DNA of 64,000 bases. It comes from Akkermansiaceae bacterium. Its GTDB lineage: Bacteria > Verrucomicrobiota > Verrucomicrobiia > Verrucomicrobiales > Akkermansiaceae. The stretch is from the NCBI GenBank assembly GCA_013041925.1, contig JABDRB010000003.1, forward strand, positions 62,001 to 126,000. The letters are read 5' to 3'. Made by a program: the position numbers and the translations under genes. A model generated the notes under the pieces. It saw nothing but the letters and a program-made list of their open reading frames with translations, had not been told where the DNA came from and did not search any database. Below, piece after piece: positions 1 to 64,000 of this stretch. Position 1 is the first letter of the stretch, and each line of letters starts with the position of its first letter.

Positions 1-713
1 GCGTCGAGATCCTCAAAATCGTGCCCGGCCGCGTTTCCACCGAGGTGGATGCCCGTCTCTCCTTTGATACCGAGGCCACCGTCAGCAAAGCCCTTCACCT
101 GATCAATCTCTACGAAAAAGAAGGTATCAGCCGCGACCGCATCCTGATCAAGATTGCATCCACATGGGAAGGTATCCGTGCTGCCGAGCAACTCGAAAAA
201 GAAGGAATCCACTGCAACCTCACCCTGCTCTTCTCATTCGCCCAAGCCGTGGCATGCGCTGAGGCTGGCGTGCAACTGATCTCGCCCTTTGTCGGACGCA
301 TCTACGACTGGTTTAAAAAAGATAGCGGCATCGACTACCAAGGTGCCGAAGACCCCGGCGTGCTGTCGGTCCAAAAAATCTACAACTACTACAAAAAATT
401 TGGATACAACACGGAGGTCATGGGCGCATCCTTCCGCAACACCGGCCAGATCACCCACCTGACCGGCTGTGACCTGCTTACTATCAGCCCCGGTCTGCTG
501 GAAGAACTCCAGAACACCGAGGGAGAACTCGACTGCAAGCTCACCCCAGAAGCTGCCAATGCATCCGATCTCGAAAAAATCTCCCTCGATGAAAAGTCCT
601 TCCGCTTCCTCTTTAACGAGGATGCCATGGCCACGGAAAAAACCGCAGAAGGCATCCGCAACTTCTCGGCCGACATCGACAAACTTGAGAAACTCATTGC
701 CGAGATGATTTGA
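1..713 (+). CDS. tal: Transaldolase (5'-truncated by window edge)
   Basis: This is the C-terminal three quarters of a class I (TalB-type) transaldolase, which moves a dihydroxyacetone unit between sugar phosphates in the non-oxidative pentose phosphate pathway. The reading frame is open to the first base, and the residues before the first possible internal start (EILKIVPGR) match the conserved family segment, so the real start lies outside the window. The Schiff-base lysine is in LIKIAST (codon at 150-152). [11 protein letters not shown]-like and [10 protein letters not shown]-like motifs are also present. A terminator-like hairpin follows the stop. Confidence 0.95.
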
Positions 714-763
714 AAATCACCAATAAAATCGGCTAACATCGATTTACAGAAAAAAAACCACAC

Positions 764-800
764 AAAAACGGCCTGTTTTACCACAAACAGGCCGTTTTTA
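764..800 (+). terminator. Rho-independent terminator-like hairpin between tal and ilvB
   Basis: A strong inverted repeat, AACGGCCTGTTT pairing with AAACAGGCCGTT across a short loop, is flanked by A-runs on the left and T-runs on the right. It lies about 50 bp after the tal stop and about 55 bp before the ilvB start. The simplest reading is the tal terminator. A role as an ilvB leader attenuator cannot be excluded from sequence, because no obvious leader peptide rich in Leu/Val/Ile codons was seen. Confidence 0.85.
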
Positions 801-854
801 GTTTTACAAAACCCCCATTTCAGCCTATTAAGCAGTCGAAACAGCAATTTTCAC

Positions 855-2582
855 ATGAGCACACAGAAATTCGATGGAGCGCAGGCTCTGATAAAAACTC
901 TCGGCGACCTCGGGGTCGAATACATTTTCGGCTACTCCGGAGGTGCCGCCATCCCCATTTTTGACGCCCTCGTTACGGTCAAAACCAACATGAAGTTCGT
1001 TCTCGCCCGTCACGAACAAGGCTGCTGCCATATGGCCGACGGATATGCCCGCGCCACGGGTAAACCTGCTGTTGTCCTTGTCACCTCGGGGCCCGGTGCA
1101 GGAAACACGATCACCGGTATCATGACCGCACAGATGGACTCGGTCCCGATGATTATTCTTTGCGGCCAGCAGGTCACCTGGATGCTCGGCAAGGATGCCT
1201 TCCAAGAAGCCGACACATTCGGCATCACCATGCCCGTGGTGAAACACAACTACCTCGTCAAGGAAATCAATGACATTCCGCGCATTGCGCGCGAAGCCTA
1301 CCATATTGCAACCACCGGCCGACCTGGCCCCGTGCTCATCGACCTACCTAAAAATATCACTCAGGGAGATTTCAGTGGCGACATGGACCCCGAGTTTGAC
1401 TTGCCAGGCTACCAACCTCAAACGGCTTATACGGTCGACTCCACCACCATCGATGAAGCACTGCAACTCATCCACAAGGCCCAGCGCCCACTGATCCTCG
1501 CTGGGCATGGAGCGATGATTTCCGGTGCCGACGCCGAGCTCAAAGAGCTTGCGGAAACCCTGCGCTGCCCGGTCACATCCACCCTCCTCGGCAAAGGTGT
1601 CTTCCCCGAAGAACACGACCTCTCACTGGGGATGCTCGGAATGCACGGAACCGCCTACGCCAATAAAGCCGTCTGCGGCTGTGACCTCCTCATTAACATC
1701 GGCTCGCGCTTTGACGACCGCATCATCGGACAGGCCGAAAATTTCTGTAAGGATGCCCAGATTATTCACATCGACATTGACCCCTCTGAGATGAGCAAGA
1801 TGATCCGTCCGGACATTGAAATCGTCGGTGATGCCAAGGTGATCCTCCTTGAGATTAACAAACGTATTTCCGGTCTTGATACCGATCCTTGGCTCGCAGA
1901 AATCGATGCATGGAAAAAGAAATACCCACTCGCCTACCGCAAACAAGGCGGCCTCCGTATGCAGCAAGTCATCGACGAACTCTATCAAATCGCTGGGGGG
2001 GATGCAATCGTCGCGACCGATGTCGGCCAGCACCAAATGTGGGCTGCTCAGTTTTACAAAACCAATGCCTCATGGAAATGGCTCTCGTCAGGAGGAGCTG
2101 GCACCATGGGCTTTGGCTTCCCAGCCGCCATCGGTGCTGCCTTTGCCCACCCAGAGGAAACCGTCATCTCGATCAGTGGTGACGGCGGCTTCCAAATGAC
2201 CCTGTTCGAGCTCGCCACAGCTGCGTTGCACAAGCTTCCAGTTAAAATTGTGGTCCTCAACAACCACTACCTTGGCATGGTTCGCCAATGGCAGGAACTC
2301 TTCTACGAAGACAGAAAGTCCGGTGTCGATCTTGAAGGCAACCCTGACTTCTGCAAACTCGCAGCAGCCTACGGCATCCCATCCTTCAACATCAAACGCC
2401 CCGTTGATGTCCGCCGCACCCTAGAAAAAGCCTTCGAAATCAAAGACGGACCCGTATTGATCCACGCTGAGTGTGTTAAAACCGATAACGTCTTCCCCAT
2501 GATTCCCGCAGGTGCCGCCCTCGAAGGGATGCTCACCGAACCCCCGAAACACAAGATGGAGAAACCCACCGGCTCAACCTAG
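855..2582 (+). CDS. ilvB: Acetolactate synthase large (catalytic) subunit
   Basis: ThDP-dependent enzyme that condenses two pyruvates to acetolactate, or pyruvate with 2-oxobutyrate, the first common step of valine, leucine and isoleucine synthesis. The 575 residues match family length. The order is an N-terminal pyrimidine-binding domain with catalytic Glu54 (RHEQGCCHMADGYAR), a central FAD/DHNA-like domain, and a C-terminal ThDP domain with the GDGG...NN metal/ThDP motif followed by YLGMVRQWQ, typical of AHAS. The small subunit gene follows 58 bp downstream, consistent with an ilvBN operon. No Shine-Dalgarno precedes the ATG. Confidence 0.97.
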   Translation: MSTQKFDGAQALIKTLGDLGVEYIFGYSGGAAIPIFDALVTVKTNMKFVLARHEQGCCHMADGYARATGKPAVVLVTSGPGAGNTITGIMTAQMDSVPMIILCGQQVTWMLGKDAFQEADTFGITMPVVKHNYLVKEINDIPRIAREAYHIATTGRPGPVLIDLPKNITQGDFSGDMDPEFDLPGYQPQTAYTVDSTTIDEALQLIHKAQRPLILAGHGAMISGADAELKELAETLRCPVTSTLLGKGVFPEEHDLSLGMLGMHGTAYANKAVCGCDLLINIGSRFDDRIIGQAENFCKDAQIIHIDIDPSEMSKMIRPDIEIVGDAKVILLEINKRISGLDTDPWLAEIDAWKKKYPLAYRKQGGLRMQQVIDELYQIAGGDAIVATDVGQHQMWAAQFYKTNASWKWLSSGGAGTMGFGFPAAIGAAFAHPEETVISISGDGGFQMTLFELATAALHKLPVKIVVLNNHYLGMVRQWQELFYEDRKSGVDLEGNPDFCKLAAAYGIPSFNIKRPVDVRRTLEKAFEIKDGPVLIHAECVKTDNVFPMIPAGAALEGMLTEPPKHKMEKPTGST

Positions 2583-2640
2583 CCGACTGACTCACTCATT
2601 CTTTATTTTTCCCTTCCTCATTCCCAATCCTCGTTTTCCC

Positions 2641-3177
2641 ATGACCATCGTAACTACAGACACACCACCAGAAACTCCGGCTCAAACAAGCCCCGTGCAT
2701 ACACTCTCTGTTTTTGTCAATAACAAGGCCGGCGTCCTCATGCGTATCTGCCAGATCTTCGCACGTCGCGGGTATAACATCGACTCCCTCGTTGTCTCAC
2801 AAGGCCGTGATAAGTTTTTCTCACGCATGACCATCGGGATCAGTGGCGATCCTGAAGGGCTGGAGCAAATCATCCTCCAAGTCACCAAACTCGTTGATGT
2901 CATTCACTGCCTCGAACACACCAAGTCGGACTCCGTGGTCAAGGAACTCCTTCTGGTTAAATTCCTCGCCTCCAAAGCGGAACGCACCGAGGCGCTGCAG
3001 ATCATCGACCACTACGGTGGCAAGACCGTCGACCTCACGCCGGAATCCATGATCGCCATGATCCATGGTGCCAGCTCCAAGATCGATGCCGCACTCACCA
3101 TGTTCTCACAATTTGAAATCATCGAGACCGTCCGCACAGGTAAGGTCGTCATGGCCCGTGGCGAGAAGGCCACGTAG
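2641..3177 (+). CDS. ilvN: Acetolactate synthase small (regulatory) subunit
   Basis: Regulatory ACT-domain partner of the preceding IlvB; in this family it confers valine feedback inhibition and raises activity. The 178 residues begin at the ATG at 2641. A longer in-frame extension from 2512 overlaps ilvB and is low-complexity, so it was rejected. The ACT domain spans about residues 19-95 (HTLSVFVNNKAGVLMRICQIFARRGYNIDSL), followed by the C-terminal ALS_ss domain (KELLLVKF to FEIIETVRTGKVVMARG). The stop is 51 bp from the convergent parE gene. The gene could equally be named ilvH; only one small subunit is visible here. Confidence 0.95.
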   Translation: MTIVTTDTPPETPAQTSPVHTLSVFVNNKAGVLMRICQIFARRGYNIDSLVVSQGRDKFFSRMTIGISGDPEGLEQIILQVTKLVDVIHCLEHTKSDSVVKELLLVKFLASKAERTEALQIIDHYGGKTVDLTPESMIAMIHGASSKIDAALTMFSQFEIIETVRTGKVVMARGEKAT

Positions 3178-3228
3178 TATCAAAAGGCATTTCAATGAAA
3201 GGGACTGAGAGCCCCGATCATTCAGTTC

Positions 3229-5070
3229 CTACGCGGCATCAACATCATCGCGTAGGTTCTTGATGATAAACTGCTGGCGCTTCGGCGTGTTTTTACCCAT
3301 GTAAAAGGCGAGCATCTCCTTGATCCCCTTACCCTCCTCCATCCGCACCGGATCGAGGCGCATATCGGGACCAATCATGAATTTAAACTCGTCGGGCGAA
3401 ATTTCCCCCAAACCCTTAAAGCGAGTGATCTCGGCCGCTTTCCCCAGCTCACTCAGGGCGGCCACGCGTTCATCTTCGTCATAACAATAACGGGTAACCT
3501 TCTTGTTACGCACGCGGTATAAAGGTGTCTGCAGGATGTAGAGATGCCCGTCCCTGACCAGCTCAGGAAAGAACTGTAAAAAAAAGGTCAACAGGAGAAG
3601 GCGGATGTGCATGCCATCGACATCGGCATCGGTGGCGATAACCACTTTGTTGTATCGGAGCGTTTCCAAGCTTTCCTCAATATCAAGCGCGTGCTGGAGC
3701 AGGTTAAACTCCTCGTTTTCATAAACGACATTACGTTTCATCCCAAATGAGTTCAAAGGTTTCCCCCTGAGTGAAAACACGGCCTGAGTTTCGACATCGC
3801 GGCTCTTGGTTATCGAGCCACTGGCGCTATCGCCCTCAGTAATAAACACGGTGGATTCCTTAGCCCGTTTGTGTTTGCTGGAGAAGTGCGCACGGCAATC
3901 ACGCAGTTTTTTGTTATGCACCTTCGCCTTGCGGGCGCGCTCACGGGCGATCTTTTTGACACCGGAAAGCTCCTTACGCTCGCGCTCGGCGGATAAAATA
4001 CGCTTCTGCAATGCCTCGGCCGCCTGCGGGTTTTTATGCAGGTAGTTATCGAGGTGCTCTTTGAGGAAATTAGAAATAAACGTCTGAATCGTCTCGCCCT
4101 CGGGTGACACCGTCATACTCCCCAGCTTGGTTTTCGTCTGACTCTCAAAGACAGGCTCTTCGATCCTCACCAAAACCGCAGCCTCAAGTCCATTCCGGAT
4201 GTCCGCTGGGTTGTATTGTTTTTTGTAAAAGCTTCGGATCACTTGCACGATCGCACCGCGAAATGCCGCCAGATGGGTGCCGCCTTGGGTGGTATGCTGA
4301 CCATTCACAAAGGAGTAATACTCTTCGCTCCCATCCGGAGTGTGGGTAAAGGCAATCTCAATATCCTTACCGCGCAGATGAATCGGACCATAGATCGCCT
4401 CACCTTCCATCTCCTCCTTCAACAGATCAAGCAATCCATCCTTCGACTTGAATTTCTTCCCATTAAAAACAATCGCCAACCCCGGATTCAGATAGGAGTA
4501 ATAACGGCACATCTTTTCGACGTACCCCGCACGATAACGCGTCTTCGGCGGGAAGATCGTGCGATCAACATCGTAGGCGAGGCGTGTCCCGTTCGCCTCG
4601 GAGGCCTTACGCGTTTTCTTCATTTCCTCGACCACCTCACCCTTGCTAAACTCAATCGCCTTGGTCTGGCCTTCACGCCATGCCTGAATTTCGAAAAAAC
4701 CTGAGAGGGCATTGACGGCTTTGATTCCAACACCATTCAGACCGACGGACTTTTTAAATGCCTCGCTGTCGTATTTAGCTCCAGTATTGATCTTAGCGGC
4801 GCAGTCCATCAACTTTCCAAGCGGGATACCACGCCCGTAATCGCGCACTTCCACCCGACTCTCGTCATCGATATCAACCGTCACCTCGTTGCCGTATCCC
4901 ATCACATACTCGTCAATCGAGTTGTCCATCGCCTCTTTAAGCAGGATGTAGATCCCATCATCCGAGCTCCCACCGTCGCCGAGCTTGCCAATATACATGC
5001 CTGGACGCATGCGGATGTGTTCTTTCCAATCAAGACTCTTAATATCTGCTTCGGTGTATTCTGCTGCCAT
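3229..5070 (-). CDS. parE: DNA topoisomerase IV subunit B (ParE-type GyrB-like ATPase)
   Basis: ATPase/TOPRIM subunit of a type IIA topoisomerase. It has 613 residues: an N-terminal GHKL ATPase domain (catalytic-base region [12 protein letters not shown] around Glu46-Asp49-Asn50, ATP lid GLNGVG at 110-115), a transducer domain, and a TOPRIM domain with TEGDSASG (Glu about 412) and TDADVDG near 480-486. The end [12 protein letters not shown] resembles ParE/GyrB C-termini. It lacks the long GyrB insertions and is ParE-sized, hence the call; GyrB2 is the alternative. The partner parC/gyrA-like gene is not adjacent. It lies 224 bp downstream of menD on the same strand. Confidence 0.85.
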
Positions 5071-5195
5071 AGGAAAATGGGGTAATGAGGGGGATGGGTG
5101 GGGGTGATGAAGTCATCGCGTTTTGCCTCGATTTGCCGAGGTTTTCTGGGGGCACGATCAGCCACCCAGTGGGTCAAAAACATCCGATCACTTAG

Positions 5196-5209
5196 TTAAG
5201 ATGTCTTAA
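5196..5209. other. Short 6-2-6 inverted repeat in the menD-parE gap
   Basis: TTAAGA-TG-TCTTAA sits about 126 bp upstream of the parE start, inside the 224-bp gap between menD and parE. It could be a small operator or chance; no binding-protein family is recognisable. Nothing else is evident in this gap. Confidence 0.25.
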
Positions 5210-5294
5210 TTGCCCAGCGATTGCAACCGCGATTTTCGAGACATTCTCTAATTCCTTGTCGGTGGATGGCCTCGTTTCTGGCCCACCTCATCAG

Positions 5295-6893
5295 CTACAA
5301 CGACGCCAACTTTTCCCAAAACATTGCGGTTTGTCGTGAGTCAGGTCGTATTTCGACAACGGTAGTTTTCTCTCCAGGTTCAAAATCGAACGCCTCAATC
5401 CCATCGACACGAAAATAGTCCATCCCCCACATCGCCGCCCAGTCTGAAAACCGGTGCCCGTGTGGATGCGTGATTAAATCAACAGCCTCATCATCGAGCT
5501 CCTGAACCTGGGGCAATCGACCAAAGATCTGCCCTCCCCCATTATTAATAACCACCAGCATCCGGCCTCGGCATTGTACCTGATCAAGTAATGCGGGCGC
5601 CGACAAATCATACATCGTTGTGAGGTCGCCAAAGACGCCCCATGCGTCTTCCTCATCAGCCGTGGCTCCGAGCCAAGATGAAATCTGACCATCGATCCCA
5701 TTCGCTCCACGGTTCGCCCTGACCCGCTCATATGGCGCGTCCCTCTGTGCAAAATCGTTCCATTCACGAATCGGCAGACTGTTTCCAAGATAAAGACTCT
5801 GACCCATGGTCGCCATCACCGAGAGCATCCGCATCATACCCGGCTCACTTTCAGGAAAGGATTCTAGCAGCTCGTTGAATCGCCCCCTTTTGCGTTTTGA
5901 GACTTGAAGATAATCCATCGTGTCACCGACCTTTTCAACCTCACCCATGGCTCGGATACAGCGGGAAACATCACCAAAAACCACCGTATTTTCACGCGCC
6001 AGCCCCGCATACCCCGTCCGACTGATCGATACCACCTTCACCGCAGGCAATGCCTCCAAGTCCCGCCAAAATCGTCCCACAGGAACCTCTCCGATCCGGA
6101 GGATGTTGGCGGGCGGATTTCCTTTAAGAATCCGGTCACCATCGACAAGCGCAAGATGTCCCAGCGACTCACGCAGGCCACTGGTGCTATCAGCGAGAAC
6201 AGGCGCGCCAAGATCACGGAGGAAATGCAAAACCTCCTCCCTGTCATCGGGTTCAAGACCACCGAGCATCACCACCAACCCACGCCATGCCTCCTTGATC
6301 AAACTCAATGCGGGAAGCATATCAATGTTGGTGCGCGTGTCGCTGAGTTCACCTAATCTCATTTTAGCCATTCTCAGGTTTGCGCCTGAGCCGCACTCGT
6401 CCTCCTCAAGGCAAATATTCATCTGCCAGGGTGTCAAACCACTCCAACCATCAAACAAGGTGAGGTCATCCTGCCATTCAATATCCTCAACACCTTCGAC
6501 GTATGTGCCAAACAGACCCACTTGGTCAATCGCTTGAGGAGAGCCCGTGCCACGAAACCTTTTCGGTCGATCCGCCGAGATCACAAGCAAAGGCCGATTC
6601 TGGTAATGCGCCTCAATCACGGCGGGGAGAAGCTCGGCCACGGCCGTTCCCGAGGTCGTAATCACGGCACAGGGGACACCACTTTGCATCGTTCTCCCGA
6701 GTGCAAAAAAACCGGCGGCCCGTTCTTCAAAATGCGAAAACACACGGATTTCGCCCGCCTCTTCATTTTCTGCGTAATCGGCCAATGCCACGACCAAGCC
6801 GAGATTTCTCGCACCGGCACACACCACATACTCCTGGATTCCTGCAGCTATGCAGGCACCCACCAGATCGCTTACCCATCCTTTACTTGACAC
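5295..6893 (-). CDS. menD: 2-succinyl-5-enolpyruvyl-6-hydroxy-3-cyclohexene-1-carboxylate synthase (MenD)
   Basis: ThDP enzyme adding a succinic semialdehyde unit from 2-oxoglutarate to isochorismate in menaquinone synthesis. About 532 residues. The N-terminal domain carries HFEERAAGFFALG with the ThDP-activating Glu and TTSGTAVAELLPAVIEAHYQ; the C-terminal domain carries VFGDLTTMYD and INNGGGQIFGRLP, the MenD-specific version of the ThDP motif. The start is not an ATG: TTG (6899) and GTG (6893) are both possible, and GTG is used here. No other men genes are near, so it is a detached member of the pathway. It follows the histidine kinase gene by about 50 bp. Confidence 0.9.
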   Translation of the reverse strand: MSSKGWVSDLVGACIAAGIQEYVVCAGARNLGLVVALADYAENEEAGEIRVFSHFEERAAGFFALGRTMQSGVPCAVITTSGTAVAELLPAVIEAHYQNRPLLVISADRPKRFRGTGSPQAIDQVGLFGTYVEGVEDIEWQDDLTLFDGWSGLTPWQMNICLEEDECGSGANLRMAKMRLGELSDTRTNIDMLPALSLIKEAWRGLVVMLGGLEPDDREEVLHFLRDLGAPVLADSTSGLRESLGHLALVDGDRILKGNPPANILRIGEVPVGRFWRDLEALPAVKVVSISRTGYAGLARENTVVFGDVSRCIRAMGEVEKVGDTMDYLQVSKRKRGRFNELLESFPESEPGMMRMLSVMATMGQSLYLGNSLPIREWNDFAQRDAPYERVRANRGANGIDGQISSWLGATADEEDAWGVFGDLTTMYDLSAPALLDQVQCRGRMLVVINNGGGQIFGRLPQVQELDDEAVDLITHPHGHRFSDWAAMWGMDYFRVDGIEAFDFEPGEKTTVVEIRPDSRQTAMFWEKLASL

Positions 6894-6944
6894 GCGCAAG
6901 GGTTACAGAGGCAAGCTGCGGGTGGCAAGGAGCAAGTGACACCC

Positions 6945-9056
6945 TCACTTCCCAATCGTCAGCTCAAAACACGCCCCTTTCTTGCGGGCAACTATTTGAA
7001 GATCCCCGCCGAGCGCACGCGCAAGCCTGCGGCATAAGGCTAAGCCGAGACCGACACCCGGCTTGCTGTGCGCGGCCTCTTGGGCGGATTTATGAAACGC
7101 ACGGAATAGCTTCCTTTGTTCAGACCGTGCAATCCCCGGCCCGTCATCACAGACTTGAAACACAACCCGATGAACCGATTTGGGATGCGCCAGAGCTCGA
7201 AGCTCAATGACTTTTCCATTCCCCTCCCCACTCGCATACTTGCTGGCATTATCCACGAGGTTAAAAATAATCTGCTCGACCGCCGTCGTATCCACCCTGA
7301 TCTCAAGTTCAGCCACGTCGGGCGTCACATCGCAGTGGAGCTCCATCCCTGCTTCCTCCGCACGAGCCCGAAGTCGCTCACACATGCGGTCGACCAATGC
7401 CCCTACTGTCACCGTCTCCACCCGTGCCCGCGCACTCCCTCGCTCGATCCTCGAGTAGGCGAGCACGTTTTCGACCAGATGAGTCAGCCGAGCCGACTCC
7501 TTACGCAGCGTGCGCAGGTAGACTTTCTGTTTCGCTTCGTCCTGCACCATCCCCTCGGCCAACATATCTGAGTAAAGACTGAATGTGGTGAGGGGCGTCC
7601 TCAGCTCGTGGGTGACCGAGGAAACAAACGAGGCTCTTCTTTCACTCAACTTCACCACACCTCGCATTAAAACCACAGCGGCTAGGGCTGCCAGCAGCGC
7701 ACTGATCCACGCCACAGCCAATGTCTTCCGCATCGGTGTCCATCCGACAGATTCAACCCCCGCAACCTCACCAGGAAGTAATCGCCAAGGCAGCGCCGCC
7801 ATCACCATCGGGTCACCTGCGTCAGGCTCAGGCATATTTCCCAACAAAACATCCAACCCGTAACGAACGGGCTCCAGCTGAGCCTCCGGCAAAAGATCTG
7901 CGATATCCTCGATCAACGATACGCTGATTGCGGCAGCATCCAGCCAAACCCCCTGAACACGGCGGTTCACACCATCACTGACCTCGCGAACTAATATTAA
8001 ATCATCTCCCAGCCAAACAGGGGTCAACGATGATAAATGAAGCCCCTCCAGCATATCGTCACGCTGGGTCACTCCCTGCACCTCATCCAACTGTGAAAGC
8101 CCAACCTTGGGGGCTGCGCCGCCCACCTGAGACGATAGCGACTTGGCACTATCGAGCGACTCTGCATCAGCTTGAATCTCATCCCCCTTTTTCAGACCTT
8201 GGGCGTCCCACCCCTGATCAGCATCCCTTTTGCTTTGAGGATGATGAACACTCGGCGACTTCGGCGGGTTCAGATTGCGCTCTAATTGACGATATGAGCT
8301 CTGCCGTTTTTTACCCGATGATTTGCTGACAATTTCCTTCCTCTTGAGTTTTTCGGCTGCATTGTAATTAGCCTGATATCCTAGAGTGTTACGAACATCC
8401 TTATTTTTAGTGGTCTGTCGCTGTAGCTTCGCCTCAGCCACCTTGTTTTCCCATTTCTGAACGTCATCTGTTTTTTCAAGTTTCGGATCTCCCCCCGCCT
8501 GAGAGGCCACCGCAGAGATCACACTCATATTATTATCGGCCAGCGGGGAGGAAGGCTTTTCATTGGCTGTGAATGATTGAGATAACTCCTCGCTGTCTAA
8601 TAAACTTTGCAGATCCTGCCAATCCCCCCCTTTTTTCTTGGATAACTGCGCTCCCTGACGCACCTGATCGGTGCGACTCCCCCAGACTCTTCCAGGTGCG
8701 ACTTCCCCCCAGGCATTGACCTGCGGAGTGCTCAGCACACCATGATTCACCTCAAAGTGAAGCTTCACATTCTCGGGCACATCCAGATTCAGAGGTGTCG
8801 GCTGCATCGCCCTACGCAAATCGACACCCCGAAAATGCCACGCCGGGCGGTTATTTTCTTCTGCCAAAATCCCAGATGCCGCCGTATCCATACGCCACAA
8901 TGCTAACCGAATCCGCTCCTGCAACTCCGCCTTAGCCTCCGCACGCGCTCGATCTTTTTCCAAACCCAGTGTGTGCTGCGTAATCATCGCCATCGCGCCA
9001 AACACCAGTAGGGCGATTAGTAACGAAAAACTCCATATGATCCATGGTCTGTTCAT
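6945..9056 (-). CDS. Sensor histidine kinase with long low-complexity extracytoplasmic insert
   Basis: Membrane histidine kinase of 703 residues, paired with the response regulator 54 bp upstream. Transmembrane segments are near residues 6-24 and 446-464. The HisKA box is SSVTHELRTPLTTFS with phospho-acceptor His483. The HATPase domain has N-box LVDNASKYA, then CDDGPGIA and GVGLGLALCRRLARALGG. The roughly 420-residue extracytoplasmic part is unusual: about residues 135-335 are charged, Lys/Gln/Ser-rich and repeat-poor, probably disordered, between two more ordered parts. There is no HAMP signature of note. The ligand is unknown. The pairing with an OmpR/PhoB-type regulator is clear; any phosphate role is inference. 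Confidence 0.9.
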   Translation of the reverse strand: MNRPWIIWSFSLLIALLVFGAMAMITQHTLGLEKDRARAEAKAELQERIRLALWRMDTAASGILAEENNRPAWHFRGVDLRRAMQPTPLNLDVPENVKLHFEVNHGVLSTPQVNAWGEVAPGRVWGSRTDQVRQGAQLSKKKGGDWQDLQSLLDSEELSQSFTANEKPSSPLADNNMSVISAVASQAGGDPKLEKTDDVQKWENKVAEAKLQRQTTKNKDVRNTLGYQANYNAAEKLKRKEIVSKSSGKKRQSSYRQLERNLNPPKSPSVHHPQSKRDADQGWDAQGLKKGDEIQADAESLDSAKSLSSQVGGAAPKVGLSQLDEVQGVTQRDDMLEGLHLSSLTPVWLGDDLILVREVSDGVNRRVQGVWLDAAAISVSLIEDIADLLPEAQLEPVRYGLDVLLGNMPEPDAGDPMVMAALPWRLLPGEVAGVESVGWTPMRKTLAVAWISALLAALAAVVLMRGVVKLSERRASFVSSVTHELRTPLTTFSLYSDMLAEGMVQDEAKQKVYLRTLRKESARLTHLVENVLAYSRIERGSARARVETVTVGALVDRMCERLRARAEEAGMELHCDVTPDVAELEIRVDTTAVEQIIFNLVDNASKYASGEGNGKVIELRALAHPKSVHRVVFQVCDDGPGIARSEQRKLFRAFHKSAQEAAHSKPGVGLGLALCRRLARALGGDLQIVARKKGACFELTIGK

Positions 9057-9110
9057 TCTTTTAAATGGTTGGTCCGATGATGGTAAAATAAAAAGTGGGG
9101 CATAAAAAAG

Positions 9111-9803
9111 CTATCCCACCATATACCCCTTCCCCCTGACAGTGACCACCACCTCCTGTCCGTGGTCACCCAGTTTTTCCCGCAAATGTGCCACGTGCAT
9201 ATCGATCGTTCGTGTCTCAATATTTTTCGGGTCAATTCTCCACACCTGCTGCAAGAGCTCCTCACGAGCCACCGCCCGTCCTTTGTTGGAGATCAAATAC
9301 CTCAGTAAATCCGATTCCCTCTCAGAGAGCTCCTTGCGATCACCGTCATCGCAACAGACTTCCCGCCGTGAAAAATCCACCCGCCCTCCGTTGTAATCAA
9401 AAGCGTTCTGCCCGACCTCCCGCTCGCTGCTCCTGCGCAGCACCGCATCCACCCGCGCCAACATTTCACGCACACTGAAGGGTTTCACCACATAGTCATC
9501 CGCTCCCATGGTCAACCCCTTGACCCGATCTGCCTCTTCACCCCGCGCCGATAAAATAATCACCGGCTGCCCAGGTCGTTCTTTCCGCAGTGCTTCCAGC
9601 ACTTCAAATCCACTGAAATGCGGCAACACCAAATCAAGCAACAATAGCTGGTAAGAAGCTTTCAGCGCATACTCCATCCCCTGCCGACCATCCGCAGCGG
9701 AGATCACCTCATACCCTGAAAAGCTCAAGGCATCCACAACTCCCTGACGCACCGCGGCATCATCCTCAACAACCAAAATAACGGGTTTTTCTTTCATCAT
9801 CAA
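9111..9803 (-). CDS. OmpR/PhoB-family response regulator
   Basis: Two-domain response regulator of 230 residues. The receiver domain has acidic pocket Glu13-Asp14-Asp15, phospho-acceptor Asp57 in LLLDLVLP, switch residues in IILSARG, and Lys in YVVKPFS. A C-terminal winged-helix Trans_reg_C domain follows (LSERESDLLRYLISNKGRAVAREELLQQVW ... IDMHVAHLREKLG ... VRGKGYMV). Three ATGs begin the frame (9803, 9800, 9797), so the exact start is uncertain by two codons. The kinase gene follows. A direct repeat with 11-bp period lies just upstream and is a candidate self-regulation site. Confidence 0.95.
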   Translation of the reverse strand: MMMKEKPVILVVEDDAAVRQGVVDALSFSGYEVISAADGRQGMEYALKASYQLLLLDLVLPHFSGFEVLEALRKERPGQPVIILSARGEEADRVKGLTMGADDYVVKPFSVREMLARVDAVLRRSSEREVGQNAFDYNGGRVDFSRREVCCDDGDRKELSERESDLLRYLISNKGRAVAREELLQQVWRIDPKNIETRTIDMHVAHLREKLGDHGQEVVVTVRGKGYMVG

Positions 9804-9839
9804 TTCGCAACCAAATTACCACTCCCCTCCCACCTTGTC

Positions 9840-9857
9840 TGTAAACATTGTGTAAAC
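9840..9857. promoter_or_regulatory. Candidate response-regulator box (11-bp-period direct repeat)
   Basis: TGTAAAC occurs at 9840-9846 and again at 9851-9857, two identical 7-mers separated by 4 bp. On the minus strand this reads TTTACA-N5-TTTACA. Tandem half-sites with 11-bp periodicity are the known binding geometry of OmpR/PhoB-family regulators. The repeat lies 37-54 bp upstream of the response regulator start and about 60 bp upstream of divergent apt. Binding itself is inferred. Confidence 0.5.
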
Positions 9858-9915
9858 TTCCCGATTTCTCCATTTTGGTGGTTGGCGTTGGCGTCTGGAT
9901 GTTTCATAACCAGTC

Positions 9916-10446
9916 ATGTCCCCGATTTCCCAGCTTCTCAGCGACAACATCCGCGACGTGCCCGATTTCCCCCAACCCGGCATTCTGTTCAAGGACATCT
10001 CGCATATCCTTTCCGACCCCGCCCTGCTGCGTCACTCCATCAACGAACTCACCGCTACCTCTGGCGGGGAAAAAATTGACAAAGTCGTCGGTATCGATGC
10101 CCGCGGGTTCATTTTCGCCGCCCCCGTGGCTCTCAATCTCGACGCCGGCTTCGTCCCCGTCCGCAAACAGGGGAAACTTCCATGGCAAACCCACAGCATG
10201 GCCTACTCACTCGAATATGGCGAAAATGTCGTCGAGATCCACAAGGACGCCATCCTCCCTGGCGAACGCGTCTTACTCGTCGATGACTTGCTTGCCACCG
10301 GCGGCACCGCAGCGGCAGCCATCAAGCTCATCAACCAACTCGACGCCCAGCTCGTCGCGGCCTCATTCCTCATCGAACTGACCGGCCTCAACGGTCGTGA
10401 CCTGCTTGGCAGCACGCCAGTGAATGCCATCATCCAGTATGAGTGA
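9916..10446 (+). CDS. apt: Adenine phosphoribosyltransferase
   Basis: Purine salvage enzyme forming AMP from adenine and PRPP. The 176 residues match the family. The N-terminal hood IRDVPDFPQPGILFKDISHIL and PRPP loop VLLVDDLLATGGTAAAA are diagnostic, and GIDARGFIFAAPVA is the purine-site segment. Transcribed alone on the plus strand, divergent from the two-component pair and followed by a perfect palindromic terminator. The ATG at 9916 places the family's usual N-terminus. Confidence 0.96.
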   Translation: MSPISQLLSDNIRDVPDFPQPGILFKDISHILSDPALLRHSINELTATSGGEKIDKVVGIDARGFIFAAPVALNLDAGFVPVRKQGKLPWQTHSMAYSLEYGENVVEIHKDAILPGERVLLVDDLLATGGTAAAAIKLINQLDAQLVAASFLIELTGLNGRDLLGSTPVNAIIQYE

Positions 10447-10480
10447 AAGCCCATCCTGACAAAGTCCACCCAACCCAAGC

Positions 10481-10514
10481 AAAACGCTGCAACCATTAAT
10501 GGTTGCAGCGTTTT
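10481..10514. terminator. Perfect 34-bp palindromic bidirectional terminator
   Basis: A perfectly self-complementary 34-bp stretch (AAAACGCTGCAACCAT followed by its complement around TA) starts with an A-run and ends with a T-run, so it can end transcription from either side. It lies between apt (plus) and tRNA-Val (minus). Confidence 0.85.
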
Positions 10515-10536
10515 GTTGATTGAGGACTAAAAAGGA

Positions 10537-10611
10537 TGGTGCGCAATACAAGATTTGAACTTGTGACCTCTGCCATGTCAAGGCATTGCTCTACCACTGA
10601 GCTAATCGCGC
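10537..10611 (-). tRNA. tRNA-Val (anticodon GAC)
   Basis: The reverse strand folds as a cloverleaf of 75 nt including encoded CCA: acceptor GCGCGAT pairs with ATTGCGC (one G-U), D stem GCTC/GAGC, anticodon loop TTGACAT with anticodon GAC, T-arm ACAAG-TTCAAAT-CTTGT, discriminator A. The first anticodon-stem pair (A27-G43) is a mismatch. GAC reads the valine codon GUC. Confidence 0.95.
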
Positions 10612-10743
10612 ATATTGTGTCTAGGGTGCCCCCTGAGACGGGCGAAAACTAATCAGGCGGACCGATTGACGCAAGGTTTTTTTTACCCGATTTCGTGATA
10701 ATCGCACTCTGGCGGCGCAACCACTTCTTGCGCTTTCGATTCC

Positions 10744-11502
10744 CTACTTCCTCACCGGGATCCCCTGCTGGGCAAAAAGTTCCTTCGCTTCATGCACCGT
10801 GTGCTCACCAAAGTGAAAAATACTAGCCGCCAGCACGGCATCGGCTTTTCCATCCTTGAGCACATCCACCATGTGTTGAAGGTTACCAGCACCACCCGAG
10901 GCAATGACGGGAATCCCCACCGCCTCGCTGATGGCGCGGGTCAGTTCAATATCATATCCCGCTTTGGTGCCATCGGCATCCATGCTGGTGAGCAAAATCT
11001 CCCCAGCTCCACGCCGGTCAACTTCCTTAGCCCACTCTACGGCATCAAGCCCGACAGGCGTGCGCCCGCCATGGGTGTAAACGCCCCACTTCCCTGGGGC
11101 CTCACGCTTAGCGTCAATGGCCACCACAATACATTGGTTTCCAAATGCCGTGGCACCCTCATTGATCAGCTCAGGCCGATTCACCGCTGCCGTGTTGATC
11201 CCCACTTTATCGGCACCTGCCAATAACATCTCACGCATGTCTTCCACCGTGCGGATCCCCCCGCCCACCGTGAGCGGAATAAAACATTTTTCGGCCGTGC
11301 GGCGCACGACATCGACCATGGTATTGCGCCCGTCCGACGATGCGGTGATATCGAGAAAGACAATCTCATCCGCTTCCTGCGCGTTATAGGCGACGGCACA
11401 CTCGACAGGGTCCCCCGCATCGCGGAGGTCAACAAAGTTGGTTCCCTTGACCACACGACCGTCGGTAACGTCGAGACAGGGAATAATTCTTTTAGCTAAC
11501 AT
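10744..11502 (-). CDS. hisF: Imidazole glycerol phosphate synthase, cyclase subunit
   Basis: TIM-barrel cyclase that uses ammonia from HisH to form imidazole glycerol phosphate and AICAR in histidine synthesis. The 252 residues match the family. Catalytic Asp11 is in IIPCLDV and the second Asp in VVAIDAKR (about 130). Phosphate-binding loops include VGGGIRT and ASGGAGN. It lies 28 bp downstream of a thermonuclease-like gene on the same strand; no other his genes are near, so the his pathway is dispersed. Confidence 0.97.
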
Positions 11503-11530
11503 GATAGATATAAATCGGTGTATCGGGGCG

Positions 11531-12295
11531 TTATTTCATCCCCCAGGCGCCGTAATGGCTTTTTTGTGCGTGCTGTTCAAGCGCGCGTAGTCGTTTTTTG
11601 TGTCGCGTCGCCGAGGTGTTATCCGGGAGCGTCGCGGGCTTGGTATAGATGCGGGCAAGCCCATGGGCAACCAGCAACTCATGAAGATACCGTGACTCAC
11701 CCTGCCAAGGCACAATAATAAAGGCATATTGGCGGCGCGCATCGTAGACATTTTCCCACCTTGTCACCACCCGAAAACCTCCTGCCTTGAGTAACTTTTT
11801 AACAAATCTTTTCGCTTCTACGCCCACCTGTGTCGTCTCCTCTCGGGTCAGTCCACCCAGAGCCACGCCTTGCTGCGCAATCCTCTTAAAATTGTTCTCA
11901 CCCGACCGGTAAGTTTTTGCAGCACTTTCTGGGGTATCCACATAATAGAGTCTAAACTCCTTGTGCCCCTTCTTGGTGATAACATGGAAACTATCACCAT
12001 CGTTGCCCCGGTGATCCATCAAGCGGCAACCATGAAGAACCTCCAGTTTGCTTGAACTGAGGTTCACGGGGACGAGTCGACGGGTCACCTCACGCAATTC
12101 CGATGCACTGTCAGGAAACAGCATTCCCTCGGCTCCCCGCCCCACTTTTTTTCCCGCTTCACCTTTGACGTTTTCCTCACGATTCCCCGCGCCATTCTCA
12201 TCATCACGCGATTCATCGTATTGCATCCAGATCACCGCTAGGATAATCACAACCGTCACTACCTTACTTAATATCTTTTTTTTCTTTGTTGTCAT
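11531..12295 (-). CDS. Membrane-anchored thermonuclease (SNase-like) protein
   Basis: A 254-residue protein with an N-terminal signal-anchor (about residues 7-24, [13 protein letters not shown]) followed by a charged linker and a staphylococcal-nuclease OB-fold domain (about 85-250). Recognisable SNase elements are [19 protein letters not shown] and the C-terminal [11 protein letters not shown]. The substrate (DNA/RNA) is not provable, and some SNase-like proteins are non-catalytic. It sits in a tight minus-strand run uppP, M23 peptidase, this gene, hisF with gaps of 20-28 bp. Confidence 0.82.
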
Positions 12296-12315
12296 CTTTA
12301 CGTTGTCCTCTTTTT

Positions 12316-12948
12316 TCAGATTCCTTTAAACCCTTTGTAGGGAGCATAGGTACCCGTGGGCACCGGATGCTTACGCCAGTCTTTTTTGAGCCTGCGGTGG
12401 GCGCGAATAAACTGAGTCGGATCGGCCCAGTTCTGCAAGGTCCTCGACACGCTTTCTCGCTGCATTCCCGTCTTCAAATTATGGCGCATTTCAAAATGGA
12501 GGTGAGCTGGATACATGCCACGGTTACTTCCCATCGTGCCGATTTTTTGCCCACGTTTTACGAATTCGCCATTTTTTACAAGGATGCTACGCAGGTGCCC
12601 GTATTGGGAATCGATGAACTTCACCTTTCCCGACTTGGGATCACGATAGGCGTGACGGATCAGAACGCAACGCCCCCAACCACCGCGAACGTCGTAGGCA
12701 AACATCACCACCCCATCCGCACAAGTTAAAATCGCATCGCCCAAGTCACTATCTCCGCCACCCACACCATTCCAGTCCTCCCCAAAATGAATCGGTGAGC
12801 GCAGTCGCATTCCCCGTGCTTTGTAATACCCTTTGCCATCCGGAGCTCCGACAGGAAAATCAAAGCCATCGGCCAACGGCATACGCACAGTCGCCCCCCC
12901 TACGTTGATAAGGAAAATCCATAGCATCAGGTAAAACAAACAGCGCAT
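12316..12948 (-). CDS. Secreted M23-family (LytM-like) metallopeptidase
   Basis: Likely periplasmic peptidoglycan endopeptidase or LytM factor, 210 residues. A signal peptide covers about residues 1-19. The M23 zinc ligands appear intact: His54 and Asp58 in HFGED, and His149/His151 in AHLHFE, with His118 in YGHL. There is no LysM or coiled-coil region. It lies between uppP and the thermonuclease-like gene with short gaps, so the context points to cell-wall metabolism. Substrate is unproven. Confidence 0.88.
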   Translation of the reverse strand: MRCLFYLMLWIFLINVGGATVRMPLADGFDFPVGAPDGKGYYKARGMRLRSPIHFGEDWNGVGGGDSDLGDAILTCADGVVMFAYDVRGGWGRCVLIRHAYRDPKSGKVKFIDSQYGHLRSILVKNGEFVKRGQKIGTMGSNRGMYPAHLHFEMRHNLKTGMQRESVSRTLQNWADPTQFIRAHRRLKKDWRKHPVPTGTYAPYKGFKGI

Positions 12949-12976
12949 ATCCTCAAAACTCTGTCACAGCTACGGA

Positions 12977-13831
12977 TTAGGTGGTGAACGAAAAATACAA
13001 AATCCCTGATATACCCGCAACAAAACAATACCATGAGAAAACCTCCAGCCTCCCCCGACGCACAGCGGCAAGCACCAGATAAATAGCCAGCAAACCGACG
13101 ACAGCCGCCGCGGTGGCTCCCGCTAGATAGGCAGGGCTGAAACACGACAGCGTAGCCTCAGTCACCGCACTCACCCCTTCAAACCCCTTTTCTTGAAACT
13201 CTTCCGTCCGGTCCTTCACCGCCACAACCATGCCACCCGCAATGGCAGGTATCGACATAAGAAAAGAAAACTCAGCAGCCCGTGCTGGATTCACCCCAGA
13301 AAGCATCCCCGAGACAATCGTGGAGCCCGAGCGAGATATCCCAGGAAGGATCGCACAGGCCTGCCCAATTCCCATGATGATGGCAGCCTTAAACCCCACA
13401 GGCTTACCCACACCTTGGCTTTTCACCATCCGCGGGATATAGAGAACCAAGCCAGTGACAATTAACAGCGCCGATACCAGCACAGGGTAATGGTAAGCCG
13501 CCTTAAACCAATCCCCCGCTCCCTTGTAGGCGATAATGGCAGGCACGGTGGCCACAGCCAGCCAGAGAATCATCTTACGATCATCCACCATCTCTTTTTT
13601 AAACAGCGAACATGTCAGCCCCAAAAGACGTTTATGAAAGTAAACCAGCACGGAGACAAGCGTCCCCATATGAAGAACCACCTCAAAGGCAATGTCCTCG
13701 TTGGCCGCCACCCCCACTTCCCTGATCCCCAATAAAAACTGAGCGAGCACAATGTGACCTGATGACGAGATCGGCAAAAACTCGGCAAGCCCCTGCACAA
13801 TGCCTACGATGATCGCTTTCCAAATTTCCAT
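12977..13831 (-). CDS. uppP: Undecaprenyl-diphosphatase (UppP/BacA)
   Basis: Polytopic inner-membrane phosphatase that recycles undecaprenyl pyrophosphate to the lipid carrier for peptidoglycan and O-antigen synthesis. About 284 residues from the ATG at 13831; an upstream in-frame Met adds 15 non-conserved residues and was rejected. Both family signatures are present: GLAEFLPISSSGH near the N-terminus and LPGISRSGSTI in the middle. About eight hydrophobic segments are visible. First gene of a minus-strand run with the M23 peptidase. Confidence 0.95.
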   Translation of the reverse strand: MEIWKAIIVGIVQGLAEFLPISSSGHIVLAQFLLGIREVGVAANEDIAFEVVLHMGTLVSVLVYFHKRLLGLTCSLFKKEMVDDRKMILWLAVATVPAIIAYKGAGDWFKAAYHYPVLVSALLIVTGLVLYIPRMVKSQGVGKPVGFKAAIIMGIGQACAILPGISRSGSTIVSGMLSGVNPARAAEFSFLMSIPAIAGGMVVAVKDRTEEFQEKGFEGVSAVTEATLSCFSPAYLAGATAAAVVGLLAIYLVLAAVRRGRLEVFSWYCFVAGISGILYFSFTT

Positions 13832-13998
13832 GATATTTAAGAGTCCCGTCCTGGGCTGCGTGCACGCTAAGGACACGACCCGCCACGAGCAAGCGCATTC
13901 GCGACGAACAAAAACAACCCGCCCAATTCCGGCGCGTCGCCGTGCTGAATCGTTTTTCTATTTGCATCATTCTACGATCCAGGCAATGAATACGAGTT

Positions 13999-14862
13999 GT
14001 GCCTACCCTCCTGTATTTCATCCTTTTACTGCCACTCACTCTGTCAGCAGGCGAGCATCTACCGCTTGCCACCACCTTCAAAGGTCAGAAAAAATTCCAA
14101 CGCATAGCCAGCAAAGCCATCAAGGAACAATGGGGCCAACTCCCCATGAGCTCACGCATGGTCAAAGTCGCCAAAGAACTTGAGGGGGTGCCATATCAGT
14201 CCTACACTCTGGAAATCGACAACCATATCGAAAGCCCCTCGGTCAATTTTCAAGGCATGGACTGCTGGACATTTTTCGAGACATGCCTTGGCTTCAGTCG
14301 GATGCTGGAAAATCCAAAATCACACTACCACCCACGTGACCTCCTGCGCCAGATCGAGTGGACACGCTATCGGAACGGCCGATGCAACGGCCATTACCTC
14401 GATCGCATCCATTACCTTGCCGAGTGGTATTCCGATAATCACAAACGCGGCAACGTCCATGATCTCACACGATCCTTTCCAAACACACGTATGGACAACC
14501 AATGCCGAGAAATGAGTCAACTCTGGCAAAGCTATCGATATTTAAAACACAACCCACAACTTCGTCCACTGATGGCGAAACAGGAAGCAAGGCTCACACG
14601 CACGCCCGTTTATATGATCCCGAAACACAAGGTGGCGGGTATTGAGAAGCATCTGCGCAATGGGGACATCATCGGCATCGCCAGAGTCAATGACGGCAGC
14701 TATTGTTCACACGTCGGCATGATCATCAAGGATGCTGAGGGCCGCTCACGTTTTATGCACGCTTCGACCACCTACAAAAAAGTTGTCATCGACAGCACAA
14801 TCTCCGACTATCTCAACAAATTCAAAAAACACGCGGGCATCCTCGTGGCGAGGCCACAATGA
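13999..14862 (+). CDS. Secreted DUF1460 (N-acetylmuramoyl-L-alanine amidase-like) protein
   Basis: A 287-residue exported protein of the DUF1460 family, which has a papain/NlpC-P60-like fold and is associated with cleavage of muropeptides. Signal peptide MPTLLYFILLLPLTLSAG begins at a GTG codon. Likely catalytic Cys is in FQGMDCWTFFET (about residue 89), and His is in YCSHVGMII (about 238) followed by the conserved FMHAS. It diverges from uppP and the M23 peptidase, which supports a cell-wall role. The exact bond cleaved cannot be read from sequence. Confidence 0.82.
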   Translation: MPTLLYFILLLPLTLSAGEHLPLATTFKGQKKFQRIASKAIKEQWGQLPMSSRMVKVAKELEGVPYQSYTLEIDNHIESPSVNFQGMDCWTFFETCLGFSRMLENPKSHYHPRDLLRQIEWTRYRNGRCNGHYLDRIHYLAEWYSDNHKRGNVHDLTRSFPNTRMDNQCREMSQLWQSYRYLKHNPQLRPLMAKQEARLTRTPVYMIPKHKVAGIEKHLRNGDIIGIARVNDGSYCSHVGMIIKDAEGRSRFMHASTTYKKVVIDSTISDYLNKFKKHAGILVARPQ

Positions 14863-14964
14863 TCCTCCTCCCTTTTTCTTCATCCATCCGCACCGGTCCG
14901 CAGACTTTACATCCTCACCCCACGATGCGATGAATCCCGCCATCACGAGCCTCAACCCAATATA

Positions 14965-15867
14965 ATGACTCTCCATCCGACTATTATCTTCCTCTCTTTG
15001 CTCTTCTCTCAGGCAAGCTTTGGGGCTTTATCGCTTGAAAACCACCAAGCCAATCAACACGACCGCTTTAACAACAACCCTGCATTCATCGGCGCTGCAC
15101 ATGATTGGTCTGGGGTGGCTCGCTCAAGCAATGGTCGATGGGTGACGATGATTTCATCCACCTACTTCATCACCGCAAACCATGCCGCGCCAGCAGTCGG
15201 TAACTCGGTCATCTTCCATGAAGACAACAACGCCGCTGGAACCACGGTCACCCGCACAGTGAGCGAACGGACTCGGGTCGGGGGCACCGACCTCGTCATC
15301 GGCAGACTCAATTCCGCCCCAGGTGCAACGATCGCTATTTATGGACTCGCATCCAACACCACCAATCAAGCGAATTTCGCCAGCTCAGCATACTCAGATC
15401 GCACGGCATTCATCGTGGGAAAAGCGAGCTCAGGCAGCCTGACGACAGAATTCCGCGTCGGCCGCAACGTCTTGGATGGGTTTTACAATGACGCCGAAGT
15501 GCCTGGCACCCAAACAGTGAGCGGGTCACTTACGGGAATCGGCGATGCCCTCACATTCGATGATGACCGCAATACGGCGGAAAGCCTTGGAGATGATGAA
15601 GCCTTTCTTCAAAGCGGTGACTCAGGTGCCCCGCTCTTTGTAACTTCCGATGACGACCTCATCCTTACTGGCATCAACTGGTTTATCACCAGCGGAGAAA
15701 ACCCTAATTTTTCCGGAACGACCTTTACCCCCAACTACATCTCTGAAATCGAGAGCATTGTCAGCGCTGGAGGTGAATCATTGACGCTTGTCAGCGTGCC
15801 AGAGCCCTCTGGCTTGATCTTACTCGGCCTCAGCAGTATCATCAGCCTACTTTATCGTCGCAGATAG
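14965..15867 (+). CDS. Secreted trypsin-like serine protease with PEP-CTERM anchor
   Basis: A 300-residue exported protein. Signal peptide at about 1-20; a chymotrypsin-fold domain with His73 in FITANH, Asp109 in GGTDLVIG and Ser220 in SGDSGAP, giving a complete catalytic triad. The C-terminus has the PEP-CTERM sorting tripartite signal: VPEP at 278-281, a hydrophobic helix, then RRR at the end. Such proteins are processed by an exosortase (EpsH/XrtA type), which is not in this window. Its 3' end overlaps the convergent dxr gene by 26 bp. The substrate is unknown. Confidence 0.85.
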   Translation: MTLHPTIIFLSLLFSQASFGALSLENHQANQHDRFNNNPAFIGAAHDWSGVARSSNGRWVTMISSTYFITANHAAPAVGNSVIFHEDNNAAGTTVTRTVSERTRVGGTDLVIGRLNSAPGATIAIYGLASNTTNQANFASSAYSDRTAFIVGKASSGSLTTEFRVGRNVLDGFYNDAEVPGTQTVSGSLTGIGDALTFDDDRNTAESLGDDEAFLQSGDSGAPLFVTSDDDLILTGINWFITSGENPNFSGTTFTPNYISEIESIVSAGGESLTLVSVPEPSGLILLGLSSIISLLYRRR

Positions 15868-17011
15868 CCACTGCCGCCACGCGCGCCTCAGCATCGGCAT
15901 CCATCAGTGTTTGCAGGTCTCCCGCGTCTTGCACGCGGTGCCCATCCATCACCTGCTCCACCACAGACCAAATATCCGTGTAGCCGATTTTCCGATCACA
16001 GAAAGCGTCCACCGCCACCTCATTGGCCGCATTGTAGACAGCGGGAAGTGTGCCTCCTGTCTCTCCCGCCCTGCGAGCCAGATTTAAAGCTGGAAATACA
16101 TCATAACGAGGTGCTTCAAACTCGAGCTTCGCCAAGTCCGCAAAATCGAGCGGTTTTAATCCACCCGGCACCCGGTCTGGCCATGTCACCGCATACTGGA
16201 TCGGGAAACACATGTCCGTATGACTCATCTGTGCGAGCACACTGCCGTCAACATACTCCACCATCGAGTGCACAATACTCTGTGGGTGCACAATGACATC
16301 GATGCGCCCCATCTCGATCCCAAACAGCCAACGCGCCTCTATCATCTCCAAGCCTTTGTTAAAAAGTGTCGAGGAATCAATGGTGATCTTGCGGCCCATC
16401 TCCCAAGTGGGATGCTTTAACGCCTGCTCCACAGTGACATGCTCCAGCTCCTCCGCTGGCGTTTTTCTAAAAGGTCCTCCGGATGCGGTCAAAATAAGTC
16501 GGGACACCTCACGCTCACCCCCTTGATGACCATTGAGGCATTGAAAAATCGCGTTATGCTCGCTATCAACTGGCAGCACACTGACGCCTTTTTGGGCAGC
16601 CGCCGCCATCACCAACTCACCCGCCATCACGAGAATTTCCTTACTGGCGACCGCTAAATCCTTCCCCGCCTCAATCGCCGCCAAGGCAGGGTGAAGCCCT
16701 GCGGTGCCAACAATGGCAACCAGCACCATATCGGCTTCGTCCAATCGAGACACCTCCAATAACCCCTCAGGGCCCAAGTGAATCACCACATCATCAGGAA
16801 GCAGTTCACGCAGTTCAGATTCCTTCGAAACATCATAAAGAGCAACGTGTTTCGCTCCCGTCTCTTGGGCTTGCGCCGCCAGAACCTCGACACTTGAATT
16901 CGCAGCGATCGCCACAATTTCAAGACAATCGGGGATATCAGCTGCCACCTTCAAGGTGCTCGTCCCTATCGAACCAGTCGAACCTAACAAGACTATTTTT
17001 CGTTTCTTCAT
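15842..17011 (-). CDS. dxr: 1-deoxy-D-xylulose 5-phosphate reductoisomerase
   Basis: Second enzyme of the MEP isoprenoid pathway, converting DXP to MEP with NADPH. The 389 residues match the family. N-terminal Rossmann motif LLGSTGSIGTSTLKV; metal and substrate site PVDSEHNAIFQCL with the Asp-x-Glu pair; SSTLFNKGLEMIEA, VHPQSIVHSMVEYVDGS and the C-terminal FNAANE-like YNAANEVAV. It starts 11 bp after cdsA, a conserved pairing in many bacteria. No rseP or uppS follows in this window. The stop overlaps the convergent protease gene. Confidence 0.97.
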   Translation of the reverse strand: MKKRKIVLLGSTGSIGTSTLKVAADIPDCLEIVAIAANSSVEVLAAQAQETGAKHVALYDVSKESELRELLPDDVVIHLGPEGLLEVSRLDEADMVLVAIVGTAGLHPALAAIEAGKDLAVASKEILVMAGELVMAAAAQKGVSVLPVDSEHNAIFQCLNGHQGGEREVSRLILTASGGPFRKTPAEELEHVTVEQALKHPTWEMGRKITIDSSTLFNKGLEMIEARWLFGIEMGRIDVIVHPQSIVHSMVEYVDGSVLAQMSHTDMCFPIQYAVTWPDRVPGGLKPLDFADLAKLEFEAPRYDVFPALNLARRAGETGGTLPAVYNAANEVAVDAFCDRKIGYTDIWSVVEQVMDGHRVQDAGDLQTLMDADAEARVAAVAICDDKVG

Positions 17012-17022
17012 CAGTCAAATCA

Positions 17023-17940
17023 TTAACAGCATTCTGGCATCCATCTTAAGATCAAATAAAGCACAGGCGCCGTGAAGCATAGGCTATCGATGAGATCCAA
17101 GGCCCCACCAATCCCCGGTAGTGTGTTTCCAGAATCCTTGACACCCACACTGCGTTTAAGCACAGATTCGGCAAGGTCACCAATGATTGCCAAAAGTGAC
17201 AACACAAGGCTCAGAGCAATCACCCACGCCCAGCCACCCAACACGGCAAGCTGCTCCGGAAGCATCGCAAAAATACCACACCCAGCAAGCTGAGAAAAAG
17301 CCAGACCACCACCAAACCCCTGCCACGTTTTCCCTGGGCTGATGTGAGGGATCATCTTGTGTTTTCCGATCAGTGACCCAGTGATGTAAGCTCCCATATC
17401 GGCAAATTTGGTTACGGCTACGAGCCAAATCACCAACCAAGCCCCAGGAACGGGATCATCACCATCAGGTAAAAATAAAAGGCGCAGGAGAAAACTAAAC
17501 AGCACCGCCACATAGACAAAACCCAGCGTAGTCATGGCAACCTCAGTGACCGTCTTTTTTCCATCCACCGGACGTCTGAGCTGACATGTGAAGCCGCCCA
17601 TAACGATCAAGATGAAAAATGCCACATCAAGCCCGAAGAGAGAATCGAGAGCCGCGTGTCCACCCGTTTCTGAGTTTCCGAGTCGGGCGGCCAGAGTCAC
17701 CAGATAAAGCATGCACACCAACATCCCCCACTTCGGTTGGGAAGGCACCCCCCCTTTCTGAGTCATCTGGAAATATTCCCACACCCCAAAGAGCCCGATT
17801 AACGTCATGAGCCCAATGAATGCCCAAACATTCCCACTGATAAACACCCCTGTAACCATCGCCCACAGGATTAAAGTGCTCAATAATCTTGCCCCAAATA
17901 CCTGGGCCTTGGATTTCTTTACGGGATCAGCTTCACTCAT
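17023..17940 (-). CDS. cdsA: Phosphatidate cytidylyltransferase
   Basis: Integral membrane enzyme that makes CDP-diacylglycerol from phosphatidate and CTP for phospholipid synthesis. About 305 residues from the ATG at 17940; another ATG at 17952 and a longer frame from 18033 exist, but the upstream part looks non-coding. About eight hydrophobic helices are visible. The C-terminal CDS signature is recognisable (SVLKRSVGVKDSGNTLPGIGG then LDLIDS), although the usual GHGG...DR core reads GIGG...DL. Paired with dxr, 11 bp apart. Confidence 0.9.
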   Translation of the reverse strand: MSEADPVKKSKAQVFGARLLSTLILWAMVTGVFISGNVWAFIGLMTLIGLFGVWEYFQMTQKGGVPSQPKWGMLVCMLYLVTLAARLGNSETGGHAALDSLFGLDVAFFILIVMGGFTCQLRRPVDGKKTVTEVAMTTLGFVYVAVLFSFLLRLLFLPDGDDPVPGAWLVIWLVAVTKFADMGAYITGSLIGKHKMIPHISPGKTWQGFGGGLAFSQLAGCGIFAMLPEQLAVLGGWAWVIALSLVLSLLAIIGDLAESVLKRSVGVKDSGNTLPGIGGALDLIDSLCFTAPVLYLILRWMPECC

Positions 17941-18116
17941 AGGCAAGGACATCCAAGCGTCTTGCGCAGTGACTGGCAATGAGATTTGCTGCTTATCGCT
18001 GCAAAAATTTTTCGCAACTATTCGAATCGACATGGGTTTTACACTTCACAGCCCAAGAAGCACTGCCCAAATCCTTCAGGGACAACAGAAAAACAACTCA
18101 ACCAACAAACAACATC

Positions 18117-18632
18117 ATGAACACGACCCAAACACTACTGACAGGCATCACCGCAGCCCTCGCTCTTTCCCTCACAGCTTATGCCGAAGGCGATGGCAAA
18201 CGGGGCAAAGGCAAACGCCCCGGCGGCCTCCCCAAGGAACTTCTGGAGAAGTTCGATAAGGATGGCGACGGGAAACTCAACCAAGATGAACGCAGTGAAC
18301 TCAAAGCCACCATGAAAAAACGACGTGAGGCGGCAAAGGCGAAAATGCTCGAGCGTTTCGACACCGACCAAGACGGCACACTCAGCGATGAAGAGAAAAA
18401 GGCCGCACGTGAAACCATGTCAAAAGAACGCAAGGAAATCCATACCTCCGTGCTCGCCAACTTCGATCAAGATGGAGACGGCAAACTCAGCGAAAATGAA
18501 AGAACAGGCGTCCGAGAGTGGGTCAAGGAAAACTACCCGAATGCGGCACACATGCGCAAGCATCGCCACAAAGGAGGCAACAAGGGCGACAGAAACGGCG
18601 GAAGAAAACCAGGCAGAAAACCTGCTGAGTAA
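18117..18632 (+). CDS. Secreted EF-hand calcium-binding protein
   Basis: A 171-residue exported protein starting at the ATG at 18117, where a signal peptide begins (MNTTQTLLTGITAALALSLT). The mature part is highly charged with three canonical EF-hand loops: DKDGDGKLNQDE, DTDQDGTLSDEE and DQDGDGKLSENE, spaced by about 40 residues of helical Lys/Glu/Arg-rich sequence. The C-terminal tail is basic, Gly/Arg/Lys-rich. Calcium binding is likely; the biological role is unknown. Ends before a strong terminator. Confidence 0.88.
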   Translation: MNTTQTLLTGITAALALSLTAYAEGDGKRGKGKRPGGLPKELLEKFDKDGDGKLNQDERSELKATMKKRREAAKAKMLERFDTDQDGTLSDEEKKAARETMSKERKEIHTSVLANFDQDGDGKLSENERTGVREWVKENYPNAAHMRKHRHKGGNKGDRNGGRKPGRKPAE

Positions 18633-18673
18633 GCAAGCCTCGCTCAATTGAGCGAAGGACCTCAAAAACAATC

Positions 18674-18710
18674 AATCGGCAGGTCGACTAAGTCCTGCCG
18701 ATTTTTGTTT
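18674..18710. terminator. Rho-independent terminator after EF-hand gene
   Basis: AATCGGCAGG and CCTGCCGATT form a 10-bp stem with a short loop, followed by TTTTGTTTT. The opposite strand also ends in a T-rich run, so it may serve the convergent gene ending at 18771 too. Confidence 0.85.
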
Positions 18711-18770
18711 TACAGTTTTTTAGATCATGTTGCTTCCTGGAAGACCACCCAGAGAAATGATCAAACGGTG

Positions 18771-19865
18771 CTATTCATCACCCGGCTTTGCCAGCTCGGG
18801 CGATTTCACATACGTCCAACGCGGCGCCACCATGGTATCGATCCACACGCACTTCTTAGAGTGACTATTCTCAGGGAAGCGCAGGCGTAACATCAATGGC
18901 TCGGGATCAGGATCGGGCGTATCCTCCGCATAATCCTCAATCCTCTTCAAAAAATGGCTGATATCCATGGCCACTCTGCTGTCTTTTTCGACAAAACCAA
19001 AAAGGTGATCATCGGAATCACGCGTCGTCAACTGGTAACAATCAAACCGATCCTCATCCCTGAACTCGTAGGCGTAAAAGTTGTCACGCTTGATAAACAC
19101 CCGCATCACCACAGGCGCAGGTGGACTTTTTTCCAAGTATTCATTCCACGCCACAGGCAGATAACAAACATCGCTTTCCCAATCCACCCTAAAGGTGCCA
19201 TCATCCAGCTGCTCTAACAAAATCCTGTACTTGCCACCATCCAACAAATCAACCTGACCGTAAACAAAAGACTGATTTTCCAGCCCAATCGATCGTATTC
19301 GCTCAAAACCCCGAAAACTTTTTGGCGTCATCTCTTTACCCTTATAAAAGGCCTGCATCATCGGTTTAACCCGATCAGGATGCCGAACATAAGGTAATTT
19401 TTCTTCGACGCTTGTCGCCATCAAATACCCGAGCACGCAGTCCTGCATCAAATCCAAGGTCTGGCGAACCTCCTTCATTTCCTTGATGGAATCAACCTCC
19501 ATCTCCCTCATTTCATCCACAGCCCCCTTCAGACTAGGCTGGGCCTCAAACACATTCATTACCGCCCATCCAGCGAGCCCGAGCACGGCCACCCCGCCTA
19601 AAACAAACCATCCCATCGGGAGGGATTTTTTTTCATGTCCACCCCACAGGGCTTCCGAATCAATATTTCCCTCGTCCTGATCGAGAATGCCGGTCACATC
19701 AGGCTCGAATGATCTCGCCTTCGTCTGCTCACTCGCAACGGGCTTCAGTATTTCCACATCTTCGGCCATATTTCCAGGAACCTCATCCAAGACCTCCAAC
19801 CGTGCAGGCTCCAGCTCTTCAAAAAGCTCCCGCAATTCTTGCTCATTTGGTTCCTGCTCTTTCAT
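18771..19865 (-). CDS. Single-pass membrane protein of unknown function
   Basis: A 364-residue protein I do not recognise. The first 80 residues are acidic (Glu-rich, likely cytoplasmic). One transmembrane helix lies at about residues 84-103 (MGWFVLGGVAVLGLAGWAVM). It is followed by a short helical region and a mixed alpha/beta domain of about 230 residues containing many aromatic and acidic residues, without a motif known to me. It diverges from a glycosyltransferase gene. The topology suggests an inner-membrane-anchored periplasmic domain. Confidence 0.75.
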   Translation of the reverse strand: MKEQEPNEQELRELFEELEPARLEVLDEVPGNMAEDVEILKPVASEQTKARSFEPDVTGILDQDEGNIDSEALWGGHEKKSLPMGWFVLGGVAVLGLAGWAVMNVFEAQPSLKGAVDEMREMEVDSIKEMKEVRQTLDLMQDCVLGYLMATSVEEKLPYVRHPDRVKPMMQAFYKGKEMTPKSFRGFERIRSIGLENQSFVYGQVDLLDGGKYRILLEQLDDGTFRVDWESDVCYLPVAWNEYLEKSPPAPVVMRVFIKRDNFYAYEFRDEDRFDCYQLTTRDSDDHLFGFVEKDSRVAMDISHFLKRIEDYAEDTPDPDPEPLMLRLRFPENSHSKKCVWIDTMVAPRWTYVKSPELAKPGDE

Positions 19866-19934
19866 ACGCTTTATTGTGATTTATACCAATTGCTGTATCG
19901 ACGCAACCACCGAGCACGTTTATTGTCCTCACCC

Positions 19935-21083
19935 GTGAGCAACAATGCGGACATCCTTATACTCACCGCAGGTTTTGGTGAGGGACACAACAGTGCCGCA
20001 TCCAACCTGCACCGTGCCCTTGAACCACATGCCACGACACTCTGCGTAGACCCCTGCGCACTAGGTGCCCCATTCCTCAATAACCGCATTCGCAGCTTCT
20101 ACCGAGGCATCACCACCCATGCCCCCTGGCTCTGGAGAAAAATTTACCTCTCCACCGAAAAACAGGATTTCTCCAAGGATCGGCTCCCGATGATGCGTCA
20201 ACCAGAAAACAAACTGCGCGAGCTCATCAACCATCACCGACCCAAGGTGATTGTCAGCACCTACCCGCTCTATCCCTATTTTCTTAAACGAATCCTCCAA
20301 CACGGAGAAGCCAGCGACTCACACAGGATCCCCGTGATCACCGTTGTGACAGATTCCATCGAAATCAACGCCGCATGGAGAAAAGCCCCCACCGACTATT
20401 GGCTCGTCACTGACCAGCGCACCCGTGAGGCTCTTACACGCCAAGGTCTCCCTGAAACTCAAATCATCGAAACAGGCTTTCCCGTTCACCCCCATTTTGC
20501 TGAACTCACTCCCGTCACTGCGGATGACGACCTCAACCCCTTCCGCATCCTCTACTTCCCGACACCCAAAAAACCCCACGTCCGCCGTGTCTCACGTGAG
20601 CTTCTCGAAGCCACCGATCATCACACCACTCTCACGATTGTCCTAGGACGAAATATGAAAAAACTCTACAGCCGCGCACGCGAAATCAAAGTGGCCTACC
20701 CAGGCCGCGTCACCATCAAAGGCTGGTCAAAAAAAGTTCCAGAGCTCCTCAATCAACACCACCTCGTTGTCGGAAAAGCCGGCGGCGCCACTGTGCACGA
20801 ATCCCTCGCCGCAGCCTGCCCAATGCTCATCCATCATCTTGTGCCTGGTCAGGAAGAAGGAAATCTGGAACTTCTGCGCCATCTTCATGGTGGCCACCTC
20901 GCCGATACCCCCGGCGCACTTTCCTCCCATCTCCGTGAAATGCTCGCCGATAACGCATCCGCATGGAGGTCCATGAAACGCAACCTTGCACGAAATGCCC
21001 GCCCATCCGCTGCGCACACCGCCGCAAACTTTATCCTCAGTCAATTACGAAAGCACGAGGAAAACCAAGAGGACAAGCATTAG
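19935..21083 (+). CDS. MGDG synthase/UgtP-like glycosyltransferase (GT28/MurG fold)
   Basis: A GT-B glycosyltransferase resembling diacylglycerol glycosyltransferases. N-terminal ILILTAGFGEGHNSAA is the family's MGDG_synth loop, and KAGGATVHESLAAACPMLIHHLVPGQEEGN is the C-terminal sugar-nucleotide site. About 382 residues from a GTG at 19935, just before the first conserved strand; an upstream frame from 19839 would overlap the divergent neighbour and has no homology-like content. The likely product is a glycolipid. The acceptor and the donor (UDP-Glc or UDP-Gal) cannot be told. Confidence 0.82.
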   Translation: MSNNADILILTAGFGEGHNSAASNLHRALEPHATTLCVDPCALGAPFLNNRIRSFYRGITTHAPWLWRKIYLSTEKQDFSKDRLPMMRQPENKLRELINHHRPKVIVSTYPLYPYFLKRILQHGEASDSHRIPVITVVTDSIEINAAWRKAPTDYWLVTDQRTREALTRQGLPETQIIETGFPVHPHFAELTPVTADDDLNPFRILYFPTPKKPHVRRVSRELLEATDHHTTLTIVLGRNMKKLYSRAREIKVAYPGRVTIKGWSKKVPELLNQHHLVVGKAGGATVHESLAAACPMLIHHLVPGQEEGNLELLRHLHGGHLADTPGALSSHLREMLADNASAWRSMKRNLARNARPSAAHTAANFILSQLRKHEENQEDKH

Positions 21084-21145
21084 TTACGGCTTGACTCCCA
21101 CTCCCTCATTAAGGCATCCCGCACTGCACTCACCCACCTCATCAC

Positions 21146-21736
21146 ATGGATTTTCTTTTTGATATTGGCAACGTCATCGTTGGCGTCGATTTCATCCCGG
21201 CACTGAGTCGGCTCGCCCCATCTGGCACACAGGACATCGATTCTCGTCTTGATCAGATTATCGATCGCAAAGACGAGTTTGAGGCGGGCCTCATTGCCCC
21301 CGATGTTTACTTCCCTTGGGCGGCCAACTTACTCAACTTCGCCGGCAGCCATGAGGAGTTCCTGACGACATGGGTCGATATCTTCACGCCCAATACTCCG
21401 ATGTGGAAGAGTATCGAAAAACTTCATGCCGCAGGCCACCGGCTCATTCTTTTCTCCAACATCAACAATCCTCACAAGGATTACCTGATCAAAAAATACC
21501 CTGTCTTCCAATACTTCACCGGCGGCATCTTTTCTTATCAAACGGGCCATATCAAGCCAGAGCCGGCCATCTATCAACTGGCCACCCAACAATACCATCT
21601 CACCCCCGAGACGACCGCATACATCGATGATCTCCCCGCAAATATCAACGCGGGCAAAGAGGCCGGTTTCATCTGTCATGAATACCGCACCGACCGCCAT
21701 CGCGACTTCCTCGACTGGGTGGAACCCCTCCTCTAA
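21146..21736 (+). CDS. HAD-superfamily (YihX-like) phosphatase
   Basis: A 196-residue HAD subfamily IA hydrolase. Motif I FDIGNVI contains the nucleophile Asp6, motif II LILFSNIN, motif III Lys in HIKPEPAIYQ, and motif IV YIDDLPANINAGKEAG. The DxGNV variant of motif I resembles YihX, a sugar-phosphate phosphatase of E. coli, but the substrate here is unknown. It lies between the glycosyltransferase and mgtE on the same strand with about 60-bp gaps. Confidence 0.85.
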   Translation: MDFLFDIGNVIVGVDFIPALSRLAPSGTQDIDSRLDQIIDRKDEFEAGLIAPDVYFPWAANLLNFAGSHEEFLTTWVDIFTPNTPMWKSIEKLHAAGHRLILFSNINNPHKDYLIKKYPVFQYFTGGIFSYQTGHIKPEPAIYQLATQQYHLTPETTAYIDDLPANINAGKEAGFICHEYRTDRHRDFLDWVEPLL

Positions 21737-21791
21737 GCTCATTTAGTCATTTTGCTATTTGGCTTTTCCAATTTCCCGTCTAGAAACAGTC

Positions 21792-23186
21792 ATGCCTGAG
21801 GAGAGTAGAACACTGGATATTGAGGGGCTTGAACTGGCCATCGCCAAGCAAGACGCCAAGGCATTCCTATCCGCCAGCGAGGAGTTGCACTACGCGGACT
21901 TAGCCTCCGTGTTTGAAAACCTTGACGATGATGAGCGTGCATTCTTCACCTCAAACATCAGCTTAGACCTGTTTCCCAAAATTCTGGCCGAGCTGCCAGA
22001 CACCTTAATCGAGGAGACACTCGAGCGATTCGACACCGAGGCCCAGCAGAATATCCTCAGCCAATTGCTCGATGACGATCGAGCCGATATCCTCCAAGAC
22101 GTTGGGTCCCAAGCACGGCAACGCTACCTCGCCATGCTCAAACCCGATGAGCAGGAAACCACACGCAGCCTGATGCGCTACGATGAGGACACCGCCGGTG
22201 GACGGATGACCACCAACGCTGCAAAAATCAAAATCGGAACAAGCGTCAAGGGGGCACTCGATATTCTACGCGAATACATAGACTCAGCCGAATCCCTCGC
22301 CCGCATCTATGTCGTCGATGAAGAAGGGCGCCTGAAAGGAAAAATTCGCCTGCGTGAGCTCGCATTCAGCGACAGAGAAACCCCCGTGGAACAGATCATG
22401 CAGGAGATCGATATCTCGATTCTAGCGACTGCCGATCAGGAAGATGCTGCACAGATTTTTGCCAAATACGACATGACCCTGCTCCCTGTCGTCGATGAAT
22501 ACGATCGACTACTCGGTATCATCACCCACGATGATGTCCTTGAAATCCTCGAGGAAGAATCCACCGAGGACATCGAGAAAATGTCGGGTATCGCAGGTGA
22601 ACAATCCGAGGAAACCTACCTCAACACCTCGATCTACACCCACTTCAAGCGCCGGTTCCCTTGGTTGCTCGTCCTCGCCCTGCTTGCAATCTCATCTGGC
22701 TACGTCATGCTTCGCTTCGAACACGTTCTGAGCAGCATTTTCCTCCTCGCGCTCTACCTGCCGATGGTCGTCGCCGCAGGAGGAAATACTGGTGGTCAAG
22801 CGGCTGCCATGGTCATCCGGGCCATGTCCTTGGGGGAACTTGAGTCAGGTTCAACATGGAAAGTCTTCCTCAAGGAATTAGCCCTAGGTGCCCTCTTAGG
22901 CATCGTCCTCGGCATTTGTATCGCATTAATCACCACGTTTATCCTGCCCGCATTTGCCCCTAAGATCCCCTCCAACATCAGCCTAGCCAACTTCGCCCTT
23001 GCTGTCGCCGTCGCCTTAGCCGCGCAAATCACCACATCCACCCTATCGGGCGCGCTACTGCCCATTGGCGCCCGTGCCATCAAACTCGATCCTGCCGTTG
23101 TCGCGGCACCCGCCATCACCACCTTAGTTGACATCTCTGGCATGGTCATCTATTTCACCGCCGCTAGGACCATTCTCTCACTCTAA
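21792..23186 (+). CDS. mgtE: Magnesium transporter MgtE
   Basis: Mg2+ channel/transporter of about 464 residues from the ATG at 21792; a TTG-started extension adds only 11 residues. The cytosolic part has an N-terminal superhelical MgtE_N domain (about 1-130) and two CBS domains (about 135-255), which gate the pore by sensing Mg2+. The C-terminal five-helix membrane domain carries the conserved GGNTGGQAAAM pore segment. No Mg2+ riboswitch was seen in the short upstream gap. Confidence 0.95.
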   Translation: MPEESRTLDIEGLELAIAKQDAKAFLSASEELHYADLASVFENLDDDERAFFTSNISLDLFPKILAELPDTLIEETLERFDTEAQQNILSQLLDDDRADILQDVGSQARQRYLAMLKPDEQETTRSLMRYDEDTAGGRMTTNAAKIKIGTSVKGALDILREYIDSAESLARIYVVDEEGRLKGKIRLRELAFSDRETPVEQIMQEIDISILATADQEDAAQIFAKYDMTLLPVVDEYDRLLGIITHDDVLEILEEESTEDIEKMSGIAGEQSEETYLNTSIYTHFKRRFPWLLVLALLAISSGYVMLRFEHVLSSIFLLALYLPMVVAAGGNTGGQAAAMVIRAMSLGELESGSTWKVFLKELALGALLGIVLGICIALITTFILPAFAPKIPSNISLANFALAVAVALAAQITTSTLSGALLPIGARAIKLDPAVVAAPAITTLVDISGMVIYFTAARTILSL

Positions 23187-23312
23187 GACGATCATTCCCC
23201 GTAGCGACACCTCCCACATGCCGTTCCGTTTCGGTTCAAGATGTAGCTCCCCTCTTGGCCATAAAGGATAATCTGGACGAGCAAGCGATATCGAGCTATT
23301 TTCCGAAACAAG

Positions 23313-23447
23313 ATGAAATCCTGCCTCAGCCTCCTCATTACCCTGTTTATCTTTCTGCTTTTCGCCGGCACGGCTGGGCTTATCTGGTATACGAGCTCAT
23401 CCACCGAGTTCAGCAAAGGTCCAGAAGCTGAGACGCTTGAGCCATGA
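23313..23447 (+). CDS. Micro-membrane protein (44 aa) translationally coupled to nadD
   Basis: A short ORF of 44 codons with one obvious transmembrane helix at about residues 5-25 (LSLLITLFIFLLFAGTAGLI) and a short polar acidic tail ending TLEP. Its stop overlaps the nadD start in an ATGA arrangement (nadD ATG at 23444, stop TGA at 23445). No family is recognised. The hydrophobic N-terminus could also be an uncleaved signal anchor. It is supported by the tight overlap, the plausible composition and the ATG start; expression is unproven. Confidence 0.6.
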   Translation: MKSCLSLLITLFIFLLFAGTAGLIWYTSSSTEFSKGPEAETLEP

Positions 23448-24046
23448 GCCAGAAGCGGGACAACAGTGGGAAAAAGCGTATCGCCCTGTTTGGCGGAACC
23501 TTTGATCCGATTCACCTCGGCCATACACATCTGGCCGCGGCAGCAGTTGATCAGCTCAACCTCGACCGTGTGATTTTCCTGCCCTGCCACCAATCGCCTC
23601 ACAAACTGGGAGCATCCCATGCCAGCGCTAGCCAACGACTGGCCATGTGCCAACTGGCCACGGATGCATTCGATTGGGCTCAGGTGGACGATCACGACCT
23701 GCGGGGGGCTGGGCCGTGGTATTCTTGGCTGACGGCCGAGGCGATGCATCGACGTTTCCCAGACGCGCGGTTATACTGGCTAATGGGCACCGATCAATGG
23801 CAGGCGCTGCCGCGTTGGAGTCGCCCAGATCACCTGTCGGATCTTGTTGAATTTATTGTTTTCACCCGTGGCGATGCGCCATCCCCCCGATCAGGATATC
23901 GATTGCATCCCATCGTGGGTGACCATCCAGCATCCGCCACCGAGATCCGAAGAACCATGCGCGATCGTGCGACCACTGGATTAATGACCCACTGGCTTCA
24001 TCCTGCGGTGGCCGATTACATCACGGATCAGGCTCTTTACGGCTGA
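23444..24046 (+). CDS. nadD: Nicotinate-nucleotide adenylyltransferase
   Basis: Adenylates nicotinate mononucleotide in NAD synthesis. The 200 residues include the nucleotidyltransferase motif IALFGGTFDPIHLGHTHLA and the C-terminal ISATEIR-like motif ASATEIRRTM. LYWLMGTDQW is the family's GxDxxxxxxxW segment. Its start overlaps the stop of a small membrane ORF by 4 bp, suggesting translational coupling. Confidence 0.95.
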   Translation: MSQKRDNSGKKRIALFGGTFDPIHLGHTHLAAAAVDQLNLDRVIFLPCHQSPHKLGASHASASQRLAMCQLATDAFDWAQVDDHDLRGAGPWYSWLTAEAMHRRFPDARLYWLMGTDQWQALPRWSRPDHLSDLVEFIVFTRGDAPSPRSGYRLHPIVGDHPASATEIRRTMRDRATTGLMTHWLHPAVADYITDQALYG

Positions 24047-24152
24047 ATGATTGACGTTTTCGAAAAATCACGCTTACATTGCTTCACCACCTCCGATCAA
24101 AAAAATTTCTCTTACCATCCATCTTCTCCACTCACATTAACTCGCCCCAGAT

Positions 24153-24920
24153 ATGAAACATTCCATCACCCGACTTCTTCCTGCCCTCGCTATCGCCCTC
24201 GTCATTTTATCACCCGCGATTGCCCAGAAAAAAGCCGAAGAAGAAACGCCCCAACCGATTGTGGAAACTTGGCAACAGTTCATGAATCTGCCGAAAGCGC
24301 AGCGTCAGGAGTATTCCCAAAAACTCGTTAAGGCCCAGAACCTATTTAGCCAGAAACGCCTCTTTGATACCCTCGAAAAAATCGATGAACTGGACAAAAT
24401 CTTCCCTGATCACCCAAGTGCATTAAACCTCAGAGGCGCCTGTTACGTTGAAATCCGCTCATTTAAAAAAGCCAATAAGATCTTTGAAAAAATCCTCACC
24501 ATCTCGCCCGATAACACCAACGTCCAATTTAACCTCGCCGAGGTTGACTTCGTCACCAAAAACTGGACCTCAGCCTATGACAGATTCACCCAACTCATCC
24601 CGCGTCTGCCTAGCCGTAACAAGGGATTGATCCGCCTGTGCGAATTCAAACTCCTCCTGTGCCAACTCAAGACGGGCCGCGTCAAGGAGGCGATTGCCCT
24701 TAGAGATCAATATGATGCTTGGGACGACTCCCCGTATTATTACTACTCCCGTGCTGCCATCTTCTACCATGAGGACAACAAAAAGGAGGCTGAAAAAATG
24801 CTCAACAACGCCCGATTCGTCTGGCGTAATGACGCCGCTCTTTCAGCGTGGCAAGACACACTCATCGAGTTCGGCTACATCCGCAGCTTCTACGGCGAAA
24901 ATGCCGAAAATGCGAAGTAG
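24153..24920 (+). CDS. Secreted tetratricopeptide-repeat protein
   Basis: A 255-residue exported protein. Signal peptide MKHSITRLLPALAIALVILSPAIA, then helical repeats. Two or three degenerate TPR motifs cover about residues 65-150 (ALNLRGACYVEIRSFKKANKIFEKILTI then NVQFNLAEVDFVTKNWTSAYDRF), and further helices follow. TPRs bind proteins; no catalytic motif is present. It is the last plus-strand gene before the convergent dCMP deaminase. Confidence 0.82.
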   Translation: MKHSITRLLPALAIALVILSPAIAQKKAEEETPQPIVETWQQFMNLPKAQRQEYSQKLVKAQNLFSQKRLFDTLEKIDELDKIFPDHPSALNLRGACYVEIRSFKKANKIFEKILTISPDNTNVQFNLAEVDFVTKNWTSAYDRFTQLIPRLPSRNKGLIRLCEFKLLLCQLKTGRVKEAIALRDQYDAWDDSPYYYYSRAAIFYHEDNKKEAEKMLNNARFVWRNDAALSAWQDTLIEFGYIRSFYGENAENAK

Positions 24921-24987
24921 TCACGTGTTCAAACTTCCCACTCGAAACAACACGCCTCCTTTATACAAAAAGGAGAACGCGTTGGTA

Positions 24988-25434
24988 TTATCTCAGCGGG
25001 TATTCGGTGACTTGTTCGAATTTGATTCCGTAAGTTTCCGCAATCTCAGGAGCCGCCGAATCTTGGTAAACATCACGAAAATAGATCTCCTTCACTCCAT
25101 AAGCGCAGAGCGTTTGCATACAGGCGGTGCATGGCATCGTTGTGGATGCAATGATCTTCACCTCGCCGCGTTTAAATAAGCTGCAGAGATTGATCTCGGC
25201 ATGCAGCATAAATTTCTGCCGTGCGTCCCGATCGTCCCAAAATCCAGCTGGGGCATCGAAGCCGGGAGCCAGCCCATTGTAGGCGGTCCCGACGACTCGG
25301 TTATCAAAGTCGAGTGCCGCAGCCCCGACCTTGCGAAATGGATCCTCGGATCGCAAGCTCGCCACATGTGCCAGCGCCATCGCATATTGCGGGATGTTGA
25401 TACGCTCACCTTGCGAAACTCGATCATTGTCCAT
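24988..25434 (-). CDS. dCMP deaminase family protein
   Basis: A zinc deaminase of 148 residues with the signature MLHAEINLC (His78 ligand, Glu80 acid/base) and TMPCTACM (Cys102 and Cys105 ligands). The architecture fits a ComEB/deoxycytidylate deaminase making dUMP for thymidylate synthesis. The N-terminal LAHVASLRSEDPFRKVGAAALD aligns with the family. It lies 140 bp downstream of holB on the same strand. A tRNA or guanine deaminase is less likely because of the dCMP-type N-terminus. Confidence 0.85.
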   Translation of the reverse strand: MDNDRVSQGERINIPQYAMALAHVASLRSEDPFRKVGAAALDFDNRVVGTAYNGLAPGFDAPAGFWDDRDARQKFMLHAEINLCSLFKRGEVKIIASTTMPCTACMQTLCAYGVKEIYFRDVYQDSAAPEIAETYGIKFEQVTEYPLR

Positions 25435-25573
25435 AGCCGAAATCGAACACGGGCGGCATTGTGTTGTCGAGTCCTTTGATGAGGGAAGTCAAAAAACACG
25501 CGCTATGCCTACGCAGGAGACACGTCCACAGCATGATCACGCTACCACGAACGATCACCACTCACGATGACGA

Positions 25574-26590
25574 CTACCCAAAAGCAGTCAGGAATGCCAC
25601 CTCGAGTGCAAGCTGCTCCTGAACATTTGTTTCCATATGCGCGCGGAGTTGATCCATGGCATCCATGCGTTCAAGAAGATCAGTCAGATCATGCCGATGA
25701 GCCACCTGCGCGGTGATTTGTTTTTCGTCGGGAAAGTCGAGACGCTCAACCGAGCACTTTTGGCGAACGACATCTCCCATCCACGAAACCAAGACCTCGA
25801 GAAGCTTTTCCCGCTCCCTGATGTATTCAGATTCCGTCTGCGCGAGGTAGAATTTTTCACGTTTACTCAGCCAATCTCCCTCGGTCGTGTTTTTATATTT
25901 TTTGGTTTCCTCTTTCAGTGCCAGATCGTTCCTCTTGCTGATTTCTGCGCGCCGCTTGGTGAGGATCGAGCTAAACGATGCCCGCAAGGACAAGGCCGAT
26001 CCGACACTCCCCATCCCCTGCCGTGCCATGGATGACAAAGCGGAAAGAAGTTCGTCCTGTGAGGCTGTTGTCGCCCGGCCATCATCCGTCGCCATCAACG
26101 GCAGGCGGACGCAACGCGATAGAATCGTCGGCAGGAGGAGTTCCGGAGCATCACTGATCAGCAGCAGCAAACAATCAGCAGGCGGCTCTTCCAACGTCTT
26201 CAAAAAGGCATTTTCGGCCCCCACGCCCATGCGATCGGCACCTAGAATCACTCCCACCTTCCACTTCCCCGGAGCGGACGCCACGTAGAAAGATTTTTCC
26301 AATTCACGGATGTCATCGACGACAATCCGGCGTGATTTAGACTGCGGACGAACAAGACGCACCAAATCTCCTTCGAGTTCATCAAGGGATTTTTGCACGG
26401 GCTCTACCACTTCACCAAAAAGATTCGCGCCACCAGTGTCGGGTGCTGGGTTGATTAGAGAAATCACCCGAGCTGCCAAATCGGCTTTACCGCTCCCCGC
26501 CTCGCCTGTGATCAAAAAGGCATGCGCAAGCCTCCCTCTCTCGTGAGCCGACTGCATCAAGTCATAAGCTTTATCTGCGGTGAATGCCAT
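25574..26590 (-). CDS. holB: DNA polymerase III delta-prime subunit (clamp loader)
   Basis: Clamp-loader subunit of about 338 residues from the ATG at 26590; an upstream in-frame Met adds 19 unconserved residues. AAA+ features: AHAFLITGEAGSGKADLA (P-loop), VILGADRMGVGAENAFLKTLEEPP (sensor/Walker B region, no acidic DExx, typical of delta-prime), and the SRC motif in LPTILSRCVRLP. The C-terminal helical part is consistent with subunit packing. The thioredoxin-like gene diverges 202 bp upstream. Confidence 0.88.
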   Translation of the reverse strand: MAFTADKAYDLMQSAHERGRLAHAFLITGEAGSGKADLAARVISLINPAPDTGGANLFGEVVEPVQKSLDELEGDLVRLVRPQSKSRRIVVDDIRELEKSFYVASAPGKWKVGVILGADRMGVGAENAFLKTLEEPPADCLLLLISDAPELLLPTILSRCVRLPLMATDDGRATTASQDELLSALSSMARQGMGSVGSALSLRASFSSILTKRRAEISKRNDLALKEETKKYKNTTEGDWLSKREKFYLAQTESEYIREREKLLEVLVSWMGDVVRQKCSVERLDFPDEKQITAQVAHRHDLTDLLERMDAMDQLRAHMETNVQEQLALEVAFLTAFG

Positions 26591-26792
26591 CGTGCGCCCA
26601 TCCTGCCCATCATTCTGCCTTGGGCAATCTGAAAAGTGTGTCAACAAGTGATAAAATCAGACAGTTTACCCACTTAGGGACGGTATCATTGGACAAAGGG
26701 GGCAAAAAACGCCAATTTCACACACGCGAATGCGAGTGAGCATGGGCTCCGATGCGCTAAAATCTCCCTTGCCAACACATTGACCACTTACC

Positions 26793-27770
26793 ATGAAAAC
26801 CATACAACTCGCCAGTCTTGCGCTGGCCATGACCGCATCCATTGCCACCGCTGGCGGTGACGGATGGATGACCGACTTTGAAGCAGCCAAGAAAAAGGCC
26901 GCCTCAGAAAACAAGGATCTACTCGTCGACTTCACCGGCTCAGATTGGTGTGGCTGGTGTATCAAACTCAACAAGGAAGTCTTTTCACACGACCCGTTCA
27001 AAAAGGGTGTTGCCGATACGTTTGTGCTCGTTGAACTTGATTTCCCAAAAGATACATCGGGTATCAGCGAAGCCACTCAAAAGCAAAATGCCGCGCTTAA
27101 GAAAAAATTCAAGATCAGGGGATTCCCCACCATTCTCCTCCTCGATGCCAAGGGCCTCCCCTTCGCACGGACGGGTTACCAAGCCGGCGGGCCTGAGAAG
27201 TATGTCGCCCACCTTGATACGCTACGCGCCAAGCGTGTGGCTCGTGATCAGGGGTTCGCAGCGGCGGCGAAGCTGACCGGAGTCGAAAAAGCCAAGGCAT
27301 TGGTCGGGGTAATTAAAAGCCTCCCTGATGAATACCTCGAACACTATAGCGAGGTCGTCGAACAAATCGCAAAGCTCGACCCGAAGGACGAAACCGGATT
27401 CGTCGCCAAACAAATGCGTAAAACGGCGATGGAGACACTAGCAAAAGATGTCATGTCCGCTATGCGCGCAGGTAAAACCGATGATGCGATCACCCAAATT
27501 GACAAGTTCATCACCGACAACAAGCTTGAGGGTGAGGAAAAACAGGGAATTCTCGGCATGAAAATGAACCCACTTCTCAGCGCCAAAAAGTTTGATGCCG
27601 CCGCGCAAGTGATCGATGAGCTGATTGCCATCGACCCCAACAGCAAAGGCGCCCAGTTTGCTAAGAGCTTTAAACCTCGCCTCCAAAAAATGAAGGAGGC
27701 CGCAAGCCAACCTAAAAAACCAAACCCACCCCATGGTCAACCTGGCCACGTGCATGGTCACGGCGGGTAA
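26793..27770 (+). CDS. Secreted thioredoxin-like protein with His-rich tail
   Basis: A 325-residue exported protein. Signal peptide ends about residue 20. A thioredoxin-fold domain (about 27-150) has the active site SDWCGWC (Cys53/Cys56) and cis-Pro in RGFPTILLLD, the Thioredoxin_7/DUF255-like form. The C-terminal half is helical and TPR-like, and the last residues are Pro/His-rich (PPHGQPGHVHGHGG), a possible metal-binding tail. Likely a periplasmic disulfide oxidoreductase; its partner is unknown. A terminator follows. Confidence 0.85.
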   Translation: MKTIQLASLALAMTASIATAGGDGWMTDFEAAKKKAASENKDLLVDFTGSDWCGWCIKLNKEVFSHDPFKKGVADTFVLVELDFPKDTSGISEATQKQNAALKKKFKIRGFPTILLLDAKGLPFARTGYQAGGPEKYVAHLDTLRAKRVARDQGFAAAAKLTGVEKAKALVGVIKSLPDEYLEHYSEVVEQIAKLDPKDETGFVAKQMRKTAMETLAKDVMSAMRAGKTDDAITQIDKFITDNKLEGEEKQGILGMKMNPLLSAKKFDAAAQVIDELIAIDPNSKGAQFAKSFKPRLQKMKEAASQPKKPNPPHGQPGHVHGHGG

Positions 27771-27797
27771 ACAGCCACTCATCATCCCATCAACATC

Positions 27798-27828
27798 AAA
27801 CGCGTCGGCTATCCGGCGCGTTTTTTTT
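27798..27828 (+). terminator. Rho-independent terminator after thioredoxin-like gene
   Basis: CGCGTCGG pairs with CCGGCGCG (one G-U) around a CTAT loop, followed by eight T residues. It lies about 30 bp after the stop and also about 10 bp from the convergent cbiX stop. Confidence 0.9.
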
Positions 27829-27836
27829 GCACCCGC

Positions 27837-28592
27837 TCAGGGGCGGTTCAATGGATCTTGGGTCGCGATGCATTCGATCGCCTTCACAAAATGGGCCGAG
27901 CTCCCAAGCGCGGGTGCGACACGAAGATCCTTTCCTCCTAGATGATGGGTCACGCCATGAACCGCGTTTGTTTTTTCAATCCCGAGCATCTCAGGAATAT
28001 CCCATCCCCCGTGTTGACCATCCGATAACAGATAGGGCACTACGATAACCTGGTCCCGAGTAACGATCTCCTGCCATTGCGTGACAAAAGGCTCTTCCTC
28101 GAGCCATACATCGGCGATATCCGCAAAATGCCCTTTTTCCCGTAGCCCTTGAGCGTGATCGAGTAGCGTTTGTTTCGATCGACTATTCTTTGTCGATCCG
28201 TGACCGACGAGTAACAAGCTGGTTTCCTCCGGCCTCCAATCTCCCGCGACCTTCTCCACCGCTTGGGCAATCAACTCCTGCATCATCGGGTGCGTGCCCA
28301 CGGGTGCACAGTAACGCACGGTATCAGGTAAGGAATCCAGATCGAGGAGCTGCGGGATGACTTGACGGGTAAAGTACCCTTCCGCCAGAAAATCGGGGAC
28401 AATCACAATGTGCTCGGAAATTATTTGATCGAGAGCATCCGCCACAAAAGGCTCCTCCTTCAGAAACGCACAATGAACATCAGCAAATAATCCTCCCGCC
28501 CGCATCACCTCCGCATGCATCCGGCACGAGCTTGACGATTCTGGGTGCTTTGATGACCCGTGACCGAGCAAAAGTAAGGTCGCATTTTCCAT
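27837..28592 (-). CDS. cbiX: CbiX-type sirohydrochlorin chelatase (two-domain)
   Basis: About 251 residues from the ATG at 28592. Two tandem CbiX modules are visible, each starting LLLLGHGSS/LLLVGHGST with the conserved His, and each with a later EPFV plus IVIVPDFLAEG/VIVVPYLLSDG strand. The family inserts Co2+ or Fe2+ into sirohydrochlorin; next to cysH-cysI-cysJ and cobA, iron insertion to form siroheme is the likely role. Last gene of the long locus, 8 bp after cysH. The metal cannot be proved from sequence. Confidence 0.87.
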   Translation of the reverse strand: MENATLLLLGHGSSKHPESSSSCRMHAEVMRAGGLFADVHCAFLKEEPFVADALDQIISEHIVIVPDFLAEGYFTRQVIPQLLDLDSLPDTVRYCAPVGTHPMMQELIAQAVEKVAGDWRPEETSLLLVGHGSTKNSRSKQTLLDHAQGLREKGHFADIADVWLEEEPFVTQWQEIVTRDQVIVVPYLLSDGQHGGWDIPEMLGIEKTNAVHGVTHHLGGKDLRVAPALGSSAHFVKAIECIATQDPLNRP

Positions 28593-28600
28593 GGCCACGA

Positions 28601-29329
28601 CTAAATTTGATAATCGTTTGCGTCTGAGCTCAGGTGCAGACCACACTCGTATTTTTCACCACCAAAACGGGATGACTCGGCCGATTCTCCCTCAACCACC
28701 GGTGAGGTGGAATGCCAGTCACCCATGGTTTGATACCCCTCAGCCTCGAGCGGGTGCTTCGGTAGGTTGTTGTCGTAAAAATACGCGGATACCTGCGCAT
28801 CTGCCCAATCGAGGATCGGGTAAACTTTAAGGGTGCGCTTTTGCTGCTCGATAAACTGCCTTCCAGCGCGGGTGCTCGAGTGAGATCGGCGCAAGCCGCT
28901 CACCCAAATATCGGCACCTAGATCCTGCAACGCACGGTTCATTGGCTCAATTTTATTGATCAGCCCATAACGGGCGTTGCCCTTTTCTCCCTGCTCCCAC
29001 AACCTACCATAGATGGCCTCTTGGCGCGCCGCCGAGAGCTTCGGTTGATAGACTTTGACATCCAGACTCAATCGTTCGATCAATTGCTCAGCATACTGGT
29101 ATGTTTCAGGAAACAAGTATCCAGTATCCAGCCAAACCACCGGCATCTCAGGAGCATTTTCACTCACGAGGTGAAGCATCACCGCGGCCTGAAGACCAAA
29201 GCTACTACTCAGCATCAGGCGGGAGCCAAACTGCTTGTGCATCCAGCTGATACGCTCAGGCGCCGTCATTGACTCAAAGGCGGCATTGACCTTCTCGACG
29301 TCCGCTTCGGTGTGAATCTCTCCTGTCAT
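28601..29329 (-). CDS. cysH: Phosphoadenylyl-sulfate reductase (CysH family)
   Basis: Reduces activated sulfate to sulfite, feeding the adjacent sulfite reductase. About 242 residues from the ATG at 29329; a longer frame runs back into cysI and was rejected. The PP-loop segment is LMLSSSFGLQAAVMLHL. The C-terminal redox Cys229 lies in YECGLH. The paired Cys-Cys motifs of 4Fe-4S APS reductases are absent (SGLRRSHSSTRAG instead), favouring a PAPS-type, thioredoxin-dependent enzyme. The start is 10 bp after cysI. Confidence 0.9.
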   Translation of the reverse strand: MTGEIHTEADVEKVNAAFESMTAPERISWMHKQFGSRLMLSSSFGLQAAVMLHLVSENAPEMPVVWLDTGYLFPETYQYAEQLIERLSLDVKVYQPKLSAARQEAIYGRLWEQGEKGNARYGLINKIEPMNRALQDLGADIWVSGLRRSHSSTRAGRQFIEQQKRTLKVYPILDWADAQVSAYFYDNNLPKHPLEAEGYQTMGDWHSTSPVVEGESAESSRFGGEKYECGLHLSSDANDYQI

Positions 29330-29339
29330 CACGATGATA

Positions 29340-31046
29340 CTAGCTGATGTTTTTGTGGAAATTATTACCCGCTGTCGTGGCTTTGATATACCCAGCGCGG
29401 ATAACAAAGTCGCCAAAGCGCTCGCCGTCATGGCGTTGCTTGGCGTAATCCTCGATGATCGGTGCGAGCAATGCCTTGATCTCGCCACCGGGAACTGACT
29501 CGCGATAAAGCTTATTGAGCCGCTGTCCGTAAAACCCACCACCGAGGTAAACGTTGTATTTGCCAGGTGCCTTACCGACAAAGCCGATCTCGGCGATGAA
29601 GGGTCGACCGCACCCGTTGGGGCAACCGGTCATCCGGATGGTGATCGCGTCGTGCCGCAGTCCAGACGCCTCGATACTTTCCTCGAGTTCGGTAATCAGA
29701 TCAGGCAGGTAGCGTTCGCTTTCGGCAAGCGCCAGACCACAGGTGGGCAGGGCTACACAGGCGATGGAATTCAACCGGAGAGCACTGCGTTGATGCGAAT
29801 CCATCAGCTTGTATTCCGTGAGCAAGGCATCCACCTCAGCCCTCTTTTTAGGCGTCACGTTCGCGATCATCAGGTTCTGGTTCGCCGTCAGTCGGAAGTC
29901 ACCCTTGTCGAGAATTTCAGCAATTTTCCGAAGTCCTGTCTTCATCGGGTAGGCTGGGGAATCGATCACACGTCCACCCGCAATAAACAGGTTCAAGTGG
30001 CTATTCCCATTGGCATCTTCCGTCCAGCCAAAGCGGTCGCCATTGGTATCAAATGCAAATTCGCGTGCTGGTTCCAGTTGATACCCGAGGTATTCTTCGA
30101 GCTTATCACGGAAACCATCAGGCCCCATGCGTTCGACCGTGTATTTCAATCGAGCATGTTTACGGTTAGTCCGATCACCAAAGTCGCGCTGCACCAGCAC
30201 AACCTTTTCAGCAACATCCACGGCTTTCTCGGGTGTGATAAATCCAATCACGTCGGCGAGCCTAGGGAAGGTATCTTTCTGGCCGTGGCTCATCCCCATA
30301 CCTCCCCCGACGGATACGTTATACCCGAGGATTTTTTCGTCTTCGATGATGGCAATAAACGATAGGCAATGCGCATAGATATCGACATCATTCGATGGTG
30401 GCACCGCCACCGTGATTTTAAACTTACGCGGGAGATACGTCTTTCCGTAGATCGGCTCTTCCTCTTCTTCGCTGGAGATGACTTTCTCCCCATCGAGAAA
30501 AATCTCGTGGTAGGCTCCGGTCTGAGGAAGCAGGTGTGTGCTGATATCATGCGACAACTTAAGCGCCTCGGCATGCGCCGAGCTCAGGTGTGGGTTCGGG
30601 TTACACATGACGTTGCGGTTGACATCGCCGCAGGCTGCGATGGTGTCGAGCGCGGCATCGTTGATCTCTTTGATCGTTCGCACGAGGTTACGTTTGATCA
30701 CGCCATGAAGCTGAAACGCCTGACGTGTGGTCAGTTTCAGTGTGCCATTGGCAAACTCATCCGAGAGGCGATCCATCTCCAACCACTGAGTCGGAGTCAC
30801 CACACCACCGGGCATACGCACACGAATCAAAAAGGAGTAAGCCTTTTCTAACTTCTTTTTGCGTCGACCCGCTCTGACATCGCGATCGTCCTGAAGATAC
30901 ATCCCGTGGAATTTACTCAACTGCTGACTATCGGCCGAAATCGCACCCGTGCTGACGTCGGCAAATTCCTCAGCGAGGTTACCTCGAAGGTAGTTGCTGT
31001 TTATCTTCAACGGCTCATTGGCCGAAAGTTTTTTTTCTTCGCTCAT
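29340..31046 (-). CDS. cysI: Sulfite reductase hemoprotein beta subunit
   Basis: Siroheme/4Fe-4S enzyme performing six-electron reduction of sulfite to sulfide. The 568 residues match E. coli CysI length. The four cluster cysteines are Cys430, Cys436, Cys475 and Cys479 (CVALPTCG and TGCPNGCG), with the same spacing as in E. coli. Two half-domain repeats typical of SiR are recognisable (LTTRQAFQLHGV and RLTANQNLMIANV). It is transcribed after cysJ (59 bp gap) and before cysH (10 bp). Confidence 0.97.
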   Translation of the reverse strand: MSEEKKLSANEPLKINSNYLRGNLAEEFADVSTGAISADSQQLSKFHGMYLQDDRDVRAGRRKKKLEKAYSFLIRVRMPGGVVTPTQWLEMDRLSDEFANGTLKLTTRQAFQLHGVIKRNLVRTIKEINDAALDTIAACGDVNRNVMCNPNPHLSSAHAEALKLSHDISTHLLPQTGAYHEIFLDGEKVISSEEEEEPIYGKTYLPRKFKITVAVPPSNDVDIYAHCLSFIAIIEDEKILGYNVSVGGGMGMSHGQKDTFPRLADVIGFITPEKAVDVAEKVVLVQRDFGDRTNRKHARLKYTVERMGPDGFRDKLEEYLGYQLEPAREFAFDTNGDRFGWTEDANGNSHLNLFIAGGRVIDSPAYPMKTGLRKIAEILDKGDFRLTANQNLMIANVTPKKRAEVDALLTEYKLMDSHQRSALRLNSIACVALPTCGLALAESERYLPDLITELEESIEASGLRHDAITIRMTGCPNGCGRPFIAEIGFVGKAPGKYNVYLGGGFYGQRLNKLYRESVPGGEIKALLAPIIEDYAKQRHDGERFGDFVIRAGYIKATTAGNNFHKNIS

Positions 31047-31105
31047 ATTCTTATTTCTAAATTTTCACCGACTCGCCAGAGCCGCTTCTACTTCCTACTA
31101 CCCAT

Positions 31106-32881
31106 TCAATACACATCACGCTGGTAGCGTTTCTCTTTTTTCATGTTGCTGAGATAGGCTTCAGCTTCTTCGGTTGATTGTCCACCTTGGCTGATGATGA
31201 CATCACGCAGGGTTTCATGCACACACTTGGCCATGCGCGAGGCGTCGCCACAAACGTAGATGTGCCCACCCTTTTCAAGCCACTGCCACAACTCGGCGGC
31301 ATGTTCCTCCATCTTATCTTGAACGTAAACTTTTTCGGGTTGATCGCGGGAGAATGCGACGTCGATCCGGCTCAGGCTCCCTTTTTTCAAGTAGTCCTGC
31401 CACTCAAGCTGATAGAGGAAATCTTCGTTGTAGCGTTGGTCGCCAAAAAAGAGCCAGCTATCACCCGTAACTCCCGCCGCATCGCGGTCTTCAATGAACG
31501 CGCGGAACGGAGCAATCCCCGTCCCAGGACCAACCATTATAATCGGAGTGTCCGCATTTTCTGGAAGACGGAAGTTTTTGTTGTGATGAATATACACAGA
31601 CACCTTGGCTCCCTTCGGCGCATCATCGGCTAGGAAGGTGGAGGCCACCCCCTTGCGCGATTTGTCATGCGTGTCGTAGCGCACCACAGAAACAGTTAGA
31701 TGAACTTCACCTGGATGAGCTTTCGGGCTGGAGGCAATCGAGTAAAGGCGTAATGGCAACTTACGGAGCACATCCACCAACTGCTGAGCGGTTACTTCCT
31801 TTGCTGGATACGCTTCTAATAAATCAACAATCTGACGTCCGTCCGACCATGTTTTATACGCCTCTTTCGATGAGTCATCGAGTAACTTGGCCAAGGCATC
31901 CGAACCGGATACCTCCTGCCACGCATTGGCGACTTTTCGGGAGAGTCCGGTAATATCCAGATCAACAGTCAGAGCGGTGGAAAGTGCATGCCTCCCCACA
32001 CCTTTGACTTCAACCTCGGTGTCCGCCGCGAGACCTGTCGCGTTTAAGATGGAATCGACCACATCCTCCGCGTTGCGCGGAAGCACCGCCAGCACATCAC
32101 CTGGTTCATAGGTTAAACCCGACCCCTCAAGCGAGATTTCAACGTGGTGAGTTTCTTTCCCTGATAACGCACCACTGAGAAGTTGGTTCTCGAGGATTTC
32201 CGATGGGAACGGGTTTTTCTTGTCGTAGACCGGAAGTTCGTTGGCCGCTGCGGAATAGGCCGATGATTCATCCTGCGCAGAGGCAGCACCACCCAGCTTA
32301 CTCCAGACGTCTTGCTTCCACGCTGCGAAGCTATCGTCAAAATCAACATCACAATCGACCCGATCGGCAACACGGACAGCACCTAGTTTTTCCAGCTGCG
32401 CGTCCACCTCCTTACCCGTCTGACAAAATTGATCGTAGCTGGTATCACCGAGGGCGCACACGGAAAACTCCACACCTTCCAGTGAAACACCTCCCGCCAT
32501 CAGTTGCTGGTAAAAATCTTCGGCCGCTTCAGGTGGGTCACCCTCGCCCCAGGTACTCACCACCACAAGTAAGGTGCCCACGTCCTTCAGGTCAGCTGGC
32601 GTCGACTCAGACATGTTGATCAGACTCGACTTGAAACCTTTTTGTTTCGCCGACTTAAATAACTGATCGGCAAGCTGCTCTGAATTACCGGACTCCGTGC
32701 CGTAGAGGACGGTGAGTTTGCGGTCGGTGGCAGCCGCTGGGGCTGCAGACGCGCCGCCTTGGCATCCGGCAAGGAAACCGCTGACCCAAGTGATCTGGCG
32801 GTCGTCCATAGCGCCGACAAGCGCTGCGAGTTGGCTTTTCTGCGCATCATCGAGCGGCGCGTAATCTGGAAACTTAATCAT
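31106..32881 (-). CDS. cysJ: NADPH-dependent sulfite reductase flavoprotein alpha subunit
   Basis: Transfers electrons from NADPH through FAD and FMN to CysI. The 591 residues match CysJ. Order: N-terminal segment, flavodoxin/FMN domain with LYGTESGNSEQLADQL (about 55-200), connecting and FAD domain with RLYSIASSP, and NADPH domain with MVGPGTGIAPFRAFIEDR and YVCGDASRMAKCVHETL. It starts 100 bp after the cobA-hemD gene, a gap large enough for an internal promoter. Confidence 0.97.
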   Translation of the reverse strand: MIKFPDYAPLDDAQKSQLAALVGAMDDRQITWVSGFLAGCQGGASAAPAAATDRKLTVLYGTESGNSEQLADQLFKSAKQKGFKSSLINMSESTPADLKDVGTLLVVVSTWGEGDPPEAAEDFYQQLMAGGVSLEGVEFSVCALGDTSYDQFCQTGKEVDAQLEKLGAVRVADRVDCDVDFDDSFAAWKQDVWSKLGGAASAQDESSAYSAAANELPVYDKKNPFPSEILENQLLSGALSGKETHHVEISLEGSGLTYEPGDVLAVLPRNAEDVVDSILNATGLAADTEVEVKGVGRHALSTALTVDLDITGLSRKVANAWQEVSGSDALAKLLDDSSKEAYKTWSDGRQIVDLLEAYPAKEVTAQQLVDVLRKLPLRLYSIASSPKAHPGEVHLTVSVVRYDTHDKSRKGVASTFLADDAPKGAKVSVYIHHNKNFRLPENADTPIIMVGPGTGIAPFRAFIEDRDAAGVTGDSWLFFGDQRYNEDFLYQLEWQDYLKKGSLSRIDVAFSRDQPEKVYVQDKMEEHAAELWQWLEKGGHIYVCGDASRMAKCVHETLRDVIISQGGQSTEEAEAYLSNMKKEKRYQRDVY

Positions 32882-32981
32882 TAGTTAATTTATAAACTTA
32901 CTCCTGTTCACGGGCAAGATGTCTTCATTTTCTGCGGTTGCAAGCGAAAACACCTCAAATGTTGATTGTTGACGTCATGGA

Positions 32982-34484
32982 TTAGCTGAATTGCTCGACG
33001 ATGGCTTTGACAAGCCCCTCGATACTGTGGTCATTGGCTTCGATGACATCTTTCTGGCCGAGTTCTTTAAGCTTGGCGGTGGTGATGGGTCCGATACTCG
33101 CGGCTTGGCAGCCGTTGGGCCAATCAAGGCTCAAATCGTGAAAATACTTTGCGGTTGATGAGCTAGTAAAAGTAACGAGGTCAGCGCCCTCCTCGGCGAA
33201 GCGTTCGGCGGCCCCCGTGGGATCATCGGTTTCGGCCTCGATCCGGTAAGCGATGCATTCGTCAACAATCGCGTGCTGTTCTTCCAAGCCTTTCCTGAGG
33301 ATGTCGCGGGCATTTTCGGGTCGCACCCAGAGGATGGTTTGGTTCTCGATGTCCTCATGCTCTTGGAATGCCTCCAGTAAACCCTCCGCGATATGGCGCT
33401 CTGGGATGAGGTCGGCCGCAAACCGGTAGCCCTTAATGGCGGCCGCGGTGCCGGGTCCGACAGCGGCAATTTTCACCCCACCGATGCTGCGGGCATCAGC
33501 GTAGGTGGCAAAAAAGGCATCGAAGAAGCGACGCACGCCATTCGTGCTGCTAAAAACGAGCCAATCGTAGCTATGCACAGCTGTAACGCCCTCGGCGAAC
33601 TCACGTTTATTCACAGGGTCCTCGATCCGGAGAACGGGAAGCTCCAGCACATCCGCGCCGAGTGCGGTGAGTCCGTTAACCAACCCACTCGCCTGTTCTT
33701 GGCTACGCGTGACCACAATACGTTTCCCCTGAAGCGGGCGATTTTCATACCATTCTATATTTTTCATTTCGTTGATGATGTTTCCGATGACACCCACGGC
33801 GGGCGCCTTAAATTGTTGTTCTTCGGCGATATCGGCGATGTCCGCCAAGGTGCCTGTGATGGTTTTTTGTCGACCGGTCGTTGCCCAGCGTGTCAACGCA
33901 ATCGGGGTTGTTGCATCTGCACCGTGCTCGATCAGCTGACCTGTAATATCACGGAGTCTCGCCACGCCCATCAGAAAAACCTTGGTTCCAGGAGTTTGGG
34001 CGAGCAGAGCGTAATCGACCACGCCCTCGGTCTTGTCATCCGCCTCATGACCGGAAAACAAGGTGAGCTGTGAGCCGTAGTCGCGGTGTGTCAATGGGAT
34101 GCCTGCATACGCAGGGCCTGCAAATGCCGACGAGATCCCGGGGACAATTTCAAATTTGAGCCCAGCGGCTGCGAGCACGGCGGCTTCTTCACCGCCGCGA
34201 CCAAAAATCATCGGGTCACCGCCCTTCAGCCGGACAACCACCTTTCCCTCACTGACTTTTTCCACCAGCAGCGCGTTGATTTGATCTTGCGGCATCTTGT
34301 GATTAGCCGCGCGTTTACCCACGTCAATTTTTTCGCACCCCGTTTTTGCCCAGGTAAGCAGCTCGGCGCTACTCAAGGCATCGTAAACCAGCACATCGGC
34401 GTGCTCGATACATTGACGTGCCTTCAGGGTCACCAGTCCAGGGTCACCCGGCCCAGCCCCTGCCAAATAACAGATCCCACTCAT
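32982..34484 (-). CDS. cobA-hemD: Fused uroporphyrinogen-III C-methyltransferase / uroporphyrinogen-III synthase
   Basis: A 500-residue bifunctional protein. Residues about 1-245 are SUMT (CobA): YLAGAGPGDPGLVTLKA, VVRLKGGDPMIFGRGGEEA, and FLMGVARL. Residues about 250-500 are HemD: GKRIVVTRSQEQASGLV at its start and LVTFTSSSTAKYF near the end. HemD cyclises hydroxymethylbilane to uro'gen III and CobA methylates it to precorrin-2, channelling tetrapyrrole toward siroheme. Its ATG overlaps the end of hemC by 4 bp. Precorrin-2 dehydrogenase is not in the window. Confidence 0.95.
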   Translation of the reverse strand: MSGICYLAGAGPGDPGLVTLKARQCIEHADVLVYDALSSAELLTWAKTGCEKIDVGKRAANHKMPQDQINALLVEKVSEGKVVVRLKGGDPMIFGRGGEEAAVLAAAGLKFEIVPGISSAFAGPAYAGIPLTHRDYGSQLTLFSGHEADDKTEGVVDYALLAQTPGTKVFLMGVARLRDITGQLIEHGADATTPIALTRWATTGRQKTITGTLADIADIAEEQQFKAPAVGVIGNIINEMKNIEWYENRPLQGKRIVVTRSQEQASGLVNGLTALGADVLELPVLRIEDPVNKREFAEGVTAVHSYDWLVFSSTNGVRRFFDAFFATYADARSIGGVKIAAVGPGTAAAIKGYRFAADLIPERHIAEGLLEAFQEHEDIENQTILWVRPENARDILRKGLEEQHAIVDECIAYRIEAETDDPTGAAERFAEEGADLVTFTSSSTAKYFHDLSLDWPNGCQAASIGPITTAKLKELGQKDVIEANDHSIEGLVKAIVEQFS

Positions 34485-35407
34485 GACAAGTTTGTAAATA
34501 ATTCACCCGCTACCTGTTCAGGTTCAGCCGCCAGACCGGTTGAAGTCGACTCCATAGGGCCAGACTCATCCGTCTCATCAAAGACCCTGCCGGCCATGTG
34601 AAGCTGATCATCCTTAATCCATGAACGCACGCCGACTGGGGTGTGACAACCGGCATCAAGCAACCTCAGAAATTCACGTTCGGCACGCAGCAGCAACATC
34701 GATTCCCCGTGGGTGATCGCCTCAATACAAGCACGGGCATCGTCATGATCACTCCGTATCTCAAAGCCTACAATCCCCTGCCCTGCGGCGGGAAGAAAGG
34801 TATCGGCGTCTAAGACTCCAGCACGGAGCCCACCATCCCATTCGCGGGTAAGATCATAACCCAGCCTCACAAGACCCGCCTCAGCCAACATGATGGCATC
34901 GAGTTCGTCCTGGTCTCTGAGCTTCTGCAATCGAGTCGGCACATTGCCTCGGATATCAACCAGATGCAGGTCAGGACGAAGCCACAACAACTGCCGCTGA
35001 CGGCGCACGCTTCCCGTGGCCACCGTCGCCCCCTCAGGAAGCTCATCGAGACCACCCGCCTTTGAGCAAACGAGCACATCGGCCACCGGCGCACGCTCGA
35101 GCGCTCCCACGATCTCAAATGGCTCAGCCAACACGGTTGGCACATCCTTCATGCTATGCACCGCCAGATCGATCTCACCTTGTTCCAGCGCCACTTCAAG
35201 CTCCTTGGTGAAAACACCTTTATCCAATACGCCTTCCACTTTAGCCACCTGGGAGAGGGGCACATCGGTGCGGCGATCGCCTGTCGTCGTGATCACCTTA
35301 CGGATTATTTCACGATCTGGAAATGCGCGACGCAGTGCGGCCTCCGTCATTTCCGCTTGGGCCAATGCCAAGGCGCTTCCGCGTGTTCCTACAATCAGTG
35401 GTTTCAT
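34481..35407 (-). CDS. hemC: Porphobilinogen deaminase (hydroxymethylbilane synthase)
   Basis: Polymerises four porphobilinogens to hydroxymethylbilane. The 308 residues match the family. Dipyrromethane cofactor is carried on Cys254 in LLDAGCHTPVGV; catalytic Asp88 is in VHSMKDVP; TGSVRRQRQL and IRGNVPTRL are substrate-binding arginine motifs. It starts 9 bp after hemA and overlaps cobA-hemD by 4 bp, so these three are almost certainly co-transcribed. Confidence 0.97.
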   Translation of the reverse strand: MKPLIVGTRGSALALAQAEMTEAALRRAFPDREIIRKVITTTGDRRTDVPLSQVAKVEGVLDKGVFTKELEVALEQGEIDLAVHSMKDVPTVLAEPFEIVGALERAPVADVLVCSKAGGLDELPEGATVATGSVRRQRQLLWLRPDLHLVDIRGNVPTRLQKLRDQDELDAIMLAEAGLVRLGYDLTREWDGGLRAGVLDADTFLPAAGQGIVGFEIRSDHDDARACIEAITHGESMLLLRAEREFLRLLDAGCHTPVGVRSWIKDDQLHMAGRVFDETDESGPMESTSTGLAAEPEQVAGELFTNLS

Positions 35408-35416
35408 AGCTGCTCG

Positions 35417-36397
35417 TTATAATTCTTCGGCAATCATTGCCTCACAAATCGCGACCTGTTGGGCGCGCGACTCCCTCGCCTGACTAGCAAGATGTTGCAA
35501 TTTATCCATATCGTAAAGATAGACTTCCTCGATTTCACCCGCGGCAGATTCAATGTCACGCGGCACGGCAATATCGATCAAAAATAAGGGTTTATATTTG
35601 CGCATCCGGCGGACCGACTCAATCTGTGCTGCGTGCAGAACAGGCTCGGACGCTCCCGTCGATGACACCACCACATCTACCTTTTCCAAGGTTTCCTCCC
35701 ACGCGTTAAACGGCACCGCCTGACCACCAAGTTCACCAGCGAGCGCCTGCGCACGTTCGAGCGATCGATTGGTAACGGTCAGTTCACTCGCACCGCGTGA
35801 CATCATACTTTGCGCGACCTGGCGGCTCATTTCTCCGGCACCGATGACCATGACATGACTCCCTTTGAGTCGACCAAAAATCTTTTCGGCCAGATCCACT
35901 GCCACACTTCCAACGGAGGTCGGCCCGACTTGGATACGGGTATTCGTCCGGATCCGTTTCCCTACGGTAAAGGATTTTTGAAACAGCTTGTTGAGCTTGC
36001 CCTTGGTGGCACCTGCCCCCAAGGCTTGTTGATACGCCTGCTTCACTTGCCCAAAAATCTCAGTCTCACCCAGCACCATCGAGTCAAGACCACAGACGAG
36101 TCGAAACAAATGCCGTTTGGCCTCATCACCCGTCTTCTGGTAGAGATACTGCATTTCTTGATCATCACGCCCCTCGGCAAGGTGCGACTGCAGGATCTCC
36201 AATCCCATCTGTCGGTCCTCCGCCGCGATGTAGATCTCCATGCGGTTGCAAGTCGATAGCACAACGCTCTCAGCGATGGTGCTCAATGCGGTGATCTCTT
36301 TCGCTCGGGATCCCAACTGCTCGGCAGGCACCGCAAAATGCTCCCTCACCTCGACGGGTGCGGTTTCATGATTCAGCCCTATACATATCAACTCCAT
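35417..36397 (-). CDS. hemA: Glutamyl-tRNA reductase (short form)
   Basis: First committed enzyme of C5-pathway tetrapyrrole synthesis; reduces Glu-tRNA to glutamate-1-semialdehyde. Catalytic Cys50 is in LSTCNRMEIY; GLDSMVLGETEIFGQVKQAY and the NADPH-binding VMVIGAGEMS follow. At 326 residues it is about 90 shorter than E. coli-type enzymes: the sequence stops soon after VYLYDMDKL, so most of the C-terminal dimerisation domain is missing. The stop is followed cleanly by hemC, so an assembly frameshift is not obvious. It starts immediately after hemX. Confidence 0.93.
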   Translation of the reverse strand: MELICIGLNHETAPVEVREHFAVPAEQLGSRAKEITALSTIAESVVLSTCNRMEIYIAAEDRQMGLEILQSHLAEGRDDQEMQYLYQKTGDEAKRHLFRLVCGLDSMVLGETEIFGQVKQAYQQALGAGATKGKLNKLFQKSFTVGKRIRTNTRIQVGPTSVGSVAVDLAEKIFGRLKGSHVMVIGAGEMSRQVAQSMMSRGASELTVTNRSLERAQALAGELGGQAVPFNAWEETLEKVDVVVSSTGASEPVLHAAQIESVRRMRKYKPLFLIDIAVPRDIESAAGEIEEVYLYDMDKLQHLASQARESRAQQVAICEAMIAEEL

Positions 36398-37168
36398 CTA
36401 TTTTAACAGTGGAAAAATCATCAGCGAAAGAACGAATAAAGCCACCGTCAAGATAGCCAACTTCCGAGCGGGCATCCCTCGCCGCCACTCGACTCCAATC
36501 AGGATCCCGTAGGCGAACCATTGTCCAAGTGCCACGATCAGGTGCCTACCCAAACCATCCGCCTTCTCCATCACCAACCCACAAACCAACCCGATAGTCA
36601 GCAGCCCGAAGCCGAGAATCAACAAGCGCCTTACCACATCACTCAGCTCTCGCGCCGGCGGCAAATTACGAAATAACCCCGCCCCCATCTGGGCTTCTTT
36701 CAGCTGTCGATTCAACACCAAGAACATCACACCAGCCACCGCAGCCAATCCCAAGGATCCGTAAGCCAAGACCGAGAATGCCGCATGCCCTTCACGCCAA
36801 GCATCCATCGTATCCGCATGATGAGGAGAAACCTCCAACATCCCAGGCACCAGCGCCATCGTGAGCAAAAAACAAACCAAGGGCGCCGTAAAAACACCCA
36901 GCAACGACAATCGGTAAACCGACCCCACCACCATATAAAACATCGTCAACGACCACGCAGAGAAAAGTAGAATTTCCCCCGTATCCCCCAGCGGACAACT
37001 ACCACGAAGCTCACTGCGCATCCCCAACACCACCAATTGGGTCAAAAATGAACATAACATCCAAAGAACCGTCCAGCGCGATCGATGACCGCGATACACA
37101 TACCCAGCTCCTTGCACAGCCGCAATGGCTGCCAAAACTAAGGCTAAAATAAGAATCCACCTGTCCAT
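36398..37168 (-). CDS. CcsA/HemX-like cytochrome c assembly membrane protein
   Basis: About 256 residues from the ATG at 37168; an extension to 37264 lies in poorly coding sequence. Seven to eight transmembrane helices. The CytC_asm-like features are the histidines in SPHHAD and WREGHAAFSVLAYG and the late segment GLVCGLVMEK. Members next to hemA are called HemX and are thought to act on heme delivery or GluTR levels; the true role here is inferred. First gene of the locus, its TAG abutting the hemA ATG. Confidence 0.82.
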   Translation of the reverse strand: MDRWILILALVLAAIAAVQGAGYVYRGHRSRWTVLWMLCSFLTQLVVLGMRSELRGSCPLGDTGEILLFSAWSLTMFYMVVGSVYRLSLLGVFTAPLVCFLLTMALVPGMLEVSPHHADTMDAWREGHAAFSVLAYGSLGLAAVAGVMFLVLNRQLKEAQMGAGLFRNLPPARELSDVVRRLLILGFGLLTIGLVCGLVMEKADGLGRHLIVALGQWFAYGILIGVEWRRGMPARKLAILTVALFVLSLMIFPLLK

Positions 37169-37341
37169 GGCGGCCCGTCTCATGCACACGCATCCGCAGA
37201 AATTCAAGCCGATATGTGACAGATGACTGCCAGACACGGGAAAAAACCACACAAATGCGTTCATTTCCCTCTCTCATTCGCCCCCATTGCATCCAAAGGC
37301 TTCCCATCGTCACGATTTAATGATAGTTGACGCCATCACGC

Positions 37342-37359
37342 ACCTGAGACATCTCAGGT
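37342..37359. promoter_or_regulatory. Perfect 8-2-8 inverted repeat, candidate operator
   Basis: ACCTGAGA-CA-TCTCAGGT lies 33 bp upstream of the pntA ATG, in the 224-bp gap between divergent pntA and the hemX-cbiX locus. Symmetry and size fit a dimeric HTH repressor or activator site. No T-run follows, so it is not a terminator. Which regulator binds is unknown. Confidence 0.45.
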
Positions 37360-37392
37360 CTTCACACAGCCCCTCACCCACCCTCCTCATTT

Positions 37393-38934
37393 ATGAAAAT
37401 TGGTATCCCGAAGGAAATTCGCCCCGGAGAAAAACGCGTAGCCGGCTCCCCGAAGCTCGTAACCAAACTCATTGATCTCGGGTTCGACGTCGATGTTGAA
37501 ACCCTCGCGGGCGATCACGCCAACGTCTCCGATCAGGACTGGATCGATGCCGGCGCCCAAATAGCCAACGACGCAGCAACCCTCTGGCAACAGTCCGACA
37601 TCATCATCAAGGTCAACCCACCCGATGCCAACGAGGCCAGTCAACTCACGCAGGGGAAAACCCTCGTCAGCTTTTTCTGGCCCGCCCAAGACGAGGCACT
37701 CTTGCAATCCATCGCCGGTCAAGGCGCTAACGTGCTCTCTATGAATTGCGTGCCGAGAATCTCCCGCGCACAAAAACTCGACGCCCTCTCGTCAATGGCT
37801 AATATCGCAGGCTACCGGGCGGTCATCGAAGCCGGCAATAACTTCGGCCACTTCTTTACCGGCCAAATCACAGCAGCCGGAAAAGTCCCGCCCGCCAAAG
37901 TGCTCGTCATCGGCGCTGGCGTTGCCGGCCTTTCGGCCATCGGCACCGCCTCCAGCCTCGGCGCTATCGTCCGTGCCTTCGACACCCGACCCGAGGTCGC
38001 CGATCAGGTCAAAAGCATGGGAGGTGAGTTTATCTACCCAGACATTGAAGAGGACGGCAGCGGCGAAGGAGGCTACGCCAAGGTCATGAGTAAGGCATTT
38101 ATCGAGGCTGAGATGGCACTCTTTGCCGAGCAGGCGAAGGAGATCGACATCATCATCACCACCGCCCTCATCCCAGGAAAACCTGCCCCCAAGCTCATTA
38201 CCGCGGAGATGGTTCAGTCCATGAAAGCCGGCAGCGTCGTTGTCGATCTCGCCTCCGAGCAAGGAGGAAACTGTGAACTCACCGAACCAGGGCAACTCAT
38301 TAAAAAACACGGCGTCACCCTGATCGGCTACACCGACCTCCCCAGCCGCATGTCAGGTCAATCAAGTGAACTCTACGCCAATAACATCGGCCACCTCTTC
38401 GATGAACTTTGCCCTGACAAAACGGGCACCATCGACCTGAATTTTGACGATGAGGTGATCCGAGGAACGACCGTCATCAAGGAGGGTGAGATCACCTGGC
38501 CAGCGCCGCCTCCGAAGCTCAGCGCAGCTCCACCTGCCCAGAAAAAAGAAGAACCTGCCCCCGCCGTTGCAGAACCGACCCAGCCCAAAAAAGGATGGGA
38601 CTCTCTGATCGGTCTCGCCATCGTCGCTGCCCTTATTGTGGGTGTCGGCTCAGTCGCCCCCAAGGATTTCATGGGACACTTCACCGTCTTTGTCCTCGCT
38701 TGCTTCGTAGGCTGGCAGGTAATCTGGAATGTCTCCGCCGCCCTGCACACACCGCTCATGAGTGTCACCAATGCCATTAGCAGCATCATCATCTTAGGTG
38801 CCGTGCTTCAAGTCGGCAACAGCTCACACATCATCACCGTGCTCGCAGCGATCGCTATTCTTATCACCACCATCAATATCGTTGGAGGATTTCTCGTCAC
38901 CCACCGCATGCTCGACATGTTCCGCAAAGACTGA
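37393..38934 (+). CDS. pntA: NAD(P) transhydrogenase alpha subunit
   Basis: Proton-translocating transhydrogenase subunit that binds NAD(H) and makes NADPH at the expense of the proton gradient. The 513 residues are the undivided alpha type. The N-terminal Ala-dehydrogenase-like domain starts [20 protein letters not shown], with [22 protein letters not shown]; a Pro/Ala-rich linker (about 373-398) precedes four C-terminal transmembrane helices. The operon partner pntB follows after 60 bp. The nearby sulfite reductase is a heavy NADPH user. Confidence 0.96.
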
Positions 38935-38994
38935 CTCCCGACCGACTCTCGCTTTCCACCCTCCAATATCCATTTTCATTAAATCATCATCGTC

Positions 38995-40377
38995 ATGAAC
39001 GAAGGAATCATCACCGCCTGTTACATCCTCGCCAGCATCCTTTTCATCCTCAGCCTTGGCGGTCTGAGCGACCAAGAAAAAGCCCGACGCGGAAATTTAT
39101 ATGGGGTCATTGGCATGATCCTCGCCGTCGGCGCCACCCTCTTTGCCGCCTCCGTCGGGAACTACTCCCTGATCATCGTCATGATGATCATCGGCTCCAT
39201 CATCGGCGCCCTGCTCGCCGCCCGAGTCAAAATGACCGCCATGCCAGAACTCGTCGCCATGCTGCACAGTTTTGTCGGCCTCGCCGCCGTGCTCGTCGGT
39301 TTCGCCACCTTCCTCGATACCAGCCACCCCCTGACAGGTGCCGACCAAACCATCCACGATGTCGAAATCTTCCTCGGCATCCTGATCGGTGCCGTCACAT
39401 TCACCGGCTCCGTCGTTGCCTTCGGTAAACTCAGCGGGAAAATCGGAGGACGTCCCCTCACCCTACCCGGTCGTCACATCCTCAATCTACTCATCCTCTT
39501 TGCCTGCATCTACCTCGGATACAATTTTGTCCAAACAGGATCGCTCACAGCTCTCGCCATCATGACCGTGCTGGCCCTCGTCTTTGGCATCCACATGGTG
39601 GCCGCCATCGGAGGCGCCGATATGCCCGTAGTCATTTCCATGCTCAACAGCTACTCAGGTTGGGCCGCCGCCGCGACCGGGTTTATGCTTTCCAACGACC
39701 TCCTCATCGTCACCGGTGCGCTCGTCGGATCCAGTGGTGCCATCCTCTCCATCATCATGTGCCGCGCCATGAATCGGAAATTCGTCAGCGTGATCCTCGG
39801 CGGATTTGGCACCAAAAAATCCACCTCCTCAGCCGGAAACTCTGAAGATCAAGGGGAAGCCGTCGCCATCACCAGCAGCGAAACCGCCGACCTCCTCAAG
39901 AACTCAACATCACTCGTCATTGTCCCCGGATACGGCATGGCCGTCGCCCAAGCCCAACAGTCGGTCGCCGGCATGAGCCAGAAACTCCGCGACCAAGGCA
40001 TCGATGTCCGATTTGCCATCCACCCCGTCGCAGGACGTATGCCAGGCCACATGAATGTGCTCCTAGCCGAGGCCAAACTCCCCTACGATATCGTTTTAGA
40101 AATGGACGAGATCAACGACGATTTCCCTGAAACGGACGTGGTCATGGTCATCGGCGCCAACGACATCGTGAACCCCTCCGCCGAAGACGAACCCGACAGC
40201 CCGATCGCCGGCATGCCCGTGCTCCAGGTCTGGAATGCGCAACACGTCATCGTGCTTAAGCGCAGCATGGCCACCGGCTACGCTGGCGTGGAAAACCCCC
40301 TCTTTTTTAAGGACAACACCCGCATGCTCTTCGGCGATGCCAAAGCCAGTATCGATGACGTGGTAAGCGGACTCTGA
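38995..40377 (+). CDS. pntB: NAD(P) transhydrogenase beta subunit
   Basis: Membrane and NADP(H)-binding subunit of the transhydrogenase, 460 residues. Eight or nine transmembrane helices cover the first 270 residues (GFGTKKS marks the end), and the C-terminal dIII domain has [57 protein letters not shown] and [12 protein letters not shown], all classic. Convergent with the secreted unknown at 40416. Confidence 0.97.
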
Positions 40378-40415
40378 AGACCAAAGGACCTCCCCTCAGC
40401 GCTCAGCCTCTGTGT

Positions 40416-41336
40416 TCAGCGCCCGAGGATTTTTGCCCCAGTCGCGACATCAACCTGAAATTCATCGGACCCCTCGGCTTTGGGTTCCTCCCCTTTTTTC
40501 GTCTGATATTGATACACCTTGATCGGCTGCACCCCCGGAATTTGAGAAAAAAGATAAACGCGGATCGTGATCGGATCGTCCCCCTGATAGCCAGGTAAAT
40601 CTTTAATGGCATACCAGATCTCGTTCCTTCCGTCGCGCGCGCCTCCCATCACCACCTCCGCTTGCTGGGTATCCTGAAATCTGTGTTTGCTGATACTATT
40701 TACCGCAACTCTGACCTCTCGACCTGGGCAATAGCTATACACCTTGGTAATATACTTGGCGCGTTGCACCAAAATCGGCTGCGGTGGCTTCACGCCAGTG
40801 GGCAGAAATGCCACCCCATCGACATAGGCCAGATTCTCGGCTTGAAGCTGAGCTCTGACGTCCTTGAGGTTCTCCAAATTAACAAACTCGGCGGTATCGT
40901 ATTTCCACCCTCGCCCTTCATAAATAAAACTCAACACCAACAAGTTATCTGTAGGCTTTCCACCCACCCCAAAATCCACCTTTCCAAAATAAACCAGTTT
41001 CGCCGTCGCCCCCTTACTACGAACCCGCAGCAACTTCAACCCAGTGAGCGCTGGGGGAGCTGTCGGCAATTTAAAAATGTCAGTGGGAAACACCCCCTTT
41101 TCGGAAAAAATGCGGTTCTGAATGGATACCCTCCGGTGGGATGCCGTAACCTGCTTCCACGCATTGTAACTTTTCGCCGCCATCGCCTTGCGCCAATAAA
41201 GATAAACGTCCTGAAGCGATTGAGACAGTGCGGCATCACGACTCACCGCCTGCGCGCAGAGTTGATTGGAGCCACCGAGCGTCAGCAGCGCCATCGCCGT
41301 CAAGAGAATTAATTGCATGCGTTTCACGCTTTCCAT
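40416..41336 (-). CDS. Secreted protein of unknown function
   Basis: A 306-residue protein with a signal peptide (hydrophobic core about residues 8-21, LILLTAMALLTLGG, cleavage near LCAQA). The mature part begins with a helical region (LQDVYLYWRKAMAAKSYNAWKQV) like NTF2/SnoaL-type or DUF4440-like pre-domains, followed by beta-rich segments. No catalytic or binding motif is recognised. It is divergent from the alpha/beta hydrolase gene. A second Met at residue 7 is an alternative start. Confidence 0.7.
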   Translation of the reverse strand: MESVKRMQLILLTAMALLTLGGSNQLCAQAVSRDAALSQSLQDVYLYWRKAMAAKSYNAWKQVTASHRRVSIQNRIFSEKGVFPTDIFKLPTAPPALTGLKLLRVRSKGATAKLVYFGKVDFGVGGKPTDNLLVLSFIYEGRGWKYDTAEFVNLENLKDVRAQLQAENLAYVDGVAFLPTGVKPPQPILVQRAKYITKVYSYCPGREVRVAVNSISKHRFQDTQQAEVVMGGARDGRNEIWYAIKDLPGYQGDDPITIRVYLFSQIPGVQPIKVYQYQTKKGEEPKAEGSDEFQVDVATGAKILGR

Positions 41337-41407
41337 TGGACAATAAATCCTGCAGAGGGCAAATCTTTTCTCAGCGCCCGCCCCCCAAAGCTGCTAATGC
41401 GACACCT

Positions 41408-42244
41408 ATGAATGCACTGATCAAGGCCACCGACCCACTGAGCGAAGAACGCGAGCGCGAGCTTCTCAAGGATGCGCAGTCTTACCTCTATCAATCCGAA
41501 GACGGATTCGAACTCGTCGCCCATTGTTTTTTCCCTGACAACCACGATCCAGCTGACCCGTCCCCTGCCATCCTCTTCTTTCACGGCGGCCTCTGGGACG
41601 TCAGTATGATTACCCAATTCGCTCCGCACTGCATGCACTTCGCCAGCCGGGGTATCGTGGCCGTCACCGTAGAATACCGCGTCACCGCCAAACACGACTC
41701 CACTCCCGAAGACTCCTTCGAGGACGCTCAGATGGCCATGCTCTGGCTCAAACACAACCACGCCATCCTCGGCGTCGACCCCAACCGCATCATTGCAGCA
41801 GGTGCAGCCTCAGGTGCCCACATGGCCCTCTCACTCGCCATGCTTCCCGAGGTTATCGAAATGGAAGGTTACTCGCCCCGACCGCTGGCGGTCATCGGGC
41901 TCAGCGCCATCGTCAACACCACCAAAAAAGGCATGGAATTCGATCGTTTCTCCGACCCTAAAAAAGCCACCAAAAACAGCCCGAGCAACAACATCCGCAG
42001 AGGCCTACCATCCACCCTCCTCATCCACGGGAAACTCGATACCATCGTCCCCCACGATCAGGTGGAAAAATTTGCTAAGTCGATGAAACGTAAAAAAAAC
42101 CCGTGCGAATTCATCGACTTCGAAGCCGTCAACCACAGCTTCTTTAACTTCAACGTCAGCGCCAAGCACTTCGAGCTCACACTCAACTCGATGGACGCCT
42201 TCCTCACCCGCCTCGATTGCCTCGAGCCGATGGATTACGCTTAG
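41408..42244 (+). CDS. Alpha/beta-hydrolase fold protein (esterase/lipase-like, altered nucleophile elbow)
   Basis: A 278-residue cytosolic protein starting at the ATG at 41408; the frame open from 41228 lies over the divergent neighbour and was trimmed. Oxyanion motif FFHGGLWD (HGG), Asp in HGKLDTIVPHDQ and His in VNHSFF are in place. At the nucleophile elbow the usual G-x-S-x-G reads GAASGAH, with Ala where the Ser should be and Ser one residue later. It may be inactive, or the serine may be used in a shifted position. Substrate unknown. Confidence 0.8.
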   Translation: MNALIKATDPLSEERERELLKDAQSYLYQSEDGFELVAHCFFPDNHDPADPSPAILFFHGGLWDVSMITQFAPHCMHFASRGIVAVTVEYRVTAKHDSTPEDSFEDAQMAMLWLKHNHAILGVDPNRIIAAGAASGAHMALSLAMLPEVIEMEGYSPRPLAVIGLSAIVNTTKKGMEFDRFSDPKKATKNSPSNNIRRGLPSTLLIHGKLDTIVPHDQVEKFAKSMKRKKNPCEFIDFEAVNHSFFNFNVSAKHFELTLNSMDAFLTRLDCLEPMDYA

Positions 42245-42394
42245 CTCCGCGTCCATCCGGTCTACCATTGGCTCCTCCGCCATTGGGAAGTATAGATCCG
42301 CCGCACACGCCTCACCGCATTGCGGCAGGCTAATGCGGCTTGCGTTCGCCCCCTATGGGTTCTCGTCCCTAGTTTTGGCTATCCTATAAAACAA

Positions 42395-42430
42395 TTCACC
42401 CCAACTCTCAAATCGGAGAGCTGGGGTGAA
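42395..42430 (-). terminator. Terminator-like hairpin downstream of tRNA-Glu
   Basis: On the minus strand TTCACCCCAGCTCTC pairs with GAGAGTTGGGGTGAA (near-perfect 15-bp stem) and runs into TTGTTTTA. It lies directly after the tRNA 3' end. Confidence 0.75.
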
Positions 42431-42431
42431 A

Positions 42432-42506
42432 TGGCAACCTGTACGGGACTCGAACCCGTGTTGCCGCCGTGAAAGGGCGGAGTCCTAACCACTAGACGAA
42501 CAGGTC
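42432..42506 (-). tRNA. tRNA-Glu (anticodon TTC)
   Basis: Cloverleaf of 75 nt including encoded CCA: acceptor GACCTGT with ACAGGTT (first pair G-U), anticodon stem CCGCC/GGCGG with loop CTTTCAC and anticodon TTC, T-arm ACGGG-TTCGAGT-CCCGT, discriminator G. Reads glutamate codons GAA/GAG and supplies the Glu-tRNA used by GluTR. Confidence 0.96.
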
Positions 42507-42654
42507 GCTTTCTCGTGGTGCGCTGGGCGCGGGCGGAAATTGCCAGAAGTTTCCAATTTGACAAGAAAAAACGACATAAAAAATCATTCAACCACAAAAA
42601 CCTTTCAGATTTTTGCTCTTTCAGCATCGCCTCGCATTGGTTAAAGCTTGCTGC

Positions 42655-43635
42655 GTGAAGCAAATCAACCACGTCGAGCGAGGCCGCCGGATTTTCAATC
42701 TGGAAATAGAGGAACTCCAAAAAGTCTCGTCATCACTCAGCCCTTCTTTCGCTCAATCCATTGAATTACTCAAGGAATGCCTCGAAAACAAAGGCAAAAT
42801 CGTCGTCGTGGGCATCGGGAAATCCGGCAACATTGGTCACAAGATCGCCGCCACCCTGAATTCCACAGGCTCCACCGCCGTCGTGCTCAACTCCCAGAAC
42901 GCCCTGCATGGTGACCTCGGCATTCTTTCGGATGGCGATGCCGTCATCGCGCTTTCCTACTCGGGAGAAACCTCGGAACTCCTCGATCTCCTCCCGTTCA
43001 TCAAACGATTCGATGTCAAAATCATCGGCATCACCGGTAAAGCAGATTCATCGCTGGAGCAGCACAGTGATGCCACCTTGCTGACAGAAATCAGCCGCGA
43101 AGCCTGCCCTCTGAACTTAGCCCCCACCTCATCCTCCACCGCGATGCTGGTGATGGGTGACGCGCTGGCCATGGTGCTCCTCGAATCCAGGGGGTTTACC
43201 GAAGATGACTTTTCCAAGTTCCACCCCGGCGGAGCCTTAGGCCGTGCCCTCCTCACCACAGTGGAAGACATCATGCGCCAAGGCGATGCCATTGCCATGA
43301 TCCACCCTAGCCACACCGTGCAAGCGGCCCTCTCCACGATGAGCCAAGCCCGAAGCGGTGCCTGCATCGTTGTCGACGACGACGGCAGCATGGCGGGCAT
43401 CTTCACCCACGGCGACTTCGCCCGCTCATTCCAAGAAAACCAAGCGATTGGCAACCGCCCAGTCAGCGAGTTTATGACCAAAAACCCGATTACGCTACGA
43501 TCTGATTCCCTAGCGGCCGAGGCCATCACCACCATTGGAACCCACCGGATCGATGATATTGTTGTCTTGGACCATAACCATCAACCCGTCGGGCTCATCG
43601 ACACCCAAGATTTTGCCCGATTAAAACTCATCTGA
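42655..43635 (+). CDS. kdsD: Arabinose-5-phosphate isomerase (KdsD/KpsF/GutQ family)
   Basis: Sugar-phosphate isomerase making arabinose 5-phosphate for KDO, hence LPS. About 326 residues from a GTG at 42655, matching KdsD length; a TTG at 42613 is a longer alternative. SIS domain: VVGIGKSGNIGHKIAATLNSTG, LHGDLGIL, ALSYSGETSELLDL, APTSSSTAMLVMGDALA, FHPGGALGR. Two C-terminal CBS domains occupy about residues 200-326. Tight with a lipoprotein gene downstream (4 bp). Confidence 0.93.
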   Translation: MKQINHVERGRRIFNLEIEELQKVSSSLSPSFAQSIELLKECLENKGKIVVVGIGKSGNIGHKIAATLNSTGSTAVVLNSQNALHGDLGILSDGDAVIALSYSGETSELLDLLPFIKRFDVKIIGITGKADSSLEQHSDATLLTEISREACPLNLAPTSSSTAMLVMGDALAMVLLESRGFTEDDFSKFHPGGALGRALLTTVEDIMRQGDAIAMIHPSHTVQAALSTMSQARSGACIVVDDDGSMAGIFTHGDFARSFQENQAIGNRPVSEFMTKNPITLRSDSLAAEAITTIGTHRIDDIVVLDHNHQPVGLIDTQDFARLKLI

Positions 43636-43639
43636 TGAC

Positions 43640-44167
43640 ATGCCCCCTCGCCGACACATCATACTCCTCGCCCTTTTCCCCTGCTGTTTTTCTTCCTGTG
43701 GAAAACAGGATCCCAGCAAGGCCCCCGTGATCAATACGCCGACCGGAGCCAAAGTCGACCTCAGCATGATCAGCTTGGTGGTCAGCAACCCACGGATCAC
43801 GCTGGGAGCGGATCACACATCCGCTCTAGAGTTCGACTACACTATCCACAATCAAGCGGGCGCAAACATCGCCTTTCCATGCCTCTACAATGAGACCGAT
43901 AAATTGATCGAGGTGAACTTATCCGACAAGGAAGGCAATCCCGTCCAGACTGGCAGGCGACCCATGGAGGACTTAACACTAACAGAACCTAGACCCCTGC
44001 GTATCCTCATAGGAAAAACAACCCGCAGCTACAAGGTCCCTCTGATGCCCGAACTCCGCAAAAAAGGAGACCCGATCAATCTCCGCGTCAGGCTCCACGC
44101 ACCATCGCGTTATGACGAACTCCGAAGCTCTCTAGAAGCTCCCCGATCCGTCATCTTGTGGCCATAG
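43640..44167 (+). CDS. Predicted lipoprotein of unknown function
   Basis: A 175-residue protein with a short hydrophobic N-terminus ending CCFSSC followed by Gly-Lys, a plausible lipobox (Cys20). The mature part is mainly beta-like (DUF-type, immunoglobulin-like strands: LEFDYTIHNQAGANIAFPCLYN). I do not recognise the family. It starts 4 bp after kdsD, so probable co-transcription. Predicted location is the inner face of the outer membrane or the periplasm. Confidence 0.72.
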   Translation: MPPRRHIILLALFPCCFSSCGKQDPSKAPVINTPTGAKVDLSMISLVVSNPRITLGADHTSALEFDYTIHNQAGANIAFPCLYNETDKLIEVNLSDKEGNPVQTGRRPMEDLTLTEPRPLRILIGKTTRSYKVPLMPELRKKGDPINLRVRLHAPSRYDELRSSLEAPRSVILWP

Positions 44168-44263
44168 ATTAATCAAACTTCGACCTTGCAACTTCGCTTA
44201 CCCCAACCACACTGCGGCGCCCCCGACCCCATCATCACTCACAACTTAACAATCTAAATTCCA

Positions 44264-44830
44264 ATGGCATCCATCGTCGCAACCAACGTCAAACGCGGTC
44301 AGTGTATCAAATACGAAGGCGAGACCGGCATCGTTCTCAACCTTGACCACCGCACCCCCGGCAAGGGCAACGCTCTCATCGCCGCCACCATTCGTTCTTT
44401 CCAATCAGGGAAAACAAAAACCATCCGCTTCGCATCCAGCGATAAGGTTGAGATCGTGGAAACGGATCGCCAAAAGCTCGAGTTTTCTTACTCCGATCCC
44501 ACAGGCTTCCACTTCATGGACATGAACACCTATGAAACCATCACCCTGGACGCAGAATTAATCGGCTCCAACAAGGACTACCTCGCCGAGGGAATGAATG
44601 CCGAAGTGCTCTTTATCGAAGGCAATGCGGTTACCGTCGACGTCCCAGCTGTCGTCGAACTCACGGTCACCGAATCATCCGAAAGCATCAAAGGCGATAC
44701 CGCCAACAACCCAACCAAGCCTGCGACCTTAGAAACGGGCAAGATCGTGCAGGTCCCGCTCTTCGTCAAAACCGGCGACAAGCTCAAGATCAACACCACC
44801 GACGGCAGCTACTCCGGTCGCGCCAACTAA
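44264..44830 (+). CDS. efp: Elongation factor P
   Basis: Rescues ribosomes stalled on polyproline. The 188 residues include three OB-like domains; the tip loop is HRTPGKGNA with Lys34 at the usual modified position and Pro32 preceding. ELTVTES and LETGKIVQVPLFVKTGDKLKINT are C-terminal domain signatures. An epmA/epmB or yeiP-like modifier is not in the window, so whether Lys34 is modified is unknown. A terminator follows. Confidence 0.97.
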   Translation: MASIVATNVKRGQCIKYEGETGIVLNLDHRTPGKGNALIAATIRSFQSGKTKTIRFASSDKVEIVETDRQKLEFSYSDPTGFHFMDMNTYETITLDAELIGSNKDYLAEGMNAEVLFIEGNAVTVDVPAVVELTVTESSESIKGDTANNPTKPATLETGKIVQVPLFVKTGDKLKINTTDGSYSGRAN

Positions 44831-44848
44831 TCACACGACACCATTCTC

Positions 44849-44886
44849 AACAGCGGGTCGCTTCTCTGAGTGGCCCGCTGTTTTCA
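44849..44886 (+). terminator. Rho-independent terminator after efp
   Basis: AACAGCGGG pairs with CCCGCTGTT, followed by TTTTCATTTC, about 20 bp after the efp stop. Confidence 0.85.
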
Positions 44887-44931
44887 TTTCTCGACCACAC
44901 CATCTCCTCATCACATCCTCCCCTACTCACC

Positions 44932-45453
44932 ATGACTTGGAACGACTCCTTTCTTCAACTCTTCCGCAGCTGCGTGGAACAATACCGCAGCGGCAACCTA
45001 GATTTTAACTCCTACTACCAACCCGACGACCTCGCATTCCTGCAGTCGATCGGTTATAAACCCCGTGAACTTTTTGACTTTGTCGAGGACCTTGTGGATG
45101 AACAAGTGCCCAGTGAATCCACCGCCCTGCTCGTCGCCGCGGTGCGCCGTGATTATTTCCTCTGCGTCCAAAACGGAGAACTCAGCACCCACGAGATCAC
45201 CACAGACGATCTGCCAACCTTTGGAGACACCCTGGACGGCATCGCCTACTTCCCCCGCATCCTACGTAAAGCACAAGCCAAACTCCGTGGCGAGCTCGAC
45301 CCCAACATCATGTTCGGCTGCGGCGGCGACCGCAAGTTCCTGCGTGACCATGGTGATATCCACCCCGCCGACTTCCTCCGTCACGTCTGGGCCAGCGTCG
45401 ATGATGAGAGCTCCATCATCGATTACGTCCGAGCTCAAAGCTCGGCCTCCTAA
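44932..45453 (+). CDS. DUF5069-domain protein
   Basis: A 173-residue protein. The last 80 residues carry the DUF5069-like core LDGIAYFPRILRKAQAKLRGEL followed by CGGDRKFLRDHGDIHPADFL. The N-terminal half is helical with no known motif. Function of the domain is unknown. It lies between efp and a Nudix-like gene on the same strand. The family assignment is from recognition of the PRI-x-RKA-x-AKL-x-G pattern and is not certain. Confidence 0.65.
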   Translation: MTWNDSFLQLFRSCVEQYRSGNLDFNSYYQPDDLAFLQSIGYKPRELFDFVEDLVDEQVPSESTALLVAAVRRDYFLCVQNGELSTHEITTDDLPTFGDTLDGIAYFPRILRKAQAKLRGELDPNIMFGCGGDRKFLRDHGDIHPADFLRHVWASVDDESSIIDYVRAQSSAS

Positions 45454-45504
45454 CGGTTCCTGACAACTCGCCCAACCCTACCCAACCTACCACCCCATCT
45501 CATC

Positions 45505-46134
45505 ATGCCCAAAGACTACCATGGCGAACAAATTCTCGTCGTCACCCGTGATCTCTTCGATCGCCTCGGCGCCTTCCAAGGCATCAACACCGACGTCGAC
45601 CAATACCTCCCAGCACTCCTCAACCCTGAGAACAACTTCTTTATGGATCGAGCTGCCGCCGAGGACGACCCGTCTCACAAACAACTCATCCCCTACTGTA
45701 TTTTCCGCGTAAAAAGTGCCACAGGCACCCGCTACCTCCATTACACACGGGGTAAGTCCGGCGGAGAATCCCGCCTCCACGCTGCCGTCTCCATCGGCAT
45801 CGGTGGCCACATCAACCCCGTAGACCAGCGCGAGGACCATCTGGGTATGCAAACCTACATGGCTGGCGTCGAACGCGAGATCGATGAAGAACTCAACATC
45901 GGCGGCGACCACACCAACCAAATCGTCGCCTTACTCAATGACGACTCCAACGACGTCGGCCAGGTCCACCTCGGCGTCGTCCACATGATCGACTTGGAAA
46001 ACGATGATGTCGCCGCCAACGAAGACGCCATCGCCAATCTCGCGCTCACCAGCCTCGAAGAACTCCGTGGCGACCTCTACGACCGACTTGAAACCTGGAC
46101 CCGCTGCTGTGTCGATGTCATTGATGACCTCTAA
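45505..46134 (+). CDS. Nudix-like hydrolase domain protein
   Basis: A 209-residue protein. The central SIGIGGHINPVD...YMAGVEREIDEELNI matches a Nudix box in its GG-to-REIxEEL pattern, but with a longer gap than the classical 23-residue box. Upstream is FRVKSATGTRYLHYTRGKSGGE, downstream a helical segment. Possible nucleotide-diphosphate hydrolysis; substrate unknown. It is co-directional with the DUF5069 gene with a 51-bp gap. Confidence 0.7.
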   Translation: MPKDYHGEQILVVTRDLFDRLGAFQGINTDVDQYLPALLNPENNFFMDRAAAEDDPSHKQLIPYCIFRVKSATGTRYLHYTRGKSGGESRLHAAVSIGIGGHINPVDQREDHLGMQTYMAGVEREIDEELNIGGDHTNQIVALLNDDSNDVGQVHLGVVHMIDLENDDVAANEDAIANLALTSLEELRGDLYDRLETWTRCCVDVIDDL

Positions 46135-46271
46135 GTCGATACCAGATCTCACCAACGTGCCCCCTGTCATCGACAAGTAAATACACCATCACAAGCCCTC
46201 ATTAAGTTCTTTCCCGATGGCCGTGCTGCAACACGCAGGATAATTTAATGATTGTCATCCGCCATGAAGTT

Positions 46272-46284
46272 CCCCAAATTGGGG
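46272..46284. promoter_or_regulatory. Short inverted repeat upstream of the Gfo/Idh/MocA gene
   Basis: CCCCAA-A-TTGGGG lies 37-49 bp before the ATG at 46321. Position and symmetry suit an operator, but it is only 13 bp and may be chance. The rest of the 186-bp gap shows nothing clear. Confidence 0.3.
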
Positions 46285-46320
46285 TTAGATCCTCCTCATT
46301 TTAAATATTGAAATACACCT

Positions 46321-47688
46321 ATGAAATCTAGATTTTCCCGAAGAAGTTTTCTCAAGACATCTGGCGCAGCCACCACTTCAGCTTTCGCTTTTAACATTGC
46401 CTCCACCAGCCTTTTTGGAGCAAACGCACCGAGCAATAAACTCAACATAGCGGGCATCGGTATTGGCGGCATGGGAATGGGTAACCTCAGGGGGTGCATG
46501 AATGAAAACATCGTAGCCCTGTGCGATGTCGACACCGGAGCACACACCGCCGCAGCTCGGAAAAAATTCCCAAATGCCAAGCAATTTGAAGATTACCGTG
46601 TGATGTTCGATAAAATGGATAAGGATATCGATGCCGTCATCGTTGCCACTCCTGACCACACACACGCGGTCATCACCATGGAAGCCATGCAGCGCGGCAA
46701 ACATGTTTACTGCCAAAAACCTCTGACTCACACAATTTATGAAGCCAGAAAGATTGCAGAAGCTGCAAAAAAATACGGTATCGTCACCCAGATGGGTAAC
46801 CAAGGGCGCTCATCCATCCAAACACGCATGCTCAAGGAGTGGCTAGAAGACGGCGCCATCGGTGATGTCAAAGAAATCTTCGGCTGGACAGACAGACCCG
46901 TAGGCGGAAATCCATGGTCAGATTTTGCGGTTAAAGCGAGACCCAAGGACACCCCTCCTATCCCAAGCACCCTCAACTGGGATCTCTGGCTCGGACCGGT
47001 CGCTCACAGACCCTACCACCCCGACTACGTCCCCTCTAAATGGCGTGCATGGCAGGACTTCGGCACTGGCGCCCTCGGTGACATGGGTTGCCACATCCTC
47101 GACCCATCGTTCTGGGCACTGGATCTCGGTGCCCCCGAAAGCATTCAGGCAACAACCACACACTGGGAGCCCGAAATAAGCGCTGAGACCTACCCACGAG
47201 CATCCATCGTAAGATTTCAATTCCCCGCACGCGGAAACCGCCCTCCCGTCAAACTGACCTGGTCAGATGGGAGGTTACTCCCCCCCATCCCAGATGCCTT
47301 TGAGCCTGGCAAAAAACTTCCGCCAAGCGGAGCCATTCTTGTCGGCGATGAGGGATGTATCATGCACGGATCTCATGGAGCAAGCGCACTACGCATCGTC
47401 CCAGACGTGCAAATGAAAGCCTACAAGCGCCCCAAAGAGAAATACCCCCGTGTCGGCAAAGGCGTTCGACATGAACATGACTGGATCATCGCATGCAAAG
47501 GCGGCAGACCCTGCTGCTCACCTTTTTCATATGGGGCAGCACTGACCGAGATGGCTCTTTTAGGCATGGTCGCCATCAAACAGCCAAACCAACGCCTTCA
47601 TTGGGATACCAAAGCCCTCAAATTCACCAATAACGACAAGGCCAACGAACTCTTGCATATCGACTATCGCGATGGTTGGAAAATTTAA
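46321..47688 (+). CDS. Tat-exported Gfo/Idh/MocA-family oxidoreductase
   Basis: A 455-residue predicted NAD(P)-dependent sugar oxidoreductase. The N-terminus has a twin-arginine signal (SRRSFLKTSG followed by a hydrophobic stretch). Rossmann motif GIGIGGMGMGNLRG; cofactor/substrate segment AVIVATPDHTHAVITMEAMQRGKHVYCQKPLTHTIYEARK, with EKP replaced by QKP; C-terminal GFO_IDH_MocA_C/bacterial type. Exported members are typical of Planctomycetes/Verrucomicrobia and often act on polysaccharide-derived sugars; the substrate here is unknown. Confidence 0.9.
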   Translation: MKSRFSRRSFLKTSGAATTSAFAFNIASTSLFGANAPSNKLNIAGIGIGGMGMGNLRGCMNENIVALCDVDTGAHTAAARKKFPNAKQFEDYRVMFDKMDKDIDAVIVATPDHTHAVITMEAMQRGKHVYCQKPLTHTIYEARKIAEAAKKYGIVTQMGNQGRSSIQTRMLKEWLEDGAIGDVKEIFGWTDRPVGGNPWSDFAVKARPKDTPPIPSTLNWDLWLGPVAHRPYHPDYVPSKWRAWQDFGTGALGDMGCHILDPSFWALDLGAPESIQATTTHWEPEISAETYPRASIVRFQFPARGNRPPVKLTWSDGRLLPPIPDAFEPGKKLPPSGAILVGDEGCIMHGSHGASALRIVPDVQMKAYKRPKEKYPRVGKGVRHEHDWIIACKGGRPCCSPFSYGAALTEMALLGMVAIKQPNQRLHWDTKALKFTNNDKANELLHIDYRDGWKI

Positions 47689-47851
47689 AAAGAGTTGGAG
47701 GGCAAGCTGAGTAAGCTAGATCAACGTGGGAACCATGACCTGAAAAACGGGTGGCTTCATGGACTCGTGCTCAAACGTCGCCCCCTCTGATTCCTCCACC
47801 CCTCAATTTTCGTATCGCCACGCCTCAGCGGGTCGGCTAGCGTGACATCTC

Positions 47852-49762
47852 ATGTCGATCCGACTAAAAATTCTCATTGCCCTTCTCTTCACGGGGGTGA
47901 TTCCTGCGCTCTGTTTCTGGTGGTTCACGGAGACCATTCTCTACAAAGGGAACTTGGACGACATACAGGACAAGCTGCAGGTTTTTGCTGATTTGAAAGC
48001 AGAGCGCATCTCGCAAACCTTCCAAAACAATTCCGACCTGGTAACGCTCATCAGCAAACGCAAACAGATGCGGGTCTCGCTCGCAAATCATCTGGTATCT
48101 CCTGCCCCCAATCACCTCAGCCGCATCGAGAAAATGCTCACCGATGCAAATGACTCGGTGCCAACGTTCGAACAAATCTCCATTGTCACACCCGACCGAA
48201 AAATCATCGCCAGCACCGACATATCGGAGCGAGGAAAAACTATTTTGCCCAATGCCGCATTCAGCAAGGCCATGGCGGGAAGCTACGGGTTCACCTACAT
48301 CATCACCCCAGATTCAACATCGCCCAAGGGCGAGAAAATCCACCGACTCTTATGCGGACCTATTTTCCATGAAAAAAAGCAGATCGCGGTCATCGTCGTG
48401 CGTGCTCATATTCTGAAACCGAATAACCTGATTGATAACACGGTCGGATTTGGTGGTGAGGGACGCACACGCTTGGTTCGACTCAACAAAAACATGATCG
48501 AACGCTGCATTGTCCCGCTAACTCCTGAGCGCGATGGCATTGGTCTGATTTTAAAAAATGGAGACCCACTTATTGATGTGACCGATCTCCATGACACCCC
48601 AGTTTTCCGAAATACGCTGGGCCAAGAACAATACCTGATCGCATTATCCCCTGTTTACCATACCAACATCGCGGTGATTACAGACATCGATAGCAACACC
48701 GCACTCAATAACACCAAGCAGCTGATCACCTTCGCACGCACTATCGGGATCATGAGCATTCTCAGCGTCCTGCTGATATCTGTATTTGTCGCCCGAAGCT
48801 TGAGCAGACCACTACGCAAAGTCGCGCAGACCGCAAAACGTGTCGCTATGGGTGACCTCGATGCGCGAGTCCCCATCACGACTCACGACGAAGTGGGCCA
48901 GCTAGGGAAAAGCTTTAACCGGATGGCTGAAAATCTCATCCATTCCAATAGGACACTGGAAAAAAAGGTCGAGCAGCGCACAGCTCAGCTTGAAACGACC
49001 CAGCACCTCCTCATCCAATCGGACAAACTCGAATCCCTCGGACGCATGGCCGCAGGCGTCGCTCACGAGGTGAAGAACCCACTCTTCGTGATTCAGAGCG
49101 GACTCGATTTCTTTGAACTAACTCTCAAAAACGCGGACGAACCGACCCAAAAAACTCTCAGACTCATGGACGAGGCCGTGCAGCGCGCCAACAGCATTGT
49201 CCTTGGTCTTCTTGAACTATCTCGATCTGAAGATTTTGAACTCAAGCCAAGAGATGTCAACGAGCTGGTGGATAAATCGCTGGTCCTCATCGATCATGCA
49301 CTGACGGATAAATCCATCTATATGAGCCGTGACCTCAAGCCTGACATACCAGAATTACTGATGGATTTCCACAAAATGGAACAGGTGCTCATCAACCTTC
49401 TGGTCAATGCCATCCAAGCCGCCCCCAAGGGAGGCAGTATTACCATCAAAACATTCACCAAGCAGCTCGCCCCCGTTGAACGTGACGAGGGGCTGCGCCA
49501 TTTCGATCGCTTACGCGAGGATGACGATGTAGCGGTGATCGAGATCACCAATACCGGATCACCGATTGAAGACGAGAACATGCGCAAACTCTTCGATCCT
49601 TTTTTCACCACCAAAACTTCCAATGAAGGCACAGGCCTCGGACTTGCCGTTTGCAAAACGATCATCGATCTGCACAGTGGGAACATCCATGTGGAGAACG
49701 TAGAAATCCCCGAGGGCGTCCGCGTTTCCGTAACCCTAAAAATCACCACCCAACAAAACTAA
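47852..49762 (+). CDS. Sensor histidine kinase with periplasmic Cache-like domain
   Basis: A 636-residue kinase. Transmembrane helices near 7-27 and 290-312 flank a roughly 260-residue dCache-like sensor. A HAMP domain follows (SRPLRKVAQTAKRVAMGDLDARV, about 315-370) and a coiled coil. HisKA: GVAHEVKNPLFVIQSGLDFF with phospho-acceptor His405. HATPase: N-box LLVNAIQAA, then GTGLGLAVCKTIIDLHSG. The adjacent receiver-only regulator follows after 28 bp. Confidence 0.92.
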   Translation: MSIRLKILIALLFTGVIPALCFWWFTETILYKGNLDDIQDKLQVFADLKAERISQTFQNNSDLVTLISKRKQMRVSLANHLVSPAPNHLSRIEKMLTDANDSVPTFEQISIVTPDRKIIASTDISERGKTILPNAAFSKAMAGSYGFTYIITPDSTSPKGEKIHRLLCGPIFHEKKQIAVIVVRAHILKPNNLIDNTVGFGGEGRTRLVRLNKNMIERCIVPLTPERDGIGLILKNGDPLIDVTDLHDTPVFRNTLGQEQYLIALSPVYHTNIAVITDIDSNTALNNTKQLITFARTIGIMSILSVLLISVFVARSLSRPLRKVAQTAKRVAMGDLDARVPITTHDEVGQLGKSFNRMAENLIHSNRTLEKKVEQRTAQLETTQHLLIQSDKLESLGRMAAGVAHEVKNPLFVIQSGLDFFELTLKNADEPTQKTLRLMDEAVQRANSIVLGLLELSRSEDFELKPRDVNELVDKSLVLIDHALTDKSIYMSRDLKPDIPELLMDFHKMEQVLINLLVNAIQAAPKGGSITIKTFTKQLAPVERDEGLRHFDRLREDDDVAVIEITNTGSPIEDENMRKLFDPFFTTKTSNEGTGLGLAVCKTIIDLHSGNIHVENVEIPEGVRVSVTLKITTQQN

Positions 49763-49790
49763 CAACAATCAACACACCATCCCATCTCAA

Positions 49791-50201
49791 ATGAATCAGG
49801 AATCACCCGACAGCCCCAAAAAAACCAAAATTCTCGTCGTTGACGATGAAACCGCCATCACCCAAATGCTGGATCTCAACCTCAGTGCCACGGGAAACTA
49901 CGAAGTGCTCACCACCAACGAATCGCTGAAGGCGAAAGCTCTTGCGGCAGAATTTTTACCGGACATCCTCCTTCTTGATGTAGTCATGCCTGGCCTTGAT
50001 GGTGGCGATGTGCTTAGAGAAATTCGTTCTATCCCCGAGCTATCACAAGTGCCCGCGGTGATGGTCACAGCACTGGTATCAAACAAAGAAATCAGCCATG
50101 ACGGGGTCGTCACCACGGGAGACTGTGTGATGCTACCGAAACCCGTGCGGCTCGCCAGACTCATTAATACGATCGAAATGGTATTAGCGAACGAACTCTA
50201 G
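49791..50201 (+). CDS. Single-domain response regulator
   Basis: A 136-residue CheY-like receiver: Asp18-Asp19 acidic pair, phospho-acceptor Asp63 in LLLDVVMPG, Thr in MVTAL, and Lys in MLPKPV. No DNA-binding or other output domain. It is translated from a gene 28 bp behind its kinase, so it is probably its direct target or a phosphorelay element. Output is unknown. Confidence 0.92.
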   Translation: MNQESPDSPKKTKILVVDDETAITQMLDLNLSATGNYEVLTTNESLKAKALAAEFLPDILLLDVVMPGLDGGDVLREIRSIPELSQVPAVMVTALVSNKEISHDGVVTTGDCVMLPKPVRLARLINTIEMVLANEL

Positions 50202-50328
50202 CCTGCCCCCTGACCCGCCGTGAGCCTTACAAGTCATGCTACGCTGACGAAGTAAAGAACACGCAGCTACTACAACAGTCTTGAAAAGGCTTGCCTACTT
50301 GAAGCAATAAAAGGACAATATCGACGTC

Positions 50329-50895
50329 ATGACCGCGATAAAATATCTAAACCTGCTTGTATTTTTCTTACTTACCTCAGCCAGTGCTTTTTGCATCACT
50401 ACGGATGAACTTAAAAAGTTAGAAGATTCTGCGAACCAAGGGGATGCTGAGGCGCAGTGCAATTTGGGATTTTGTTATTACAAAGGAGATGGGGTCCCCC
50501 AGGATTTCAAGATAGCGGTTTCTTGGTATGCGAAGGCCGCAGAGCAGGGGCATGTTAAAGCCCAGATCAGTATGGGGTTTTGTTATATCAAGGGCCAAGG
50601 CGTCCCCAAAGACCCCAAGAAAGGGGTTTATTGGTATACGAAGGCCGCAGAGCAGGGAGATGCTGGAGCCCAGAGCAATTTGGGCTATTGCTATCAAAGA
50701 GGACAAGGCGTTGCCAAAGACCTGAAGAAAGCCGTTTCTTTATACAGGAAAGCTGCAGAACAAGGATATGCAGTCGCCCAGTATAATTTGGGAATTTGTT
50801 ATGAAAGTGGCTCGGGCGTGGAGGTCGATTTTAAAAAGTCGGCCTATTGGATCAAGAAATCCAAGGAGCCACGTCCCGTAAAAGACAGCAAATAG
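50329..50895 (+). CDS. Secreted Sel1-repeat protein
   Basis: A 188-residue exported protein. Signal peptide MTAIKYLNLLVFFLLTSASAFC, then four roughly 36-residue Sel1-like repeats with the consensus A-x-x-NLG-x-CY-x-x-G-x-GV-x-x-DFKKA-x-x-W-x-x-KAAEQG. Sel1 repeats scaffold protein interactions. Codons are more AT-rich (TTT, TTG, GAT, TAT) than in flanking genes, and an AAGGA box precedes the start, unlike most genes here. Both could reflect a recent arrival. Confidence 0.9.
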   Translation: MTAIKYLNLLVFFLLTSASAFCITTDELKKLEDSANQGDAEAQCNLGFCYYKGDGVPQDFKIAVSWYAKAAEQGHVKAQISMGFCYIKGQGVPKDPKKGVYWYTKAAEQGDAGAQSNLGYCYQRGQGVAKDLKKAVSLYRKAAEQGYAVAQYNLGICYESGSGVEVDFKKSAYWIKKSKEPRPVKDSK

Positions 50896-50910
50896 ATACC
50901 CAAGGTTCTA

Positions 50911-50928
50911 CGCTTGAAGTTTCAAGCG
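50911..50928. other. Perfect 8-2-8 inverted repeat after Sel1 gene
   Basis: CGCTTGAA-GT-TTCAAGCG lies 16 bp past the Sel1 stop. It could form a terminator stem, but no T-run follows. It sits in a 221-bp gap before the GH95 stop in which no gene was recognised apart from a short open frame. Confidence 0.35.
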
Positions 50929-51116
50929 CTTGCGGCGGAAGCTTCACTCCCAGAGTTTCCCGCAGGGCTCTTGGCTAGCTCAGCATGCTATCCAGCATTG
51001 AGTGCCACCTTCATGCCATTGTGAATGATCGTCGGGTCGAAAAACTGACGCATGCTCGTCCCTTGGTGAACCATTAAGCTCACCAACACCTTGGCCGTTG
51101 GGTGGTTGAGATTGAT

Positions 51117-53540
51117 TCATTTCAACTTGGATCCATCCAATCGCAGGCATATTCCGGCTTGCAGTTTCACCGTCCGGGTCATCCCTTGGTGGCGGACGAC
51201 CACGGTCATGGGTTCCTTGCTTTTGATCAGAGTTGAGGCAAGTTCTCCGTCCTTCCAGATCATGTCGACGCGGCAACCGCCGCGGCCATGCAGGCCGCGA
51301 ACCGCACCATCTTTCCAGCTTGTGGGCAGGGCAGGCAGCACGTCCAGAATCACATGACCCTCTTGATCGCGGCAGTGACTTTGCAAGAGCATTTCACAGA
51401 CACCAGCGGTGAAACCAAAATTGCCGTCGATTTGAAAGGGCGGATGGCTGTCAAATAGATTGAGGTGTGTGCTGCGGCGAAGTAATTCCGTGCCATGATG
51501 GTAGGCTTGGTCACCATCTCCAAGCCGAGCCATGAAGCTGATCGTCCATGCGCGACTCCAACCCGTGCGGGCACCGCCATTGGCGAGGCGCGTATCGATG
51601 GTCTTGCGTGCCGCTGTGAACAACTTGGGGGTATCACGCGTGATTTGGTCAAATGGGTGCAGGCCGATCAGATGGGATACGTGCCGGTGACCCTGATTGG
51701 CTTCACGCAAAGGTTCAGCCCACTCCAAGATGCGACCGTCTTCACCAATCTGGATGGCTGGAAGTTTGGCACTTGCAACCGCGATGCGTTGGCGCATGGA
51801 CTCACCCATATTCAAAACCGTAGCGGCGCGTGTGGTGGCATCAAAAATCGCACGGACCATCGTCATGTGGTAAGTCGATCCGGCCGTGATGCGGAATTGG
51901 CCTCCCGATTTAGGGTCGATGAATTCGTTCTCTGGCGAGGTGGATGGCACGATGCGCAGTTTCCCATCTGAGCATTCAACTAAGGCATCGAGAGCGAACT
52001 CACTGGCGCCGGCGAGGATCGGGTAGAGTGTTTCTAGCTTCTTGATGTCGGGGTTGAAGCGCCATGCGTCAAACAACTGGGCGGCGAGCCATGCGCCGCA
52101 GAGCGGATCGAGGCTACCATTCATAAATTGAGAGCGAAATGATGACCCGCTGGGGCTGACGCGGCCGAATGGGTTGGTCGCGTGGAAACAAGTCCAACCG
52201 TCCGACCCGCAGACGATCTTGGCGGCCATTTTTCCACGTTCGGTAAGGGGGATAAACCAATCCATCAGAGGTTCAAATGTTTCAGGCAAGCCAACCAAGG
52301 GTGCTGGCCAGTAATTCATCTGAAGGTTGATATTGAGGTGGAAATCGGCCTCCCATGGCGCCCACATTCTGTCATTCCAGATCCCTTGTAGGTTGGCAGG
52401 CAAGCGACCCGGTTTGCGAGAACTACCGAGCAGAAGATAGCGCCCGTAGTCGGCCATGATGACTGCTAAGCCTGGGTCATCGCCCCCCTCTTTAACGGCC
52501 TGCAGGCGCACGTCAGTGGGTTGCTGGATAAGTGCAGCGTCCGCAGATCCGACTTCAAGGGCGAAGCGGTCATAGAATCCCCGATGATCCGCGATGTGGG
52601 TTTTACGTAACTCTGACCATGATGTCTTGACCACCTTGCTCAGGATGGATTCGGCTTTCGTTGCTGGATCGATCGTGCGGTTGAAATTCAGTGTTGTGAC
52701 ATCGTAGTCGGTGGCAGCAGTCAGCAAGATGAGAGCACTTGTGGCGCCGGTCACCTCAAGTTCACCACGGGCGCCTGGCTTGACTGAGCCGCCATCCGTT
52801 TTCACGAACAATCGCGCCGCAAAGCGCATGTGATCCCCTGCTACTCCGGACCCGCCAGCATTGGGTTCCTTGCCGCCTTGCTCTTTGCTTAGGTCGATAA
52901 TCTGCCCGTTCATGTGCAGTTCGTTGTGCTGATGGTGGGTGACGCGGGCGTCCTTCTCGCGAGTAAGGCGGATGGTAAAGTTCAACGCGCCTGCTTGATC
53001 GCTATCGACTTGAACCGCAATCACATCGTCGGGCGCGGATGCCAGCACTTCACGTGTGATGTTTGTCTTGCCAGACTGATAGGTCGTGCGCGCAATCGCA
53101 TCGCGGAGTGAAAGCTCACGGCGATAACCAGAGGTGTCCGAAACATTTTTGAATTCGAGCATCAAATCGCCAAGCGGCTCGTAAGACCGGAAAGAACTTG
53201 GCGATTTCACCAAGTGCTTCTGCCCGTAGTCACGTGCTTCCTGACGTTTTCCCGCGAGAATAAGGCGCTGCACCTCGGCGAGGTGTTTCGCATAGTCCGG
53301 AGCAAACGCTTCAGCTTGCGTTCCTGCCCAGAGGCTTTCCTCGTTGAGTTGGATGCGCTCGGTCTTGGTTCCTCCAAAAACCATCGCTCCGAGCCGACCA
53401 TTCCCTACGGGGAGTGCTTCAGTCCATTTTTCAGCAGGCCGATTATACCAAAGTTGAGAATCAGCAGTGAGAGTGGTATCGGCCATTGCTTGACCGATGA
53501 GAAGTGAAGTCGTTAGTAATTTAAAAAGACGGTGCATCAT
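51117..53540 (-). CDS. GH95 family alpha-L-fucosidase
   Basis: An 807-residue exported glycoside hydrolase (signal peptide MMHRLFKLLTTSLLIGQAMA). GH95 signatures: LWYNRPAEKWTEALPVGNGRLGAMVFGG and LNEESLWAG at the start; GIWNDRMWAPWEADFHLNINLQMNYWP with the catalytic-site asparagines; VPSTSPENEF with the likely acid Glu; FQIDGNFGFTAGVCEMLLQSH near the C-terminus with the Asp. Family members hydrolyse alpha-1,2- or related fucosides, e.g. of fucoidan or mucin; the linkage cannot be read. An AAGGA sequence lies 6 bp before its start, rare here. Confidence 0.93.
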   Translation of the reverse strand: MMHRLFKLLTTSLLIGQAMADTTLTADSQLWYNRPAEKWTEALPVGNGRLGAMVFGGTKTERIQLNEESLWAGTQAEAFAPDYAKHLAEVQRLILAGKRQEARDYGQKHLVKSPSSFRSYEPLGDLMLEFKNVSDTSGYRRELSLRDAIARTTYQSGKTNITREVLASAPDDVIAVQVDSDQAGALNFTIRLTREKDARVTHHQHNELHMNGQIIDLSKEQGGKEPNAGGSGVAGDHMRFAARLFVKTDGGSVKPGARGELEVTGATSALILLTAATDYDVTTLNFNRTIDPATKAESILSKVVKTSWSELRKTHIADHRGFYDRFALEVGSADAALIQQPTDVRLQAVKEGGDDPGLAVIMADYGRYLLLGSSRKPGRLPANLQGIWNDRMWAPWEADFHLNINLQMNYWPAPLVGLPETFEPLMDWFIPLTERGKMAAKIVCGSDGWTCFHATNPFGRVSPSGSSFRSQFMNGSLDPLCGAWLAAQLFDAWRFNPDIKKLETLYPILAGASEFALDALVECSDGKLRIVPSTSPENEFIDPKSGGQFRITAGSTYHMTMVRAIFDATTRAATVLNMGESMRQRIAVASAKLPAIQIGEDGRILEWAEPLREANQGHRHVSHLIGLHPFDQITRDTPKLFTAARKTIDTRLANGGARTGWSRAWTISFMARLGDGDQAYHHGTELLRRSTHLNLFDSHPPFQIDGNFGFTAGVCEMLLQSHCRDQEGHVILDVLPALPTSWKDGAVRGLHGRGGCRVDMIWKDGELASTLIKSKEPMTVVVRHQGMTRTVKLQAGICLRLDGSKLK

Positions 53541-53652
53541 AATTTATCCTTCGCTGAGATGCCTAGGTTACGAAATAATGATTCATGAGGAAGTGGCGAA
53601 CATGTCATAAGCGAGAACCATCCACGGACGAGCAACGCCCTCACGGCTGGAC

Positions 53653-53705
53653 GGTTTAAAAAAAACCGCCCCCGCCTGGGTGCCACAGTGATGGATACCA
53701 TCACT
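53653..53705. terminator. Possible terminator between smc and the GH95 gene
   Basis: Two elements lie in the 203-bp gap after smc: AGTGATGG-ATA-CCATCACT (53687-53705), and GGTTT/AAACC around an A-run (53653-53668) that gives a run of T residues on the minus strand. Together they could terminate smc. Neither alone is a classical intrinsic terminator. Confidence 0.4.
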
Positions 53706-53743
53706 CCGTGATTTTTCGGCAGACGAAAGAACGGACCCTCGGC

Positions 53744-56700
53744 TTACGAGTCCAGCTCGAGGGCCGCTTTTTGGGCTGCGGTCTTCGCCTCCCCTTTATG
53801 AGCTTTATCGGCCTCCTCCTCGGTGGTGAGACGCATACCAACGGGCTTGGAAACACCAAAGTCCTCCATGGTCACACCGTATATCATATCGGCGCGGTTC
53901 ATGGTGCGTTTACTGTGGGTCACGATGATGAACTGGCTGTTATCGATAAACTTGTCGAGCACCTTGAGGAAGCGGTTGATGTTGGCCTCATCCAGCGGTG
54001 CATCCAACTCATCCAAGACACAGAACGGGCTAGGCTTGATTTGGAAAATAGAGAACAGCAAGGCGACCGCGGTCATCGAGCGTTCGCCCCCTGAAAGCAG
54101 GCTGATGGACTGGAGTTTTTTCCCTGGAGGCTTGGCAATGATATCGATGCCGCTTTCCAGTGGATCATCCTCATTGATCAGCACAAGGTTGGCCTGAGCT
54201 TTCTCACCAAAGAGCACCTTGAACATCCCCTTGAAGTTCTTAGACACCTGGGTAAAGGTTTCAGTGAAACGTTTTTTCGTCTCCACATTGATACGTTCAA
54301 TCACGGTGATCAGCTCGGTTTTAGAGCTAACCAAGTCATCATGCTGGTTGCGGAGGTTATTGTGTAAGTCTTCGAGCTCGTCAAACTCCTCGATCGCATC
54401 GACGTTGACTGGCCCCATGGAATCGACCTTCCGCTTGAGGTCTGCGACGATATTCTCGACCAGATCCCAATCCGGCCCAGTGTCCCCAGGCAATGTCTCC
54501 TGCGGTTCAGCTTCAGATTTGACAGATTGATCCTCCGTCGCGGATGCAGTGATATCTTCACCATCATCACCCCGCTCATTGGCGGCGCGGCGTTTTTCTT
54601 GTCGGTCGTATGCTTGGGCACGCTCGTTCAAGCAGGTAAGCAAGGCATGAGAATCTGGCCGGAAGTGCTGTAACTCGATCTGATGACGTTCCATCACACT
54701 CTCGTTGAGGTTTTCCAATCGGAGACCAATCTTGGTGGCCGAGATTTCCTCGCGGCCTTTTTGCTCAGTCAATTTAGAACATTCATGACGCAGTGCCGAG
54801 AGATCCTTCTCGGTTACCTCAATGGCATGATGAAGCGCACCTCGACTGGCTGAGGTGGTCTCGAGAAGCTCCTCGAGGTCACGTGCCTCAGCCGCATTCA
54901 TCTCGATGGTTTCCACAAGCTCCGTATTTTCGGTAACGGCCGCTTGCATCCGCTCGTTGAAGCTGGCGATCTCCTCGTCGCGTCGACTACTCACCTGCCT
55001 TAGCTCTTCGAGGCGTGCTGCCATAGGAGAGCGTTGGCGTTCGGCAGCATCGAGTGCCTGACGTTCGACAGCAAGGCTGGTGCGGTATTCTTGGAGAGTC
55101 GCGACGGCCTCATTTTCACGGCGACTGGCTTCCTCAAGTTCACCGGCGAGTTTAATCTGGTCGGCTTCTAACTGCTCTAAACGGGCACGTGCCGAGCCAA
55201 GATCTGTTTCCAGCTCCTCACGACCACCGAGAGCGCTTTCCTCCCGCTCTTTGATATCATTTTGTTCCCACTCGACGCTGGAGATTTTACTTTCGAGTGA
55301 TTCCACCTCGCGACTGGCGAGGGTGAGTTGCCCTTGCAGGGTAGATTCCTCGACGCGAGCTTTCTGCAGTCGTTCACGTGCGAGTTCGGCGGCTTCGCGC
55401 TGCTCTCTGACTTCACTTTCCAGTCGGGACAACTGCGTGCGTGCCTCCTCGTCCGTGGAATCCAGCTCGGCGACTTCGATTTCCAATGCTCGGACTTCGT
55501 TTTGCCTTTCAAGCACGGAGCTTTGGTCGCCATTGCTGACACCGCCGGTCATCATGCCTTCTGGGCGATAGACATCGCCGCGCATCGTCACGAGGATCAC
55601 ATCGGGCAGCTCCTTGCGCATATGCATGGCGGTGGTGAGATCGCTGACGATCAGCACCTTGGATAAGAGGTTTTCCACCACGGCGGCTACTTTAGGATCA
55701 GATTTAACACGATCCATGGCCCAGGTTTCTGCCCCATCAGGCACGGTCATCATTTGTCCTGTGGCGGAGCTTGAGACAAAGTCTTCAGGGATGATGGCGG
55801 CTTCACCGAGTTTTTTATCGGTAAGTCGATCGATGATGGCTTGGGCGTAGTTCGAATCTGTCACCAACACCGCCTGCAAGTGGGAGCCGAGCGCGGCCTC
55901 CACAGCGACTGTGTATTCCGGCTCCACCTCAATGAGCCCGGCAAGGACGCCACGCACACCATTTTTGAAAAACTCAGGTTCGTCGAGTCCCTTAAGAACC
56001 GACTGGGTGCCTTTTTCAAACCCCTCACCGCTATTGACAAGCTGCCGCAGGACGTCGAGACGTGACGATGTGCGGGCAAGCTCTTTGTGGGTGGATGAGG
56101 CGTGATCACGAGCGGCATCCAAGTCACCACGTGTGTGCTGGAATGTGCGCTCAGCGACGTCTTTTTGCTCTTCGAGTCCGTTGAGTTTAGTCCGACGAGT
56201 TTCCAGTTCAGAGGCAATCCCTTCTTGCTCCATCACGGCCTGCTCGTGCTCGTATTGAAGCCGTTCCTCTTCCTCGGCGAGCTTGCTGGCACGCTCGCGG
56301 CTGTTTTCCATCACGGATAACGCACTCTCAATTTTTGCCTGACTGGCAGCGATGATCGACTGGGTGGTATTCGCCTCGCTGCGAAGGCTACGCACAACCC
56401 CCTCCTTATGCTCGCGTTCACTGCGTTGGCTTGCGGCGCGGGACTCATGCTCGGAGAGTTGAGCCTGTTGGGATTCGATCCGGCTGGTGAGTTCCACCCG
56501 TGTTTGCTCAGCCTCTTCGAAATCAAGCAGCTGCTGATCGAGTTTTTTCTGAGCTTCGAGAATATCGCTCTGGTTTTGTGTCACCCGTGCTTCCAGCTCG
56601 GATTGGCGTTCTTTGTTAAATGCGATACGGCTCTCGGCAGCGCTGGCAGCATTGGTGTGATGGTTGAGCTGCTGGCGGATCTCGGAGAGCTCCGCTTCCA

Positions 56701-57556
56701 AGCTCTGGGCGGCATCGCGCGCCTTCACCACGGCTTGCTCTTTTTCTGGAAGACCCACTTCTAACTCGTGCTCGCGCACTTCAAGCGAGTGGATCGAATT
56801 TTCGAGCTCACCCAACTCGGCGGTGTATTCAGTAAACTTACGATATCCGAGGTGGGTGTCCAGCACGCGCACATCCTTAGCCAACTCCTGATACCGGCGA
56901 GCCTTGGCAACCTGTCGTTTGAGTGAGTTCATGCGGCGCTCCTGCTCGGCAAGCACATCGGAAACACGAAGCAAATTCGCCTCAGTGTATTCCAGTTTCC
57001 GCAAGGCTTCCCGCTTTTCCTTTTTAAATTTGGTAATGCCCGCAGCCTCCTCAAAAACAGTGCGTCGATCCTCCGGCTTGGAGCTCAGAAGCATATCGAT
57101 TTTTCCCTGCTCCATGATGGAGTAGGATGTCCGGCCGATCCCCGTATCCATGAACAACTCGTGAATATCACGAAGTCGGCAAAGGCTGCCATTGATCCGA
57201 TACTCCGACTTGCCATCACGGAATACACGGCGCGTGATCGCCACTTCATTGTAATCCACCTTGAGTATCTCCTCACAGTCGGCAAGCGTCATGGTGACTT
57301 CCGCCATCCCCAACGCTGCACGGGCTCTACTCGTGCCACTCTTATCGGTGCCATTAAAAATAACGTCAGCCATTTCACCGCCACGCAGCGCCTTGGCGGA
57401 TGTTTCCCCAAGCACCCAGCGGATTGCGTCCACCACATTGGATTTACCGCAGCCATTAGGACCGACAATGCCAGTCACTCCATTCGGGTGAAATTCAAAT
57501 TTTGTTTTATCGGCAAAGGATTTAAAACCGTGGAGATCGAGCGACTTAAGATACAT
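53744..57556 (-). CDS. smc: Chromosome segregation protein SMC
   Basis: ATPase of the condensin-like complex, 1270 residues (most bacterial SMCs are about 1190). Walker A GPNGCGKSN at 32-40; long coiled coils at about 170-500 and 690-1000; hinge at about 510-680 with GVRGVLAGLIEVEPEY; ABC signature LSGGERSMTA near residue 1155 and Walker B FCVLDELDAPLD. An acidic low-complexity insert at about 989-1030 accounts for part of the extra length. scpA/scpB are not adjacent. The 308 bp upstream of its start hold no recognisable gene. Confidence 0.97.
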   Translation of the reverse strand: MYLKSLDLHGFKSFADKTKFEFHPNGVTGIVGPNGCGKSNVVDAIRWVLGETSAKALRGGEMADVIFNGTDKSGTSRARAALGMAEVTMTLADCEEILKVDYNEVAITRRVFRDGKSEYRINGSLCRLRDIHELFMDTGIGRTSYSIMEQGKIDMLLSSKPEDRRTVFEEAAGITKFKKEKREALRKLEYTEANLLRVSDVLAEQERRMNSLKRQVAKARRYQELAKDVRVLDTHLGYRKFTEYTAELGELENSIHSLEVREHELEVGLPEKEQAVVKARDAAQSLEAELSEIRQQLNHHTNAASAAESRIAFNKERQSELEARVTQNQSDILEAQKKLDQQLLDFEEAEQTRVELTSRIESQQAQLSEHESRAASQRSEREHKEGVVRSLRSEANTTQSIIAASQAKIESALSVMENSRERASKLAEEEERLQYEHEQAVMEQEGIASELETRRTKLNGLEEQKDVAERTFQHTRGDLDAARDHASSTHKELARTSSRLDVLRQLVNSGEGFEKGTQSVLKGLDEPEFFKNGVRGVLAGLIEVEPEYTVAVEAALGSHLQAVLVTDSNYAQAIIDRLTDKKLGEAAIIPEDFVSSSATGQMMTVPDGAETWAMDRVKSDPKVAAVVENLLSKVLIVSDLTTAMHMRKELPDVILVTMRGDVYRPEGMMTGGVSNGDQSSVLERQNEVRALEIEVAELDSTDEEARTQLSRLESEVREQREAAELARERLQKARVEESTLQGQLTLASREVESLESKISSVEWEQNDIKEREESALGGREELETDLGSARARLEQLEADQIKLAGELEEASRRENEAVATLQEYRTSLAVERQALDAAERQRSPMAARLEELRQVSSRRDEEIASFNERMQAAVTENTELVETIEMNAAEARDLEELLETTSASRGALHHAIEVTEKDLSALRHECSKLTEQKGREEISATKIGLRLENLNESVMERHQIELQHFRPDSHALLTCLNERAQAYDRQEKRRAANERGDDGEDITASATEDQSVKSEAEPQETLPGDTGPDWDLVENIVADLKRKVDSMGPVNVDAIEEFDELEDLHNNLRNQHDDLVSSKTELITVIERINVETKKRFTETFTQVSKNFKGMFKVLFGEKAQANLVLINEDDPLESGIDIIAKPPGKKLQSISLLSGGERSMTAVALLFSIFQIKPSPFCVLDELDAPLDEANINRFLKVLDKFIDNSQFIIVTHSKRTMNRADMIYGVTMEDFGVSKPVGMRLTTEEEADKAHKGEAKTAAQKAALELDS

Positions 57557-57864
57557 AATGATGAGCGGGATAGTGGATTTCCGAAATAGTGGGCATCGGA
57601 GACAACGGTGAATTCAGGATGCTTGTGAAACATTCAGAGTCCATGTGCCGTTTCCAAATACCATAATACTGATTCGGTAACCACCAAGCCAATTAGATGG
57701 AAAATCCTCTATATGGTGGTTTTTAGATCAGTTGATACCACATGTTGTGCTGTTGAGCATTTAAGCAATGTGAAATAAAAAGCGCTTTGGGGACTCTCCC
57801 CCCTGATGGATGGGTCAATGATTCGGAGCTTGTTTCTCTGGCCCGCAGCCCGTAGCAATGGCGT
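57557..57864. other. Intergenic region between smc and lipB
   Basis: About 308 bp between the divergent smc and lipB starts. I see no convincing ORF, RNA or repeat. It should contain both promoters, but no clear -35/-10 pair stands out. Confidence 0.5.
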
Positions 57865-58512
57865 ATGCACTTGCAATTCGAATGGCTCGGCCAAGATGTG
57901 GATTACCAGCACGGACTGGAAATTCAGCAGCAGCGTGTGCAGAAAATTCTCGATGGCAGCAGGGGGAATCAGATGCTCGCCCTGGAGCACCAACCCGTGT
58001 ATACGATCGGCCGAACCCGAGACCAAACATCGCTTGGGAATAACACCGCGCTACTGCCCCACCCCCTGGTCGAAATCAACCGAGGTGGGCAAGGGACTTA
58101 TCATGGTCCGGGCCAACTGACGGGATACCCCATTGTTGATTTGCACCCATTGGGCAAAGATCTTCATGCCTACATCCGAGCACTCGAAGAAGCACTCATC
58201 CTTACCTGTGCCGAATATGGTGTGACTGCGGGCCGGCAAGACGGACTCACGGGCGTCTGGGTCGAAAACCGGAAGCTGGCATCCATCGGCGTGGGTGTGA
58301 GGAAATGGGTTGCGATGCACGGATTTGCGATCAACCTCACCAAGGAGAGCCTGAACGGATTTTTATCCATCACGCCATGTGGCATCGATGGAGTGACCAT
58401 GACGAGTTTGGAAAGCGAGTGTGGAAGTGACGTAGACGTCAAGGAGTTCGCCAAACGATCCTCCGTGCATCTTGGCACCGTATTGAGTGGCATGCAAAAA
58501 GCCGAAGGGTAA
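57865..58512 (+). CDS. lipB: Octanoyl-[acyl carrier protein] protein transferase (LipB)
   Basis: Transfers octanoyl from ACP to lipoyl-dependent proteins in lipoate synthesis. The 215 residues include the family motifs LEHQPVYTIGR, INRGGQGTYHGPGQLTGYPI, and the catalytic Lys137 in RKLASIGVGVRKW and Cys172 in ITPCGIDG. lipA is not nearby. Divergent from smc and convergent with the PerM-like gene, 36 bp apart. Confidence 0.96.
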   Translation: MHLQFEWLGQDVDYQHGLEIQQQRVQKILDGSRGNQMLALEHQPVYTIGRTRDQTSLGNNTALLPHPLVEINRGGQGTYHGPGQLTGYPIVDLHPLGKDLHAYIRALEEALILTCAEYGVTAGRQDGLTGVWVENRKLASIGVGVRKWVAMHGFAINLTKESLNGFLSITPCGIDGVTMTSLESECGSDVDVKEFAKRSSVHLGTVLSGMQKAEG

Positions 58513-58548
58513 ACTCCCCTTGGCCTGCCCCCATTTCTTGCCCCCTCG

Positions 58549-59775
58549 CTACGAGCCTTGATTTTCTGCCGACACGGCTTCCTTCATATCGACCATGTCC
58601 ATGCGCCCAGTTTCGGCAGCCTCAGCTTCTTGTTCTTTCTTTTTCTGAGCCTTCGATGACTCCTTAATGATCAGCCGTTCCTGCTCGGCGTTCTGGTTTT
58701 TCCCCTGACCAATGGCCACGCCGAGCCAGCGAAGTTCGTAGCTGTTATCGAGCCCTACTTTAACGAGCATCGTCAGAGGCACAGCGAGCAACATCCCCAC
58801 AGGACCCCAGATAAATCCCCAGAAAAGAACAGAAATGACCACCACAACGGTGGAAAGACCAAATCGGCGCCCCAACAATGCGGGTTCTAGGAAATTACCA
58901 AGAAATCCATTGATCAGAAGATAGCCACAACCGACGGCGATCGCGTGTTTTACATCGTGGATTAAGAGGGCGAGAATCACAGGAGGAATGCCCGCAATAA
59001 TCGAGCCGATAGCGGGGATATAATTAAAAGCAAAAGCAAGGATGCCCCAGAGCAAGGGGAAATCGACTTCGGCAGCCCAGCATAATAAGCCCGCTAAGAC
59101 ACCGGTCGCGATGCTCACCATCGTCTTGATTCCGAGATACTTCTGGATGTCTCGGGTGGCACTGAGCATCCGTTGAAGGTTGGGCCCTTGGGCTTCAACA
59201 ATCGATTCAAACCTGCGGGCAAACATCCGCGCCTCACTGAGCATGAAAACAAGCAGGATCAGGACGATGAACGAACTCTTCAACGTATCCAAAACCCCAG
59301 CTAGTAATGAGGTAATGTTGTTTTTAAAGAAGTTCGCGATTTCCTCTTCGGTCAGAAGCTTCTTCACGTCTTCCTGAGCAGATTCGACGCCCCATACCTC
59401 AAGCTGTGCACCACTATTCAATGCGACTTCATACATCTTGCTACCATAACTTTCAATGCGCCCCCCCTCAACCAGATCATTAATCAGCAGAAAGCCTACC
59501 ACCATAATCCCAGACAGAAAGGCAAACACGACCATGACGGTAATCAATACCGCAAAAAACCTCGGCACTCCGTGCTCACGAAGCCAGTTCGTGATCGGAA
59601 AACTCACCGCCGCAATAAAAAACGCCAGCGATACCGGAATAAAAAAATCACGTGCAAAATACATCCCAGACAACACCAACATCGCCGAGGCGAGTAATAG
59701 CATGACTTTATGGGCTTCTGCGGGCTTCGTTGACACGGGTGAGATCTTAATAAGAGTTGATCTGGCAAACAACAA
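58549..59775 (-). CDS. AI-2E/PerM family membrane transporter
   Basis: A 408-residue polytopic protein with about eight transmembrane helices. The family core includes the central soluble loop (residues about 110-170) and the late FLGNFLEPALLGRRFGLSTVVVVISVLFWGFIWG and LAVPLTMLVKV. The C-terminal about 50 residues are charged and probably cytosolic. The family has been linked to AI-2 export and Na+(Li+)/H+ antiport; the substrate is unknown. Confidence 0.88.
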   Translation of the reverse strand: MLFARSTLIKISPVSTKPAEAHKVMLLLASAMLVLSGMYFARDFFIPVSLAFFIAAVSFPITNWLREHGVPRFFAVLITVMVVFAFLSGIMVVGFLLINDLVEGGRIESYGSKMYEVALNSGAQLEVWGVESAQEDVKKLLTEEEIANFFKNNITSLLAGVLDTLKSSFIVLILLVFMLSEARMFARRFESIVEAQGPNLQRMLSATRDIQKYLGIKTMVSIATGVLAGLLCWAAEVDFPLLWGILAFAFNYIPAIGSIIAGIPPVILALLIHDVKHAIAVGCGYLLINGFLGNFLEPALLGRRFGLSTVVVVISVLFWGFIWGPVGMLLAVPLTMLVKVGLDNSYELRWLGVAIGQGKNQNAEQERLIIKESSKAQKKKEQEAEAAETGRMDMVDMKEAVSAENQGS

Positions 59776-59990
59776 AATCCTTTGTTAGTATTGTTTACTC
59801 CGCCCTACTGGGCAAAGCCAGCATACGCTTGTTCGGTCGTTCAGGCAATGGAATCATTCGATTATTATTCAAAACATGCGAGCGTGCCCACTCGCATGAG
59901 CAATATCACGCATGATCGACACGAAGGAATCGGCTCATCGATGCTTCGTCAAGCTTGCCAACCTGCCCAAACCCAACTAATCATCACACC

Positions 59991-60488
59991 ATGAAATCCC
60001 ATGAGGTTCTCAAACAAGCTTTTGACAAAAGCAGCCCGAAGTCGATTGCCTCAGAACTCGGCGTCTCACTTTCCCTCGTCTACAAGTGGGCACAGGATCA
60101 ATCCGGGAGTGGATCAGGAAGCCGGAACCCGCTCGATCGCATCGTGGAAATCCACGACCACACCCAGCACCTCCCTATTATCGAATGGCTCTGTGAACAA
60201 TGCAGCGGCTACTATGTCCGCAACCCAGAGAGCGATTACCCACAAGATTGCGAGGTCCTACCGGCAACCAATGAGATCGTCGGCCAGTTCTCCACCCTGC
60301 TTGCTCAGATTTCACAAGCCGCGCTTGATAACTCGATCACCCCAGACGAGGCTGAGAACATCCGCAAATCGTGGGACAAGCTCAAGAGCTTTACCGAGGG
60401 ATTTGTCCGCTGCTGCGAGAAGGGAAACTTTGAACTCATGCAGGAAGATGATGAGCAAGAACCCAAACCTCGCACGACTCTTTACTAG
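59991..60488 (+). CDS. Phage CII/CP76-like HTH regulator
   Basis: A 165-residue small regulator from the ATG at 59991. An N-terminal helix-turn-helix (HEVLKQAFDKSSPKSIASELGVSLSLVYKWAQ) precedes a helical domain (QFSTLLAQISQAALDNSITPDEAENIRKSWDKLKSF) like the C-terminus of Phage_CP76 proteins. A CxxC (CEQC) lies in the middle. DNA-binding is likely. It precedes pyrD by 46 bp on the same strand, and no phage genes surround it. The family name is moderately certain. Confidence 0.7.
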   Translation: MKSHEVLKQAFDKSSPKSIASELGVSLSLVYKWAQDQSGSGSGSRNPLDRIVEIHDHTQHLPIIEWLCEQCSGYYVRNPESDYPQDCEVLPATNEIVGQFSTLLAQISQAALDNSITPDEAENIRKSWDKLKSFTEGFVRCCEKGNFELMQEDDEQEPKPRTTLY

Positions 60489-60534
60489 CAATGCTTTACT
60501 CATATCCGCCACCGACCTAGACCTCACTTAGCCC

Positions 60535-61599
60535 ATGAACCGTAAACAATACCGCTTCGCCCGCAACCTCCTCTTCCGCCTTGATGCCGAGACCGCGCAC
60601 CACGTTTCCATGCGAAACCTTCAGTGGTTGGAAAAATTACGCCTCCTCGGCCCGCTCACCGCACTCACCGGCAAGACGCCAGCGGGTCAACCGGTCGAAT
60701 GCATGGGCCTGACCTTTCCGAATTGCGTTGGGCTCGCAGCCGGTCTTGATAAGGAGGGCAACTGCATCGACGCACTCGGCCAGCTCGGATTTGGTCATGT
60801 CGAAATTGGCACCATCACCCCACGTCCACAACCAGGCAACCCACAACCACGCCTATTCCGGATCATCGATCGTGAAGCCATCATCAACCGCATGGGGTTC
60901 AACAACTCGGGCATCGAAACCGGAGCCGCCCATGTCGCATCATCACACCGATTTCGTAAAAAAGGAGGCGTCATCGGGTTTAATATCGGAAAAAATAAGG
61001 TGACCCCAAATGAAAATGCCGTCGATGACTATCTCGCCTGCCTCCGTGGCGCATGGGGTGTCGCCGACTACATTACAGTGAACCTCTCCTCTCCTAACAC
61101 CCCTGGACTGCGCGACCTCCAAGCGGCTGACGAGACCGCCCGGCTTCTCGAAACGCTGAAGGAGGAACAGGAAAAACTGACCACCGCCAGTGGCCGCCGA
61201 GTCCCGATTGCACTCAAAGTTGCCCCCGACCTCGAACCCCAGCATATTGCCGACCTCTCCAAAGTCTTTGTCGATGGTGGGCTCGATGGGCTCATCGCGA
61301 CCAACACCACCATCAGTCGCGCTGCCGTCAAGGGCTGCGACTATGCCACCCAAGACGGTGGACTCTCAGGTTCCCCGCTCACATCACGTTCTACCGAAGT
61401 CATTGCTGACTTCCACAGTCACCTTGGCAACCAAGTTCCCATTATCGGAGTAGGAGGAATCATGACCGCGGAGGACGCCCAAGAGAAGCTCAAGGCCGGA
61501 GCCAAGCTCGTTCAACTCTACACGGGTTTTATCTACCATGGACCGCCATTGATCCATGAAATTTTGAAGGCGACCATGCGCTCGTGTCCATCCAGTTAA
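60535..61599 (+). CDS. pyrD: Dihydroorotate dehydrogenase (quinone), class 2
   Basis: FMN enzyme that oxidises dihydroorotate with quinone in pyrimidine synthesis. The 354 residues include an N-terminal amphipathic segment that sits on the membrane (class 2), VGLAAGLDKEGN, EIGTITPRPQPGNPQPRLFR, NRMGFNNSG, the catalytic Ser in VNLSSPNTPGLRDLQ, and GVGGIMTAEDA. Menaquinone from the MenD pathway would serve as acceptor. It follows the CII-like regulator by 46 bp. Confidence 0.97.
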   Translation: MNRKQYRFARNLLFRLDAETAHHVSMRNLQWLEKLRLLGPLTALTGKTPAGQPVECMGLTFPNCVGLAAGLDKEGNCIDALGQLGFGHVEIGTITPRPQPGNPQPRLFRIIDREAIINRMGFNNSGIETGAAHVASSHRFRKKGGVIGFNIGKNKVTPNENAVDDYLACLRGAWGVADYITVNLSSPNTPGLRDLQAADETARLLETLKEEQEKLTTASGRRVPIALKVAPDLEPQHIADLSKVFVDGGLDGLIATNTTISRAAVKGCDYATQDGGLSGSPLTSRSTEVIADFHSHLGNQVPIIGVGGIMTAEDAQEKLKAGAKLVQLYTGFIYHGPPLIHEILKATMRSCPSS

Positions 61600-61698
61600 A
61601 AACGCTTACTCACACTCATGGAGACTGATCCATCCAGAGGAAACTCCGCCTCCCCCCGCCAGATCGTGCAGTTTCCCCTCATCGAGCTGCCTGCGTTA

Positions 61699-63549
61699 TC
61701 AGCCGCCGTATTGCATCAATTCCTGAGCCAGCTTGTATCCCTTGCTATCGGGCGCCTTGCGGGACTCCTTCAACCAGCCAGAAATGCGACGCAGCCCACG
61801 GTGACAAAGGTAGTCCGTGGTTTGCAAGGCATGAGCTCCTATGGCATCTGACGCATCATCATGTGAGATCGACTCAGCACGCGCACAAGCGGTCGACATC
61901 GCAAAGAGCTCGCTGGCAATGTTTACATAACGTCCGAGCAGCAACTGGCGACGCTCAAGTTTCGGACCGTTGGTCAGCATCGATAGAAAAAGCCTCCGCG
62001 AAAGCTTCCGACTCGCACGATGGATGGCGCGCATGTGCTTTTTGAGAATGGGGTGCATTCCTGATGGAATACCAGCGTCCCGTGGCAAAAAACGAGAAGG
62101 GAACCACAAGCTGTAATGCAGGCCAGCCTTGATCAGTGCGGTCACGCGGCCGCTAATCGGCACCCGCGAATCAATCACGACGGCACCACGGCGGAGGTGG
62201 GGGTCAAGAGCTTCGCGGGCAATAAATAGTCGCATGATTTCGCTCGACCCCTCGAAAACAGTATTAATCCGGCTGTCACGGAACATTCGCTCGACCGGAT
62301 CGGGCGACTCGCCACGCGCGCGCAGTGAATCGGCCGTTTCATATCCCCTGCCACTGCGGATTTGCATGGTCTCATCCACACTATGCCAACCCGCTTCGGT
62401 GCCCCATAACTTCGCCATTGCCGCCTCAATCCGGATGTCGGCCTTTTTATCAGCATCAACCAGTGCCGAGACATAATAAACCATCGCCTCGGTGGCAAAG
62501 GTGTCTGCTGCCATGTCGGCAAGCTTTGCGGCAACCGCTGCGTGATTCCCAATCGGAGCCCCCCATTGTTCACGTTCACGGCACCAGCGCAGCGAGATGT
62601 CTAGGCACTCGCGCATCAAACCGATACAAGCGGCCGGAAGTGTGAGCCGACCTGTGTTCAGTGTTGTCAGTGCAACTTTGAGCCCCTTACCTTCGGCATG
62701 CACAATGTCCTCAACCGGAATCCTGACACCCTCAAATCTAACAACTCCATTATAAAGAGCCTTAAGGCCCATGAAGTGGCAGCGACGCACGATCTCCACC
62801 CCTTCAGCCTGAGTATCAACAAGAAAGGCGGTGGTTGCGTGGGGTTTTTCCTCCGTCGGGGTCTTAGCCATGACAATGATATACTGGGATTTCAGTAAGT
62901 TGGTACACCAGAGTTTTTCCCCATTGAGTAGAAAATGGCTTCCGTCGTCACTGCGGGATGCTGTCGTTTGCATCCGAGCGGGGTCCGAGCCCACGCCTAC
63001 CTCGGTAAGAGCAAAGGCTGAAATGCCACCAGCGGCGCAGGGAGGTAAATACTTCTTTTTCTGCGCATCCGTACCAAAAACTAACAACGGCTGAGGAACT
63101 CCGATGGATTGGTGCGCAGAGATCAATGCCGTGAGGTTCCCGCAATGACTTCCCAACACCATGGCCGCGCGACAATAATTGGTCTGAGAAAGCCCGAGCC
63201 CCCCATATTCCTTGGGAATCTTAATCCCAAAGGCTCCGAGGTCGGCCAGACCATCGATGACGGCATCGGGGATCTCCCCGTCGCGGTCAATGGCATCGGG
63301 GTCGGTATGATTTTTTAGATACTCACCAAGTTGATCCACAAAGGCATCTCCCGCCTGAGCGTCCTCTCGGCTCTGGCGCGTAAACGGAGTGACTTTCCCA
63401 AAATCAGGCGCCCCCATAAAGAGAGAGGAGGCAAAGCCGGAAACGGCACGTGTATCGCGCGATTCCTCTGCCATCTCAAGGGCAGCGCGCTGGCCGGCCG
63501 ACATCGCCGAGGTATCGATGGTTGAGGTAGGTTTTTCTGTGGGTTTCAT
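61699..63549 (-). CDS. Acyl-CoA dehydrogenase
   Basis: FAD enzyme introducing the alpha,beta double bond in fatty-acid beta-oxidation. It has 616 residues, longer than typical 380-residue ACADs because of an N-terminal extension and a roughly 170-residue C-terminal region. ACAD motifs: FALTEVGVGSDPARMQT, FAD/substrate region GEKLWCTN, and FEGSSEIMRLFIAREAL. It follows the FadB/FadJ-like gene by 12 bp on the same strand. The chain-length range is unknown. Confidence 0.93.
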   Translation of the reverse strand: MKPTEKPTSTIDTSAMSAGQRAALEMAEESRDTRAVSGFASSLFMGAPDFGKVTPFTRQSREDAQAGDAFVDQLGEYLKNHTDPDAIDRDGEIPDAVIDGLADLGAFGIKIPKEYGGLGLSQTNYCRAAMVLGSHCGNLTALISAHQSIGVPQPLLVFGTDAQKKKYLPPCAAGGISAFALTEVGVGSDPARMQTTASRSDDGSHFLLNGEKLWCTNLLKSQYIIVMAKTPTEEKPHATTAFLVDTQAEGVEIVRRCHFMGLKALYNGVVRFEGVRIPVEDIVHAEGKGLKVALTTLNTGRLTLPAACIGLMRECLDISLRWCREREQWGAPIGNHAAVAAKLADMAADTFATEAMVYYVSALVDADKKADIRIEAAMAKLWGTEAGWHSVDETMQIRSGRGYETADSLRARGESPDPVERMFRDSRINTVFEGSSEIMRLFIAREALDPHLRRGAVVIDSRVPISGRVTALIKAGLHYSLWFPSRFLPRDAGIPSGMHPILKKHMRAIHRASRKLSRRLFLSMLTNGPKLERRQLLLGRYVNIASELFAMSTACARAESISHDDASDAIGAHALQTTDYLCHRGLRRISGWLKESRKAPDSKGYKLAQELMQYGG

Positions 63550-63561
63550 ATGTTCAATGGG

Positions 63562-64000
63562 TTAGGTGTAAAATTTTCCAAGACAGATATCATGATCGTC
63601 ACTGTAGCGCAGCGGGCCACCACGGAATGGCGCATATCCCGTGCCCATCACCATGGCAAAATCAATGTCGCTGGCCGTCGCCACGATACCATCCTCGAGG
63701 CAAAGCGCGGCTTCGTCGGTCATGCATTGAGCGAGTCGACCAGCCATATCCACACCACGGGTATCGTCCCGAGCCTCATCCCTCAGGGCCAGCGCGGCTG
63801 GGTTGGGAACGGGTGACTTGTTTTTATTTTTTCCGTATAAGTAAAACCCCTTACCGGATTTTTTGCCCAATAGGTTGGCGTCAATCATCCGGGTGAGAAT
63901 ATCAGGCACAGACATCCTATCAGGAAATGCCCCTGCCAGCGTTTGGGCGACATGAAGAGCCACATCAAGCCCCACTTCATCCATTAGCCGAATAGGCCCC
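63562..64000 (-). CDS. 3-hydroxyacyl-CoA dehydrogenase (FadB/FadJ-like), C-terminal part
   Basis: The 3' end of a multifunctional beta-oxidation protein that runs off the right edge; the frame is still open there (PIRLMDEVGLDVALHV). Visible is the 3HCDH C-terminal domain: DEVGLDVALHVAQTL, GKKSGKGFYLYG and DIDFAMVMGTGYAPFRGGPLRYSD. Whether an N-terminal enoyl-CoA hydratase domain is present cannot be seen here. It is transcribed into the acyl-CoA dehydrogenase gene. Confidence 0.9.
   Translation of the reverse strand, partial: GPIRLMDEVGLDVALHVAQTLAGAFPDRMSVPDILTRMIDANLLGKKSGKGFYLYGKNKNKSPVPNPAALALRDEARDDTRGVDMAGRLAQCMTDEAALCLEDGIVATASDIDFAMVMGTGYAPFRGGPLRYSDDHDICLGKFYT

Follow-up and report, generated by a model that had tools for sequence, protein, structure and literature searches.

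According to two published sources (PMC6399207, PMC7242693), glutamyl-tRNA reductase (GluTR) forms a V-shaped dimer, and this shape has been proposed to accommodate HemL so that glutamate-1-semialdehyde can be channelled. In the window analysed here, a 64,000-nucleotide stretch of a contig from an Akkermansiaceae bacterium, the hemA gene encodes a GluTR of only 326 residues, and the part that is missing is the dimerisation domain. Has a full-length gene been cut by an error or a mutation, or is this a natural compact enzyme, and, in the latter case, how would such an enzyme work? We found no description of a GluTR without a dimerisation domain in the Verrucomicrobiota in the openly licensed literature searched.

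The hemA locus and the end of its product

The genes and protein features on which the argument rests are as follows, in the direction of transcription.

36398..37264, minus strand: HemX/CcsB-like membrane protein, upstream of hemA with a gap of 0 nt (PF01578, 63 bits, over the cut-off)
35417..36397, minus strand: hemA, compact glutamyl-tRNA reductase, 326 aa (open reading frame; TIGR01035, 336.6 bits, over the cut-off; sole GlutR_N match in the genome)
35939..36382, minus strand: GlutR_N catalytic domain of HemA, residues 6-153 (PF05201, 168.1 bits, full profile, 1-151 of 151)
36248-36250, minus strand: codon for Cys50 of HemA, in the GlutR_N domain
35492..35896, minus strand: NADPH-binding Rossmann domain of the Shikimate_DH type, residues 168-302 (PF01488, 145.2 bits, profile 1-137 of 138)
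35420..35509, minus strand: stub of the spinal helix, residues 297-326 (AlphaFold2 helix 297-325, pLDDT 83-94 by block; comparison with the full-length relative L074)
35408..35416, minus strand: gap of 9 nt separating the hemA stop from the hemC start
34481..35407, minus strand: hemC, hydroxymethylbilane synthase, the next gene (TIGR00212, 280.1 bits, over the cut-off)
32982..34484, minus strand: fused CobA-HemD, uroporphyrinogen-III C-methyltransferase / uroporphyrinogen-III synthase (NF004790, 289.8 bits, over the cut-off)

The gene order on this one strand is hemX-hemA-hemC-cobA/hemD, with gaps of 0, 9, and -4 nt. The HemX/CcsB-like protein reaches 64.1 bits against TIGR03144, below the cut-off of 187.6, and the HemD half of the fusion (residues 253-498) reaches 120.2 bits against NF004593, below the cut-off of 275. 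Downstream of the hem genes, the stretch 27837-34484 on the minus strand holds cysJ and cysI (assimilatory sulfite reductase), cysH, and a CbiX-like gene, and is a cluster for siroheme and assimilatory sulfite reduction; siroheme is the cofactor used by sulfite reductase. A cysJ-like gene is also found downstream of hemA in L032, one of the nearest relatives, and most of the other loci end before that point.

The hemA reading frame opens with ATG and closes with TAA. The original prediction held that the catalytic and NADPH-binding domains are intact and that about 90 residues are missing from the C-terminus, and both statements are borne out: the two domain profiles are matched over the ranges listed above, and the TIGR01035 model (cut-off 209.55 bits) aligns residues 4-326 of the protein with positions 2-326 of its 416, which leaves a C-terminal deficit of about 90 positions. 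A Pfam search of the protein gave no match to GlutR_dimer (PF00745) at E<=1. In L074 the GlutR_dimer domain starts at residue 320, so that the truncation of the window HemA falls near the Pfam domain boundary. The prediction had placed the end directly after the YLYDMDKL strand (residues 293-300), and here it was mistaken, because 26 further residues, helical in the model, carry the chain to residue 326.

The AlphaFold2 model of the window HemA (mean pLDDT 90.2, pTM 0.67, alignment of 42 rows) has its terminal helix at residues 297-325, and that of the full-length L074 (mean pLDDT 87.4, alignment of 17 rows) has a helix at 300-338 followed by others at 342-367, 373-401, and 407-417. From this comparison, the window HemA is predicted to retain about 29 residues, or about three quarters, of the spinal helix and to lack the three helices that follow. 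The conserved hydrophobic positions of the stub helix are 300, 303, 315, 318, 321, 322, and 326; full-length HemA shares most of them, and they may merely pack on the catalytic domain.

Relatives, distribution, and ancestry of the short form

Of the three frames in the 400 nt around the hemA stop, two are riddled with stop codons and the other consists of the end of hemA and then hemC, so HemA is not continued in any other frame, and the 9-nt gap before hemC leaves no room there for the missing domain. The original prediction had itself raised the possibility that close relatives possess a full-length HemA and that the end seen here is a sequencing frameshift. The four nearest relatives (L031-L034), however, are 88, 76, 76, and 75% identical to the window HemA, and all are 326 aa long with the stop at the same place. 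The nearest named relatives belong to the Akkermansiaceae, Rubritalea, and Roseibacillus. Compared with L031, the window gene has a dN of 0.073 and a dS of 1.227 over its whole length, and a dN of 0.136 and a dS of 0.705 over codons 297-326; compared with L032-L034, dS is saturated and dN is 0.17-0.20 for the whole gene and 0.25-0.27 for the tail. The hemA gene is under purifying selection, and these values indicate that the tail is constrained as well, less strongly than the rest of the protein.

Among 384 genomes of the class Verrucomicrobiia, GlutR_N was found in 372 (E<=1e-5) and GlutR_dimer in none (E<=0.001); when only the genomes with at least 90% completeness and at most 5% contamination are counted, the figures are 330 and 0 of 332. 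The various GlutR_dimer searches matched 9 to 11 of 14 control genomes. When 13 genomes with the short form (including Rubritalea marina, two Roseibacillus species, and the Omnitrophota genome of L102) were searched individually, none had GlutR_dimer over the cut-off, and all three full-length controls did. These counts make the truncation of HemA an old, class-wide trait, and the short HemA appears to be the rule throughout the Verrucomicrobiia. That a frameshift in sequencing or assembly, or a recent nonsense mutation, has cut a full-length HemA is thus as good as impossible, the error being refuted by the stops of the relatives, the class-wide absence of the domain, the content of the reading frames, and purifying selection. 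In other words, the window HemA is truly a natural compact variant without the dimer-forming tail.

We collected 160 HemA-like proteins from the loci, 156 of them complete. Counted from Asp298 on, the tail has at most 72 residues in 98 of these (including 9 divergent, low-scoring proteins) and at least 117 in 57, the remaining one being a fusion (L138); apart from this fusion, nothing lies between 72 and 117 residues, and the distribution is bimodal. The residues beyond aligned position 326 number 0 to 37 (median 10) in 69 complete rows of the Verrucomicrobiia type and 88 to 123 in the 57 long ones. The fusion L138 (G004:C50) is a short HemA that continues in frame into an ABC ATPase (GlutR_N 6-155, Shikimate_DH 173-308, ABC_tran 374-514), and is either a fusion or a case of a lost stop codon. 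It should also be mentioned that the HemA tail of L079, labelled Akkermansia muciniphila, looks like that of Pedosphaera (L071), and the tail of L103, labelled Klebsiella pneumoniae, like that of a deltaproteobacterial bin (L107); judging from these tails, both are probably mislabelled metagenome bins.

A sample of 387 genomes from the phylum gave GlutR_N in 243 and, over the cut-off, GlutR_dimer in 26, all 26 of which lie outside the class. The other classes of the phylum have full-length HemA together with scattered short ones (L025, L144, L145, L147, and L163). GlutR_N was not found at E<=1e-5 in 144 of the 387 genomes, many of them nearly complete (for example, G002, G006, G009, and G011), which suggests that this tetrapyrrole route may be missing from entire groups outside the class. 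Among the Omnitrophota, GlutR_N occurs in 78 of 145 sampled genomes. The 20 complete HemA proteins examined there (L102 and 19 from the 20 best-scoring loci fetched) comprise 15 short and 5 long ones. The suggestion of a lineage-specific compact form is therefore right for the class, with its 0 and 372 of 384 genomes, and too narrow in confining the form to one lineage, since it occurs in the Omnitrophota and in other classes as well.

The ancestry of the short form was followed on a quick tree with SH-aLRT support only, for which 147 rows, left after those that scored below 250 and those that were incomplete had been removed, were thinned to 86; the columns ran to residue 302, so that the trait region was left out. 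The 26 short rows of the Verrucomicrobiia form one group (SH-aLRT 90, not starred), and the short forms of the other classes of the phylum sit on separate branches. The label of short or long changes at least five times on the best tree, and at least two of these changes are forced by starred branches. The tree itself gives no direction, and the simpler reading is that the domain was lost rather than gained, because nearly all distant relatives, including those of Methanopyrus kandleri and Arabidopsis, are full length. The loss of the dimerisation domain would then be old, dating from the base of the Verrucomicrobiia or earlier.

Activity and possible mode of action

The residues T49, C50, N51, R52, and E54 are identical in every one of the 71 short and 36 long homologues in the alignment, and H96, G110, E111, and Q117 are invariant in an alignment of 42 rows (A1). 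C50 of the TCNR motif and H96 of the N-terminal domain are the established catalytic residues of GluTR. The source genome, with a completeness of 98.07%, holds a single GlutR_N match, that of the window HemA, which rules out a second, full-length HemA; a detached GlutR_dimer was not found elsewhere in the genome at E<=10, in a search in which 11 of 14 control genomes matched. HemL (611.4 bits) and HemE (368.7 bits) are present, both over their cut-offs. No 5-aminolevulinate synthase over the cut-off was found in the genome (best match 289.4 bits, cut-off 338.55), and the idea that HemA is a relic beside such a synthase is ruled out as well. With HemL and HemE present, no synthase over the cut-off, and a single HemA, the compact HemA most likely supplies all of the tetrapyrroles, and the enzyme is very likely active. 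We hold with considerable confidence that it is a genuine, functional compact GluTR and that its C-terminal dimerisation domain disappeared long ago.

How would such an enzyme work? The formation of a thioester on a Cys residue and its reduction by NADPH are given as the chemistry of GluTR in PMC7242693. In the compact form, the thiol domain with Cys50 would take the glutamyl group from Glu-tRNA, and the NADPH domain would reduce the thioester. The three absent helices would be those that join both arms of the classical V-shaped dimer. Each arm has its own full active site, so the shortened chain could work alone, provided that one arm suffices, and each protomer would hand glutamate-1-semialdehyde to HemL singly. 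The openly licensed literature searched yielded no measurements of activity or oligomeric state for a short GluTR. We lean slightly towards the view that the short HemA acts as a monomer or as a protomer tethered to HemL, and not as a new homodimer. The published docking model for HemL, which uses the V-shaped GluTR dimer (PMC6399207), speaks against this view. A wider statement, that the Verrucomicrobiia and, separately, many Omnitrophota make all of their heme and siroheme via a domain-less monomeric GluTR, working alone or paired only by the HemL dimer, is put forward more tentatively, at a little short of even confidence.

Three other arrangements can be imagined. In the first, which overlaps with the preferred reading, the HemL homodimer is the scaffold: a pair of short HemA protomers would bind to it in a 2:2 complex, with no contact between the two HemA chains, a geometry that we infer. 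HemL is present with an ordinary score, and complexes of HemA and HemL have been isolated for full-length enzymes, according to PMC6399207; as the specific arrangement, the 2:2 complex is rather unlikely.

Somewhat less probable again is a homodimer that uses the stub helix or some other face of the protein. In the short forms this helix is strongly conserved, with hydrophobic positions running along it, and Cys318 (codon 35444-35446 in the window) is present in 67 of 70 short rows of the Verrucomicrobiia type versus 5 of 57 long rows, 49 of which have Ala. On the other hand, the helix ends at residue 326 in the window HemA and its nearest relatives, so that little of it extends past the catalytic unit, and Cys318 cannot be tied to the short form independently of ancestry, given that full-length Omnitrophota carry this residue too. 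When the tree was used to look for residues common to the short forms (Cys318 and Gly158 among others), Cys318 was present in a fraction of 0.88 of the 26 Verrucomicrobiia rows, 0.61 of the 18 other short rows, and 0.12 of the 42 long rows, occurring in Omnitrophota of both lengths; only two independent pairs fall on starred branches, too few for significance. The link of Cys318 with the short form is inseparable from ancestry and serves as a lead only.

Finally, HemX or another membrane partner might take over the dimerising role; the original prediction had named HemX or another partner. HemX is encoded directly upstream and adjoins hemA in all 44 short-form loci of the Verrucomicrobiia that were examined, but among the 34 loci counted as long it is also the neighbour of HemA in 10 (9 of 33 once the incomplete L101 is set aside), and no HemX match was obtained at L102, an Omnitrophota locus with the short form. 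According to PMC5801465, 106 of the 113 genomes with hemX, from different phyla, have this gene beside gtrR, and HemX acts on the abundance of GtrR. Because HemX is a neighbour of full-length HemA as well, the proposal finds no support, and we regard this partnership as very improbable.

If the wider statement above is right, the V-shaped dimer would be dispensable for catalysis, for the recognition of Glu-tRNA, and for the transfer of the unstable semialdehyde to HemL. Since the class as a whole naturally lacks precisely the dimerisation module, evolved enzymes of about 326-365 residues offer a direct test of whether the V shape is needed.

Comparison with known glutamyl-tRNA reductases

The best structural match of the model is the GluTR of M. 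kandleri (1gpj), with residues 1-326 placed on 2-315 of the 399 residues of the chain (Z 32.5, rmsd 5.0, 313 aligned); the high rmsd probably reflects differing domain angles. The NADPH domain alone matches the nucleotide-binding domain of the Thermoplasma volcanium GluTR (3oj0; Z 18.3, rmsd 2.0, 138 aligned). In the M. kandleri enzyme and in GluTR1 of Arabidopsis (4n7r, 5che, and 5yjl), the catalytic domain, the NADPH domain, and the start of the spinal helix align along the entire window HemA, but these structures go on into the C-terminal dimerisation domain, whereas the window HemA does not. In plants, the dimerisation domain also binds the regulator FLU, as stated in PMC4726326.

Short GluTRs are already known as sequences, as the 338 positions of the NF001909 (PRK00676) model indicate. 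This model, which we take to be that of the chlamydial GluTR, is too short to include the dimerisation domain and resembles the window HemA in this respect. However, the window HemA scores only 86.9 bits against it, far below the cut-off of 478, and TIGR01035, at 336.6 bits, fits much better.

A further likeness is found in a group of long proteins from other classes of the phylum whose GluTR half is divergent (L157-L161 and L164-L166) and which also end soon after the NADPH domain, with tails of 37-49 residues (L158 being judged by Pfam, and L157, L159-L161, and L164-L166 by length and score only). L158 has no GlutR_dimer match in Pfam, like the window HemA, and, unlike it, carries an N-terminal NAD_binding_7 domain of the kind found in precorrin-2 dehydrogenases. 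Three genomes (G087, G209, and G216) carry this divergent type in addition to an ordinary GluTR. With GlutR_N E-values of about 1e-22 to 1e-29, the group is far more diverged than the window HemA, which shares with it the early end of the chain.
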